Below, piece after piece: positions 1 to 64,000 of a DNA stretch of 64,000 nt. Position 1 is the stretch's first letter. Each line of letters starts with the position of its first letter. Under the pieces are notes generated by a model that worked only from the letters and a program-made list of their open reading frames with translations, did not search any database and was not told the DNA's origin. The stretch is from Sipunculus nudus (Eukaryota > Annelida > Sipuncula > Golfingiida > Sipunculidae). The stretch spans positions 48,363,676 through 48,427,675 of the forward strand of contig CM049311.1 of NCBI GenBank assembly GCA_026874595.1, written 5' to 3'. Position numbers and translations under genes: made by a program.

Positions 1-780
1 TAGAATTTTGTTTAAATAAAATGAGATAATTGAGATTATAATGGATTTTCTCCCCATTATAGATACATATCTTTAAGAGCTAATAATCCCATCCAAATGC
101 ATATGTGGAATGGTGACTAAAATGTACTGTCAGATATATCTAACAACTTTGGTGGCTAGTTTTTACAGTCAGGGGTCTGTACACATCAGCTGAGCTTCAC
201 AAGATACTGGGAAATCACATCCAAACCATCCAATTAAGTCTATGGGCATTCTGAACAATGTTTTGTTTTTTATTTTATGAGGATTTAAAGTCATTATCTC
301 TATTTCAACATTATGTTTGTTAAACCAATCTCCCCAGCTCCTGGCTCTCACAATTAATTAACCAAATGTATCATATCCTCATTAACTGAAAACAGACAAT
401 TAATTACTGGTTTAAATTACTGGAAGCTTCACTTGCTCAACAATTAGGAAGTTGACACTTTTTTGAAACATGATTATTGCAGATTAACAGTTCAACAAAA
501 CGCTTCAGTAAAGCAGAACCATATTCAAATAAATGAGAATATAACATTGTATAGTCCTGCAGAACTGTCACCATGGTTACCAAGATGCAGTATCCTCAAG
601 ATTAAAGGTCCTATTGATATGCATAGAGGTCAGAGGTCAACCAGCCTTGCACCTGCAGGAAGAAGAGTTGCAAATGGCTTGGTTACAGGACTGACTTGTC
701 AGGTGGCCATTTTTTCAGTCAGACCAAAAACAGCTAAATCCCACACTTTGAATTTTTTACAAATGTGGCATTAATCTATT

Positions 781-1216
781 AACAAGTGACCGAGGGGTCA
801 TGACAACAGATCTCTGAAATTGATTATTTCTATCAACTTAGATTGCTGTCATTTCAATATTTGTACAGTTGTGTCAGTGGCAATTATGAAGAATTTATCA
901 AAAGGATTTTCTCCAAATTTTCCATGGTGATAGATACATATGAGTAAATGATTGATGCATGTTCTTTCAAGAACACTACACGAGTCTGATTTTCTAATTT
1001 CTAGAAACACATGAAATGTAACTTGCAGAAATTAGATCACAGTGACCTAATTTTTGCCATGCGAGGAGCTTTACCAAGGACCTACCTAAATATTAATTAA
1101 GACATATCTAAGTCAAACCGTTATAATTTGTGCTTTTTTAACAGCTAGACAGCCAACAGAGGATGGACAAAGGTTGACGGCTATAGCTCAGATCACGTAT
1201 GGCCAGCTGAGATAAA
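781..1216 (+). mobile_element. Short copy of the CTCAGCTGA-ended repeat family (Helitron-like)
   Basis: The copy starts with AACAAGTGACC followed by GGGTCATGAC, and ends with GGCTATAGCTCAG, a spacer, then CAGCTGAG and a run of A. The same start recurs at 45868 and 50849, and related ends at 3813, 49610 and 53455, all in the same orientation. The ending can fold as a hairpin because CTCAG pairs with CTGAG. This copy is about 435 bp and lacks the long internal arrays of the other copies. The Helitron/Helentron assignment is an inference from the 3' hairpin and the lack of terminal inverted repeats. Confidence 0.55.
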
Positions 1217-1859
1217 AAAAAATCTAGACCACACCAGTTCTCAATATAAACCTGTTTTGATATTTGCCTCTGCCAGGATGGTATGCATACCTGTTTGTGT
1301 CTTGTGTGTTTGTATGTTTGTGTACAATCATGACAGAATCTCATGAAATTTTTTGAGGCATTTCAGGATTGGACCAATGAAGAATTCATAAAATTTTGGT
1401 GTGGATCAGGCACGTGATCCAGATTCAGGAATGTCATCGAGTCATAATCACAAATGAACAGTCACTTATGCATGACTAAATATCAGCTGAATTAGTGAAT
1501 GATGGAAGCTAAATGAATTCATTAGGATGCAGAATCCTACCTGACACATGAAAATGATGCTCTGTAATATGAAACAGGAAATTAAAGTCTGAACAGTCAA
1601 GTTTGAAATCAGCAGTCAGGAAACACTCCAACAGAACTTTCTTAATGAAAAATAATAAGATAAACCAATCTCACTAAGTCAACCTTATTCTGCTGCAAAA
1701 CTGGAGTCAAACAGTAAGGATCTACAGATCTGACAAAAACACATGTAAAAGAAACTAGAATGAGTTTATTTTTTCAAAGCAAATAGCTCTCGAGATCTCC
1801 TCCATATCTGCCCCCATACCAAAACTTGAGGAAAAATTAAAGTACTGCTTTAAAAGATA

Positions 1860-2462
1860 GGGTCACCGAAAAATTCTAGATTTCTGAAGATTTTACCTAA
1901 AAGATGAAGGTCAAGGTCATCAGTTTTCCATCTTTTTTTTAAAATTGGTTGAAACAACTTGTGTCTCAAATTTGAGGTAGGTTTATACAGGGCTTCAAAA
2001 ACTACTACATTCACAAGTAATTGTAGAAATGATAAGCAGTCTTTCCACTGATTTGATCATGAAGATCCAAGTCAAGGTAACCAGTGTCTGAACTCATCCT
2101 AGAACTTGATTGAAGAATATGTGTATCAAATTTGAGGGGAAATACGCCTTTCTTCAAAAGTTATGGGATTCTCAAAAAAATATATTTTCCACTTATCTGA
2201 CATTGAGGGTTGGGAAGGTCAAGGCCACTGGTATTCAAACTTGTCAGGAATAATTCAAATTTCATGAAAATAATACTGAAAGGTTCAAAAGTTATTGCGT
2301 TCACAAGAAATGACACAGACAACTTCGGATGCTGATGCTGACAAACCAAACAATATACATCTCTCGTCTCCACCAATGGGAGGAGACACATAAGAGGAAT
2401 AAACCTATCGATAAGACAACCATAACTGGGATGTTTGCATTCATGAGATAAAAAAAAATTCA
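1860..2462 (+). repeat. Diverged ~140-bp tandem repeat, family shared with 54146-54860
   Basis: Units repeat the phrases 'AAGGTCAAGGTCA', 'TTGGTTGAAACAA', 'TGTGTATCAAATTTGAGG' and 'CTTCAAAAGTTATGGG'. The same phrases in the same order form a longer array near 54.1-54.9 kb. The block ends in a run of A at 2452-2459. No protein is likely; the minus frame across it is a repeat frame. Confidence 0.6.
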
Positions 2463-3619
2463 CAATATATCAGAATTTTACACATGTTAACCTAGATAAG
2501 ACAAACATCGGGGTTTACTTGGACCAATATTCCCTTGATGAATGTTACATGGGTGAATTAAGCTGATCCTGATAACAATGTACCGGGTTCACCATGAACG
2601 CTTGGTCAACCATGGATTTCTGCTTCTGCTGAAATAGAGAGTGGCTGCTGACAGATATGTCATTCCATGCCAGATGACAGTCTCCTGTTCCCAATACTGA
2701 ACTCCTGTGAGGTCTCTCTGTGTAACAGATGTCTGCCAGATAAAGATATAATCCACTTGTGTCAGGCATTCTTGTCCAATAAAGCTGATCTAACCTGCCA
2801 GGGCCAGAACTGGAGCCAGAGCTTGTAAATTTATTATACAATACCTCCATGGCCCAAAAATCCCAACATTACAGCTCCATCTGTCTTTAAACATGTGTAG
2901 ATAAATTACGGTAAATTGCTTTCACTGCCTTCAGACAGCATTGAAGGATTAGAAGACAATGTACAATTACAGCTTTTATCTTTTTATGACGAGGTTTCAT
3001 CTAATGTTCACTATTTATAGGACTTAGCATTTTTTATTGTATTAAGACAAAATGTTTAATTAGCAGAAACCCAAAGCCTGGTGGCTGAATTTTCATAAGT
3101 ACAAAATAAACTGGTTTATCTGTGCACTGAATCACGTTATTAACTAGGTGGTCCTGGCCTACTGTTGAGAATTTATTTGTCAACCATCCACATTATGTAT
3201 GTCTATCTATAATCCTTATCCCAGTTTTGAGTCTAAATTATTTAATTTAGTGAATAACAAATAATAATAATGTGGCATAAATTACTATGAGATTCTCTTA
3301 ATAATTTAACCACACAGTGATGCATATGAGAGCTGGCTCATTTCTGTTTGCAGAAAAAATTCAAAATAACTCAACAGATCCACATTGCTGAGAAAATGCA
3401 TCTTCCAAGCTTCTATGCTGGCCTGTTCTATGGAGAAATTAGGTAAGTGCATCTCAATCATACATTATATTTTACAGTCAAACTGTCTTGAAAATGTAAA
3501 AAAAAATTCTTCATGAGACATTAAATATTAAAACAAAGAACCCATGCTAATATTATGTTCAAGAGATTTGAACACTCAAAAAAAAATTTCTTTAAATGTT
3601 CTAAAAATCATGCTTTCAC

Positions 3620-3813
3620 CATGTAGATCACAGAATATAGACAACTGTAACCTAATTTCAGGTTTGCATGGAGATTTCACTAAGACCTGTCAGGATATTT
3701 AGCAATAACATCCTGGGTCTAATGATTACAATATGTGCCCTATTAACGGATGGCTAGACAGACAGAGAGACCCACCACTAGCTCTGCAGAACGTACAGTC
3801 AGCTGAGCTAAAA
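3620..3813 (+). mobile_element. Truncated 3' end of the CTCAGCTGA-ended family
   Basis: The segment contains 'CCTAATTTCAGGTTTGCATG', 'ATTTGTGCCC'-like and 'TTAACGGATGG' phrases, a run of GACAGACAGA, and the ending CAGTCAGCTGAGCTAAAAAA. These match the 3' module of the large copy ending at 49610. No matching 5' start is seen upstream, so this looks like a 3' fragment. Confidence 0.55.
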
Positions 3814-4129
3814 AATCAGTGAACAAAAACATATTGTACCAGGATAAATGTATCAAATTATTTCCAATCAGTTAATAAAGCAGATGATACAGCATAGATA
3901 AACCAGAACAAACAATACGACAGACAAAGATATGACTTTCAAGAAATCTGGCTGCCTATTTCCTTCAGATGTATGGAGTCATATGTTTTCGAGAGAAACA
4001 TGAACACAAGATCTGGGACACATTTTCACACATTATCCCACAGGACATGGGGAAACATAGTGTTTAGACTTACAGTAACAAAATAACACAAGAAGACTGG
4101 GTAACAAATTACCTAAGAACACCCAGTAA

Positions 4130-4600
4130 CATATTACCTCGGGACAATTGCGGTAAAAAGTCTGAAGCAGCATGGAAGAGGAGCAGTGTTCTTACAGCCC
4201 CTTTCTATTATTCATGGCACTGTACTGGTGTCTTTCCACAGGTTTCCTGTACCCTTGATATATGAACTGTTGAATCACAAAGTCCTTTGTGGATCAGGCC
4301 GTAAGAGCTGACAGCAGAGTCACAGCCAATAGTGACATTATAGCCTTGTCTAATAAAATATCACACTTATAACTCCATATTAATATAAATGTGAAACCAA
4401 TCTTGTGAACAGAGACTAGCTGCTTGTTGCAATCACCAGCTTATGTCTTTGATGATAATGGTTAATGTAAACAAGGCTTTGTTTCTTGATCCGGCTAACC
4501 AAATCATAGCGGTTCACGAGATGAATCACTTTTATTGGCTGCTGTCATTATGGGATAGCTACAAGGATTAGTTTCCTCACCATAAATCTTATGTTCACAT
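4130..4600. promoter_or_regulatory. Candidate intronic regulatory block
   Basis: This stretch is less AT-rich than its surroundings and contains no repeat that I could identify. It carries a palindromic AACAAGGC/GCTTTGTT-like Sox-type site near 4472-4490, and TGAATCAC and ATTATTCATGG-type homeodomain sites. No open frame with recognisable content crosses it. The regulatory reading is an inference; cross-species alignment would decide. Confidence 0.25.
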
Positions 4601-4768
4601 ATCTTATCCCCATTCTTCAAGAAATAACAAGTGAAAACTGCATCTATTTAAGAAAATTCTTTGTGCATATATTATACTTTTAAAAATAGTTGCCAAATGC
4701 AGTGAATGACTGGTAAATACTTTTAATCAAAATGAACTTTCCACCAAAAAATTGAAATGTTCAATAGA

Positions 4769-5079
4769 TTAGGCCCAAAAAATAAAAGGTGTATGGTTCT
4801 CAGGCACTTTTTTACAGAAATCACTGTAGGCAGGCGGTATTTTATTTTTGACCTCTTTTAGTATGATTCAATAAAAATGTCATATGACCATGGGAAAGCA
4901 TGAAAATAACAGGGCCTTTTTGCTTAACAGGTAAAAGCACTACATAACAAAGGAAATTTCAAAATTGTATTATTTAATCTTCTTGAAAGATGAAAATCAA
5001 AATGAGAATGTTTGATGCGGGTAGTTAAAATTGACGCAGGCAGTGCCTGAGAACCATACCTTTTATTTTTTTTGCCTAA
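4769..5079. mobile_element. MITE with ~38-bp terminal inverted repeats
   Basis: The left end, from 4769, reads TTAGGCCCAAAAAATAAAAG then GTATGGTTCTCAGGCAC. The right end, to 5079, is its near-perfect reverse complement (GTGCCTGAGAACCATACC ... TTTTGCCTAA). The interior is only about 235 bp with no open frame, as expected of a non-autonomous element. A TA at both outer edges (4770-4771, 5077-5078) would fit a TA target duplication of Tc1/mariner type, but the TIR boundary is ambiguous by a base or two. Confidence 0.75.
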
Positions 5080-5457
5080 CCAATATAAGTTGTCTTTTTT
5101 GTTTAAAAACTATAATTTCTGTAGACTATAATGAAGTCCTGCTTCAAGTGCTGATGATGATGTGTTGAGGAGACAAACTTGAAGTCAGTAAAATTCATGG
5201 CAGTTCAAATGCCGTCTGGATGAAGGACAATAACTTTAATCAGTTTGCTTTCTTTGTCCTCATCAGGTCATATCCAGTTGGTTACAAATAATTAAAGTAA
5301 GAAAAATTGGATTTTTTTAATTATCTTATGTATTCTATGCCAATTCTAGCTAGAAGACCTACATATTTCAATTTAACCTTAATCACAGATTCCTCATTCT
5401 GGATTTGTTCCATATTCATTAATTTATTTTTTTATGGAGGTAACGGCCAGTAAAAGC

Positions 5458-5662
5458 AAGATAGTTTTTAGCAGGTTAATTTTAAACTACATGACATTAT
5501 CTCAGTAGTGTCTCTATTTACCTTAAAACTCAAATTTTAAAATTTTTGATTTAATAAAATATTTAATTTTCATCAAGAAACACACGAAGAGAAAAAAACA
5601 CACTTTTGAGATATTGTCATGTAGTTTAATATTAGTCAATTAAAAAGTGGCTAACTATTTAT
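5458..5662. mobile_element. Palindromic MITE-like inverted repeat
   Basis: The arm at 5482-5504 (TTAAACTACATGACATTATC then TCA) is mirrored at 5607-5629 (TGAGATATTGTCATGTAGTT then TAA). Weaker pairing extends outward to about 5460 and 5660. No open frame is present. This could be a degraded foldback element; target duplications are not clear. Confidence 0.5.
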
Positions 5663-5729
5663 TTATATTGTACCTTTAAAAAATTTATTTTTTAGATGTT
5701 GCAAAATAATGTTAAAATTAATGACAAGG

Positions 5730-6120
5730 CCTACAGGCATAATGCGAACCTGTGCAATGGTTTATATACCAGGTATAATGCTTCAATGCTGGGCCATTAC
5801 TTTTCAAGTAGGCCTACATGTCTTGTATACAACAAAGGTATTAGAGATACATATGCCCAATTTAAGGCTGATATATTAAATCCCTCCTGAGAAATAAGCA
5901 GGGACATACACTGTGCAAAAATTATTGTAGGTTGCGCCACCAGTCTTGTTTTTGATAAAGCTGTCTGATATGTATAAATATGCCCAATTTTAGGCTGATA
6001 TATCATGTTCCACCGTAGAAAAAGCAGGCACTTACACTGTGCAAAAGTCATTATAGGTGGCAACACCTGTCTTGTGAACAAGAAAGCCATCAAAGACACA
6101 TAGACAGGTCAAAATATCAG
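5730..6120 (+). repeat. ~128-bp tandem repeat, about three diverged copies
   Basis: The copies share 'CTGTGCAAAA', a 'GTTGCGCCACCAGTCTTG' phrase, 'ATGCCCAATTT' and 'AGGCTGATATAT'. The phrase 'TGTGCAAAAAT...GGTGGCGCCACCAG' reappears in the array at 46.2-47.0 kb, so the two are related modules. The open frames on both strands here arise from the repeat. Confidence 0.6.
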
Positions 6121-8935
6121 GCCAATTTCATGACTCATGTGACCTACCTGGTATATTTGCATAAAATTTGGTGATGATAGCTCAAGTCATTTCAGAAATT
6201 GCAATTTTAGTATGGTTTTTGGCCAAATGACTACGTTCAGCTTCCTGTAACTCTGCCAAAAAAAATCACTGAACTTGACCCATTCTATCAAACTTGAGAG
6301 ATATTGTTTTCTGGGATAATTTCTGGAAAATATTGGACAATTGGCTGAACAGTTTTAGAGAAGAAAATTTTTAAAGGTTTTTTAGATTTATCTCAATAAA
6401 ATCTAAGTCAACGAAGATAGCAAAAAAATAGGTTCAATCCGATAAAGTTTGACATGTGACTGATTCTTCCACAAGACTTGGCACTGCTTGCTCTAACAGT
6501 TTTTGTGATAACATAGATTAAAGTATGGCGTATTCATAAGCTCACAGGTTCGCTATAAAGCTCAAAAATATGTATACCAGCAAAAACAACACGGTGCCAG
6601 GTTTAAAATGATGTATACTTTATGGAGTCTATAATGGGTGTACAACTTTGGGACTGATTTTTTATACAGGGTTTTTTTTGGCCAACCCTGCTACCTTAAA
6701 GTAGACTTGTAATATGTCACTGAAAGTAACAAACTGTGCTAAACTTTAAAGATCACATTATAAATTTAAATGGTGCTCTTTAGAAAGGAGCAGTCCTATG
6801 TGTAAAATACAGTGAGGCCTACCTGGTACTTCATTAGTATTTCAGTACTGAGCACTAAGGGCACTCCTCAAGCATGCAAAAAGCCAGCACAAAAAGTCTA
6901 AATGAGCCATCAAAAATGCACTAACTTTGAAGCAGACTCGTTTAGTGTTGCAAATGCCTCATGTTTGCTGCAAAAGAAGCAGGGATAATGTTTCTTTTAT
7001 ACTCATTAAGTGCACAAATTGTATTTGGTGTGTGTGCTTGAGAGCTCTTTAAATCTGTAAGTGATCTTAAAGATTTATTGATAGTCCCGTAAGATGTAAT
7101 CCGGCTAAAGCTGGATCAACTTAAACAAAGTCACCACATTTCCCAATGGAAAGAACATCCTTACTGAAAGAACATAAAGTGTAGTTTAATATGACCTCCC
7201 ATTCAAAAGTAACAGATCCGTGATTTAATTTTAATATTGGTAACTGGGGCTTCCCCTGAATATTCCACCTTAAAAGGTGTAACAGTAGCATATTTATTTA
7301 AATATTTTGAGCAATGGTCCTCCCCCACTCCCTTCCTCCAAAAACAGATTTAGGATTTTGTTTGAGATGGATTAATCAGTAGCTTAAACATATCTGATTG
7401 CAAGACAACAGACTGAAGAAATATGGCTAATCTTGAAAGAAAGTGAAAAGAATTTAAATATCTTCAGAGGCCAATCTAGAATGCAAACTTAACAAGTGGC
7501 CCATGACCATGTTGCTTGGCAAAAGTTGAGAAAACAGGAAATGTCCAAATAGATAGGATAAATATTAGATATGTATGAATGTTTACAAAGTAATGTAAAT
7601 GGGTAAGAGAGAATTCTGAGAGCTGTTACTGGAAAATTTGAGATCTCCTTGAGGTGATTTCATTTTCACTTTGCATTTTAACAGGATGGCTGATGACATG
7701 TAAATGATAAAGACTGGTAAAATTTTAATTAATTACTGCAACATATGGACTGCTGGAAACTGCCAGTCTCAAAATACAATTAGAACTGTTAAACAAGGTC
7801 TTCCAACTCCTAAGAGAACTTTGATGAAACATGGTTAATCAAAGCATCAAGGAATCAATAATGAAAGATATGAAACGAGAGGAAGTAAGAAATCTTAGAT
7901 GAAAATAGGAAAATGAGACAGGAATCCAGAATGAAAGTAAGAAATCTAGGAAGTTTTAACGAAATATAGAGTGAAACCAGGATAAAAATCAAGAATATGA
8001 AAGAGAGAGATAACTGGACTTGGAAATAAATTCAAATAATACCTATAATCAAGAAAAAATACCAGAGAGAAACTGAGAAAGGTTGATTTGAAGCTGGTGC
8101 CCAGTTTTACTTGTGCCAAGAAGCTGATCGAGCCCACAGGTAAATAGCCTGATGGTTAGGGTTACATGTCAGGCCAATAAGCGGATGATCCCTTGTTAAT
8201 AAACAGGGAGGCCAGATGAGCAGGTCTGTGAGGAGAGGTTGAGTACACACCCACATGCCTGTGTATACACACAAAATACACAAGCTCAAGTAGCAGGCTT
8301 TCTCATCCTGTTCACTTATCCCCTCAGTCTTTGTCATGATAATCCACTTTAATCTCTCACCGATTTCTCATATCCTTGTTCTATTTGTTGAGCTCTTCAC
8401 TTAACCAATGAGATCTGTTATGTTCCAGTTACAAGTCTTTCACACACTGCATCCCTCATGCTGTTCAACACATGAAACAAGAGTAGATCAAACTGAAGCC
8501 AATTCCTGGCATGACCTGCCATAGTATTAGGGACTGGTTATTATAATATTATGACAGGGATTTGTCATAATCTGAAGTTCTTTCCTGTCATGTATTGTTT
8601 CATTATATATCAGTTACCATTACACTTTCTGTTATATTTTGTTACATTTTCATATAGAATATGATACATGGCCAGACAGATCACTATTATGTTCCCTTTT
8701 GGCCTGTCCTACTGAAAATTTTCTTTTCATATTCAATATAATATGAGGCTATTCAAACAAAAATAATAGACCCTGGTCAATCTATTTTTCTTTACAATCT
8801 TGCAGTTTTAAATAAATCATCATTAACAGATACTGAGCTTTACATAATGGCCAGATTCTGCAAGATTTATTGAGGATTCACAAGTATACAAAATATTTAA
8901 CAGTTTCTTCATGTATATGGGAATCCATTTCAGTT

Positions 8936-9100
8936 TGGAATTCAACTAGTTGACTTTGGAAAACCAAGGTCAACCAGTTGAGATGAGAATTCCTAAGTAA
9001 ACTGTTCAACTTTCAGTTTAGAAAGGAATTCCCCATCTTACTAGTCGACTTGGGAATTCCAAAGTCATGAAACTAGTTGAGTTCCCAGTCACCCAGATCC
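8936..9100. repeat. Imperfect inverted repeat around CAACTAGTTG
   Basis: GGAATTCAACTAGTTGACTT near 8938-8957 is mirrored, with changes, by segments at 9042-9085 that include GTCGACTTGGGAATTCC and AACTAGTTGAGTTCCC. This may be a degraded foldback element. Confidence 0.4.
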
Positions 9101-9404
9101 CCATGCATATACACTGTGACATATACATTTACTGTTTATAATGTCACTATTATGCATTCATGAATATAACATTAAATATGTAAATAACATAAATTATGTC
9201 ATATAAATTACGTAATATCACTTTATACATGCTTTACTTCCTTAACAAAATTGAAAAAGGGAAAGGTCACATTATAAAGAACAAAATTTGTGTAAACTTA
9301 TGCATATGTTAATTTTCCTTTGATAAACAGATCAAAGATAATTTTCCTGAGATCAATATAGACAGAATATATGTGTTATCTGATATACAGATAAATCTTC
9401 TGAT

Positions 9405-9670
9405 TCTGCGGCTCACATTACTGGCAGACAGCAGCCGAGGTCACCTTGGTATCAACCTGTATTACTGGGCTGGGTCAGCACCTGTAGTGAACCATCCTGG
9501 GTTGTAGCTCCCAGCATGTCCATGATTGGAAATCAGTGTACACAAATATTTGTAGACTAAACTTAGACATCTGGCCTGTACAAATCATCTGTAATGGTCA
9601 ATCCAGGAACGCCTGGGCTTTTGAACTGTAGCCAAGCCAACAGCACACAGCCATGAACGTACATGCATCC
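9405..9670. promoter_or_regulatory. Candidate intronic regulatory block
   Basis: The block has higher GC than its flanks, is repeat-free as far as I can see, and has no supported open frame. It contains GAGGTCACCTTGG- and GGAAATCAGTG-like motifs. Enhancer function is only an inference from composition. Confidence 0.2.
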
Positions 9671-9731
9671 AACATTTCAAGAACTTTCTATGCTAGTTAT
9701 TTGCACAAATTGCTTTCAATACTCTGGACTT

Positions 9732-9768
9732 AAATTTATTGAGATAATTTGGAAATCTCAATAAATTT
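9732..9768. repeat. Perfect 14-bp hairpin
   Basis: AAATTTATTGAGAT at 9732-9745 and its exact reverse complement at 9755-9768 are separated by 9 nt. It is too short and AT-rich to assign a function. Confidence 0.7.
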
Positions 9769-10769
9769 GTCTTGTACATAACATACATTACATGATAATG
9801 TATAAACATTATTCAGGGTCTCATCATCATTGTTTTCTGACTGAACAATTTAAATTGCAAAATCTGACATATGGATGTGCTTAGCATCAAATGCTTCTCC
9901 AATGAAGGGTTTACATGGAAGGGTAACCAGCAGAACTTTAAAACTGATTATCAGTGGTTAATCTACGATGAAATTAGAACCAAATTTCAGGAGTAATGTT
10001 ACATAAAAGAGATTATTGATAGAAGATATCAAATTATCAATATATTTATCACAAAAGAATCTGTATAATAGATATGATTCTTTTTGTAGTTAACAAGTTA
10101 ACTGCCCAAAAAAGTTCGTTCAGCTTTTGAAAATATGGAATAAAAGAACTGAATATGCACAGCATTAATAATGTTTTGATGACAAACAGACAATCTTTAA
10201 ATGACCTGACCATAATTACAAGCCTTCCATCATTACAAGAGATTTCAATATTGTCAAGATCCACTATTACTTATAGCAAGGACAGCTCAGACAAACTTTG
10301 AAAGAAGGACCATTTAAAAACTTGTTTAATTATCCTTTATTAAATCCCATGTGCTTCAAGCAACTATGTGGTCATCACCAATGACCTCAAGCCCAAATAA
10401 ATTTTGTAATAAAAAGGGCAAGCATGATTAATTTGAGGGTATTCTGGAAACAATATTAACTAAAAACAGGTAGGCTGATTTTTACCAATCGACATCTACC
10501 TCTATTTACTTAGTAAATTTTTTACAAACTGAGTTTGTCCTTTAAGTATAGAAAAACTGTTCCCTGGGTATCAGGACATAGCTGTCCTACAAACTTGACC
10601 AAAGACTGCTGACCATTTATCTGAAAAGTGTTTTATTTTTAACAAAAAGCTTGTCCCCAGTGCTTTTGGAAAAATCAACATTCTACTGTACCTTGACAAA
10701 TGTAGTGTTGCTGCAATTCCACTCACTACATTAAATCAAACATATACTGGAAGAACATCACACAAAGAA

Positions 10770-11040
10770 TACAAAGAATTGAGCGCGTCACTGCATACAG
10801 GGATTTATTTGACAAAAAGCATGGTGGCACAGGTCCCAGGTATTTTCTATTTTCATAAAGCCTCAAGAGAAATAATGGAAGCACTTAATTTGTGCAAGCT
10901 GCTGACAGTTTTTATTGTCACTGGTTACCAGGGAGGCAGAAAACTGAGGATATACCAAGGCATCAACCTCCATGTTTTACCAATACATTTCCTGACCTCC
11001 CAAGAAAAGCTGTTTTTTTGGCTGAACCAGCAGCACTAGC
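10770..11040. promoter_or_regulatory. Candidate intronic regulatory block
   Basis: This is non-repetitive sequence of moderate GC with CATAAAGCCTC, AATAATGG and CACTTAATTTG homeodomain-like sites. An 86-codon plus-strand frame crosses it but has no recognisable domain and no clear splice context. Confidence 0.2.
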
Positions 11041-11349
11041 AAAATCAGCAGCTGTGCTGAGCTGCGTATAGTAATTGGGTCTTCATATAACACCTAATGT
11101 ATAACAGTTCGATTTTCATGCTAACACCTATAATATACTTCAAAGAGATCTAAACTGGTCATATGATATTTTCAAAGTTGATGTAATTATGGTGCTATGA
11201 TAAAATATAAAGTAACCTATACATCAAAGATTTTGATGCATTTTATCTTCGATTTCATATGATCAATGTCATCAAAGATGGTGCTGTAAAAAATTCATCC
11301 ATATTTTTGTAATATCTCTCACTCTCATGTTACAGCAACATTTTGTAAC

Positions 11350-11610
11350 AGTTCTTTTTAATGCCTTTTTTACACACTAATTATGTGTTCCATATGTGTG
11401 GTAGCCAACTCCCAGCCAATAAAAAGGTCAACCTCATGAACATAGCAGATGACATAACGTCTATATATCATACCCACATATGTGTCGGCAAACAGATAAT
11501 CTCTTTTCCTGCTTGTTTACACATCTTTAAAAGCCATTCTCTGGTATCAGCAGCTGTGGGAACAACAGACTGCAACCTCCACATCAAAGTTTAATTAAAT
11601 TATAATTATT
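11350..11610. promoter_or_regulatory. Candidate regulatory block with E-box/Su(H) composite
   Basis: At 11551-11562 the E-box CAGCTG overlaps TGTGGGAA, an exact match to the Su(H)/RBPJ consensus YGTGRGAA. Nearby are ACTAATTATG, CCAATAAAAAGG and GTTTAATTAAA homeodomain-type sites. The block is non-repetitive and has no supported open frame. Notch-responsive function is an inference. Confidence 0.3.
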
Positions 11611-12048
11611 GTCTCATATAAAGTGATTACTCAATCAACTGTTGTTTTCATGTCTGCTATTTGAATCACCATTTTATCAATGTTTTGGAACAACTAAGAT
11701 AAAGCCTTGACAGATCTGTTTTTATCTAGGATTTTACTTTATTGCCTGTCTTTTTGCATAATGTATATTTTCAGTGCCAGAAAATTTAAGAAAATATATT
11801 TATATTATTTTCACCTGTACTATGTCAACATCATTAATCAAATGCCTTATGAAGCTTTATTTGTGTAAAATATATCTTTTTGTTGTTTGATTTACTGTGA
11901 TGTAGCAGGGATAATAGCATCAAGTGCCAAACTGCAGCAGTATCAGTTGCAACTTCTTGTACAAAATATTGAAGAATAATTTGCTCTGTACCTAAACAAT
12001 ACATTTCAAGATCAATAATCATGACACAGGCTCAACTGCCATAATGCT

Positions 12049-12258
12049 AGATGTTTTACCGAACCTCTGTATTTTTTCTGACACATTAATTCATGTTTAC
12101 AAATGATTTTACCTCACCTCTGTATTTTTACTGATATATTTATACCTTATTATACATAATTTTACCACACCTCTTTATTTTTAATGATACATGAATACCT
12201 GTTTATATATGATTTTACCACACCTCTTTATTTTTAATGATATATTAATACCTGTTTT
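12049..12258 (+). repeat. ~54-bp tandem repeat, four copies
   Basis: The phrase ACC(A/T)CACCTCT(G/T)TATTTTTA recurs at about 12058, 12112, 12164 and 12219, each followed by TGATA-type sequence and ATACCT. Confidence 0.7.
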
Positions 12259-12309
12259 TTTTTAGTTTTTTTAATACCTACCCTATTGTTTTCTATGTAA
12301 TTGTAAACA

Positions 12310-12572
12310 AACCTTTTCTTTGAATGAAAACCAAGCTATGCCTTGTGTAACACTTTCTTTTAATGAAAAGCCAGCTCCACCGTAATTGTGTAACATTTTC
12401 TCTGAATGAAAAGCCAGCTCTGCCTTTTGTAACCTTTTCTCTGAATGAAGACCCTGCTCTGACTTGTGTAACCTTTCCTCCAAATGAAATCCCTGCTCTG
12501 CCTTCTGCCACCTTTCTCCTGAATGAAGACACAGCTCTGCCTTGCATAAACTTTGCTCTGAGAGAATACAAT
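12310..12572 (+). repeat. ~39-bp minisatellite, about seven diverged copies
   Basis: The unit carries CTGAATGAAAAGCCAGCTCT, GCC and TTGTAACCTTTTCT. A period divisible by three keeps several frames open on both strands (for example minus frames spanning 12283-12675), so these frames are repeat artefacts. Confidence 0.75.
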
Positions 12573-13079
12573 TGAAGCCTAGCCCTCTGTCTTTTTTTCC
12601 AACTGAATACCCAACTGTGCCTGAATTTGAAAAAAATTGGTCAGTATCTCTTGCAGGGTATTCAATTAGTATCAAGTTACTTTTGTCCGGGCAAATTTAG
12701 TTTTCACCAATAGCTGTTTGTTAGTTTGTTTGTATGTTAGCAGGAATACACAAAAATAACTTTAGAAATGTCCAAAAACTTTGTAGAATAGCAGGACTTG
12801 CTATATTCTCATTGTGAATGAATATAAATGGGTGAATCAATTGAGGAAGACCATTTTGCCTTGGTATATGTCTGGACCAAACTTTATCTGCATCTTCAAG
12901 CAGTTGTTTAGCTATCATAACCTCCTGTTCTATTTTCATCTAAAACTTTTGCAGTCATTACTACTGACTGCTCGAGCAGGAGTTTCTTTGTGTTAAGGGA
13001 TGCTCCAGGTTGTGGGGACAGGAAGAGGCCTTGAAGGGTTGAAGTTTTAGCTAGAAATAATAAAACGTCACAAAAGCAG

Positions 13080-13280
13080 TGTGACAGGTGCTCCAGTGAG
13101 CCGCATCTTCCTGTATCGTCCACCAGGAACCCTGAAAAACAGAGAGCCAGAAGAAGCCTGACATAATTAGGAAATATCAAGCTTTTCACAGACTGGCCGT
13201 GTTTTTCAACCACTGTGCCATGCCTGCCCTCTAATGAGCCCCATATGAACAGCGGCATTTCTGCGGGGACCTGCTAATTC
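13080..13280. other. GC-richer block with a splice-acceptor-like site (minus)
   Basis: On the minus strand a CTGTTTTTCAG-like acceptor sits near 13130, followed by an open frame reading FLVDDTGRCGSLEHLSHC. It does not resemble the Reeler continuation expected after F-spondin exon 1 (VTL then a G-F-rich strand). It may be conserved regulatory DNA or a missed exon of unknown identity. Confidence 0.15.
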
Positions 13281-14699
13281 CACTTCTAGTGTCACTCAAG
13301 CCACTTGTATTGTCGTCAAGCCTACCCACTGAAAATACCCTATAAAGAAATCAAAATAAGACCATCAGAGGAAATTTTGATACAATAAAGAAAATAAGTT
13401 CTTGAAATGCCGTTTTGGCTTCCTCATTCCTTTACTTGACTGATCTGTCATTTTGGGGATTAATGCAGCTGTTGACCATAATACTGATCTTCTTACTGGC
13501 AGCAGTTTGTTATCCCTTCTGGAAACTAATTATCAGCAATACCAATAACCAGATCATTCTCTGAACTCCATAATTTCCTCTTTAAAGACATCCCCACGCT
13601 GCATCTCTTCACTCACAAACATTAACCCTTTACATTTCATGACCTTCTCCTTGAGTTATTAACTCTTTCCTCTTGATAAGTAGCTTCCCTATGTAAAAAA
13701 GCTCTGCCATTAACTCTTCATGATTTTATTCCTATTTGTACAATGACATTTTTTTCTCATTGATTCTCCTTAGAAATAGCACCAGGATACTTATCTAATA
13801 TTAATTTTTGCTCCCCAAGGTACACTTATATCCCTCACATTAACCACCAGAATCTTCCACATGTTATCTTTGAACCCTTTTGTGCCAATGTGCATTTATG
13901 TCATCAGCTCTTAAGTGACTCTGAGCATGCGTGTTATCTTCTGAGTGTTACCTCTTTTGTGACATTGTGCATTAATGTAATATTACAAGTGTAAACCATT
14001 TTGTGTATAAGTGCATTTATATGCTACCTAGTAAAAATTACCATTTAACCCAGTTTACACAAGCATCCAACATACACATCATCTGTAAGAAGCAATTTAT
14101 CGTTCCAATAATAGCTGTATCTTGCAGGGCATTATCCCTTCTTGTTTAATATAATCATCAAACATTAAAAGTATGTACATGCAATGAAATATGGTGTAAA
14201 AGTAACAACACAGTATGATGAGAAGATTAAAAATTATAATGTCATCAAAAATAGTTAAGAAAATTAGTCATGATTAATATTTAATATATAGACTTGTAGC
14301 ACTTGTAATCTTAAGGGATGTCATACACTCAAAGACAGTAAACTTGGAAATATTAAGGATTAGTATGTCATTTAAGATTTTATATCAGGACCAGGATACA
14401 TTAAAGATATCAGTTACAGATGAAAAATGACACCAGCAGGTATAAATAATATGCAGAAGACGGAAAAGTTAAAACACCAAGAGACAGTTCAGTAAATAAC
14501 ACTTACTAGGTTCTGGAATTAATGGAAGACAGGTTCACGCAAGAACAATAGAAATACCAACAAAATAACAACAGACTGAGAATAACAGACTGTTGAGGGC
14601 AAAGAAAGGCAGAAAAATGCCAATAGATTATCAGCAAAGGGTTAAATCTGCTTGGCTCAATAAAGTAGCTTTCCTAATACAGTACAGTTGAGGCAAAGA

Positions 14700-15050
14700 A
14701 GAGATAGTTGTGGGCTTCACTGTGCAGTAACCTTTACAAGTGGCCGGGCTCACCTGGAGACGTCAGTGTCACATAAAGATGGCTGAGCCACCTGCTACGA
14801 CTGCCACAGCCACTGATATTCTCATCCCTGTGGACCCAAAGACACAGGGCCCACAGTCATTAAGACAGCTTTATACAGCCAAGGTTAATACTGCAACTCT
14901 CCCTCCCTGAGGGGGAAGTGGAAAATCTGATACTCTCTAATAGCTCCAGATGGTTAAATGATCTGATGAGCCGGAGTGCCACGGGCATGATTGTGGTAGT
15001 GGTTCCTCTGTGGTCATCGAGACTGAGCGCAGGTAATAATGTACACACCC
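14700..15050. promoter_or_regulatory. Candidate intronic regulatory block
   Basis: This is GC-richer sequence with no repeat and no supported exon. It contains CTCCAGATGG (E-box-like), GGTTAAATGATC and AGATGGCTGAGCC. Conservation cannot be tested here. Confidence 0.25.
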
Positions 15051-17029
15051 ATGTTAATGGTCAAACAATTATTAGATGAACATCCCACCAAACCTATTGT
15101 TCTTTACAGTATTCTCAAATTAGCTGTAATCTGTATTAAAACATCTTTTGCAAAACAGAAATGTTATTTATTGAAAGATAATCGTTGAAGAAAACTGCCA
15201 TTTTACCTCTTAATGACTTAGACATTGCTGACAAAATATAAACAGACCTTAAACTGAATAAAAACAAAAGAATTACTTGGTGTAAAATCTACTTTTATAA
15301 ATGCATACATCTTGGTAATTTTCTGCTTATTATCAGTACAACAGCAATTTTACAGGTTTTAAATAGCCCATGCAATTCTACTGCACTATTATATAACCTG
15401 CACCAGGTAGTGAGGTGTTAATTTCCACCCTTGTCTGTTGGCAACTTCACACAAAGTGTTGAACAAATTTTGAGGAAATTTTGTGGGGTCTCTAGGTAAC
15501 ACCTAAGGATCAAACAATCCATGGTATTGAATATTTTGGATGTAATCTTATTAATCATCAACATATATTTCTTTAATTCAAACAATTCTTAAAATTGTTT
15601 GGCCATTCCTTGGTATTAGGGCCAAACTTTGTGAACCTGGATCACCTGTAAAAGTTCACCACTAGGTGACCAGGAAATTAGGATTTTGGTGGGGTATCCA
15701 TCTAGTCCTAGGACTACACACATCTACTATTTTTTTAAATACTTTCAACCTATGGGCTGGTAATGCTGTACTGAATTCTTTATAAATATTCCAAATTCTA
15801 TTATACTTTAATAAAGAATTAAAGATATATAAAAGATTTTTATATTTTATGGGTATTAAAACAAAATAAGTATCTTTATATCTGCAATATTTGCTTCAAT
15901 AGGGTTCACTTATTCCCAGAAGGTCCAGATAATACTTTAATTCTTGTTTAAATCAATAATATTAATAATTGCTTGATATTCCATATTTTCCATAAGTTAA
16001 TCATTAGATTTTCCTACCATAAACCCTGCAACTATAATTGTAGCATGGGTTCCAGTAATTTAATCAGCTTCAAATTCAGGATGAAATATGAAATGAAGTT
16101 TCAAATAAAACAAAAGCTTAATACTTCATAAATAAATTGAAAAGAAAAAAAATAATCTTAAATGGAAAGACCTTGCTTCAGGTTCCTTTAAATATCCAGA
16201 AAAATGATGTTGTTACAAAATTGAAGTCCACAATATTGTCTCTTATTCACTTAATGCATTTTTTTTGTCTGTGAAAGCAATGAAGAAAATTAGGTTTGTC
16301 TGTTTTAGTATGAACCTCCTAGAAGATATTATAATTCATCCTTGGGTTATTTATATGTTGAGAGTTTAACATAATACAAAGTCACTAACATAAGTATGAT
16401 ATCTACAATGTTTTACCTGCAATTTCATTCTGATAAAAAATAATAAAATATCAATTAAAAAAATAAAATAAATTTTCTGTAATATTTCCTCAATACACCA
16501 GTAGATGACATATGCATTGTAATAGGTGCTTCAGAAATCATATTAATCCAATTAGCCAGCTGGAAACCACAAATGAGAAATGTTTTAAATTAATTTAATA
16601 TAAAAGAAAATTGTTCATTTTGTGATTACTTGCACCAAAGGAAAGTGATCAATTATAATGGGAAACTTGCATTACAGAAGCTGAATGCATGCTGGTCTCT
16701 TAATAACCCACATACACAAAATGTAAATGAGCAAAGTTTAATTGCTAAGCAATTAGAACTCTGAATAAATTCAATAAAATATTATAAAATATTTGATTCA
16801 ACATAATGTTCAATTATAATTGTTTACTTCAAAGAAAAACCTTTGAAAGTATGCATGTTTACATAATTAAAGGATTTTGGTTTTGTCGGTTGTGGAACAA
16901 GTTATTTATTATGGTTTGCACTGTCCAACACTGTCACTACGAGGAAACCAAATATCAGTTACTACCCATGTGCCTCAGTTAGTGAACACATGTAAAGATT
17001 AATGTATAGCAAAGTGCTTTGTGATAGGC

Positions 17030-17660
17030 TGATAAATAGCAAAGACTGGACAGCCCCTAGGTAGAGCTAGTTCCGACAGTGGCTCTGGTCTGCTTGCAGC
17101 CCCAACTTGTGACAGACTTCAGTTAGCAGGGTCAACCTCTGACCCGGGAAACCGACATACACATCAGCAAGATAAATACATCCTGCATGTTTGTAACCAG
17201 ATAGACATCGTAGACCCGAAACAAGACACCGCGGACAGCTGGTCCAACTCCAGCACTGCAAACTGCTAAAAGTTTCACTAAGGCTAACGAGATGTGTGTC
17301 AGTTAGTAAAGATCTTTACAGTGCAAACCCTTCCCACAGTGGGATCCCCTGTTTGACGTGCAAGTCGGTATTTGCCTCTCAAACTTGTCCACATGTTTTT
17401 CTTTGCAACACCCTTGCAGTGCTATTTGCAGATGCTCATGTTACTGATGTAACTTATGATTGGTCTACAAATTAAATGCCAACTAGTACTAAAAGCTGAC
17501 GATTGCTGTCATTTGTATCTCGCTCCTTTTCATGCTTCGCGTCTCAATTAAACATGTCGTTAGAAGTATTGATGTTTAGCAAGCCACGTTACATGGTTTA
17601 ACAACTTTTCAACACCGCCGCGGCGCTGAAACCTGTTCCTGAAATCAATATGTGAAAAGT
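17030..17660. promoter_or_regulatory. Intron-1 start, GC-richer candidate regulatory DNA
   Basis: This lies immediately downstream of exon 1 on the minus strand and is richer in GC and CpG than the deeper intron. A 64-codon minus frame (17067-17261) has cysteines but no matching domain or good splice pair. First-intron regulatory sequence is plausible but inferred. Confidence 0.25.
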
Positions 17661-17714
17661 ACACCCGGTTAAAATATTTGAAATCGACATCATATACAAT
17701 TTCATGTTACTTAC

Positions 17715-17901
17715 CTGTATATACTTGTTCTGGTGTGTATTTCTCTGGATTTCCCGCTATTTTTATTCTAAATCCGTTGTCTCCAGGTGTGCGACTGGCG
17801 GTAGTTTTCGGAGCGTCTCTCTGGCAAATATCTTGTGTATTACTTCCATACACCGCAATACCAATCAGTGACAATAAAATAAGTGGCTGAAAAAAAGCCA
17901 T
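17715..17901 (-). CDS. SPON1: F-spondin-like coding exon 1 (signal peptide + Reeler start)
   Basis: The ATG at 17899-17901 has a strong context (GTGCACC before ATGG). The first ~19 residues, MAFFQPLILLSLIGIAVYG, form a hydrophobic secretion signal. They are followed by a Cys and a segment containing TPGDNGFRIKI and PEKYTPEQVYT, which resembles the start of the Reeler (reelin N-terminal) domain of F-spondin/spondin-1, a secreted matrix protein with Reeler, spondin and thrombospondin type-1 domains. The exon ends after 62 codons plus one base at CAG|GTAAGT (phase 1). A following TN would make Val, matching the usual Y-T-V-T-L strand. Other Reeler proteins (for example insect defence-type) are possible, because the spondin and TSR domains lie outside the window. 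Confidence 0.7.
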
Positions 17902-18990
17902 GGTGCACTTTTTACATTATCCGCAGGTTGAAATATTCCTGTTGTATTGACATAAGCTGTTATCCGTAACACGTTTAAAGGGAATGAGGCAAGTACGACT
18001 GTTGCGCAGTATCACTGACATCAAAGTGCACTCAGTCAGCGCTACAACATCGATGTCAGCGACACGCGGGCTGTTCCACAAAATAGTGCCGCAGTACTGT
18101 GGATCTGTTCCATGCACCAGCCTAGGCCTGGCTGCCAGCATGCGTGCATTGCTTGTCCAGCATCTTCAATCAGTGGCTGTCAAACATGCCTTAGCAGTCT
18201 GTCGAGCCGATTGGTGCCAATTACTTCGCGCGTGGATACCTGGTTAAATTGTTTTCACAGGCGGTATTGAAGAAGTGCAGATATATAGTAACTGTAGATC
18301 GGTTCTCAGCCCGTGTGCCTGTTCATTTAGCAGTAGCTACTGTGTGCTCCTCCAAGTTGGCGCTCCGGCCAGCCGTGCCTTCACTAAGCCATGCAAATAC
18401 CTCTTTGAGTCTATTAACTTTCGGTGAGGTGTCTAAGAACCAAGCAGAGTGCACGATTTAGTCTAAACTAATAAAATCTACCATAGATGGAATCTCAAAT
18501 ACACGTGAATTAGTGCGAATGTCATGATTTTCTACATGGCGGCTTCGTTATTTCATTTGGGACTGGATAAGTGAAGGGAATTGGCATTGATTCTGAGCCC
18601 AGATACAGTCTCCGCTTTGCTCGTTGACTGAACTCAATTTTAACAGTAATAAGGGGTCCGGCCCGGGGGTCACTCTATGATACTGATCTCATCCACGAGG
18701 GGGCCGCCCGCTGGAAGCATGTGTGTGCTACTTGTTGGGGACAGGGGCGTGTACCAGAGAAAAATTGCCTCGCAGTACGGGTTATTCCAATATCAGGGTT
18801 TATTCAATCTGCCGCCACGGCCAGATCTCATCTATTTCTATAGAAACTGATTTATCCCTGCCGTTTATATGACCAACATGAAGACTTATTTGTATGTTCT
18901 GTACGCTCCATTCAGAATTCTTGCCCAGGGCGGTTTGTGCTGTAGAATTTAACATGTTCTTACGCAGAGAAATTTTTTCCTACTTTAAAC
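17902..18990 (-). promoter_or_regulatory. Putative 5' UTR/promoter region of the F-spondin-like gene
   Basis: This lies directly upstream of the minus-strand start codon and is richer in GC and CpG than most of the window. It contains ACATGGCGGC near 18535-18544, which resembles the YY1 site common near animal transcription starts. No TATA box or start site can be fixed from sequence alone. Short open frames on both strands here have no recognisable content. Confidence 0.4.
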
Positions 18991-19029
18991 AAAATGCTGT
19001 TCATTATATTATTCTATAGGCCTAATCTT

Positions 19030-19031
<2 letters not shown>

Positions 19032-19071
<40 letters not shown>
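19032..19071 (+). repeat. (CT)n microsatellite
   Basis: This is an uninterrupted CT dinucleotide run of about 20 repeats. Confidence 0.97.
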
Positions 19072-19073
<2 letters not shown>

Positions 19074-19084
19074 GATATATTTAG

Positions 19085-19812
19085 AATGAGTGTAGCCGTG
19101 TTAGTCTTTCAGTGTAGAAAAAAAGGTAAAGACTTTCCAACGGAAAGATATTAGTTATTACATAAATTGCCGTTACGCAGAAAAAAAATTGCCTTTCCGC
19201 TAAAGATGCCTCCTACCATCATATCAAACTTTTAGTCACGCTTCGCTCAGAGTGCATTATAAGTTTTTGCCATCCTACATGTCATCCGACATGCACACGT
19301 GCACGCAACAAGAACTGTTTTCAATAGTAATTTTCACTTACATATCAAAAACATTATTGTGCAGAGAAAAGGCATAAGGAAATATTGGAGATGAGGGCCT
19401 AAATGCGAGGGGAGTACAAGAAATTATAAACCATTTTTATACGAAAATATAGGAAACATAGGGAGTCGGTGGAAGAACGGTAAAACATTAATAACTCTAA
19501 AGATGTTAAATTATAAAAAGACAGAAAATAAAAGAAAAAATTATCACTAGGAATTCTGAAATTAATAAATTAAATGTTTGCGACAAACTGGTTTATGTCA
19601 TGTTTGTTACTATACTAATCTGCTAGTATTTTTGAAAACATCTAGATGTTTACCTTTCCAACGGATTGGTACAAAATGAAAAATGCTTACCGTGCAAGTG
19701 TTTGCATGTCTGAGACAGGCGGAAAGGCGTTACCTACTTAGCGTAGACTTACTGTTTATTTTGTTCACGAGCTTTTGAAGCTATAGCTTAGAGCTCCTTC
19801 ATCAGTGGCAAG
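19085..19812 (-). mobile_element. Penelope-like element remnant with hammerhead-like motif
   Basis: Read on the minus strand, the segment begins with CTGATGA (19799-19805), then GAGCTCTAAGCTATAGCTTC, AAAAGCTCGTGAAC, AAATAAACAGTAAGTCT. It ends near 19113-19092 with AGACTAACACGGCTACACTC. This order (CTGATGA, AGCT-rich stem, GAAA-GCT, AATAAA, then ACTAACACGGCTAC) is one I recall from Penelope-like retroelement terminal repeats, which can carry hammerhead ribozymes. Here the GAAA core box reads AAAA, so the ribozyme is probably inactive. No reverse-transcriptase frame remains. The class assignment is from memory of the motif, not from a search. Confidence 0.45.
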
Positions 19813-19994
19813 TATAAAATTTTGTAATCATAAATTATGTTTATTTCTGAAGGATGCATATATGCATGATGAAGGTAAAGAAGAAAAATTAGTCATATTA
19901 AAATATCTAATTACCAGTTACATTAACTTGCCAGCCCAAAGTTTAAATTTAAACAATTATATAATCAAAATCTAGCTACATGGAAATTATTCAC

Positions 19995-20130
19995 TTTCAG
20001 GTTGCAACACACGCACCGACCATGCACCTGAGGACGCACGCGTGCACAAGGGTATATAAAATGTCGGTTGTAATGGTGATACATTCGATATGTGGCACTT
20101 GATAATGATTAATCATGTCATTTCACTGCT
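19995..20130 (+). repeat. Copy A of a diverged local duplication (partner 21066-21190)
   Basis: Both copies share CACCTGAG, ACGC/GCGTGCACAAGGGTATAT, TGTGGCACT and GATCATGT/AATCATGT in the same order and orientation. Copy A sits 5' of copy B (20261-20365), whereas the partner sits 3' of copy B'. Confidence 0.6.
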
Positions 20131-20260
20131 GCATCATTAGAATTTTAAAAAATTAAATACTCATTTTCTTAAAAATCCCTTGAGAGAGTGGACACAATAG
20201 TGAAATACTGTCAACAAAAACAAATGTATCGAGTCAGAGCGCGCAGAAAGCTGGTATAAC

Positions 20261-20326
20261 CGCGCTGACTCACACCCAAGATGTACCTTCTGCACTGAAT
20301 CATTTGTTGAAATGTTATATATACCA

Positions 20327-20365
<39 letters not shown>
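20261..20365 (+). repeat. Copy B of local duplication, ending in (TA)n
   Basis: About 68 bp beginning CGCGCTGACTCACACCCAAG and running to ATATACCAG is repeated almost identically at 20862. Each copy is followed by a TA microsatellite (about 18 repeats here). Confidence 0.9.
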
Positions 20366-20370
<5 letters not shown>

Positions 20371-20861
20371 ATCACCCAAATCCTCTGCTATATTATCATT
20401 TAATATGTCATGTTAATCAATCATTTCATTAAATTTTTAATTGAATTAAATTGAGAGCCTTTCCGTGATGTTCTAAAACAAGTTAGTAAAAAGTGCATGA
20501 ATTTCGAAGATTTCCCAGACACTTTACATCGTTACTGAAAATACTGTTATTAAAAACACTTAAAATTGTTTCTTCTGTCTTTAAGTAAAAAGGCTGTTCT
20601 TCGTTGGATTCGTTTTCATCAATAATATTAATGCATCAGCGCTTGACGTGCACCGAAGCTGAGCATGTCCATTTCACTCATCGACGGCGCCCCCTTCGGG
20701 AGGCTAATAGAACTAATCCAAACCTCAAATGACGACTCCCACCTTGCAAATTACTTTATCTCAGAGTTGACTCTCTCCTGTTTATTTAATTCAAACAATG
20801 GGAAAAGAATTTATAATCACCACCAAAGATCTATAAGATCTGTAATTTCGAGTTTGCTCAT

Positions 20862-20927
20862 CGCGCTGACTCACACCCAAGATGTACCTTCTGCACTGAA
20901 TCATTTGTTGAAATGTTATATATACCA

Positions 20928-20993
<66 letters not shown>
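20862..20993 (+). repeat. Copy B' of local duplication, ending in (TA)n
   Basis: This is a near-identical partner of 20261-20365. Its TA tract is longer (about 32 repeats, 20929-20993). Frames containing repeated IY residues on both strands come from the TA tract. Confidence 0.9.
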
Positions 20994-20995
<2 letters not shown>

Positions 20996-21065
20996 TGACC
21001 TGAAAAAAAGGGTAAATTTAAAGCAACAAACGTGGCAACAAGTAGGCCTCAGTATCGGCTGCACT

Positions 21066-21190
21066 GGCATTCTTTGAGACGCATGCCAACCACCTGAGCA
21101 CGCGCGCGCGTGCACAAGGGTATATCGGGTGTCCCGTTGCCATGGTAATACGCTCTGTGGCACTCGACAATTATTGATCATGTGATCACG
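21066..21190 (+). repeat. Copy A' of a diverged local duplication
   Basis: This is the partner of 19995-20130. It shares CACCTGAGCACGCGCGCG, TGCACAAGGGTATAT and TGTGGCACTCGA. Confidence 0.6.
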
Positions 21191-21825
21191 CAGCAGCGTG
21201 TCGGCGTTATTATAATTAAAATCCCAGCTGGTTTTTCTGATTAATCTCCAGTTAATTGTGGATGAAAAATAGATCGTTGACCACACGACAATCGGGTTGC
21301 ATTGATCCCATGGCGCCCCGTCTTATGTGATGGGCCGTGCGTTTCCAATCTTTTGTAACAGATGATTACATTTTACCTGTTTGTCCTTGCTCTGTGAAAG
21401 GAAGCAAAACTATAACTTCTTCTATTGTTCTCTTAAAAAGAGACCAACGACATTCAACAAGGGAAACACAATAGAGACATGCATGAAAGAGTTAAGTCAC
21501 GTGATGGCATCCACGCCAACATGCACGGTTTTCCTTGAAATGCTTCTGCATATTTTGAAATGGCATGACGGCATGAATAACAGTGCAATAAAATATTGGT
21601 TTTATTAACTTATAACAGGTACAAAGACATTCACACAGGCCTATCTTTGGATGATACATGTATTTGTACATGTGTATGCATGAATGTATGCATGTCTGAC
21701 GCATGGTTGCTGCATACACTTTATTTTTACCATTTTGATGATAAAGTTATTTTTAGAGGCACAGTATAAAAAAAACATGTTCAGTATATATACCTACCTT
21801 TACTCGTTCAAGATACACCGACAAA

Positions 21826-22505
21826 AAATATCATTTAGCTAAAACAGAAATGCCTGTGGATCTATATCATTAAACTGAAACGGAAATGCCTGTGCATGCA
21901 TCTATATATCTTTAAACTAAAACGGAAATACCTTAATTTACATCTATATATCTTTAATCTGAAACGGAAATGCTTGTGCATCTATATCTTTAAAATGAAA
22001 CGGAAATGCCTGTGCATCTATATCTTTAAACTGAAACGGAAATGTCTGTGCATCTATATCTTTAAACTGAAACAAAAATGCCTGTACATGCATCTATATA
22101 TCTTTAAACTAAAACGGAAATACCTGTGCATCTATATCTTTAATCTGAAACGAAAATGCCTGTGTGTCTATATCTTTAAACTGAAACAAAAATGCCTGTA
22201 CATGCATCTATATCTTTAAACTAAAACGGAAATACCTTTACATCTATATCTTTAATCTGAAACGGAAATGCCTGCATGTGCATCTATATCTTTAATCTGA
22301 AACGGAAATGCCTGTGTGTCTATATATCTTTAATCTGAAACGAAAATGCCTGTGTGTCTATATCTTTTATCTGAAACGGAAATGCCTGCATGTGCATCTA
22401 TATCTTTAAACTGAAACGGAAATGCCTGTGCATCTATATCTTTAATCTGAAACGAAAATGCCTGTGTGTCTATATCTTTAAACTGAAACGGAAATGCCTT
22501 TGCAC
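21826..22505 (+). repeat. ~36-bp minisatellite (about 17 copies)
   Basis: The unit is roughly CTATATCTTTAAACTGAAAC followed by GGAAATGCCTGTGCAT, with indel variants adding CATG or AT. The period is a multiple of three, so a plus frame reads repeated KLKRKCLCIYIF and a minus frame reads repeated FPFQFKDIDAQA. Both are best explained by the repeat and not by selection for protein. Confidence 0.92.
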
Positions 22506-23690
22506 CATACGTGTAGTTACATTTAATTCTAAAAAATAAGACCATTAATGTGAATGAATAATATATTAAAATCTTATAAAAGAAAATAAGGGAATGTTAA
22601 AATAAGGAAGAACAAAAAATCAAGACATAACAACTACAGAGGTTCCACAGAAAAAATTTAAAATCGATAAACAAAAATAAATACCTCTGTTATGTACATA
22701 TGTTCATGCACGTATGGATGTTTGATTGTATATATTTTTCAGATTCGGGGGTGTTTGTAACGAAAGGTGGTATAGAGAAAACTGTGCCGCATTTTATGAT
22801 GTATTCATTTTATCATATAAAGCTTGAAAACTTGTAGAATTTTGTTCATAAAGTATGGGATCAGAAACATATTTCAACTGGAAGCACCATTCCCTTTTTG
22901 ACATACAGATGTTCACGACCTTTCTGAAATTGTGTTCCCACATGTAATAGATATTTGACCCTGCGTGCAAATCCCCTAGTGTTTTGATAAATTTGGCAGC
23001 TGCTGCATGTGCTAGCCGTTAGTCAGCCTACATGCATGCCAGAATGGTGGTATACGTTGTTGTCTGATATATACTCATTATTAACAACTGACACTATGAA
23101 TGGATTTGTCAGTTTATTTCTTTTATTCTACTAATTTTTATTTAAAGAAAATGGTTAAAAAGACTGAACGCAGACAAAAAGAGCGGCACCAAAGTGAAGA
23201 AAGATGCTTGATATCAGCTCAGAATACCTGGGAAGAGTCTTCAAAAACCTTTGCAGTTTGCGCATGCGCCAGGTCAGAAGACTTCTCTGAACGTCAATTT
23301 TTTTATTACAGCAAATAGAGACGTAGCTTATTGACAGGTCGTGCCGGCATTTCCCCTTGACATGATTACATTATGAGCAAAGTATCCTTAAAGTGTCAAC
23401 CTGATCGACACCCCTCTCTCAGTTATCCAATGAAGACTTGTTTCTCTGACTCTCAAAGAACGAGTGGTCTGGAGTTTTATTGGTGAGGTAATTGTCGGCG
23501 CCACCCCGTGTCCAAAAACAGAAAAAAAATTGTCCTCGTGAACAAAGAGAGGGTGTTCATCTACTTATCATAGATTTACAGAATTGTCAAATTTACAGAA
23601 ACTTCTTGCAATAGTACATCACGCGCTGAGCTTTAAAAGCGAAAGAGGGACATTATGCGGTTACATATACCGTGAATATTTATATATATC

Positions 23691-23930
23691 AGGGCCTGGA
23701 CAGCTTAGTGGTAAAACGCTTGGCTCTCTCCGCTGGCGACCCGGGTTTGATCCCCGGCGTGGCTATGAGAGTGGGTTGTAGTTGCCCGTCCGAGGCCGGT
23801 GGTTTTCTCTGGGTACTCCGGTTTCCTCCACCCCTGCAGACTACCGAACGCCATCACCGGAGCCATATGGAGAGTGTCTCGATTAGTTATAATAACTATT
23901 TGTACAATCCATGTAAAATAAATAAGTTTG
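23691..23930 (+). mobile_element. tRNA-derived SINE with V-type central domain
   Basis: The head carries pol III promoter-like boxes: A box GGACAGCTTAGTGGTAAAAC (about 23698-23717) and B box GGGTTTGATCC (about 23743-23753). Downstream, GTGGTTTTCTCTGGGTACTC then CGGTTTCCTCCACC matches my recollection of the conserved domain of the V-SINE superfamily, which has molluscan members (RUDI). The A+T-rich tail ends near 23930. The flanks ATTTATATATATCA and ATTTATATCA may be imperfect target duplications. Overlapping open frames are artefacts. Confidence 0.8.
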
Positions 23931-24588
23931 TATTTATATCAATTGGCAGTTCTCCATTGAAGTGTTATCGATACTTGCCAACCAAACTAAATACCTTTCG
24001 GCCTTTGCCCAGCCCATGCTTATACCGTGCATGCAAGGTCAGTTGGTGAAAACTTAAATTGCGAAAGTACAGTTTGAAAGTCGGCGAATGTTGGTTTAAA
24101 TTCATATCCCAAAAGTCTGCATGGATGGAAATTTCTCCCTACTAACTTCATAAAATCCCTAACCCATATACACTTTTTAAATTTGTAAATCTAAAATAAG
24201 ATCTGTTTCGGCTGGCTTTTGGTGATTAATAATAAAATTATATGCATCGGCATTATCTGATCTTCAGTCTGTTCAATAAGCCTGCCCATCTGTTGGTCAT
24301 ACTTTTATTTTCTTCTACTCTTTTAACAACAATTCGTTCGCTTACAGCTTTATATACCCATTCACGCATCCTTTGATGCACATTATAGGTTTCGCTCTTT
24401 TGAAGCAAACGCTTTTCGTGCATGTGTAGCAGGTACAAACATTAATTGTCTCATCCCATTGCAACACGCTTTATTCCGATTCGTTCTGCTGTGCATCAAC
24501 GTTCATTTGTGGATTACTCAGCAAGTACAAACATTGAGCCAATACAAACATTGAGCCAGTACAAACATTGAGCCAGTGTATATATGGA

Positions 24589-24590
<2 letters not shown>

Positions 24591-24657
<67 letters not shown>
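24591..24657 (+). repeat. (TA)n microsatellite
   Basis: This is an uninterrupted TA run of about 32 repeats, near the dispersed repeat at 24860-25130. Confidence 0.97.
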
Positions 24658-24661
<4 letters not shown>

Positions 24662-24859
24662 TCTTCTAATTGAGTGCATAATTTTACTGGATTGCAGGAT
24701 GGACTATATATTTGTTAGGTTTTTTACGTGTATTGGTCAGTGTTATATGGTGGTAGGAATTGGCTGTCAATTCATGCATGTTCGATGATTGTATGACATA
24801 AAACGACCGATAATTGATTATTGATCGATTAGTTTATGCACCTTCTATATAACCTTAAA

Positions 24860-25130
24860 ATTGGCTCTATATAACTACCATGCAGGTATACATATAATAT
24901 TGACCGACTAAATTCAATGTAACTTGTAAATCACGCTGAAAGTTAAAGATAACATTCGCTTCACAAGGATGAATTTTAATGCTGTTAACTTCTGTGAGTC
25001 CTGTCTTTCCTATATCACTGGATTTAAGTATTTTTTCTGGGCAATATGACATCGGTTGTGATGGAATTTGTGAAAGTGTAACCAATTTAATCGATTATGA
25101 AAGAAAACGACCAATCATCGACACTATCGT
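24860..25130 (+). repeat. Dispersed repeat, copy 1 (partner 35085-35335)
   Basis: The copy shares AACTTGTAAATCACGCTGAA, TTTTAATG(C/T)TGTTAAC-like, GTCTTTCCTATATC and an identical GATTATGAAAGAAAACGACC AATCATC block (about 25091-25117) with 35295-35321. Both copies lie 3' of a TA microsatellite. There is no open frame of note. The class is unknown; it is probably a non-autonomous transposon. Confidence 0.75.
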
Positions 25131-25264
25131 TTAAAATGCCACACCACTAATATTTACTAGTAAGGCAATTGATGTAAGTTTTGATTGTATATAAAAGCTG
25201 CAACGGAAAAAAAAAAATTTTTTGTGAATGACTAATAAACAGAGTCATCTGTCATATATACTTT

Positions 25265-25800
25265 TTCGGGATCACAGATGACGTAATACCCATGGGCCTC
25301 ATTTGGCAGGGGACCATTTGATGCAGATTAGATCCTGGTGAGTTGTCTTCCATTGATGCGGAGCCAGCGGTTGAGAAAAAATACCAGACCGTTATAACAG
25401 TGTCCCAGCGGGCAGTGTGTGTCACGGCACCGTGCAATTAACTGGCTCTGGGGTACAGGAACTTTAAAAAATAGAACAGATAAAGAAAAATGGAGCTTGC
25501 CGTTCCCATTGTGTCGTTAATGTTTCCCCATGGGACGCGCAAGTCTGTCTCCTCGCAGGACAAGCAATGACAGTGAGCCGATGGGCGGCCTGTCTCTGAC
25601 GAGACGTAAAACAATCTTAATGAAGCAAACTGGGCAGCTCCCCTCGGACCTCCCGCCCGATCAGACGGTAAGCGGAGCAATTTGCCTCACCCCCGGGGCT
25701 CCGTCGATGCTTGGTCCCACGATTTGCAACGATCTAAACCGGAGACTGAACCGAATTGAGCATGTCAGCGGGCAGAATGGATGAGCTATTTGGTCAGCCC
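25265..25800. promoter_or_regulatory. GC-rich candidate regulatory block
   Basis: This is one of the most GC-rich non-repeat stretches in the window. It contains ATGACGTAAT (CRE-like), TGATGCAGATTAGATCC, GTGCAATTAACTGG and TTAATGTTTCCCC. It is flanked by AT-rich DNA. It could be a conserved enhancer, a CpG-rich promoter, or hold an unannotated exon (see 25530-25669). Confidence 0.35.
25530..25669 (+). CDS. Weak candidate first coding exon, unknown product
   Basis: An ATGG start follows TTTCCCC at 25526-25532. The frame reads MGRASLSPRRTSNDSEPMGG and about 26 further polar and basic residues, then meets CAGACG|GTAAGC, a good donor. No domain is recognised, the minus strand is also open over most of it, and no downstream exon was found. 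Non-coding regulatory DNA is the more likely explanation. Confidence 0.15.
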
Positions 25801-26687
25801 CCGAGATAAAAACAAGCTTATCACGAGTAACCAACCCGTATGCATCAAATTTTGCCCTTAAAAACCGAGACCATTTGTTTTTTGTAAATTTTCGTTTTCC
25901 AAGTGGAAAACTTGTGTTTTCTGTTTATGTAAATTGCTACTCTACTGACAAGCGTGTTTATTTAAATCATTATTTGTTGCGTCATTTGAATGCATGTGTC
26001 ATGAAATGCATATATCGATGTTTAGCATCATAATCTGGTTCCTTATGAAAATTGATGACTAATGTTATTTGCAAAACAAAAAGCTCTTTTTAATTTTCAG
26101 ACATATGATTTGCTGAATTAAGCTTGTTTTAAACAGGCAATGTCGACATAGACGAACTCGCAGTATACTGCATTTATAGTTAAATCGCACATGTATAATT
26201 AGAGATATGCAGACGTGTGAAATGTGTAGGCACAGATTTAATATGCAGATATGTATTTGCAGTATGACCATATCATCATATCATTCATTTGTATATATAA
26301 CGTAGAATTGTCTAGGTGAATTCAAGTAGCCATACGTTCATGATTATACCCGAAAAGAATTAAAATGTAACGATTTTTCCAACATTAAAAAAAAGTCTGG
26401 AAAAGTTTGACCTTTAAAGAAAAACCTCAAGTCCACTTCTGTTAAGCCGAATTAGCATGCAAGCTAAGCCTGACAGTTGTTAATTTGTCCCAACGCTTCA
26501 TGACGTGCCTGATTGTTAACGCCTTGAAATAGGAAAGTAAGCTTAAAGCGATGCATTTTCTAAATAGGTCATTTCAGAATTACAAATGTCCTATTGATAA
26601 AACCAATGCTAATGAAATGTGTAGCACTTTCACGCGTTGTTAACTTCTTTATTTAATTGTTCTCTCTTGACTTTTTTTCCAGTGTCC

Positions 26688-26690
<3 letters not shown>

Positions 26691-26740
<50 letters not shown>
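26691..26740 (+). repeat. (CT)n microsatellite
   Basis: This is an uninterrupted CT run of 25 repeats. Confidence 0.97.
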
Positions 26741-26743
<3 letters not shown>

Positions 26744-26758
26744 TTTTGTATAATTATG

Positions 26759-26930
26759 TACGGTCAGAAGCAGACTAATGTAGGGTCACTCAAAGAGTTA
26801 TATACGGTCAGAAGCAGAGTGATGTAGGGTCACTCAAAGAGTTATGTATGGTCAGAAGCAGAGTGATGTAGGGTCACTCAAAGAGTTATGTACGGTCAAA
26901 ACAGACTAATTGTAGGGTCACTCAAAGAGT
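26759..26930 (+). repeat. 44-bp minisatellite, forward block (4 units)
   Basis: Units of TACGGTCAGAAGCAGAGTGA, TGTAGGGTCACTCAAAGAGT and TATG begin at 26759, 26803, 26847 and 26891, the last being slightly shortened. The array then switches strand. Confidence 0.93.
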
Positions 26931-27424
26931 TCTCTGCTTCTGACCGTACATAACTCTTTGATTGACCCTACATCACTCTGCTTCTGACCGTACATAACTC
27001 TTTGAGTGACCCTTCAGTACTCTGCTTCTGACCGTACAACACTCTTTGAGTGACCCTACATCATTCTGCTTCTTACCGTACATAGCTCTTTGAGTGACCC
27101 TACATCACTCTGCTTCTGACCGTACATAACTCTTTGAGTGACCCTACATCATTCTGCTTCTTACCGTACATAACTCTTTGAGTGACCCTACATCACTCAG
27201 CATCTGACTGTACATAACTCTCTGAGTGACCCAACAGTACTCTTCTTCTGACCGTACATAACTCCTTGAGTGACCCTACATCACTCTGCTTCTGACCGTA
27301 CATAACTCTTTGAGTGACCCTACATAACACTTTGAGTGACCCTACATCACTCTGCTTCTAACCGTACATAACTCTTTGAGTGACTCTACATCACTCTGCT
27401 TCTGGCTGTACATAACTCTTTGAG
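26931..27424 (-). repeat. 44-bp minisatellite, inverted block (~11 units)
   Basis: This is the same unit in reverse complement: CTGCTTCTGACCGTACATAA, CTCTTTGAGTGACCCTACAT, CACT. Ten complete or near-complete copies and one partial are present; the ninth contains a partial internal duplication near 27315-27345. The forward and inverted blocks meet directly at 26930/26931, giving a large potential hairpin. Confidence 0.93.
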
Positions 27425-27782
27425 CACATAACTCTAGAGTTATTAAATGACGTAGAATCGGAGCAAAACGACGAAGAGTCACTTAAAAAGTGACATATTT
27501 TAATGACATATACAACCAGAAACAGATTGATGTATAGAATCAAAGGGTAGGCACAATTATAAAAGAGTGACGCACCTAACGTCAGTTTGAAAGTGACATA
27601 TATTTCGAATTTCATGAAATCAGTAATAGAGAAATCACCAGAGAACTTTATTTGGTTGTAAGGAAATATAAATAAAATAATAAGCAACTAGGAATCGTGT
27701 GACGTGCATTTAGAAAAGAAGGGAGGCAGATAAAAATGGCGAACTTCACAGATGACCAAGCCCTAAAGATTAAGAAGTACGG

Positions 27783-27784
<2 letters not shown>

Positions 27785-27829
<45 letters not shown>
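27785..27829 (+). repeat. (GA)n microsatellite ending in poly-G
   Basis: About 17 GA repeats are followed directly by a run of about 11 G. Confidence 0.95.
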
Positions 27830-27839
27830 CAAAAGATCA

Positions 27840-28260
27840 GCCTTAAAACAGTTTGACACTGGGAACTGGAGGCTCCATCATCCGGCAGGCTACATTCATT
27901 AAAGATTAAAATCCTAAGATAATTAACTTTCAGACGCACGCCAAAAGTCTACTTGGTTCGCAGGCAGAAGAAGCCTGTCCTGGAAGCGGCTCCTGAAGAA
28001 CGTCTAAGACTGGGCTTTATTTATGGCCTTTGGGATCAGCCGTATACGCGTTGTTTGCCGCACTTCGCAGGTGCCTGAGATGACATAAAGCAACCGTGTC
28101 TGCTTCTCAAATAGGCATTCACACGCAACTAGATGACGGCCGGCATTATGATCAATAAGAGACCAAAATAACAAAGAGGGCGAGCAGAGGCAAAGATAGA
28201 ATGAGAAGTAAAGAGGTCCGGTATGAGCCGAGACGGGTCTGTCACGAAACAGGAGAAATA
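27840..28260. promoter_or_regulatory. GC-richer candidate regulatory block
   Basis: This is non-repetitive DNA with several homeodomain and Hox-type sites: ATTAAAGATTAAAATCC, GATAATTAACTTT, TTTATTTATGGCC and ATTATGATCAATAA. There is no supported open frame. The composition contrasts with AT-rich flanks, as expected of a deeply conserved non-coding element, but conservation is untested. Confidence 0.35.
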
Positions 28261-30248
28261 AGTTACCACTGTTTAATGTGTTTTCTGTGGAGATTCCAGC
28301 CTTACAAACAGATCAATTTAAGTTCTTTAATAGTTTTCGACTTGTTTAATTTAAGTAACTAAAAGAAAGAAATTCTGTTTAAATCCCAGTGGATCTGTAG
28401 GATTTTGGTGTTCAGGGAAATATTCTATCAGTATAACAGCAACAAGCATGGACCTATGTATGGTCATGTGATTTTGAATGATTATAAGGGGAAATCTTTG
28501 TATGGCCACTTATGATATGCTTTTAAATGCAGCTTGAATTTTATTGAAATAGTTATATTAGAAGTCGAAATAGATAATTAATTAAATAAAATATTTTAAT
28601 AGTACTTGTTACTTTCTAGTAATTAGATGTAGTGGTAGTCCAATAGTATTAATATTGCTTGTTTTTCTTCTTTGTCATTAATGAGATACTTTTAAATGCT
28701 ATAACTTACTCATGTTTACGCAACTTAATTTGAACCATTACTGCCTACATTACAGCCAGCTATTCGCCTATCTATTCTTTAGAATATAAATGATTTCTTG
28801 CATAATCTTAATTAATTCTAGGTAATTCCTTTTTAAAAAAAGTTTCCTTAAGGCCTCTGAAGGATGCACGAGCTTGTTTATCTCCGATTTGTCTGTAAAC
28901 ACAGCAGTGTCGACAAACGGAAAAACCATGTATCCTATAAGGTGCATGGTTGGTTGCATATATGTGCGGAAGTTGAACGGTTACTAAAGCTGCAAAATCT
29001 CCTTTGTAAAACCAAAAACTTCTTGGTAAAACTTACTTGTTTGCTGCCAGATGATCTTCCTGAATGAGCTTGGCGCGGGCCCCCTGCACCTGTAAACACG
29101 TGAATATCGACAAAACGAACTGACCGTTTGTTGGTCTGTTTTCATAAAAGGTTGAAGGGATTATTTGTAGTAAAAAGGTTATAGATATCTGAATATATAG
29201 GCCCGGTCTGGCAGATCCTTGCCGTGCATGTGCAGTGCTTCACTGCCAAAGTGATATCATGCTGTTAACTTTATATAGGTATAGCCATAACTATAGGTGA
29301 CACAAACTATTTATTTGTTTAAAATTAGATTACATGCAGAGGGATATTTATCTTCATTTTTTTCTGTATAGCCGTAGATGGTGCAAGCTTTGTTATGATA
29401 TCAATAAAACTATATTCCAATAGAAAAAAAGTATTGATGTATTTAAAAATGGCCGAGAGATATACCAGGTATTACTGATCATATAGTATAATATGTACAT
29501 ATACGTTTAAAATAATCAAGCGATTCCGGTTGTTTCCGTTTTTTAAATACTCGAAAATTCTCGGTGCTTAAATAACACACTAAATATCAAATAAATATTA
29601 TATATATTGAAACTGGCCACTATATTGAAAGGCATTTTTCTAGAAACGTTTAAACATTTTGGTATATAATTGAAGGATTGGAGCTAGGTATTCCCATACA
29701 TTTTCTGTATATCATTCGTTATTCATCCCTATATTATACATGTATACATGAGAAAACAGTAATTTTCTAGACAGATTTGAATAAGGAATTTCTTTAAAGC
29801 TGTTTCGTAGAGCTGTATATCATATAAAGATATGTTGAAATATTCAGTATTTCTAGGTCTGTGACGGTCTGTGTGCCTAGTCTGTTTTTTTTATATATAT
29901 ACAGATAAAATAATAGAAGTTGCATGTCTCTGTAGCCTACGAAAATTTGGCAACCGGTTTCTTTGTATTCAATATGCATATTGTGATTGCTGAATTTATG
30001 AGTTCCAATTACTAGTTTATTCATTACTTATTTTATATTACTCATATTTATACAGCGCCATTGCGTTTAGATGTGCTTATAGTGATACATGCTTAAAGAT
30101 TACGCAATACCACTCATGACCAATAATGAAACGAGCAATAAAGATAAAGCTGCTATGAAATTATAAGCAATGATTTAATGAGCTTACTTATAAGGACAGA
30201 TATCGTAATATAAACCTAAAACAATAATTATATAGAATTATAAAAGGA

Positions 30249-30343
30249 TAAAGTAAATTCCGATATATTATTATACTATCCCCAAACGTAATCGATATAT
30301 GACGTTCGGGTATAATCTAATATTATACATCGGTATTTACTTA
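30249..30343. repeat. ~95-bp imperfect hairpin
   Basis: The arm AAGTAAATTCCGATATATTA (from 30251), continuing to ACTATCCCCAAACGT, pairs with the arm ACGTTCGGGTATAATC to CATCGGTATTTACTT (to 30342), leaving a short loop around AATCGATATATG. The pairing is long with a few bulges. It could be a foldback element or a microRNA-precursor-like structure. Confidence 0.6.
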
Positions 30344-30404
30344 TAAGGAACCACAAAAAGAAAATAAAGATACATGCAAAAAATGCCTCAGGGTTACATT
30401 TTAG

Positions 30405-30407
<3 letters not shown>

Positions 30408-30449
<42 letters not shown>
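30408..30449 (+). repeat. (TA)n microsatellite
   Basis: This is an uninterrupted TA run of about 21 repeats. Confidence 0.97.
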
Positions 30450-30453
<4 letters not shown>

Positions 30454-30869
30454 TAAAATCTAGTTGTCGAATTGCCTATTCGTCAATAAAATGCTTGATT
30501 AGCATACAACGCAGGTATACCCTTCTATATATGTATACTATATAATTTGAAGATTTTAATTGGCGTGGTAAAAAAAAATTTAATCCGCTTGAAACTTTGC
30601 CGATACTCGCATTCCCTCAACCAAACTCTCACCATACATTTAAAACTAGTTTTACTTGTTTTCGGTCTGTAGATTGTAGAATATATTTGCCGCCTTGAAC
30701 TTATGAAGTATTTCCACCGAGATTATTCCAGAACCTCCCTGCATGGATAGTTAAACGATTACAATTTGTGTCCTGTAGCACACCAATGTTTCAATAACTG
30801 ACACAAGTGCTGTAATTTGACAGTCTCAGAACACAGGTAAAGTATGGGATAATTAAAAACAAATCATAT

Positions 30870-31400
30870 AGTGCCACCAACATTATCACCTGATGAAAAT
30901 AGACGTGATCTATATAGTATACCAGGTTCAAGGCCACTACAAATCATCAAGGCCATCATATTTAATAACAATCCATTAAATGGTTCAGTGAGAAATAGGC
31001 TCACAAGGTTTTTTTAACAGCTCTGTGACTTTGAAAAGTAGGTGAAGGTGACCCATTTTCGAACTTTATCTAGATTCTGTTGGTATACATTTGCCCTGAA
31101 GTAAATCCAAAATTTTTAAAATATACAGTTCATAAGGCAAAAAATACACAAGGCGGTAAAACTTCGATAAAATACAGATACTGTAGGTTGCGCCACCAGG
31201 CTGCTACAGTAGTTACAGATTACTGAGGCCAAAAAACCCATCATATATTATAACAATCCATTAAGTGGTCCCTGAGTAATGTGCTAACAAGATTGTTATC
31301 TATAAACAGCTCTATGTCCTTTGAAAAGTAGATCAAGGTGGCCCATCTTCGAACTTGTCCAAGGTTCTGTTGGTGTACATCTGCACCGAAGGGAGGAATA
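30870..31400 (+). repeat. ~310-bp repeat, two diverged copies
   Basis: Both copies contain ATAACAATCCATTAA(A/G)TGGT, CAAG(G/A)TTNTT, AACAGCTCT(G/A)TG, TTTGAAAAGTAG and TCTGTTGGT(A/G)TACAT in the same order (about 30960-31095 and 31250-31385). 'GGTTGCGCCACCAG' between them links it to the GGTGGCGCCACC families elsewhere. Confidence 0.65.
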
Positions 31401-32749
31401 TAGATATGTTTAATTCTTTTATGGATATTCCGTTGACAAGGTAACAGTTAATGCCCAGACGCCGGAAGAACGGAGAAGTGACGACAATAGCCAATCTCCC
31501 TACGTCGCATATTGGACTTTTTTCACACATTGTTTTATAATTCATTGGCTATACGTTCCCTCCATCCCATATCTTAATTCTTCAGTGACACTACATGCGG
31601 GCTGCGCTTTACATACATATATCATATTTTGCAAGCGTCTGTTCAAAGCCAATAGTATGTTCACTTGCGCCTTTTGTGCTTCGTCTTCAACGTTGAATGG
31701 GTTTTCAGATTTTTACATTTCTGGTGTTGTTCTTGGGAGAACTACCAACCGTGCCACCATTTGGGGTTCGGTGGGATAACCACTCCCCCTCCCCCTTCTT
31801 GATTTTTTCGGTAAACACCCGATAAACAAACGTGCTATATACGCATATTAAGTAGTATAAATATATTACTTTCAACATCGTCCAGAGTAGCCTTTATCAT
31901 AATACAATACTGTTTCATGGCCCTGTAATATACATCGAGAAATTACACTGGTGACTGCTGTGTCCATGTAAATAATATAGAACTTACAGCTATAATGTCT
32001 GTCTGTTCATGTTTGTCATATTTCTAAATATTTCCAGTTTTCTATGTATCGAAGTAAAATACTTCTTTGTGTCCTAATATGTTGTTTATTTATGATATAT
32101 ATGTACGGGAGAGCATCGATATTAGCCGAAAAGGCTACTTTGTAAGTTAAATAAATGTTTAAAACATTTACGTAATACCAGGAGAGTCGAGTATATAGTA
32201 TATAGTTACGTTATAAAGTTAAGTATAGCATATCAGAACGTTTCATTATAATACAAAAATAAAGTACCATACCGCGTACAATAAAGTTTGAGTTGAAGTG
32301 TTAGTCTGGAAAATAACTCCAGTAGAAAACGAACAGACAGTATACGAAAATGAAATTATATAAAAGTAGCTCGCAATATAACCTTTTAAAGCTCTTTAGT
32401 GTTTTGACATTTTGGTTATTCATTTTTATAGGACGTCATACCTTTATATTCTTTTATAAAATAGGATATGCCAATAAGACCACGTGACCCTAATGATGCA
32501 AAATGTGCAGAATCCCGTTAAAATAGGTGTAGCCTTTGAAGGGAAAACTGCAGACAGACGGACGGGCGGATGACAGGAGACAGACAGAGTGAGACGTTCC
32601 GTCATCACCATAATATTGACTTTATTTTCACTTTTTTTCAAAATATCGTTCAGGTTGAATAAAAAAGTCAACAAGAAAATCTTAAAAACAATTTTGTTTA
32701 TATTGTCGCAAAACGATCTTGGGATCTACTAGAATACTTGCAGAAGCAA

Positions 32750-33020
32750 TCTGTCCAAATATATGAAAAATTCCATTGACCAGTGTATGAGAATTTTGAC
32801 AACTGGCACGGCCCCGGGCTGTATTGATATTACAGCAGAGTGATATGGCATCTCCAGCGCCGGAGAGCCAGTGGGGGACGGTGCCTTGGCTCACCGCCCA
32901 TCCACCCTTATCAGCTAGATCAATGACAGTTAACCTCGCGTCTCATCTTGGGCCAGATAAAGATAATTGGATCAAGCATTCATCGAGGTTCGGGTTATTT
33001 CGTGTTATCTAACATCGCTC
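32750..33020. promoter_or_regulatory. GC-richer candidate regulatory block with GATA sites
   Basis: The block contains CAGATAAAGATAATTGG (two GATA-type sites next to an ATTG core), CCCTTATCAGC, ATCAATGACAGTTAACC and TATTGATATTAC. It is non-repetitive and has no supported coding potential. Enhancer function is an inference. Confidence 0.3.
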
Positions 33021-33436
33021 AGCATCAGTTAATGAACTACTTTGTTGACCTCGCCCGTAAATACGATGGTCGATGAGATTCCAATAGTGTACTTATTTGG
33101 CAGAAAGCGGCTTGTGTATGGAGATTTCTTTTACTGGGTTGATGTTTTGGCGCGCTGGGCGGAGGCCTCTTTCTGTATGCAGTTCCTGAACCTAGTCTCG
33201 AACAAGACTAAAGTGACCACTTCGTTGCAATTTAACGTCAGGTCCCATGACAACTGAACCTATTGTATATCGTAAGGTTCTGATACCAATAAAGCACCCT
33301 TTCAAACTTTCCAGTGCAGCCATCTCGGTTTTTTAAGGTATATTGGCTGCGGCCAGGTGCGCCCTGCGCGTTGCTAGACCAGCGTGTCCGGTAAAGCTGT
33401 GACCCACGGGCAGCAAGGGTACCCCCGCACACATTT

Positions 33437-33438
<2 letters not shown>

Positions 33439-33497
<59 letters not shown>

Positions 33498-33504
33498 TAT
33501 ATAT
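33439..33504 (+). repeat. (TA)n microsatellite, left half of a split tract
   Basis: The run is interrupted once (ATAAAT at 33490-33496). It continues on the far side of the transposon at 34986-35018, so one TA tract was split by insertion. Confidence 0.93.
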
Positions 33505-34982
33505 TAGGGCCCTGCGCGGGCTGAAAAAATGAACCCGCACCCGCCCCGCGCCTTGTCAGCCCGCCCCGCAATCAAAGAAATAAATTCAGGCCGCCCCGCC
33601 CCGCGGTTACTATGATTCTTTCAGCCCGCACCTGCCCCGCAAAATTTTCTTTCAGCCCGCACCCGCCCCGCCCCGCATTTTTCAAGTTTCCGGCCCGCAG
33701 TTCAGCCCGCAAAATAATTAAAAATAGTTTTCGGATCCTAAGGTTTACATATCAAGATATTTTACAGCACATATATAAGAAACGCTTATAATTAATATAT
33801 ATGAAATGTTTGACGATTGGAATGAAAAATTAATTTGTATACTTTTTTGCAATAATTCAAACCATAATTTATGAAATATTTTTAAAGACATGTTTGATTT
33901 GTTAGATGGACTTAATATGTAATAATTTAACACACCTTAAATGTGTTTCCATATTTTACACGGGAAATAAACAAACTTTGGTTTATTGTGTCTGTTTCTA
34001 CTTAAATATATAAAAAAAGTAAAGAAGAAATTAGACCTTTTCAAAGTATGTGTACCCAAAATTACCCTTTAGAATAATATTGGCTAATCACACGCCATCA
34101 AACTACTGAGATATGTTGCTGGTTAAATTTTTTTCAGTCATAATCTGCTAATTAGTTGAAACTGAGACAAATCAGGTCAAGGGAGTAAAGGGGTAATCTG
34201 ACCGATGTGGCTTTAGGTTCAGGATGTTCACTGAGATCTAGACATGGCCAGAGCCTTGTTTCTAATAGCAATCATCAACACATTATGATGTGACCAAACA
34301 AGGATTTGACCAGCCAGTGGTCATGTCAGTTACAATTAGACAACACAGTTAGATAAGGAGTCCACCTTAGGATTTGTGCAGTTCCAGGTCAATTGAGTCA
34401 CCTACAGAGCCAGCTGTAGCCACACACTGTCTATTACAAGATCAAAGGCAATCAAGCCCTTGCTTCACTCCCAGCCATATTATATAATATGTGAGACATG
34501 ACACAAGTACAAGGTTACAGTCCATATACAACATCAGGCCAGGTAACTTTATTCAAAGTTATGACCAGCTCCTATGGGAGGACAATTATTTTAAGTCTAG
34601 ATTTCAGATTAAGGATGCATAATCTATTTTGTATAACAAATTGACGTTATACCTAGAAAAGACACATTTGCATTGTGTTGTTAAAACAGTCAGTTTAGGG
34701 GTTAACAGGAATAATTATTTTTTTTTTTCAAATTTTTCTTTTCGAATTACCATTTTTACGACACCTGAAAACATTTTATACAAAATTATCAATTTATTCA
34801 AATGATAGTTTTTCAAGTATAACTTTATATTCATGTTTTACTGAACTGCCAGATGATCAACCCGCAGCCCGCCCCGCCCCGCACAGACTTCATTTCGGCC
34901 CGCCCCGCACTTTCTTAAGATTCCTATGCGGAGCCCCGCGGTCCCGGGCCCCCGCGGGTCAAAACCCGCCCCGCGCAGGGCC

Positions 34983-34985
<3 letters not shown>
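33505..34985. mobile_element. Non-autonomous hAT-like DNA transposon, 1481 bp
   Basis: The left end TAGGGCCCTGCGCGGG at 33505 is exactly mirrored by CCCGCGCAGGGCCCTA ending at 34985. Both ends have subterminal arrays of CCCGCCCCGC/CCCGCACCCGC (33527-33715 and 34858-34980), while the 1.1-kb interior is AT-rich and has no transposase frame. TAGGG-type ends, subterminal repeats and an 8-bp ATATATAT on both sides fit a hAT element. The flank is a TA microsatellite, so the target duplication cannot be proven. Confidence 0.85.

Positions 34986-35018
<33 letters not shown>
34986..35018 (+). repeat. (TA)n microsatellite, right half of a split tract
   Basis: This is the continuation of the TA tract that ends at 33504, displaced by the hAT-like insertion. 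Confidence 0.93.
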
Positions 35019-35020
<2 letters not shown>

Positions 35021-35084
35021 TCCAATATTTTATGTTACTTGATATGAAATCTGCTGTATAGAATGATACCTAAAATATTGATTG

Positions 35085-35335
35085 AGAAAATTCAGCCTAA
35101 CTTGTACATCACGCTGAAAGGTACAGGTAACCACCGGGTTGTTGATACTTGTTCACTGCATGAAAAGATTCAGTTTTAATGTTGTTTACTACTTTACGTG
35201 TGGTCTTTCCTATATCTCAGACAAGGTTAGAATATATTTATTTTCTTAATAATATGAGCGGTTTGTCTGTGCATACATAATAGATTGTGATCGATTATGA
35301 AAGAAAACGACCAATCATCAATTTTTTCGATTACT
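35085..35335 (+). repeat. Dispersed repeat, copy 2 (partner 24860-25130)
   Basis: AACTTGTACATCACGCTGAA, GTTTTAATGTTGTTTACTAC, GGTCTTTCCTATATC and GATTATGAAAGAAAACGACC align with copy 1 in order and orientation. Confidence 0.75.
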
Positions 35336-36632
35336 TTGCACAGACTGAGATTTGTTAATTATTCAAGTGCATATACGGTTTTTAAACTTCTGGCTGGTTG
35401 TAGATTATTCAGAAGTTGGATGCATTTTAATTCATAACATCTACCTGACAAGGGTGATGTTAAAGCGCGTAGACCTTATATATTTGTGCATTTGTAAATG
35501 GAAAATGTGCAGTTTTATGCATATCTAAAATATTGTTGTCATCACAGACTGCAACCCCACTTTTGAGATCAACCGATATTGGTTCAATCTTAAAATTAAG
35601 TCTATTTTATCTGATGATCTTGATCCCTTGGCTTTCACCCCCTTTGTAGGTTGGTTATTTCTATAGACCTTGCTTGATGATGACGGGGAAGACTTATTAA
35701 AATTGCAGGTCCAAAACTTTCTTAAAAGATATCCCAGCTGCTGTCCGTCATTCTCTCAGAACACGTGTGACTATGAATAATCATGTTTTTTCATACACGC
35801 CGTAAACCGCCTATAGTTCAGTCAAAAACGGACTGTGGTAAGCAAAAGGACCAGTGCGGATATACCGGACAGGAAACATTAATGATAAAGGAACTTCGGT
35901 AATGCTGAAGAAGTCCCCACAAACATCGTGAAAAGTGGGCTAAAAAGAATCCTGAGCCTGGCTTATTTTCTCGTTATCTTTATCAACAGAGCTCCCTCTT
36001 CAAATAATATGCTCCTTTTCTGTTTCCATGATCAATGCGGTAATAATGGTGCCGGCATTTTCCTTATTTGCCTCGTATAACTCGTTCTTTTCTTTACTGA
36101 CGCCGGTCTAATGAGAAATTTTCCTGCGTGTATATGGTGTTTTAAGTGAATTTTCCCAACTGGGACCACTTTAGCCGACGATATTGGTTTTCGTATTCAA
36201 GTCCCGAGGGTGGCTTTCATCGTAACTGTTTGCGGGATTTATCTTAACCAGGGATGATTTTCCAGTCCTCACATATTACGCATGCGTGTAACTTAACTAT
36301 CGATGGCATTTTTTCCATGGCCGTGGGGCGTCTTCCGCAGTGTAGGAGGAAACAAGCGCCCAATCGCCCACTTCTGTCACTTGTATGTTTGTGTCATTAC
36401 AGGCAATACGGACAACATGAAAACAGTGGCATGCACATTGAAACTTTATATTATTTTTTATATATATCTATTGCCATTATAGTATGAAGAAGACGGTAGG
36501 AGAAGGAGAATGGCCACGGTCGAATTTTGAAACGCTTATACCGCGACGGGTGCCCATCTATGGTTAAACTGGTCAAAAGGGTGTACCATGCCCATGGTTG
36601 ACATATAAAAGACATCCACAATGGTATATGGT

Positions 36633-36672
36633 CCCCCCCCCTCTCTCTCTCTCTCTCTCTAACACACACACA
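36633..36672 (+). repeat. Poly-C, (CT)n and (AC)n compound microsatellite
   Basis: A run of C is followed by (CT)10 and, after AA, a short (CA) run. Confidence 0.93.
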
Positions 36673-38935
36673 ATGAAATCCCCAACCTTTCTTTTACTCT
36701 CTCTCATGGCGGACAAGTATGGGCTTATGTTTGGTACTTTAACATGCAGGATATCCCATACTTAATCATATAGAAATGTAACAACACTGTATTTCAACAT
36801 AGATAAACATTTAATATAAAGAATATATACAATAAATCTCTAAATAAATTCAAGCCTAATATATTCCTACACAAACTCACATTTCTACTTTAAAGTCTCC
36901 TTACTATTTCAAGGGCAATACCTATTACCGGTATTATAAAATGTTTAATTAACGCGAGTAGTAAAGCAATGCTTATAGAATCTTATAATTCTGAGAAAAT
37001 AAAATGATCAAAGTTAAAGTAAACTAGCAATCGTTTCAGTCTTTAGCAAACAAGCATGCATTCTGGCAGCACAATGCCATGGACATAAAATTATAATCAA
37101 ATCAAAACTAAGTCCAAATCAGTGAAAGTTCCTGAAATGTTCAACAACCAAGAATTGTAAACACATTAATGCAAGTCATGTTAGTCATATGATTAGAATG
37201 ATTTTGATGGCATGGTGCATTGACAAATTACATACTTGCTAATTTTTAACTATATCAGCTCTGAAAGGACTATAATTGGAAGCTGATACTGATAAAATGT
37301 TATCACAACACCTGATAAAACAAACCTCTGAGATATCACTGACAATGGTAGTCTTACCAAATTACATGCAAGCATTAACTGATAACACATTTAACAAGTA
37401 AACTTGTGTTCTATTTGCTCTATTTATATGTGATTTATTCAACTAAAATTCCTGAAATATTAGTCAAAGAATAAACTACATTCTGGTATTTTGTGGTGGC
37501 TGAATCTTACAGATATAACGAACAGAACTGAACAATTCTTGGTTCAGTTTTATGATATATTAATAGCAATAAGACAAATACAAAACTTTAGCACCTTAGA
37601 ACTGCAAGATTCACATTTATTCATTCAATTTATTAAAGGATTTGGCCATAATAAACATAACAGGAAATGATATAAATGGGACATTATTCCTAATATAACA
37701 AGATATACAATTTCCTAGAAATAATTCTTTCAAAAATTAACTTGAATAAGATATCAAAACTGCTTACCAAGCAGACATGCATCAACAAGGTGAGTGATGT
37801 ATATGAAAAGTTCCATTCTGCATTAAGTTAAAGTCCTCTTTCTGAGTTTAAATGAGTCCTTTCCATCTTCCTGACCCGCCATGGTCCTGATGCAGACTGG
37901 ACATCTCTTCCTGGCATTCACTTTAGATGCAAAACAGGACTGTTTATCATCTTTGGTCACTGTTCATCCTTCACATTCCGGATGAACTGTCTTGAGTCCA
38001 ACATTCTGGACCTGATCCAGAGCATCATCATGCCAAAGGAAAGTCCTTCAATTCTCATCTCCTTAATGCCTCGGGCACAAATCCTATGAGTCATTATATA
38101 TGAGAGTCCACCAGGCGTTGATGTCCATAGTCTTATTATGTACACCATAATTTACTAAGTATATTTTAACAGAGATTTGCAAAGATCAAACCAACAGGTG
38201 TATTGCAGACCCAGAGTGAGCAAATTTGCAAGACCTGACCTGTCCATTACACGAGTCCAAGTAAATTTTTATAGTTGTTTCACACAGTCATTACTGCTAC
38301 ATACAAATTTTATTTTTATGCCACAGTCAGGTCTTGCAATGAGGAAACCAATCCCAAAATAACTTAAGATACCCTCAAGGTGGAAAATATGCCAAACTGG
38401 ACTTTTTCTCCAAACACAAATAAACAAATCGGTTCCAGATTCCTGGAAATGACCATTTTGTCTGTTTGGGGCCCTGTTACTTCCCACAAAAGAATTATTT
38501 TCAAATTAAATCCACCTTAAGGGTAAGGTCATACTTACCACTGTATCTATATCAAATAAAATTAAATGTCAATGTTATTAAACATATTTTAAGGATATTA
38601 AGTTGAAAGTGAAACATTCTCTTTTCATATCCTTTATTTAATTACCTTTCAGTATGTAAAATTCTTTGAATATTTTCTTTTGTCACACTGCACAACTTAA
38701 GGAACTTAATACACTACATAGCTGTTGTTGCTTACATGCAATAATACTTGACATACTTACTATAAATACTGCTTAAAAATAACAACTGTCTTAATAGCTA
38801 TGTTTCCCAAACATTTGTTGAGATCAAATGATCAAATTTAATACTTAGAATTATATCAGCAATTAGAAAGGAACTGTTGAGAATAAAAAAAATACAGTTA
38901 CATATAGCAAACCATATTGAAAATCTTCATTTAGG

Positions 38936-39061
38936 TCATCTTCCCTCAGTGTTGGTCAGATTCTTCAGGACATCAACAATGGGGATGCCTATGTCTTCAC
39001 ATGCTGTCACAATACTCTGGACGTTCTCCACGTTACCACAGCCAAGCTCTGCCTGCAGAAG
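38936..39061 (-). CDS. Terminal coding exon of an unrecognised gene
   Basis: On the minus strand a good acceptor (TTCTGTTTCAG at 39062 upward) precedes an open frame of 41 codons ending in TGA at 38936-38938. The residues begin LLQAELGCGNVENVQSIVTA and end DVLKNLTNTEGR. The frame is phase 0 and joins the exon at 60476-60538, also phase 0. The composition suggests the end of a helical repeat-type protein, but I do not recognise the family. AATAAA-type signals on the minus strand occur near 38632-38637, about 300 bp downstream. A longer plus-strand frame over the same bases is a shadow. Confidence 0.75.
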   Translation of the reverse strand, partial: LLQAELGCGNVENVQSIVTACEDIGIPIVDVLKNLTNTEGR

Positions 39062-39348
39062 CTGAAACAGAAAACACATAAACACCTCACATGTCATCAT
39101 TTGATGAAACAGAAGACACATATACCTCACCATGGCCTCATTTAATAAATCAGGTTTACCAGAAACATTTACACCATAAGCTTAACAGATAACATCCACA
39201 TACACAGTTTTTCTTTATACAACATTCAAATACAAAAATGTTCACCCCTGCTCTATCTCTTAAGAGATTATATAATCCCCTGGACAAGAATCATGGAAAA
39301 CATTCCAAACTCAAATAGGCTGACCACAGACAAACACAGAACCTTCTG

Positions 39349-40320
39349 TTGTAACTGTGGGGAGCTATAGACAAACATGTACACTCTGCTGTAACTGTTA
39401 GGAGCTAGAGACAAATATGTACACTCTGCTGTATCTGTTAGAAACTAGAGGCAAACATGTACACTCTGCTGTAACTGTTGGGAGCTAGAGGCAAACATGT
39501 ACACTCTGTTCTTACTGTTAGGAGCTAGAGACAAACATGTACACTCTGCTGTATCTGTAAGAAAGTAGAGGCAAACATGTACACTCTGCTGTAACTGTTG
39601 GGAGCTAGAGGCAAACATGTACACTCTGTTCTAACTGTTAGGAGCTAGAGACAAACATGAACACTCTGCTGTAACTGTTAAGAGCTAGAGACAAACATGT
39701 ACACTTTGTTCTAACTGTTAAGAGCTAGAGACAAACATGTACACTCTGCTGTATCTGTAAGAAAGTAGAGGCAAACATGTACACTCTGCTGTAACTGTTG
39801 GGAGCTAGAGGCAAACATGTTCACTCTGCTATTACTGTTAGGAGCTAGAGACAAACATGTACACTCTGTTCTAACTGTTAAGAACTAGAGACAAACATGT
39901 ACACTCTGTTCTAACTGTTAAGAGCTAGAGACAAACATGTACACTCTGCTGTATCTGTAAGAAAGTAGAGGCAAACATGTACACTCTGCTGTAACTGTTG
40001 GGAGCTAGAGGCAAACATGTACACTCTGCTGTATCTGTAAGAAAGTAGAGGCAAACATGTACACTCTGCTGTAACTGTTGGGAGCTAGAGGCAAACATGT
40101 ACACTCTGTTCTAACTGTTAGGAGCCAGAGACAAACATGTACACTCTGTTCTAACTGTTAAGAGCTAGAGACAAACATGTACACTCTGCTGTATCTGTAA
40201 GAAAGTAGAGGCAAACATGTACACTCTGCTGTAACTGTTGGGAGCTAGAGGCAAACATGTTCACTCTGCTATTACTGTTAGGAGCTAAAGACAAACATAT
40301 AAACTCTGCTGTAATTGTTC
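39349..40320 (+). repeat. 40-bp minisatellite with higher-order structure (~24 units)
   Basis: The unit is GTAACTGTTAGGAGCTAGAG followed by ACAAACATGTACACTCTGCT. A variant with GTATCTGTAAGAAAGTAGAGG is in every case followed by a GTAACTGTTGGGAGCTAGAGG unit (six such pairs), so amplification proceeded in multi-unit blocks. Flanking sequence is also duplicated: a GGACAAGAATCATGGAAAAC segment occurs at about 39282 and 40341. The array begins about 290 bp from the terminal-exon acceptor. Confidence 0.95.
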
Positions 40321-41097
40321 CGCAATTAAATAATCCCATGGACAAGAATCATGGAAAACATTCCAAAACTCCAACAGGCTGACCAAAGACAAACATGTAC
40401 ACTCTGCTGTAACTACTGGGATCCCAGGACAAAGAACCAGGGACAACATTCCAACAATGAATGGGCTGACAAAAAAATCCTGGACGAGGAATCTTTAGTG
40501 CTCCATGATTCTGATATAATGATATCAAACGCAAGACAGTGGGCTTGTATCTGAAAGCATGCTGTATTTTCCCTCCTTTTAACTAACTTAGCAAACTACA
40601 GCTAAGTAAGATTTATAGATCTCTGGGTTTGGCAAGCTACTTTGTCAAGGTACAGTTTCAAATATTTCAAGAACTTCGACCCTGTTCAATCCTTTAAGGT
40701 GATATGGGGCTTGGCTTTGGTCAATCTGAAATATAATAACTCTTAGTTGAAGCTTAAGTCATGACTAATAAACGGTCTCCAGGCCAGGTAAGCAGCTTCC
40801 TTTTATGTTATATCAGATGGATTATAAAGGTATACTGTGATTGGCTCTATATTTGCAGGTGAATTTTGTACGTTGAAGTTTCGCTTTTTCAGTGTTTTGT
40901 GAGGGTTCCATTTTAATGATCTCACCATACAGTGGTAATACAGTGTAATACCGGTACATCTTTTACTATATGATTTATCTAATATGCAAGCAAAATTTTA
41001 ACTATTTGATCAGGATTTACGGTTTTATATATGTGATAACTTCCCTTTCATACATATTGAGAATTTGAAACCATTGCGCAAAAAAAAAAAATAACTA

Positions 41098-42289
41098 GAT
41101 GTGTCGGAACGACATGAATGCCCCCGCCTGGGGCAAATTAGAAATATTTGTTTAATTTTGAAAAATTGTTTAAGTTCAGGAGGTGTCGTATAGTCAAAAG
41201 TAGGTCAACAAGAGCAAAATGTAAACTTGATCTGTAACGGGTGATTATCATGCAACACACCAAAAATCAGGCCAGTATCTGCAGGCATTGTGAAAAAAAA
41301 TCCATACGTGCATTTTTCATAAAAATTTCTGTCTTTCATGAAATTTTCTATGTTTAGGAGCCGTAAAACAATCAAAAATAGGTCAACCGGGACAAAACGC
41401 GAACTCGATCTGTAACTGTCATTATCTGCCCACACATAAAAAATCAGGGTGGTATCTGCAGGCATTGAGGAAAAAAAGTCCGTACATATGCATTTATGAA
41501 AATTTCTATTTTTCATGAAATTTTCTATGTTCAGGAGCAGTCAAATGGTCAAAAGTAGGTCAACTGGGACAAAACAAGAACTCGATCTGTAACTGGTCAT
41601 AATCTGCCTACACACCATAAAGGCCAATATCTGCAGGCATTGCGAAAACAAGTCCGTACATGTGTATTTGTCATGAAAGTTCATATTTTTCATGAAATTT
41701 TTTATGTTCAAGAGCAGTAAAATGGTCAAAAATAGGTCAACCGGGACGAAACGCGAACTGGATCTGTAACTGGTCATTATCTGCCCACATACCAAAAATC
41801 AGGCCAATATCTGGAGGTATTGTGAAAAAAAGTCCGTACATGTGTATTTGTCATGAAAATTTATATTTTTCATGAAATTTTCTATGTTCAGGAGCCGTAA
41901 AACGGTCAAAAGTAGGTCAACTGGGACGAAACGCTAACTCAATCTGTAACTGGTCAATATCTGCCGACACACCAAAATTCAGGCCAATATCTGCAGGCAT
42001 TGCGAAAAAAAGGCCGTACATGTGTACTTGTCATGAAAATTTCTATTTTTCATGAAATTTTCTAAGTTTAGGAGCTGTAAAACGGTGAAAAAGTAGGTCA
42101 ACTGGGACGAAACGCGAACTCTATCTGTAACTGGTCATTATCTGCCTACACACCAAAAATCAAGCCAATATCTGCAGGCATTGCGAAAAAAAGTCTGTAC
42201 AACTGTTTGATTTTGGAATGACGGAACGACGGACATGGGTAAAACTATATGCCCCGGCCACTTTGTGGCTGGGGCATAAAAAAAAAAAA
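41098..42289 (+). mobile_element. Pearl/Helentron-like element with ~178-bp tandem core
   Basis: The 5' part is AGATGTGTCGGAACGACATG and CCCCCGCCTGGGGC. The core has about six units of ~178 bp carrying GAAATTTTCTATGTTCAGGA, GGTCAACTGGGACGAAACGC, ATCTGTAACTGGTCATTATC and ATATCTGCAGGCATTGCG. The 3' end is GGAACGACGGACATGGG, then a hairpin of ATGCCCCGGCCAC and GTGGCTGGGGCAT with a 3-nt loop at about 42250-42278, then poly-A. Short flanks, a tandem core and a terminal hairpin fit the Pearl/Helentron-associated type described in bivalves; this class call is from general knowledge. Minus-strand frames across it are repeat artefacts. Confidence 0.75.
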
Positions 42290-43094
42290 TGACCACAGCA
42301 TATCAATATATCAGGGGTCCTAATAACATTTTGGGATTTCATTTTCTCATTGTCTCAATGAAAACAAATTGCATTTAAAAGGACATGTTTGCATGGTCTC
42401 CTACACAAATTTATGCTTTACCTGTCCAATCCTACAACACTTTCTTTTTATCATTAAATATTTTCATATTTAAGTCTAATTTAAAATATAATGAGGCTTT
42501 GTTAATAAGTTTGAAACATGTTAGTTCCCCTTGGTCTGCACAGCCAGCCATAACAGAGCACTTTGAGGATTTTAAGGGTCTCTTCAGCCTTTGAGAGCCC
42601 TACAGATGCTGAATAGCAGTATTAGAACACAAGCATATACCTAATCCAGGGTGGGCGGTGGGCAGGGGGTGTCAAAGAAATACGTTTAATGACTCAGGTT
42701 GTTTTTAGTTACTGAAAACTGTAACGTCTTGAATAAGCTCTCAAGGGTTGAGTCTTTTTCCAATACCCAACCTAAAGCTCATTCTAAATTGCTCTATAAA
42801 ATCAATAGCCACAAAATGTGTTGCCCCTTTATTTTTATATTATTAAAAATCTTATTCTATCAATTTGTGATCAACATTCAATGTAAGTTTAACTGCATTT
42901 TAAAATCCTTGACAAATTCACTGGAAGCATATATGTTAACTATTGTTTAAATTAAATATAGGTTCAATTTACAACAGGACAATTGCAAAGAAATAAATTT
43001 TTGTCCCTGGACTTGACTAAGGTATACTATTTAGTTTTAATTACATCAAGAAAAGTTAGAAAACTAAAATTCTGGATGAACTGGTTATGAAGGG

Positions 43095-43570
43095 TATCAA
43101 TTTCAGGGAAATTTAACCCGAATGCACTGCGGTTGTGATTGCTTGATGGGTTTGGTGAATGCGCGCACATTTGCATGAGAATTTTACCAATGCACCCCTC
43201 TCTGTCAAAGTGATGACCAAATATAATTCCTCATCCCGGAGATGCAATATCCAAGGGAGCATTTTAATTTCCTTGCTAATCCAGGCGACTGCTGCACAAT
43301 TAGATACAAGTGGAGGGGACGCCCCCAGCTCCCCCCTGCAAAATGCAGCAATGTGCAAATATGCATGATATTTTGTCAGTTTCATGTCACCCCTGGCCCA
43401 CAACTTTGCATAGCTAATTAAGCTAGACATTCTACCATAGATGAGTCACGTGTCTAAACTTAAATTACTTCAGCCAAAGGTTAGTTCTTCATTGCATCAG
43501 CTCACAAGTGGTTTGTTTATCTAATTACACTCCCTTGTTTGGTGGGCCCATCACAATGTTCACCAAATGA
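43095..43570. promoter_or_regulatory. Candidate intronic enhancer block, POU/homeodomain-rich
   Basis: This is non-repetitive sequence containing ATGTGCAAATATGCATGATA, TTTGCATAGCTAATTAAGC, AACTTAAATTACTTC and GTTTATCTAATTACAC. Octamer-like ATGCAAAT/GCAAATATGC and TAATTA cores are dense. Several frames of 69-134 codons cross 43113-43990 on both strands, but none has a recognised domain or good splice pair. Confidence 0.35.
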
Positions 43571-44479
43571 GAATTGTACATCATTACCAAGTTTGTCATC
43601 TCTCAGTGGAGCAATTCCACCCCTACCCAGTCTTTGGGCATGCCATCTCACGATATCGGCTCCCCATGTAATCATTTTTAATCCTGGCCAGCTGGTGACT
43701 CAAATGCACATCAAACTCTTATTCACATTGGGCACTTGTGTAGCAATTGCATGTTCAATTCTCTCATCAAAAGCAGGCTTAATTTCTTATCCCCTCTTGG
43801 CAAAAAAAGAGAGATTCCTTTGGTACCACTTGAGAATCAGAATATTGCTTGTAGCCTTTTTAATCTTAATTTGCAGGTTTTCTTTGTTTCTTTCTTTCCT
43901 GTTTTTAATTCTCCAAATGACCACATCCAGAGCTTTGAAATAAACATTTGCACACAATTCTGGAAGGCAAAATCACATTTCTACCAATAAACATCACTGG
44001 AATTTGCATTTTTGGTTTTGAAATGGAATGTATAAAATAGTCATGTCAGTTTAATGGGGTAAATTTTGATTATACTAGATATAAAATATGAAATATAAAC
44101 TGTATCTCAATCTCAAAGTACTTATATTATAAATTTATTTTACTGTAAAAATGAAAACTTATAATATTTTTAAATAAAGTTAACCACAGCTTTCTGCCAA
44201 CAGTTCTATACGTGAGTAGAGTTTTGGCAGCCATAGAACAAATAAGAAACCTTAAAAATCAGTGATCCTTGAGCTTCCATGTTCCTGACAGTCATCTCGT
44301 TGTAACTGTTCTATTAAAACCAGTTTCTAATACACCTAAGAACAAAATTAAAATTGTTCTAAACCATCAACTATGCAAATCCATAGAAATCATTATATAA
44401 CCAAGCCCTAATATAATCTTTATGTTAACTAATTTCTAAAATGTAATTTGTTTAAGGTACCTTCTGATTCACTGACATG

Positions 44480-45095
44480 GGAACCTGTGAATCATTGGCT
44501 GTCAGATGCTCTAACATGTGAACTTGTTATCATTGGCTGTCAGTTGCTCTAACATGAGAACTTGTGATTTATTGGCTGTCAGATGCTCTAACATGTGAAC
44601 TTGTAAATCACTGGCTGTCAGACGCTCTGACATGTGAACTTGTGATTCATTGGCTGTCAGATGCCCTAACATGTGAACTTGTAAATCACGCTCTGACCAA
44701 TCTACTTGTGAATCATTTGCTGTAAGATGCTCAGACAAGAGAACTAATGTGATTCATTGGCTGTCAGATGCTCTGACAAGAAAACTTGTGAATAGTTGGC
44801 TATCATATGCTCTGACAAAAGAACCTGTGAATCACTTGCTGTCTGATGCTCTGACATGAGTACTTGCGCATTATTTGCCATCAGAAGCTCTAACATGAAA
44901 ACTTGTGAATTATTGGCTGTCAGATGCTCTAGCATAAGAACTTGTGAATCACTGGATGTAAGATGCTCTGACTAGAGAACTTGTGAATTGTTGGCTGTCA
45001 GATGCTCTAACATAAGAACTTGTGAATCACTAGTTGTAAGATGCTCTGACATGAGTACTTGCAAATCAGTGGCTATCAGACTCTCTGAGAGAAGA
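44480..45095 (+). repeat. 39-bp minisatellite (~15 units)
   Basis: The unit is approximately ACATGTGAACTTGTGATTCA then TTGGCTGTCAGATGCTCTA. With a 13-codon period the minus strand reads repeated MLEHLTANDSQVH-like residues, so the open frames at 44511-44738 and 44744-44935 follow from the repeat. Confidence 0.92.
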
Positions 45096-45479
45096 ATTTT
45101 CACTTTTTGTTTAGCATGGTGACATTCATTTTTCAATTCATCCTTTAAATTATATTTTTTGTTTGGCTTTTAAACTTTCTAAGATCCTCTCCAGACTCAT
45201 GTCCTGTTGACAGTCTTCAATCTATTCCTCTTTTTGCCTTCCTCTATATTGAGCACAGTTCAGCATAAAAAATTAACATCATCAACAAACACCAGGTTAA
45301 AAAGCTCCTGGTTAAATGATGATTCTATCTCTACCCTTCCATTAAAACTTTCCCATTTTTTCTCTCATCAGATGTTCACCCTGAGGCATACAATGCTGAT
45401 GTTAACTATTTTACACTCTCAGAACCAGATTATTCTTCACCCCGGGGTGTCAAACTTATCTCGACTTCTGATCAACAAT

Positions 45480-45690
45480 TTCTAGTGAGCACGACCTGAA
45501 TTTCTGAGGGTGTTTCTTCATAACGCACGTCATGACCCGATGGCCTTCTGGAATGACGGACTATTTATCTGATAGTTTTAATCAGAGAATGCCAATCAGA
45601 TCATCCATCATGGCGGAGCCCGCGACAAGCCGTGGATGATGCATCATTTACTGTGGTCCTTCCTGTCTTATCTCCGATAGTTCGTCCATG
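45480..45690. promoter_or_regulatory. Candidate intronic regulatory block
   Basis: The block contains ACTATTTATCTGATAG, AATGCCAATCAGATCATCCA, and CATCATGGCGGAGCC (YY1-like) next to CGTGGATGATGCATCATTTA. It is GC-richer than its flanks. An alternative promoter is possible but unproven. Confidence 0.3.
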
Positions 45691-46194
45691 TTCAGAAATG
45701 TCAGCCCTTACCCATAAAATGAACCTTACAAATACCATGAATGTCTTGTTACTGGATAATTTACAACTTTCCCTGATTAATGTCCAAGAGTCTGAAACCA
45801 AGATTTAAGTCAAATGACAAAATATCATTATGCTGTTTAATAGCTTTATTAGGTATCCCAGTAATCAAACAAGTGACCCATGGGTCATGACGCTCAGCTG
45901 ACTTGGAAGAGATTCGCAAAAGGAAATTTTATCATCAGAATGGTAGTATATACCCATTCAACTGAAGCATCAAACAGATTAACCAACAGGCCAAGATTTA
46001 GTCTGTATTTATATATCTCAAAAATAGAGAAAAAATGTGTAAACTTTTAAAACTAGAATACGGGTAACCGACAAGTGACTACATGTATCCGCCAAATCAG
46101 AGGTGAATGGGTGAAGTGAGGCATTGATTGAGTGGCAAGGGGAAATAGAGTGAGGTATGTTGCATATTAGCATGGATGTCTGCAGCCTAAATGT

Positions 46195-47060
46195 GTATGT
46201 AGGTTGTGCCACCTACCACAAATCCAGAAAGCTGTCCAAGTTGTATACACCTGCAAAATTTTAGGCAGGAAAGTCAAACCACTACATGTATATGAGCAAT
46301 TTTTGCCCATGGCAGACAAACAGACAAACACTGTGCAAAAATCTTTGCAGGTGACCCCTCCAGTTTTGTGTATGATAAAGACCTATGTGAGATCTAAACA
46401 CATGCACAATTTTGGCCCAATCGGTCAAATGGTTCCTGAGATATGAGCTTGGATGTGTGTAGCGTTAACAAGAATGTAGGTGGCACCAACTGTCATAAAA
46501 TCAAGAAAGCTGTCCACGATGTATAAACCTGCAAAATTTTAGGCAGTTATGTCGAACCACTACAGAGAAATGAGTGATTTTAGGCCACGGCAGAATAACA
46601 GACAGACGCTGTGCAAAAATGGTTGCAGGTGGCGCCACCAGTTTTGCGTATGATAAAGAGCTATGTGAGATCTATACACATGCAAAATTTTTGTCCAATC
46701 GGTCAAACGGTTCCCGAGATATGAGTTTGGATGTCATCTGCGTGAATGTGAATGTAGGTGGCGCCCCCTGTCATAAAACCAAGAAAGCTATCCAGGATGT
46801 ATATGCATGACGAATTTCAGGTGAATTAGTCAATTCACTGCAGAGATATGAGTGATTTTAACCCAAGGCAGATGAACAGATGGACACTGTGCAAACATGG
46901 TTACAGGTGGCGCCACCATTTTTTGTGTATGTTATAAAGCAATCCAAGGGCTACATTTGTATCAATTTTATTTCCTGATCGGTCAAACGGGTCCCGAGAT
47001 ATGAGGGTTTATTAGTGGAAACAGGCCCACAAATGGACACTGGATAGAGAGGAAAGGTCA
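46195..47060 (+). repeat. ~285-bp tandem array (three diverged units) inside the element
   Basis: Units carry CTGTGCAAAAATGGTTGCAG, GTGGCGCCACCAGTTTTG, CCAATCGGTCAAACGGTTCC, CGAGATATGAG and AAGAAAGCTNTCCANGATGT. The array is related to the smaller array at 5730-6120. Confidence 0.75.
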
Positions 47061-47239
47061 GAGGTCAACGCAAATTGGTTAGGCACCAGTTCAAATGTGA
47101 CCCGACAATTGGTGTGAGTTTCAGAAAAATCAGTCCATTAGTTTCCGAGGAGCTCTATGGAAACAGACGCCGCGGCGGCGGAGGAACTCGGTCAAAAACA
47201 TAGTATCCGCAAAACTTCGTTTTGTCTGTACAAAAATAC

Positions 47240-49480
47240 AGGTGGCTCCACCAGTCTGCAGAAACTAATAAAAACACTTAATGGTCAATATCCATGCAAA
47301 GAATCATGGTGATCTCTGCATTAGTTGTACAGATACTTCAGCTTTTGTATCAAATTGTCCATTATTCTGAGGGATACTTCAGAGTCCTATAGCTTGAAGG
47401 ATATGGGTAACAGAGACCTAATTTCAAGTTTCCACAGGCACTTTTCATGGGCCTTCTTGCATGACAAGAATGAAGATTCTAGGTCCAGTTGTTGCGATTT
47501 GCACCCTGTTGACAGATAACCACATCTTTAAAGGTCTCAAAAAAAAGAAAAAAATTCGTAAAAATTTGAAAAAAAATAGAGGTGGCACACCCAGTCTGCA
47601 GAAACTGATGGAACAGCTCATGATCAATATGTATGCAGAAAATCATGACCATCAGTGTTGTAGTTATTGAGATACTGCAGTTTTTGGTATCAAATTTTCC
47701 ATTATTCTGGGGGGGGGGGGTATTTTGGAGCCATACAGCTTAAAGAATATGGGTAACAGAGACCTAATTTCAGGTTTCCATGGAGACTTTTCATGTGTCT
47801 CCCTGTGTGTCAAGAATGAAGATTCTTGGTCCAGTTTTTATGATTTGTGCCCTGTTAACAGATGTTCATATCTTTAAAGGTCTCAAAAATAGAGAAAAAT
47901 TTCGTAAAAAACCCGAACAAATACAGGTGGTGCCACCAGTCTGCAGAAACTTATGAAACACTCCATGATCAATATCCATGCAAACAATTATGGTTATCTC
48001 TGCATTAGTTGTTCAGATACTTTAGCTTTTGTATCAAATTTTCCATTATTCTGAGCTGTACTTTGGAGTGCCATAGCTCAAAGGATATGGGTAACAGAGA
48101 CCAAATTTCAGGTTTCCATGGAGACTTATCATGGGTCTCCCTGTGTGTCAAGAATGAAGATTCTAGGTCCAGTCATTACCATTTGTACCCTGTTGACAGA
48201 TAACTACATCCTTAAAAGGTCTCAAAAATGGAGAAAACAATTCGTAAACATTGAAAAATACAGGTGGCACCACCAGTCTGCAGAAACTGATGAAACATCT
48301 CATGATCAATATGTATGCCGAAAATCATGACCATACGTGATGCAGTTAATGAGATATTGAAGTTTTTGTATGAATTTTTTACTATTCTGGGGGGTAATTT
48401 GGGGCCCCATAGCTCAAAGATATGGGTAACAGACACCTAATTTCTGGTTTCCATAGAGACTTTTCATAGGTCTCTCAGTGTGTCGAAAATGAAGATTCTA
48501 GGTCCAGTAATTAAGATTTGTGCCACGCTAATAGATGACAGCATCCTCAAAGGTCTCAAAAATAGAGGAAAAAATTGTAAAAAATCAAACAATACAGGTG
48601 GCGCCACCAGTCTGCAGGAACTGATCGAACATCTCATGATCAATATGTATGCCAAAAATCTTGACCATCAGTGAGGTAGTTATTGAGATATTGAAGTTTT
48701 TGTATGACATTTTTGACTATTCTGGGGGGTACTTTGGGGCCCCATAGCTCAAAGATATGGGTAACAGACACCTAATTTCTGGTTTCCATAGAGACTTTTC
48801 ATAGGTCTCTCAGTGTGTCGAAAATGAAGATTCTAGGTCCAGTAATTAAGATTTGTGCCACGCTAATAGATGACAGCATCCTCAAAGGTCTCAAAAATAG
48901 AGGAAAAAATTGTAAAAAATCAAACAATACAGGTGGCACCACCAGTCTGCAGGAACTGATCGAACATCTCATGATCAATATGTATGCCAAAAATCTTGAC
49001 CATCAGTGAGGTAGTTATTGAGATATTGAAGTTTTTGTATGAAATTTTTGACTATTCTGGGGGGTACTTTGGGGCCCCATAGCTCAAAGATATGGGTAAC
49101 AGACACCTAATTTCTGGTTTCCATAGAGACTTTTCATAGGTCTCTCAGTGTGTCGAAAATGAAGATTCTAGGTCCAGTAATTAAGATTTGTGCCACGCTA
49201 ATAGATGACAGCATCCTCAAAGGTCTCAAAAATAGAGAAAAAAATTCGTAAAAAATCGTAAAATACAGGTGGCACCACCAGTCTGCAGGAAGTGATGTAA
49301 CATCTCATGATCAATATGTATGCCAAAAATCATGACCATCAGTCAAGTAGTTAATGAGATATTGAAGTTTTTGTATGAAATTTTTTACTTTTCTGGGGGG
49401 TACTTTGGGGCCACATAGCTCGAAGGATATGGGTAACAGAGACCTAATTTCTGGTTTCCAAGGAGATTTTTTATGGACCT
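47240..49480 (+). repeat. 335-bp tandem array (seven units)
   Basis: AGGTGGC(G/A)CCACCAGTCTGC recurs at about 47240, 47579, 47922, 48260, 48596, 48931 and 49267. Spacing is exactly 335 bp among the last three, which are nearly identical, while earlier units are more diverged. Frames of 63-64 codons appearing twice (48464-48655 and 48799-48990, 335 bp apart) are the same repeat frame. Confidence 0.93.
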
Positions 49481-50519
49481 CTCAGAATCCCAAGTTACAA
49501 GGTTCTAGGTCCAGCGGTTAGGATTTGTGCCTGGTTAACGGACAGACGGACAGACAGACGGACAAAGAGTGATCGCTATAGCTCAGATGACTTTCAGTCA
49601 GCTGAGCTAATAATGAATATTGGTATCAGGATTAATGTGTCTAGTAATACCAGTTTAAAAAAGAAATCTACTTTATCCCATGAGTACATGAAATGTGAGA
49701 AATGTGCACTTTGGCACATACAAATAGAACGAGAAATTTGACACAATTAATTACCAAAGGTAGAATTCATAAAAATCATAAAAAGGTAACCAAGAATATA
49801 CACAAACAAAGTCAGGTGAGGAGAGACTCCAGACAAACATGCCTTGTAAACTAGAGGTGGACACCCAATAACTTGAAAAATTCATAAAAATTAAAATATC
49901 ATTTAGGTGTGACCAAAACCTAATCAGGTCAGGAGACCCATTAAATAAACCAGATTTAACCGAGTTTAGCTGGGGACAGCCCTGGATAGTAGGACCTCAC
50001 TGGCAATAACTGATAGGAAAAGTCCAACTGGGAAATTTTCTTTCATCAAACTTGAAAAAAGAAAGAAAGTCTGTCAGAAAAATGTCAAAGCAATAAAAGG
50101 GGAGATGAAGGAAAATTCTTATTAGCATGAGGGAAGAGAAGTGTCAGCCTCTGATGCCATGTTCAGCCTCCCTGCCTGCCAATAAGACCTGACCTGTAAC
50201 CTTCAGGGAATATGACTGGTGCTTGTACACATCAGGCTGGTAACAGGCTGCTGTGACTGACTGACAGTAGCCTCCACAGCTACATCGCATCAGGGAATAG
50301 GACAAGTACCGATAAAACTGAAGGCCAGGAAGCTCCAACACAGCATGTACTCAAACTTTAGAAGTCTGACATCAGGGACTGGACTGGGCAGGTTACATTT
50401 AGGGATTTCTCTGGCTATGTACTGTCCTGAAATACAGATCAACTATAATGGTGTAAGAAGAGCTCAGATCAAAGCCAGAAATCTCTGGCATCGGAGATAC
50501 CAAAGTATCCCCAGACTGG

Positions 50520-50848
50520 ACATACCCCTCTCCAAAATAGGTTCCCTTCTTCTGAAGTTTGTTAATGACACTTTACAAGACCAAGGCCACCAAGGTCAAG
50601 TTCACACATTTTTAAAAAGTTATGTATCAAATTTGAAGAAACAAGCAAATTCCTGTAATTAATGTCCCCCACTGTGGGATCTTGTTTTTTTTCATGCTTG
50701 ATAAAGGATGGACAGACAGAGTGACAGACAGACAGACAGAAGCAAGACACTCCAAAACAAATCCCAACCAGGGTAAGCATGAGAGCAGTCACTGACCAAA
50801 ATTTGAATGAAATTGAATAACATTTAGGTAGGTTATCCCAAAGAAACA
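50520..50848 (+). repeat. Left part of a ~140-bp array, split by an insertion
   Basis: GACAGACAGACAGAAGCAAG, CCAAAACAAATCCCAACCAG, AGCATGAGAGCAGTCACTGA and CAAAATTTGAATGAAATTGA form one unit that stops at AAGAAACAA (about 50849). The next unit resumes at 53455 with AACCTGACA. The upstream part (50540-50690) contains the AAGGTCAAGTTCACA and TATCAAATTTGAAG phrases of the neighbouring family and a CCCCCACTGTGGGATC hairpin. Confidence 0.75.
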
Positions 50849-53455
50849 ACAAGGGACCTATGGGTCACGACGCTCAGCTGTTATATATGATAAAAAAATA
50901 TTATTTAGAAATGAGGCACATGCTGGTTTTGTGTGGTAATAAATATAAGCTGTATTATGAGTTGTTGTTTAGCTTATGTATGATTTTGATAGTACCTTTG
51001 GAGACAGGGAAGAGGATTGATTTCATTTATTTTATTAACAAATGGAGTACTGTCACACAGATTTTACTTGGCCATATAACGTATAAGCAGAACATATAAT
51101 ATAAGAGTTTAACTATTTATTAAAAAAATTACAAATATTGTCCCAAATATAATTTTTATTAAAAATAAGAGAATCATATGATTTTTTAAAATGAAATATA
51201 ACTGATATGATTATTAAAATAATATTAAAGAATATATTCATGAATGCATTCATGAATACATTTTGAAGTATTTGCACGAGTATTCATATACTTTCATTTT
51301 TACCTGAATTCCCATTCTTTATGCAAGAAATTTTATAATAGAGTACATAATCATATTCGTATTCAAATACAATTACAAAGTATTCGCACCATGTCTGGTA
51401 TTTATTCAGTTTTCACCAAACAATGATGTTGAGAATCCAGAATATACAAATTTCACACATTTAAATTATGATCATAAGTACCTGGTTTTATGGCTTTTAT
51501 TTATATTAAAAAATAACTGTAAAAAATTCATTTTGGACTAATTTCACATCAATGTACACACTAGACACAGTAGGAATCTAGATTAATATTATCAACTGCA
51601 TCTTTGTCTATCATTAATTTCCTTCATATAATCCTTAATGATTAGTAATGAATAATATGATTTACTTCTTAATCATTAAAAATGAACTGAAAAATGCCAT
51701 GGTGACTGCATGGTGTTATTTGGAATATGTGACATTCTACCCATCGATACAAGATTCTTATATCAATAGTAACTGCAAGTTAATTTCCTGTTATTATAAA
51801 CTAACAAATTCCTTTTCTATTTTTCTTTAATTTGTTATTAAAAACCAATAAAAATTATTAATTTATTGTTTATTGTTATGTTGTTGGTTAAAACTACTAG
51901 ATGAGTTGGGTTGAACACCTGGATCAACTGTGGCTGGCCATAAGCTGCCTGGATTCTCCCCTCAAGCGTGCATAATTTGATGAAAGGTCAACAAGGTCAA
52001 CATACAGGTGACTCAAGAGGGGCTGGAGGGAGCCAAAGTCTGACAGGGTCTCATAAAAAAAATTAATAAAAGCTACAATATTTGGCAAATTTCTTTCAGC
52101 TTTCTAAACTAAAAAGCTGAAATCTTTATGTATGCATGATATGAAAATTATATCAACAGTGCTCACAGGAAACAAACGTGCCTTGGTCACAGTTGGGCAA
52201 AATTTAAGGTACTAATTTTATATTTATACTAATAACTTATAAAATTTGAAAAATTCAGAACTAATTTTGGGTATTCAATTGAATCTTGATTAAATAATGT
52301 TACATCCCTGACAAGAAAAATCTCTAGCTTCAGCAATGCCCTTGTTAAGGGAGTAAATATATTTCTTGATTTTTTAGAAAGTGCATTATGTTTGGGCCCA
52401 TAACTTAAAAAAAATACACAATACTGACATCATTTCTGGCATGTGCATAGTGAATGAATAGAAAAATATGTATATTATATATGATCAAAGTCAGATCAGT
52501 GGTTTTGATATTAGGCAGTCTTAAAGTATAACATTGGGTTTATAATGGAAAAATGAAGTTTTTCATTGATATCTCGAAGGAATTAAGTCCTAGTGACCAA
52601 ATTCTTGGCATGGTAGGGGATTTTGGAGAAATCTAACTGTATGCCAAATTTAAAGAACTTAGAGCTGAAGCTTGGGAGCTGAGATCTAGCAAACTGCATA
52701 ACACTAGCAATATGTGACATGGTGCTTGAAAACTTGAATAAAATCTACAGTTTTTGATCAACTGGTTTCAAATTTTTGGTGTTAACAGTTGAAATGCTAA
52801 CAAAAACATGCTGTGAAAATTAAATCCACAGCAGTTACAGCAAAAAAACATGCCATGGTCAAAGTTGGGCAAAATTTAAGGTACCAATTTTTTATTTTTG
52901 CTAATATTTTTAAAAATTTAAAAGATTTTGATCTAATTTTGGGTATACAATTTAATTTTGATTAATAAAAGTAATATTACTGGAAAAAAGTGCTTAGCTT
53001 TAACAAGTTTTGTGTTTAATGATAAAATTTCTTTCCTGATTATTTACAAAATGCATTATGTTTGGGCCCATAAATTTTTTAAAATAAATAATACAGACCT
53101 AATTTCTGGCATGTACATAGGAATTATATAGAGGATTATTTATAGGAAATATGAGGAAAAACAGATGAGTGGTTTTGATATTAGGCAGTCCTAAAGTGTG
53201 AAAATAGGTTTTTAATAAAAAATTGAGGTTTTTCCTTAATTTCTCAAAGGAATGAAGTCGCAAAGACCCAGTTTTCGGCTTGGTAGGAGATCTTGGGGAC
53301 ATCTAACATTATGCTGAATTTTGGATTCCTAGGTCTTACGGTTTCAAAACGTGCCACATCTACGGACGGACGGACGGACGGACGGACAGACGGACGGACG
53401 ACGGACAATGGACCACGACTATAGCTCAGATGACTTATAGTCAGCTAAGCTAAAA
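50849..53455 (+). mobile_element. Nested 2.6-kb copy of the CTCAGCTGA-ended family
   Basis: It starts ACAAGGGACCTATGGGTCAC then GACGCTCAGCTG. It ends ACGACTATAGCTCAGATGAC then TTATAGTCAGCTAAGCTAA. The interior is unlike the 45.9-kb copy: two ~670-bp direct repeats (about 52170-52720 and 52845-53340) sharing GTCANAGTTGGGCAAAATTT, GCATTATGTTTGGGCCCATA and TTTTGATATTAGGCAGTC, then a (GGAC)n stretch near 53366-53400. No transposase frame is present. Flanks join cleanly into one array unit, so this is a bona fide insertion. Confidence 0.75.
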
Positions 53456-54145
53456 ACCTGACAAACTAACAGAGTGACAGACAGACCGACAGACATAAGC
53501 CAGACACTTCAAAACAAATCCAAACCAAGGTAAGCATGAGAGAAATCAGTGACCAAAATTTGAATGACATCAGATAATATTTAGGAAAGTTATAGCAGGG
53601 AAACAAAAACATGACAGACGGACAGACATAGTGACAGACAGACAGAGAAAAGCCAGACACTCCAAAACTAATCCCAACCAAGGTATGCATGAGAGCAATG
53701 TCTGACCAAAATTTGAATGAAATCAAACAATATTGAGGAAAGTTATCGCAAGGAAACCAAAACCTGCCAGACAGACAAAGTGACAGACAGAAGCCAGACA
53801 CTCGAAAACAAATCCCAACCAAGGTATGCAAAAGAGCAATCACTGCCCAAATTTGAATGAAATCGGATAATATTTAGGAAAGTTATGGCACCGAAACGAA
53901 AACCTGACAGAGAGACGGACAAAGTGACAGACAGACAGACAGAAGCCAGACACTCCAAAACCAATCCCAACCAAGGTATGCATGATAGCAATCACTGACC
54001 CAAATTTGGATGAAATCCAATAAAATGTAGGAAAGTTTTCGCACGGAAACGAAACCTGATGGACGGACAGCTAGACAGACGGACAGACAGACAAACCCAA
54101 AACAATGTCACCCGCATCCGCGGAGCGGAGGACAAAAAAAATGTA
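53456..54145 (+). repeat. Right part of the ~140-bp array with 3' hairpin end
   Basis: About five units repeat GACAGACAGAAGCCAGACAC, TCCAAAACAAATCCCAACCA, AGGTATGCATGAGAGCAATC and GATAATATTTAGGAAAGTTA. The end ATCCGCGGAGCGGAGGACAA with a following A run (54115-54141) resembles the hairpin tail of another Pearl/Helentron-like family. Minus-strand frames 53466-53843 and 53743-53991 are repeat frames. Confidence 0.8.
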
Positions 54146-55385
54146 GTTATTATAAGTTATGGGATTCACAAAAATCTGATATTGCAGATTTAAATTTGAA
54201 AACCAAGGTCAAGGTCACAAGTCTTCTTACAAATCCAATATCTTGGCTGAAATAATTTTTGTGTCCCATTTGGGAAAAATATGCAGTACTTAAAAAGGTT
54301 ATGGGGTTGACAAAACACCTATATATTTGCAGATTTGACATTGAAGACCATGGTCAACATCACAAGTTTTCAAACATGCCTGAGATCTAAGTGGAGAAAA
54401 AGTATGCAGTTATTCAAAAGTAATTGGGTTCACAAAAATCCTGTTTCTGGAGATTCGACCTAGAAAACCAAGCCACCATTTTCTAAGACATTTTCAAGAT
54501 CCTGATGGAAACAATTTGTGTGTCCAATTTGAGAAAAAAATATGCAGTACTTCAAAAGTTAGGGGCTTAAAAAATCCTGTATTTCCGCAGATTTGACCTT
54601 GAAGGTAAAGGTCACCAGATTTTGAAATTGTCATACAACTTGGTTGAAATCATTTATGTATCAAATTTGAAGGTAAAATATGCAGAATTACAATGTTTAT
54701 GGGGTTCACCATAATGATGCATTTTGGCTGATTTGACTTAAAGATCAGGGTCAAAATCACTGGTTTTTGAACTCATTCAACCACTTAACGTCTATGATCT
54801 TTAGTTTTGATTTACAGAAAAAATACATCCATTACCTTGAGAAATATGAGATTTTTGTATGTTTTCACCAAATATTACAGGTCAAGGCCACTCTCATAGT
54901 AAAGGTCATGGTCAAAATTTAAACAGACTTCATCATATAACCCATATCTATGCTGTGCATATTATGAATGAAATCTTGTCAATTAGTTTTTGACTTATAA
55001 TGCTCACACAACCATCAATTGACAATGATGGGGGAATTAAAAGATGCAAAAACAAGAAAGGATTATAGATGGTGCCACTAGTCTCCAGTAAAAGACAAAG
55101 CTATCCAAGATTTTTGGTCAACCTAATTTGTGGACTAATCCATGTAATTTTTCTTTTGATTTTAAAGATATTGTTTAATTTTCACCATAGACTTGTTCTA
55201 GGTCAAGGTCACTCTCTTAGTAAAGGTCATGACCCATTTTGAATAAGCTCCATCCTCTCACCCATACCTATGGTCATGTCAAGTTTCAGAAAGATCTGTG
55301 AAAATATTTTTGAGTTATCATGCTTGCAAGAAACATGGAGGCAGGACCATGCTGGTATCCCCCCACTTTGTCTGGAGATACAATA
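54146..55385 (+). repeat. ~140-bp diverged tandem repeat plus 3' module
   Basis: Units at about 54157, 54299, 54421, 54559 and 54704 share GTTATGGGGTTCACAAAA, GCAGATTTGACCTTGAA, AAGGTCAAGGTCACAAG and GTGTATCAAATTTGAGG. They are followed by two copies, about 305 bp apart, of GGTCAAGGNCACTCTCNTAG and AGTAAAGGTCATG (54882 and 55201). The block ends near CCCCCCACTTTGTCTGGAGA (55355-55380), a possible hairpin tail. Confidence 0.65.
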
Positions 55386-55587
55386 ATTCTGACCCATTAC
55401 TTGAGTCTGAAATCAGGACTCGCCTATTCACTCAGACCAGAATTTTGAGCAGATCATTGTGTAGCCATTAACTGTTTGTAAATCTAATTCACTTCTTACA
55501 CACTGAAAAAAGTTATTCTTTCACATTAAAGTGTTATAGCACCCCTTCAGCCTGCCAACTGATGATTTTTAAAACTTGTTTTTTCAA

Positions 55588-55589
<2 letters not shown>

Positions 55590-55631
<42 letters not shown>

Positions 55632-55638
55632 TATATAT
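55590..55638 (+). repeat. (TA)n/(CA)n compound microsatellite
   Basis: A TA run of about 16 repeats is followed by ACACACAC and a second short TA run. Confidence 0.93.
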
Positions 55639-56329
55639 TCCTTTGAAGATGTACTGTCATAAGCATTAATACCTGAGTATAACAGAAATATTAATATCAA
55701 TTATCACCAGATTTAGCGACCAATAATCAGTAATATAGGGGCAGGGTGTACCAGTAATAAGAAAATATTTTGAATATTTATTGAAAGTCCAAGATAAGCA
55801 ATATAATATCAATATTTTCTACACAAGATAATGTAAAATTTATTTAATATATAGGCTGACGGTATATAGCAATAATTAAGCTAGGATGATAGTGCAGCTC
55901 TGATGAAAAAAGCCAAATGTCTCAAGTGCAATTTCCTTGAAATATCTTCATAGTTCTAAACCAACAGCCTTGGGTATAATATTTTCCATGATTGTCCAAT
56001 GGACTGTCTGACACCAAGTTTGGTACAACAGTAACAACTGTGTGTCACTGGAACCACAGCTGGGTATCACAAATTGAGGCAGAGACTGACACTTCAAGAA
56101 ATAAATGTCAGAATCAAACATCAAACTGGATAAACAAAACTTTCATATTTTCTAAATGAGACAAGATACCCAATTAAACAATGCTTTTGCTTACCAAGCA
56201 CTTTACACAAATGAGAGCACAAACATAGTAATTAAAATTTTCAGGGATCACTAGTAAAAGCTAATTATGATATCGTTTCCCTTGTTTCAGATAACTATCA
56301 GTCTACCTAAACAAGGCTAGCAGTCCTTG

Positions 56330-57000
56330 AGGAAACTCTGATATATACATCATGTTTGAGAAACATGCTTCACCAACCAAGCTGGACCTGTGTGAAACAA
56401 GAGGCTGTCGCAGGGGGATTGTGGGCCGCTGAAGCCGTTTCCCAATACTGTGCCAATCTTTGGCCTTGCAGCCATTATATTACAGCATGTTCAGGACAGC
56501 GGGGTTTGCCACAGGAAACATTAATCCCAACAATCAATGCTGAGCCAGTGATGCAGAAAATGAAGGAATCTCTCTTAAACACCGCCCGGTCCCGCTGTGT
56601 TCTACGGCCCACAGGGAACAATCAATGAATTGAGCTAATCACATAGACACAGTGGACTCTCCCCAGAGACCAGCCACTGTTTTACCAGTCCTCTGATCCC
56701 ACTACTTGCCCATCCAACTGCAGCAATTTAAGTTCAGCTGTCTCCTAACTCCTGAGTAATGCCATTGTAAGAAAGCATAGTAGCACAAAAACCATGCGCA
56801 AGTCCAAAAGACAAGTTCTCTCTGGCTACACTTAATGCCCGAGACAAAAACCACACACACTGATGTCTAATTGACAGCAATCCGCGGGGCATCATATTTC
56901 ATATCCTACTGGCGTTATTATGAGACTATTGTTAAGCTTCCTGTGGACAATGAAACGCCACACCATTTTTGGTAAGTGTGGCAGGGGCTTCCTGTAACAA
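56330..57000. promoter_or_regulatory. Candidate intronic regulatory block
   Basis: This is GC-richer non-repetitive DNA with ACATTAATCCCAACAATCAA (TAATCC, Otx-like, next to a Sox-like ACAATC), GGGATTGTGGGCC, ACAATCAATGAATTGAGC and CTTCCTGTAACAATG. A 90-codon plus frame (56356-56628) is without a recognised domain. Enhancer function is an inference. Confidence 0.35.
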
Positions 57001-58774
57001 TGTCGATTATTAATTCTCTCTGATTCCGTGATCCTGACAATACACTTGATCTTAGCAACAGATGGGCCAACTTTTCCTTCTTTTCTATTGTTACAGATCT
57101 TCATGAAACTTGACAATGGTGACATTGTGTCTACTGTGAATCCCTTTCTCAGACAATTACACATACAAGTAATGTCAGTGGCATTATGTATAACTGTTCC
57201 CTTTTGTTGCACATATCTATTACATTAATACATCTGACTGCTTGTTGCAACTGTGCATTTTATTACACTGTCTCTGTTCTTTATTGTGTCAAGTTCTGAT
57301 GATTATGTGGATTTATTTTTTTTCACAATTTCAGCATCTATTCTTTGTCATTGTATTAATTATAAGAGATTCAAGAAGATTTACCTCAAACCAAATACTA
57401 GGAGAGAATGGTTGCAAGGTTTCTTATGCAAAAATAAGGCAATATTTTGTCTTTATATATATATATTATGTATGTATGTAAGTATTTATATATACATATA
57501 TACAGGATTTATTACAAAAATGGTCAGTTACACTTTAACAAATGTTCTCATGCGTTCGCAACAGCCTGTTAACAGCTCACATCTAATGATCCCGATAGCA
57601 TGTGTTAATGTGTAATTGACCATTTTCTTAATAAATCCTGCGTTTCAGCTCTTAGCATCCCTTTAATAGAGCACTGTTGGATCTGTTCAGCAACCATCCA
57701 CTACTTGTTTATACATATGTGGGCATACCACTGATAGTATCCACACAACAGGTGCCTTCATCACATTTAACACACATTCATACACACGTTTTTAGTAAGA
57801 ATACATTAAACCTGTGTGCAGTTATCAAAATTATAGTCCTACAGCTTATATATCATGTCGGTAGTAGATATCCCAATACACGTAACAGTCTGATGTTATG
57901 AACAAACTGTGCTATCTTATAAAGATAAAGCACAGACAGGACCCATCACAACAGCACCACACTCACTCCACACATCAACATCTGTATGTGATAATGTAAA
58001 CTCAATCAACTTTTACAGGGGTCACACTTCACGAACATTATAGGTAATATGATCCCAAGAAGGTGAGGGATCCATCTGTAATATATTGTACAGGGACCAT
58101 TTGTGAGGGATCCACCTGTCAATAATTTTCCTGAGTACAATCTGGCACTCCAGGGGCCTGCTGGCTGGACATATGGTGAACAGAGAGCTGCTCTTAACAG
58201 CCACAACACCTGCATAAGTCTGGTCAAAACAGATAAAGTATGGTGACCTTACTTATAGTAGATCTAGTTAAAGAAGTATTGCGCTACATCTGTTGATGTT
58301 TCATGTAAATGACCTTCAATTTTGATCTAGGCCCAGCACAAAACAAAAAGCTAATCAAATAAACCTTCAGTTCTAACTTTTTATAAAATTTCCATTAAAG
58401 ATGATGTATGACCAAAAAAACAGCAGCCAGACACAGGAAATATTGTAATTACCTCTGCAGAAGTGATATCAGTATTTGAGTTCTGACTGGTACAAAAGTG
58501 ATGGCTTTGTGAACACTCAGACCTGATCAATGGGCCATCTCCAGACACAAGTTACTAATCTTACATTTTTTTTTAATTTGGGAAATTCTTACTAATGTTC
58601 TATTTTTTTATTATTCTGACTAACATTTTAATGTTATGACTTAAACATTCTGACTGTTCTACTTCTATTTACATTCTGAGTGACTAATATTCTACCTTGT
58701 GAGTATTCTGATTTGCATTCTATGTTTGGGAGCAGTTAAGTCCTGTCTCCAGCCACACATGACTAAAAATATTT

Positions 58775-59150
58775 TTTTATCTTATGACCATTCTGACTTA
58801 TTCTGTCTTATGACCATTCTGACTTATGATACTTGTTTTATCTTATGACCATTCTGACTTATGATACTTGTTTTATCTTATGACCATTCTGACTTATGAT
58901 ACTAGTTTTATCTTATGACCATTCTGACTTTTGATACTTGTTTTATCTTATGACCATTCTGACTTATGATACTAGTTTTATCTTATGACCATTCTGACTT
59001 ATGATACTTGTTTTATCTTATGACCATTCTGACTTATGATACTAGTTTTATCTTATGAACATTCTGACTCATTCCATCTTATGGACATTTTTACTTATGT
59101 TCTGTTTTATGAGTGTTTTGACTTTTTGTTTTATCTTATGACCATTCTGC
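58775..59150 (+). repeat. 36-bp minisatellite (~9 good units plus degenerate ones)
   Basis: The unit is CTTATGACCATTCTGACTTA followed by TGATAC(T/A)(T/A)GTTTTAT. Units with TTGTTT and TAGTTT versions partly alternate, suggesting two-unit amplification. Degenerate copies extend upstream to about 58590 (ATTCTGACTAAC-like). Confidence 0.9.
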
Positions 59151-60475
59151 ATGACTTGATTTCTATTTTATTAACATTCTCACTAAAGCTTATCTGACTA
59201 AAGTTTAACCACATGAACATTCTGAATACTCTTGACTATAGCATTATATCAGTGCAGACAAACATATATCAGATACAGAATGTTAGGCTTCAGAGGTAGA
59301 GGCTTTATAGTCAGATATCACTGCTGATGTCACCCTTTCAATTTAACCTTCCTAGCCTCAATTTATGTAGCTTTTTCACCTTCCTTGGAGTAAAGCATAC
59401 AAACAAGCAACCATTAAAGGATTAGAAAGTAATTCTTCTACATATATCTGCCACCCATATAAAATACAGATTTACTCTTGAGTGAAGAGGGCACACTCTT
59501 GTGGTTAATACCTTGGACTAGGGTGTTAGGGAAGTGAAATATACTCTCCATTTTATATCAAAAATGCATGTAAAGGCTGGGCAATTATGAATGCTATGCC
59601 TTGAACATCAACAGCTGCTAACAATGCTAGCAGTTCACAGTTTGGTTTACTCTACCGAATATATAATCCTAATTTATTATGCTGTTTTGCTGAACCATTA
59701 CATAATGCTTTTGATATTACAACAGCCAGTAGTCAGGTCTTACAGGAGCAAACCCACACAGATAAAGACTGTGGCTCATAATACTGAGTATGACTAAGAT
59801 AGCGTAAACCTGACAGATCATGGATGCTTTATTATTTCCAATCTTCTTCAATGTCAATACTTCTATTTCAGGTCAGTAGAAAAAATTTATATATCAATAA
59901 AAATGTTATTTCATGCCATCTTTTCATATCATATAGCAACCACATTCTCTCTCCCACAGGCATAAATAACACTCACAACCTAAACACAGGATGAATTTAC
60001 ATGAAGTAGACACAGCATGAAAACTAATTGATGAGGCTGGCCATAAAGAATAAATGAATCATTAATTGGAATAGCTATCATATGGTAAAAACATTAAAAC
60101 AACCATCCCTTTAATTAAAAGACATTAAACAACATTAAATAAGTAAAAGTTATGGTAACGATAAAACATAGCTACAGACCTATAATGCCATGACAGTATT
60201 TAATCATACAATTTAGTACCTCAACATACTATGGTTTATACCATCTATATAATTTAATTACACATATATATAACTACACAGATTATTATGTACAACTATA
60301 TATTACTAAGTTTTAGCACAAAATGATCCTAAGCAATGAAGCATAACAAATTAGTGACCAAGGATATGCAAACATAAATAGTACATTTTATATAAAATAT
60401 TTAATTATACCTTTACATCATATCGTTTATTTTTATTAAACAGAAAATACAGTGATATGAGAGATAGAAGTTTAC

Positions 60476-60538
60476 TTGTATCCAGTAGACTTGGTGGTAT
60501 GGCAGCTGTAGAATTGTCCGCCTCAGCAGCTCCTGAAC
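60476..60538 (-). CDS. Penultimate coding exon of the unrecognised gene
   Basis: On the minus strand, acceptor TGTGTTTCAG (60539-60548) is followed by 63 bp, 21 codons, beginning VQELLRRTILQLPYHQ, then donor GTAAAC at 60475. It is phase 0 at both ends and in frame with the terminal exon at 38936-39061. The helical, charged composition continues naturally into LLQAELGCG. The product family is not recognised. The exon is short, so confidence rests on the splice sites and the frame match. Confidence 0.65.
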
Positions 60539-61789
60539 CTGAAACACAATGTTAGCAGCACAGACAACCTGTTTCAAATGAGATATATCAGCTTAATCAC
60601 AAGAACTTCACAGTCTGGCATCAAGCATAGTTAACAGTTTATAATTTAATGAAACAATTACAGATTATCAAATGTGTACTGTGTGCAGAAGCAAGCTTTG
60701 TTAAATAAATGACTTACAATTATTATTATATCATATTCTTACATGTCAGTTCTTGGAAAAATGTTATCCTCTGACCTAGATCAAAGGTCATGGGAAACTG
60801 AATGACAAGACTGAAAAAGGGACAAAAATAACAAGGGTGAAGGTCAACTGAGGTCAGTGTAAAGACCACATGGATTATATACATGCATACTCTATAAAAT
60901 AATTTTACCCCATTTGATACACCAGAATATTCTAATCAATTTTTATTTTATTCAGAATTCTGGAACCAAAGTCAGAGCACAACTTAACCCACAATATCAA
61001 TAATTAATTTATATCTATTCTATAAATGTATAACATAATGGCTAGGACATAGCTAATATAGTATTATTATTAGAAGATAAGCTCGCATCCTCAGTCCTAA
61101 TTTTTAAATTTCATAATATCAAACTAAGTAAGCTGGACTGAAGGCACTCCTTTTGTTAAAGAATCTGACAGATAAGAGAAGTCTTGTTAGCCTGACAAGT
61201 GAACACAACAATTTTTCTTATCAGTGCTGCCATCTACTGGCACAGCTAGTCATTATATTTTCATTTGTTTCAAGATACAAAAGAACCAAGATGCAGGACA
61301 TCCATATTACACAGACGGGAGATTCACTGCTAGTAGCTCCTGCTCAATTCTTAATGAAAATTGAAAACTTTTTGTAATTATCTTGCATGCCCTAGGTTTT
61401 CTAGCAACTAGGAAACTGAGATGGCCATATAAATTAGGCCGGCATAATTTTGATTGACTCAGCAACAGTTATAGCTTAACTTAATTACTGCCAGATCAGC
61501 TTTTTAGAGTGCGCACAACCTTCAATGAATTTAACCAAGTCAAGTCGCAATTTTGGATTTCTTTTGAGCCTATTAAGCAGAAAGACCAAATTAAGATACA
61601 GTAAAAGCAAAACTTCAAACATCAAAGCAGGGAGGGATTTAGAGTAAAACAGCACGAGTCAGCCTGGGATTGTCTATACAATACATGAGCATGAGATGAT
61701 CATTATAATCACCAAACACAGCCGCAAAATAACAAGATTTAATATCCAAGGGGGGGGAGATCTAATATTCAGTCATGGTAGGTTTTTCC

Positions 61790-62220
61790 GCTTCTTGCAG
61801 TGGTGCCAATCCTGAATCAGATTTTCAATCAAATATTAATTGATTTTCGTGGGGCTTTTTTTTGCAAATAGCATGGGATGGCAATAATTTGCCTCCACTT
61901 GCACAGATATGGCTTATCCCTTGCTATAAGCTTTTGATGTTGCCCCTCTCATAACAGAAATAATATTCATATTTTCAACATTGGACTTGGTAAGAATTTG
62001 ATGTCCCCGATCAAAAAGGCTCTTTAATCAGCGGCAGCGGTGTGAACAAGTGACAGAATGGAGCCACCTTTATTAGTTAATTAACCACAATGGCCTGCCG
62101 GGGGAAATGATAAATGAACGCCTCTTGTTGGCTAATTACTTGGAGTGGCCTGCGGGTAGCACAGAGAGCAAGAGAATCGGGGTTTCATGCAGCACTGGCC
62201 TTCTGTAAACCACATCACAT
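61790..62220. promoter_or_regulatory. Candidate regulatory block with HNF1-like palindrome
   Basis: A perfect GTTAATTAAC palindrome lies at 62076-62085, next to ACCACAATGG. AATATTAATTGATTTTC, GCTCTTTAATCAGC and TTGGCTAATTACTTGG add further homeodomain cores, and AATGGCCTGCCGG and AGTGGCCTGCGGG are a repeated phrase about 55 bp apart. No repeat or exon was detected. Function is inferred. Confidence 0.4.
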
Positions 62221-62242
62221 CTGAATGCTCTCCTCACATGAA

Positions 62243-62267
62243 GGGGGGGGGGGGGGGGGGGGGGGGG
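62243..62267 (+). repeat. Poly-G tract (25 G)
   Basis: This is an uninterrupted run of 25 G, unusual for its length. It may be an unstable locus or a sequencing-sensitive site. Confidence 0.95.
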
Positions 62268-62689
62268 AGGGCTCAAGTACTGTTGTGCAGGGGTAGGGGC
62301 TTAAACTTCATCCCACTCCCCTGGAAATGTCCCTAAATACGTTTTCCTTCTTGAGAGATTTTTCTCCAAAGAAAATATTACCGGATAAAACAAACCCCAG
62401 AATTATTTTGAAGTTATTAGTCAATCCCAACCTCCCAACTATTCTGGTTCCACAACTGTATGGTAGACTTGTATTTATTGCACTTACTAATAACCCCACG
62501 CAATATGGTATCAATGCAGGGTATCAAATTTTTTATTTGATTCATTTTTGTCTATTGGATGTGGATAACAGTAACCATATATTAAGTTTTAAGAATAATT
62601 TTATTTTTTGGAGGTAACTCATCCATTTTTTTAATGCTAGGTTAACTAAGTCTGTTTTATACATCTGCAGAATTCCATTCAGGTTTTGG

Positions 62690-63000
62690 ACTACATGACA
62701 AAGCAGTAGCACACAGCTCCTATTATATCCTGATATTAACCATGCCTGGTGACTACTGCACCTGCGGGCACTGGATGGTCATTGTCCGCATTGCTGGGTC
62801 ATACCATGGAGGAACCCCCGAAAACCCCACTCTTTGTAAGTGAAACACAGCTGAGGAGCACAGCCTTCCCAGGAAGCCTTAGAGCACTCACTCTGGGTGG
62901 GGTCTGAGCATCGGAATTCTCACTGCCTCGGCTGAGATTCAAACTCATGATCTCCTGGCTTTGACTTCCTATGCTCTACCCCCATACCACAGAAGCCAGT
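62690..63000 (-). mobile_element. tRNA-derived SINE (minus strand)
   Basis: On the minus strand, starting near 63000, an A-box-like GGGGGTAGAGCATAGG (about 62968-62983) and a B-box-like GAGTTTGAATCTC (62933-62945) lie about 35 bp apart, as in a tRNA head. Downstream, GGGGTTTTCGGGGGTTCCTC (62809-62828) recalls the V-SINE central domain seen in the SINE at 23691. The 3' limit is uncertain. Confidence 0.6.
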
Positions 63001-63596
63001 AAGAATGATATGTTAGTGGCCAATCAGTGTCTTAACAACTAAGCCAAGTCACATCCAATAGTTCTTGAAATATTTCTGCCTTGAATTTAACTATAATGGG
63101 ATGGTATCTACGAAGAGTAGATATAATGTTGACTTGTGTGGGATAACAGCTTGTAAAGCACATGGGATTGTGATGTGACTGCAACCTATCTTACAAAGCT
63201 TTTAATCAAAATAAGTATATCACAGAAAAGAGGTAAGGGAGTCATCTAACAAACACATGAAAAATTCATTTAGGGACCAGTGGTGCAAGGCAGTAAAATG
63301 TTGTAAATGTTTGGGATATATTATCATGAAATAAACTCTGTAGATAATTTATCAAGTTGATGCAGTAGTCTGACTTGAAATGAAGGGTCTTAAGTACAGA
63401 GACAGCTGCCTATGTGGTTCTAGATGAATATTAAATAAAATAAGATTCAAAATATGTTTTTATCCAATATCAAAATACTGAAAGGTCTGATATTCTGTTC
63501 CTCGATAAATCTGGAGAAATAACAACATCCCCTTTCATCACACAATAAACATGAGCTTGACTTCACAATTCACATTTTTTTTAATTCTCTCCCCTA

Positions 63597-63610
63597 CCCC
63601 CCCCCCCCCT
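63597..63610 (+). repeat. Poly-C tract
   Basis: This is a run of about 13 C after CCCCTA. Confidence 0.9.
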
Positions 63611-63857
63611 ATGGCTGTAAGTATTGACTCATACCTCACTCATTCCACAGCTCACCTTTTTTCATTTTTATTTAGTTTTATTTGAATTTCATATTCTAAT
63701 GATTTATAACTACCAAGTTAATGAAATAAGATAATACTCCTGCTACACTTATTTGAAAATAAAAGACAAAATTAATAACATACAATTTTATAAATTCAAA
63801 CAGTTAAGTTACAAAATCAGTTTTCAGCCAAACACCAACTTTAAAATCTGATAAGAG

Positions 63858-63916
63858 AATATATGTACAGTATAATTCAATATATACTGTACAATATATG
63901 TACAGTATAATTCAAA
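63858..63916 (+). repeat. Short direct and inverted repeat
   Basis: ATATATGTACAGTATAATTC occurs twice (about 63859 and 63894) around ATATACTGTACA, so the segment is both directly repeated and self-complementary. Confidence 0.85.
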
Positions 63917-64000
63917 TTTAAAATTTCAGATTCAGAAAACATCACAGTGGGGTTACAGAGATGAAATGGACAAATACACAGTTATCCTGACAAATGGGGA

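Follow-up and report, generated by a model that had tools for sequence, protein, structure and literature searches.

The DNA analysed here, referred to as the window, is a stretch of 64,000 nucleotides from Sipunculus nudus (GenBank assembly GCA_026874595.1, contig CM049311.1), in which three related repeats, termed copies A, B and S, and a further fragment lie on the minus strand (Table 1). Their positions, obtained by pattern match and alignment, agree to within a few bases at most with those of a first-pass annotation made from the sequence alone, which had described a repeat family with similar ends and different interiors. The start that it took the copies to share, ACAAGTGACC-N3-GGGTCATGAC, occurs at 781, 45868 and 50848 with 0, 0 and 2 mismatches, respectively; elsewhere, with up to 5 mismatches allowed, it was found at just two places, with 4 and 5 mismatches. 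A hairpin built on CTCAG/CTGAG lies at the opposite end of all three copies, with a remnant in the fragment, and GCTCAGCTG is present in copies A and B and missing from copy S, both as annotated. The interiors are unlike, as had also been seen: copy A holds two tandem arrays, copy B a direct repeat with arms at 52142-52651 and 52814-53321, and copy S none.

Table 1. Repeat copies in the window, their parts and the array that surrounds copy B.
Feature	Position	Strand	Remarks
Copy A, complete HINE	45868..49612	-	AACAAG...GCTAA boundaries 45868-49610
Copy A 5' end, hairpin	49575-49610	-	subTIR AGCTCAGCTGACT and complementary AGTCATCTGAGCT, together 49579-49609
Copy A short (GTCY)n microsatellite	49540..49563	-	adjoins the 5' end; a published HINE trait (PMC7492417)
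Copy A 335-bp tandem array	47232..49485	-	related array just inside the 5' end of the partner Helentron
Copy A ~278-bp tandem array	46220..46931	-	related array upstream of the Rep gene in the partner Helentron
Copy A 3' end	45868..45902	-	subTIR GTCAGCTGAGC 45892-45902, palindrome TGACCCATGGGTCA 45874-45887, CTTGTT terminus
Copy B, complete HINE	50848..53455	-	inside an array of 152-bp units
Copy B direct repeat	52142..53321	-	two copies, spacing ~672 bp, 76.5% identity
Copy B 5' end, hairpin	53418..53453	-	pattern match and folding
Copy B 3' end	50848..50880	-	CCCTTGTT variant; sequence match
Host array, left part	50700..50847	.	interrupted by copy B; units supply the empty site
Host array, right part	53456..54095	.	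interrupted by copy B
Copy S, short HINE	781..1217	-	no array; hairpin decayed (1180-1215), 3' subTIR absent
HINE fragment	3620..3812	-	5'-end module only; hairpin remnant 3797-3810

When folded as single-stranded DNA, the hairpin of copy A outscores all 200 shuffles on the plus strand and 199 of 200 on the minus strand, and that of copy B outscores 199 of 200 (minus strand); for the decayed hairpin of copy S, 139 of 200 shuffles fold as well. The palindrome near the other terminus folds no better than shuffles. Across the genome, exact matches number 20,936 for the hairpin-end pattern, spread over both strands, and 3,910 for the palindrome-end pattern; either reversed control gave 0. The two ends pair up: among 67 hairpin ends of a single variant, sampled over C1:0-25.7 Mb, 17 are accompanied by an exact palindrome end 0.8-4.4 kb off, on the correct side and in the same strand, and up to 12 kb on the wrong side no such end occurs; for the other 50, an exact palindrome end is absent from the correct side within 5 kb. 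Both ends lie on one strand in 19 of 20 fetched relatives, and the lengths of the 13 simple copies among them (7 complex copies excluded) are 3,036-3,100, 3,410-3,431 and 3,774 bp, that is, in steps of about one 335-bp unit. Searches with one end module in phage records and with the hairpin in viral contigs gave no match.

The autonomous-type partner that the first-pass annotation proposed to look for is present in the same genome. Rep-gene matches numbered 143, and in 11 chosen regions downstream of Rep genes the palindrome end was exact in three, had one mismatch in one, was degenerate in one and was absent from six. All three exact regions also carry the hairpin end, which delimits elements of 14.9-16.3 kb whose mutual homology begins and ends at both termini. 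The Rep reading frame spans 2342 amino acids in the C17 copy and 1124 and 571 in the other two. In the C17 copy, a domain scan detected the Rep and helicase domains (PF14214, PF05970), and an endonuclease scan of the tails of C9 (an exact-end copy), C13 (a relative), C5 and C7 placed Exo_endo_phos_2 above the cut-off in C9 and C13 and below it in C5 and C7. The Rep gene runs from the hairpin end to the palindrome end (CTTGTT), so the CTCAG/CTGAG hairpin represents the 5' subTIR with its complementary repeat, and AACAAG...GGGTCA the 3' end. The rolling-circle class that had been suggested is upheld, as Helentron, by a partner with the same two ends, and its polarity is reversed: what was described as a 3' hairpin is the 5' end of the element, and the supposed start is its 3' end.

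Canonical Helitrons have a 5' TC, a hairpin and a 3' CTRR, and insert between A and T. A plus-strand reading of this kind could draw on the GCTAA that follows the hairpin in the 19 fetched relatives having that end (AAA comes next in 17 of them, and in most relatives a variable A run follows this boundary), given the likeness of CTAA to CTRR. It is nevertheless extremely improbable, and we take it as refuted, since the Rep gene points the opposite way relative to the ends, toward CTTGTT; moreover, a 5' TC is absent, the other terminus being AACAAG, family members carry an endonuclease domain, and in the Rep direction the element begins with TT and ends with CTTGTT.

In that direction, the 3' palindrome TGACCCATGGGTCA sits 6 nt from the end, and the GTCY run and complementary repeat are present on the 5' side. 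A subTIR of at least 11 bp is identical at both ends (GTCAGCTGAGC / GCTCAGCTGAC) in copy A and the three Helentrons; it is exact at 18 of 20 3' ends and 17 of 19 5' ends of the relatives, with one mismatch in the others. In copy B both subTIRs are imperfect, and copy S has lost the 3' one. Short inverted repeats near both ends would also suit a foldback or TIR transposon of the transposase type with inner satellite arrays. The repeats are, however, placed asymmetrically, at about 2 nt from one terminus and 24 nt from the other, and matching ends flank Rep-helicase genes. When the flanks of 25 elements were joined into 30 pairs, 9 gave convincing empty sites and 21 gave none; these nine, several of them just 72-80% identical to the flanks, show insertion into A/T runs with no clear target-site duplication, the two A's at the start being indistinguishable between element sequence and a 2-bp AA duplication. 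We therefore reject a transposon of this class, which retains next to no probability. Junctions between copies are head-to-tail in 48 cases and head-to-head in 0, which fits rolling-circle replication.

With respect to the interiors, it had been suggested that the ends mobilise arbitrary tandem cargo, that is, host arrays captured between them. This would be in line with the differing number of array types (none in copy S, two in copy A, one in copy B), with the lack of significant similarity between the 335-bp units of copy A and the ~672-bp units of copy B, and with oyster HINEs that combine related ends with unrelated arrays, as given in PMC7492417. Against it, both arrays of copy A resemble, at 67-88% identity, arrays in the non-coding 5' part of the partner Helentron, so for copy A the suggestion fails. 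In addition, a module of more than 100 bp adjacent to the hairpin is common to copy S, copy A and the fragment (65-73% identity), and the last 335-bp unit of copy A continues into it; copy B matches copy A significantly over only ~75 bp near the hairpin, the remainder coming from a multiple alignment. We consider capture of arbitrary arrays unlikely overall.

At the 3' end, copy A and the three Helentrons share 97% identity over 35 bp, and it is these last 35 bp only that match, short of the rule of at least 80% over the last 60 bp for a common subfamily. By subTIR they thus belong to the same family and to different subfamilies, and this short match, together with the array identities, suggests that the exact Helentron found may be a cousin of the actual mover. 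The 3' end of copy B is 94% identical over 33 bp to an end located downstream of the C7:71189229 Rep gene.

We conclude with little doubt that the copies are HINEs, the non-autonomous form of Helentrons, in minus-strand orientation, with the 14.9-16.3 kb Helentron family of the same ends as their likely mover, presumably by strand transfer into a T run without target-site duplication, and with copy A as a probable derivative by coding loss. The element type is a known one, namely short, non-coding relatives of rolling-circle Helentrons. From 5' to 3', the element opens with TT, a hairpin made of the subTIR and its complementary repeat, and (GTCY)n; the tandem arrays follow, and it closes with the 3' subTIR, the palindrome and CTTGTT. 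The large family encodes Rep, Pif1-type helicase and endonuclease-like domains. In the cycle that we infer, Rep would nick the element at its 5' end, at TT, and the helicase would strip a single strand away; replication would stop once the 3' subTIR and palindrome are reached, and this strand, or a circle of it, would enter a T run with no target duplication. Today's copies may be mobilised by this partner in the same way. Judged from its sequence, copy A looks like a deletion derivative of a Helentron that would have lost the coding part and kept the two arrays, whose length would later shift in whole units.

The closest known system is Cg_HINE of the Pacific oyster which, as described by Vojvoda Zeljko 2020 (PMC7492417), likewise has a 5' subTIR and complementary repeat, a GTCY-type microsatellite near the 5' end as a published HINE trait, central satellite-like arrays of one or two kinds consecutively, a 3' subTIR and palindrome, and T-rich insertion with target-site duplication absent. 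The array units differ, being 335, ~278 and ~672 bp here and consensus monomers of 138-181 bp in the oyster, and so does the partner: here a Helentron was located whose ends match and whose arrays are related, whereas in that study no autonomous element could be related to the HINEs. The Helentrons and HINEs described from mite, Culex and Drosophila (DINE-1) by Thomas 2014 (PMC4067079) likewise have subTIRs set 2-4 nt in from the 5' end, a 3' palindrome, a TT target, a variable number of end T's and deletion derivatives of Rep-helicase-endonuclease elements. There, the mite 3' subTIR and palindrome lie 38-60 and 8-35 nt from the 3' end (24 and 6 nt here), and Culex pairs exceed 95% identity, in contrast with the 35 bp of 3' end shared by copy A and its partner. 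Helitron2, in the same text, has the same asymmetric terminal inverted repeats, with palindromes at both ends, and lacks the endonuclease domain that members of the partner family carry here. The elements described here spread satellite-like arrays through a genome of 1.43 Gb, and arrays in the non-coding 5' region of a Helentron make captured cargo versus inherited array a testable question.

Unexpectedly, neighbouring copies are mostly co-oriented within ~20 kb. A tentative reading, to which we give a rather low probability, is that the elements choose a strand by inserting where one of the two is exposed as single-stranded DNA (lagging-strand gaps, R-loops), in which case the orientation of thousands of copies would record the local direction of replication or transcription, as a eukaryotic counterpart of IS200/IS605. 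With ~21,000 exact 5' ends on both strands, this co-orientation makes it possible to address whether insertion by eukaryotic rolling-circle elements is strand-specific. The A-run asymmetry of the elements (A-runs to T-runs of at least 5, 29:14 in copy A and 22:14 in copy B versus 182:162 for the remaining window sequence) is too weak alone to be the full cause, and segmental duplication was rejected at C1:0.1-1.1 Mb, where six sampled 0.7-kb flanks have nothing in common with one another, although four of the six are HINE-like in the same orientation, which could also reflect 5' ends internal to a single element. As a possible indicator of the direction of replication or transcription, base skew in the flanks, which may themselves contain other HINEs, was 0.033 and 0.022 for AT (SE 0.013 and 0.011) and 0.020 and 0.030 for GC (SE 0.021 and 0.016). 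Considered as an orientation control, tRNA-type SINEs were not found in the 64-kb window, and the non-HINE repeats shared with fetched loci comprise one candidate stretch.

The four copies that the first-pass annotation had proposed in the window (C6:48363676-48427675 of the 1.43 Gb assembly), namely S, A, B and a fragment, were all borne out in its sequence (see table). Read on the minus strand, copy A consists, in this order, of TT, AGCTCAGCTGACT, a loop, AGTCATCTGAGCT, a GTCY microsatellite, the arrays, GTCAGCTGAGC, a palindrome and CTTGTT, which is the layout described for HINEs, the non-autonomous Helentrons, in PMC4067079 and PMC7492417. The polarity assigned at first, with the hairpin as 3' end, is reversed: A runs from TT and the hairpin to CTTGTT. 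The hairpins of A and B fold better than nearly all shuffles and that of S has decayed by the same comparison; the palindrome end, folded as single-stranded DNA, does no better than shuffles.

Positions of the copies and of other features; plain coordinates refer to the window.
Feature	Position	Strand	Remark
Copy S	781-1217	minus	HINE copy, confirmed
Fragment	3620-3812	minus	Confirmed
126-bp tandem array	5847-6450		Related to the ~278-bp unit of A, then a stretch repeated in loci L013, L025 and L023; perhaps another element family
Two 44-bp-unit arrays	26754-27424		Face to face as inverted repeats
Copy A	45868-49612	minus	HINE copy, confirmed
Copy B	50848-53455	minus	HINE copy, confirmed
152-bp-unit array	53456-54140		Interrupted by B; terminates in GC-rich near-palindrome CCGCATCCGCGGAGCGGAGG; possibly a HINE from another family
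Locus L027	C6:59597500-59606400		4377-bp segment duplicated in tandem, 99.7% identity
Locus L029	C11:50377500-50387499		Second Helentron family
Strand-biased stretch	C1:96416-1146475	minus	54/55 exact 5' hairpin ends over 1.05 Mb, outside the window

The similarity of S, A and the fragment extends past their ends to more than 100 bp beside the hairpin end, and the 335-bp unit of A continues into this module; between B and A the significant match at this place spans ~75 bp. A and B differ in the sequence of their arrays, because the 335-bp unit of A and the unit of B show no significant similarity when the interiors are compared against shuffled controls.

The Rep-domain family PF14214 has 143 matches in the genome, out of which 11 regions downstream of PF14214 genes were picked by hand for inspection of the ends. 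First, the exact 3' end lies downstream of the Rep gene in three regions (C17, C5 and C9, named after their contigs), all three with the 5' end upstream; their mutual homology starts and stops at the two termini, and these Helentrons measure 14,887, 16,130 and 16,278 bp. Second, the C7 region has a 3' end with one mismatch, resembling the variant of B, and the C13 region a degenerate one. Third, the 3' end is absent in the other six; among these is a second family of Helentrons, which has an endonuclease domain. In L029, which represents this second family, one long frame carries OTU, Rep, Pif1 helicase and Exo_endo_phos domains, and the ends studied here are absent within the 10 kb fetched. 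Both a Rep and a helicase domain are encoded in the C17 copy, where the Rep frame is 2342 aa long, against 1124 aa in C5 and 571 aa in C9; in a scan of the C9, C13, C5 and C7 segments, an endonuclease domain scored above the cut-off in C9 and the C13 relative, whereas its scores in C5 and C7 stayed below. Each of L045, L046 and L047 (the 5' parts of C17, C9 and C5) has a further, internal 5' end 0.7-1.1 kb inside the first, an arrangement proposed to cause loss of the 3' terminator (PMC8268682). The Helentron class first assigned was thus right: the elements belong to a known kind, as a new family whose matching Helentron is present in the same genome.

These partner Helentrons carry a 335-type array right after the 5' end (positions 3-2381 of element A) and a ~278-type array upstream of the Rep gene (positions 2380-3565), at 67-88% identity to A, with some segments on the same strand and others inverted. 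At the 3' end the match is limited to the last 35 bp, and the ~145 bp preceding them are mostly without a counterpart accounted for in the Helentrons. The simplest reading is that A is a derivative that lost the coding part of such a Helentron. The idea that the ends mobilise arbitrary tandem cargo fails for A, since related arrays sit in the partners.

The first 533 bp of A gave 40 scored matches of at least 97% identity, A itself included, among 2,979 first-look candidates, and the first 553 bp of B gave 40 long matches of at least 96%, B included (40 scored of 852 candidates). Twenty relatives were fetched from the places matching A, mostly the best-scoring ones plus one tandem pair, so that the sample is biased to young copies; they diverge by 0-2.6% from the majority over 350 bp, and in 19 the two ends lie on the same strand. 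At L027, a 4.4-kb tandem duplication containing nested copies, no hairpin end is in view; the duplicated segment holds a copy of the A type and an end of the B type, with another B 284 bp on. The 13 simple copies, counted after excluding seven complex loci, fall into length classes of 3,036-3,100, 3,410-3,431 and 3,774 bp, as expected if whole 335-bp units were gained or lost.

Exact matches in the whole genome number 20,936 for the 5' pattern and 3,910 for the 3' pattern, against none for the reversed control patterns of both; places were listed for the first 100 of each. Among 67 5' ends of one variant (C1:0-25.7 Mb), 17 can be paired with an exact 3' end that lies 0.8-4.4 kb off, same strand and correct side; for none is there one on the wrong side up to 12 kb away, and for two there is one on the opposite strand within 20 kb. 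No exact 3' end lies on the correct side up to 5 kb from the remaining 50, perhaps in part a result of the strict 3' pattern.

A search with 30 joined flank pairs from 25 elements returned nine convincing paralogous empty sites (L010, L011, L012, the second element of L013, L019, L020, the nested B of L024, L025 and window copy B; best matches 72-92% identical), three weak or artefactual ones and none for 18 pairs. The nine show no clear target duplication beyond an ambiguous AA. The elements sit in runs of A as read on the plus strand, hence of T on their own strand; in 17 of 19 relatives GCTAA is continued by AAA, part of which may derive from the element rather than from the site. We found 48 exact head-to-tail junctions, 16 with a single TT shared between both termini, and no head-to-head junction; the chance expectations of 0.26 and 0.69, obtained from counts of longer end patterns, are lower bounds because the junction patterns were built from shorter cores of the ends. 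Two head-to-tail junctions are separated by 2,032 bp, as three units in a row would be expected to give; insertion of one element into the T run at the 5' end of another would likewise produce a head-to-tail junction.

All four window copies share one orientation, no opposite-strand ends (up to two mismatches) occur in the 20 fetched loci, and adjoining Helentron-type copies in window 45000-54500 and loci L009-L028 are mostly co-oriented within ~20 kb. Genome-wide, 5' ends are nearly balanced by strand (10,304 and 10,632). Of the first 100 listed on C1 (0.1-3.2 Mb), 85 lie on the minus and 15 on the plus strand, forming 11 strand runs versus 26.5 expected (0/20,000 shuffles as low; 4/20,000 after thinning to >5 kb). 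The first 100 listed 3' ends, over 25.7 Mb, form 33 runs versus 50.7 expected (14/50,000 shuffles), and 31 versus 40.2 when thinned to >50 kb (1,171/50,000); a sparser set of 100 5' ends, all of one variant and spread over 41 Mb, gives no overall signal (47 runs versus 49.7 expected). By distance, and with counts that are not independent because the end lists overlap in C1, strands agree at 5-20 kb in 9/10 3'-3' pairs, 9/10 5'-5' pairs of the variant and 15/16 3'-5' pairs (nine of these 15 in an order compatible with one long element), at 20-50 kb in 12/17, 5/11 and 12/16, and beyond 100 kb in near half.

A limited literature search found no report of Helentron co-orientation; published work states that both orientations occur (PMC7492417), that bacterial single-strand transposons are oriented by replication and that barley Helitrons have an asymmetric target (literature including PMC5371812 and PMC5738225). 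The co-orientation may stem from insertion that is strand-specific, from the direction of genes, from nesting of new insertions in oriented arrays, or from several of these together. The A-run asymmetry is ~2:1. Six flanks from the coherent C1 stretch contain no duplicates among them, and four are HINE-like sequence in the same orientation. The strand-biased stretch at the start of C1 could be, for example, a replication or piRNA-type domain.
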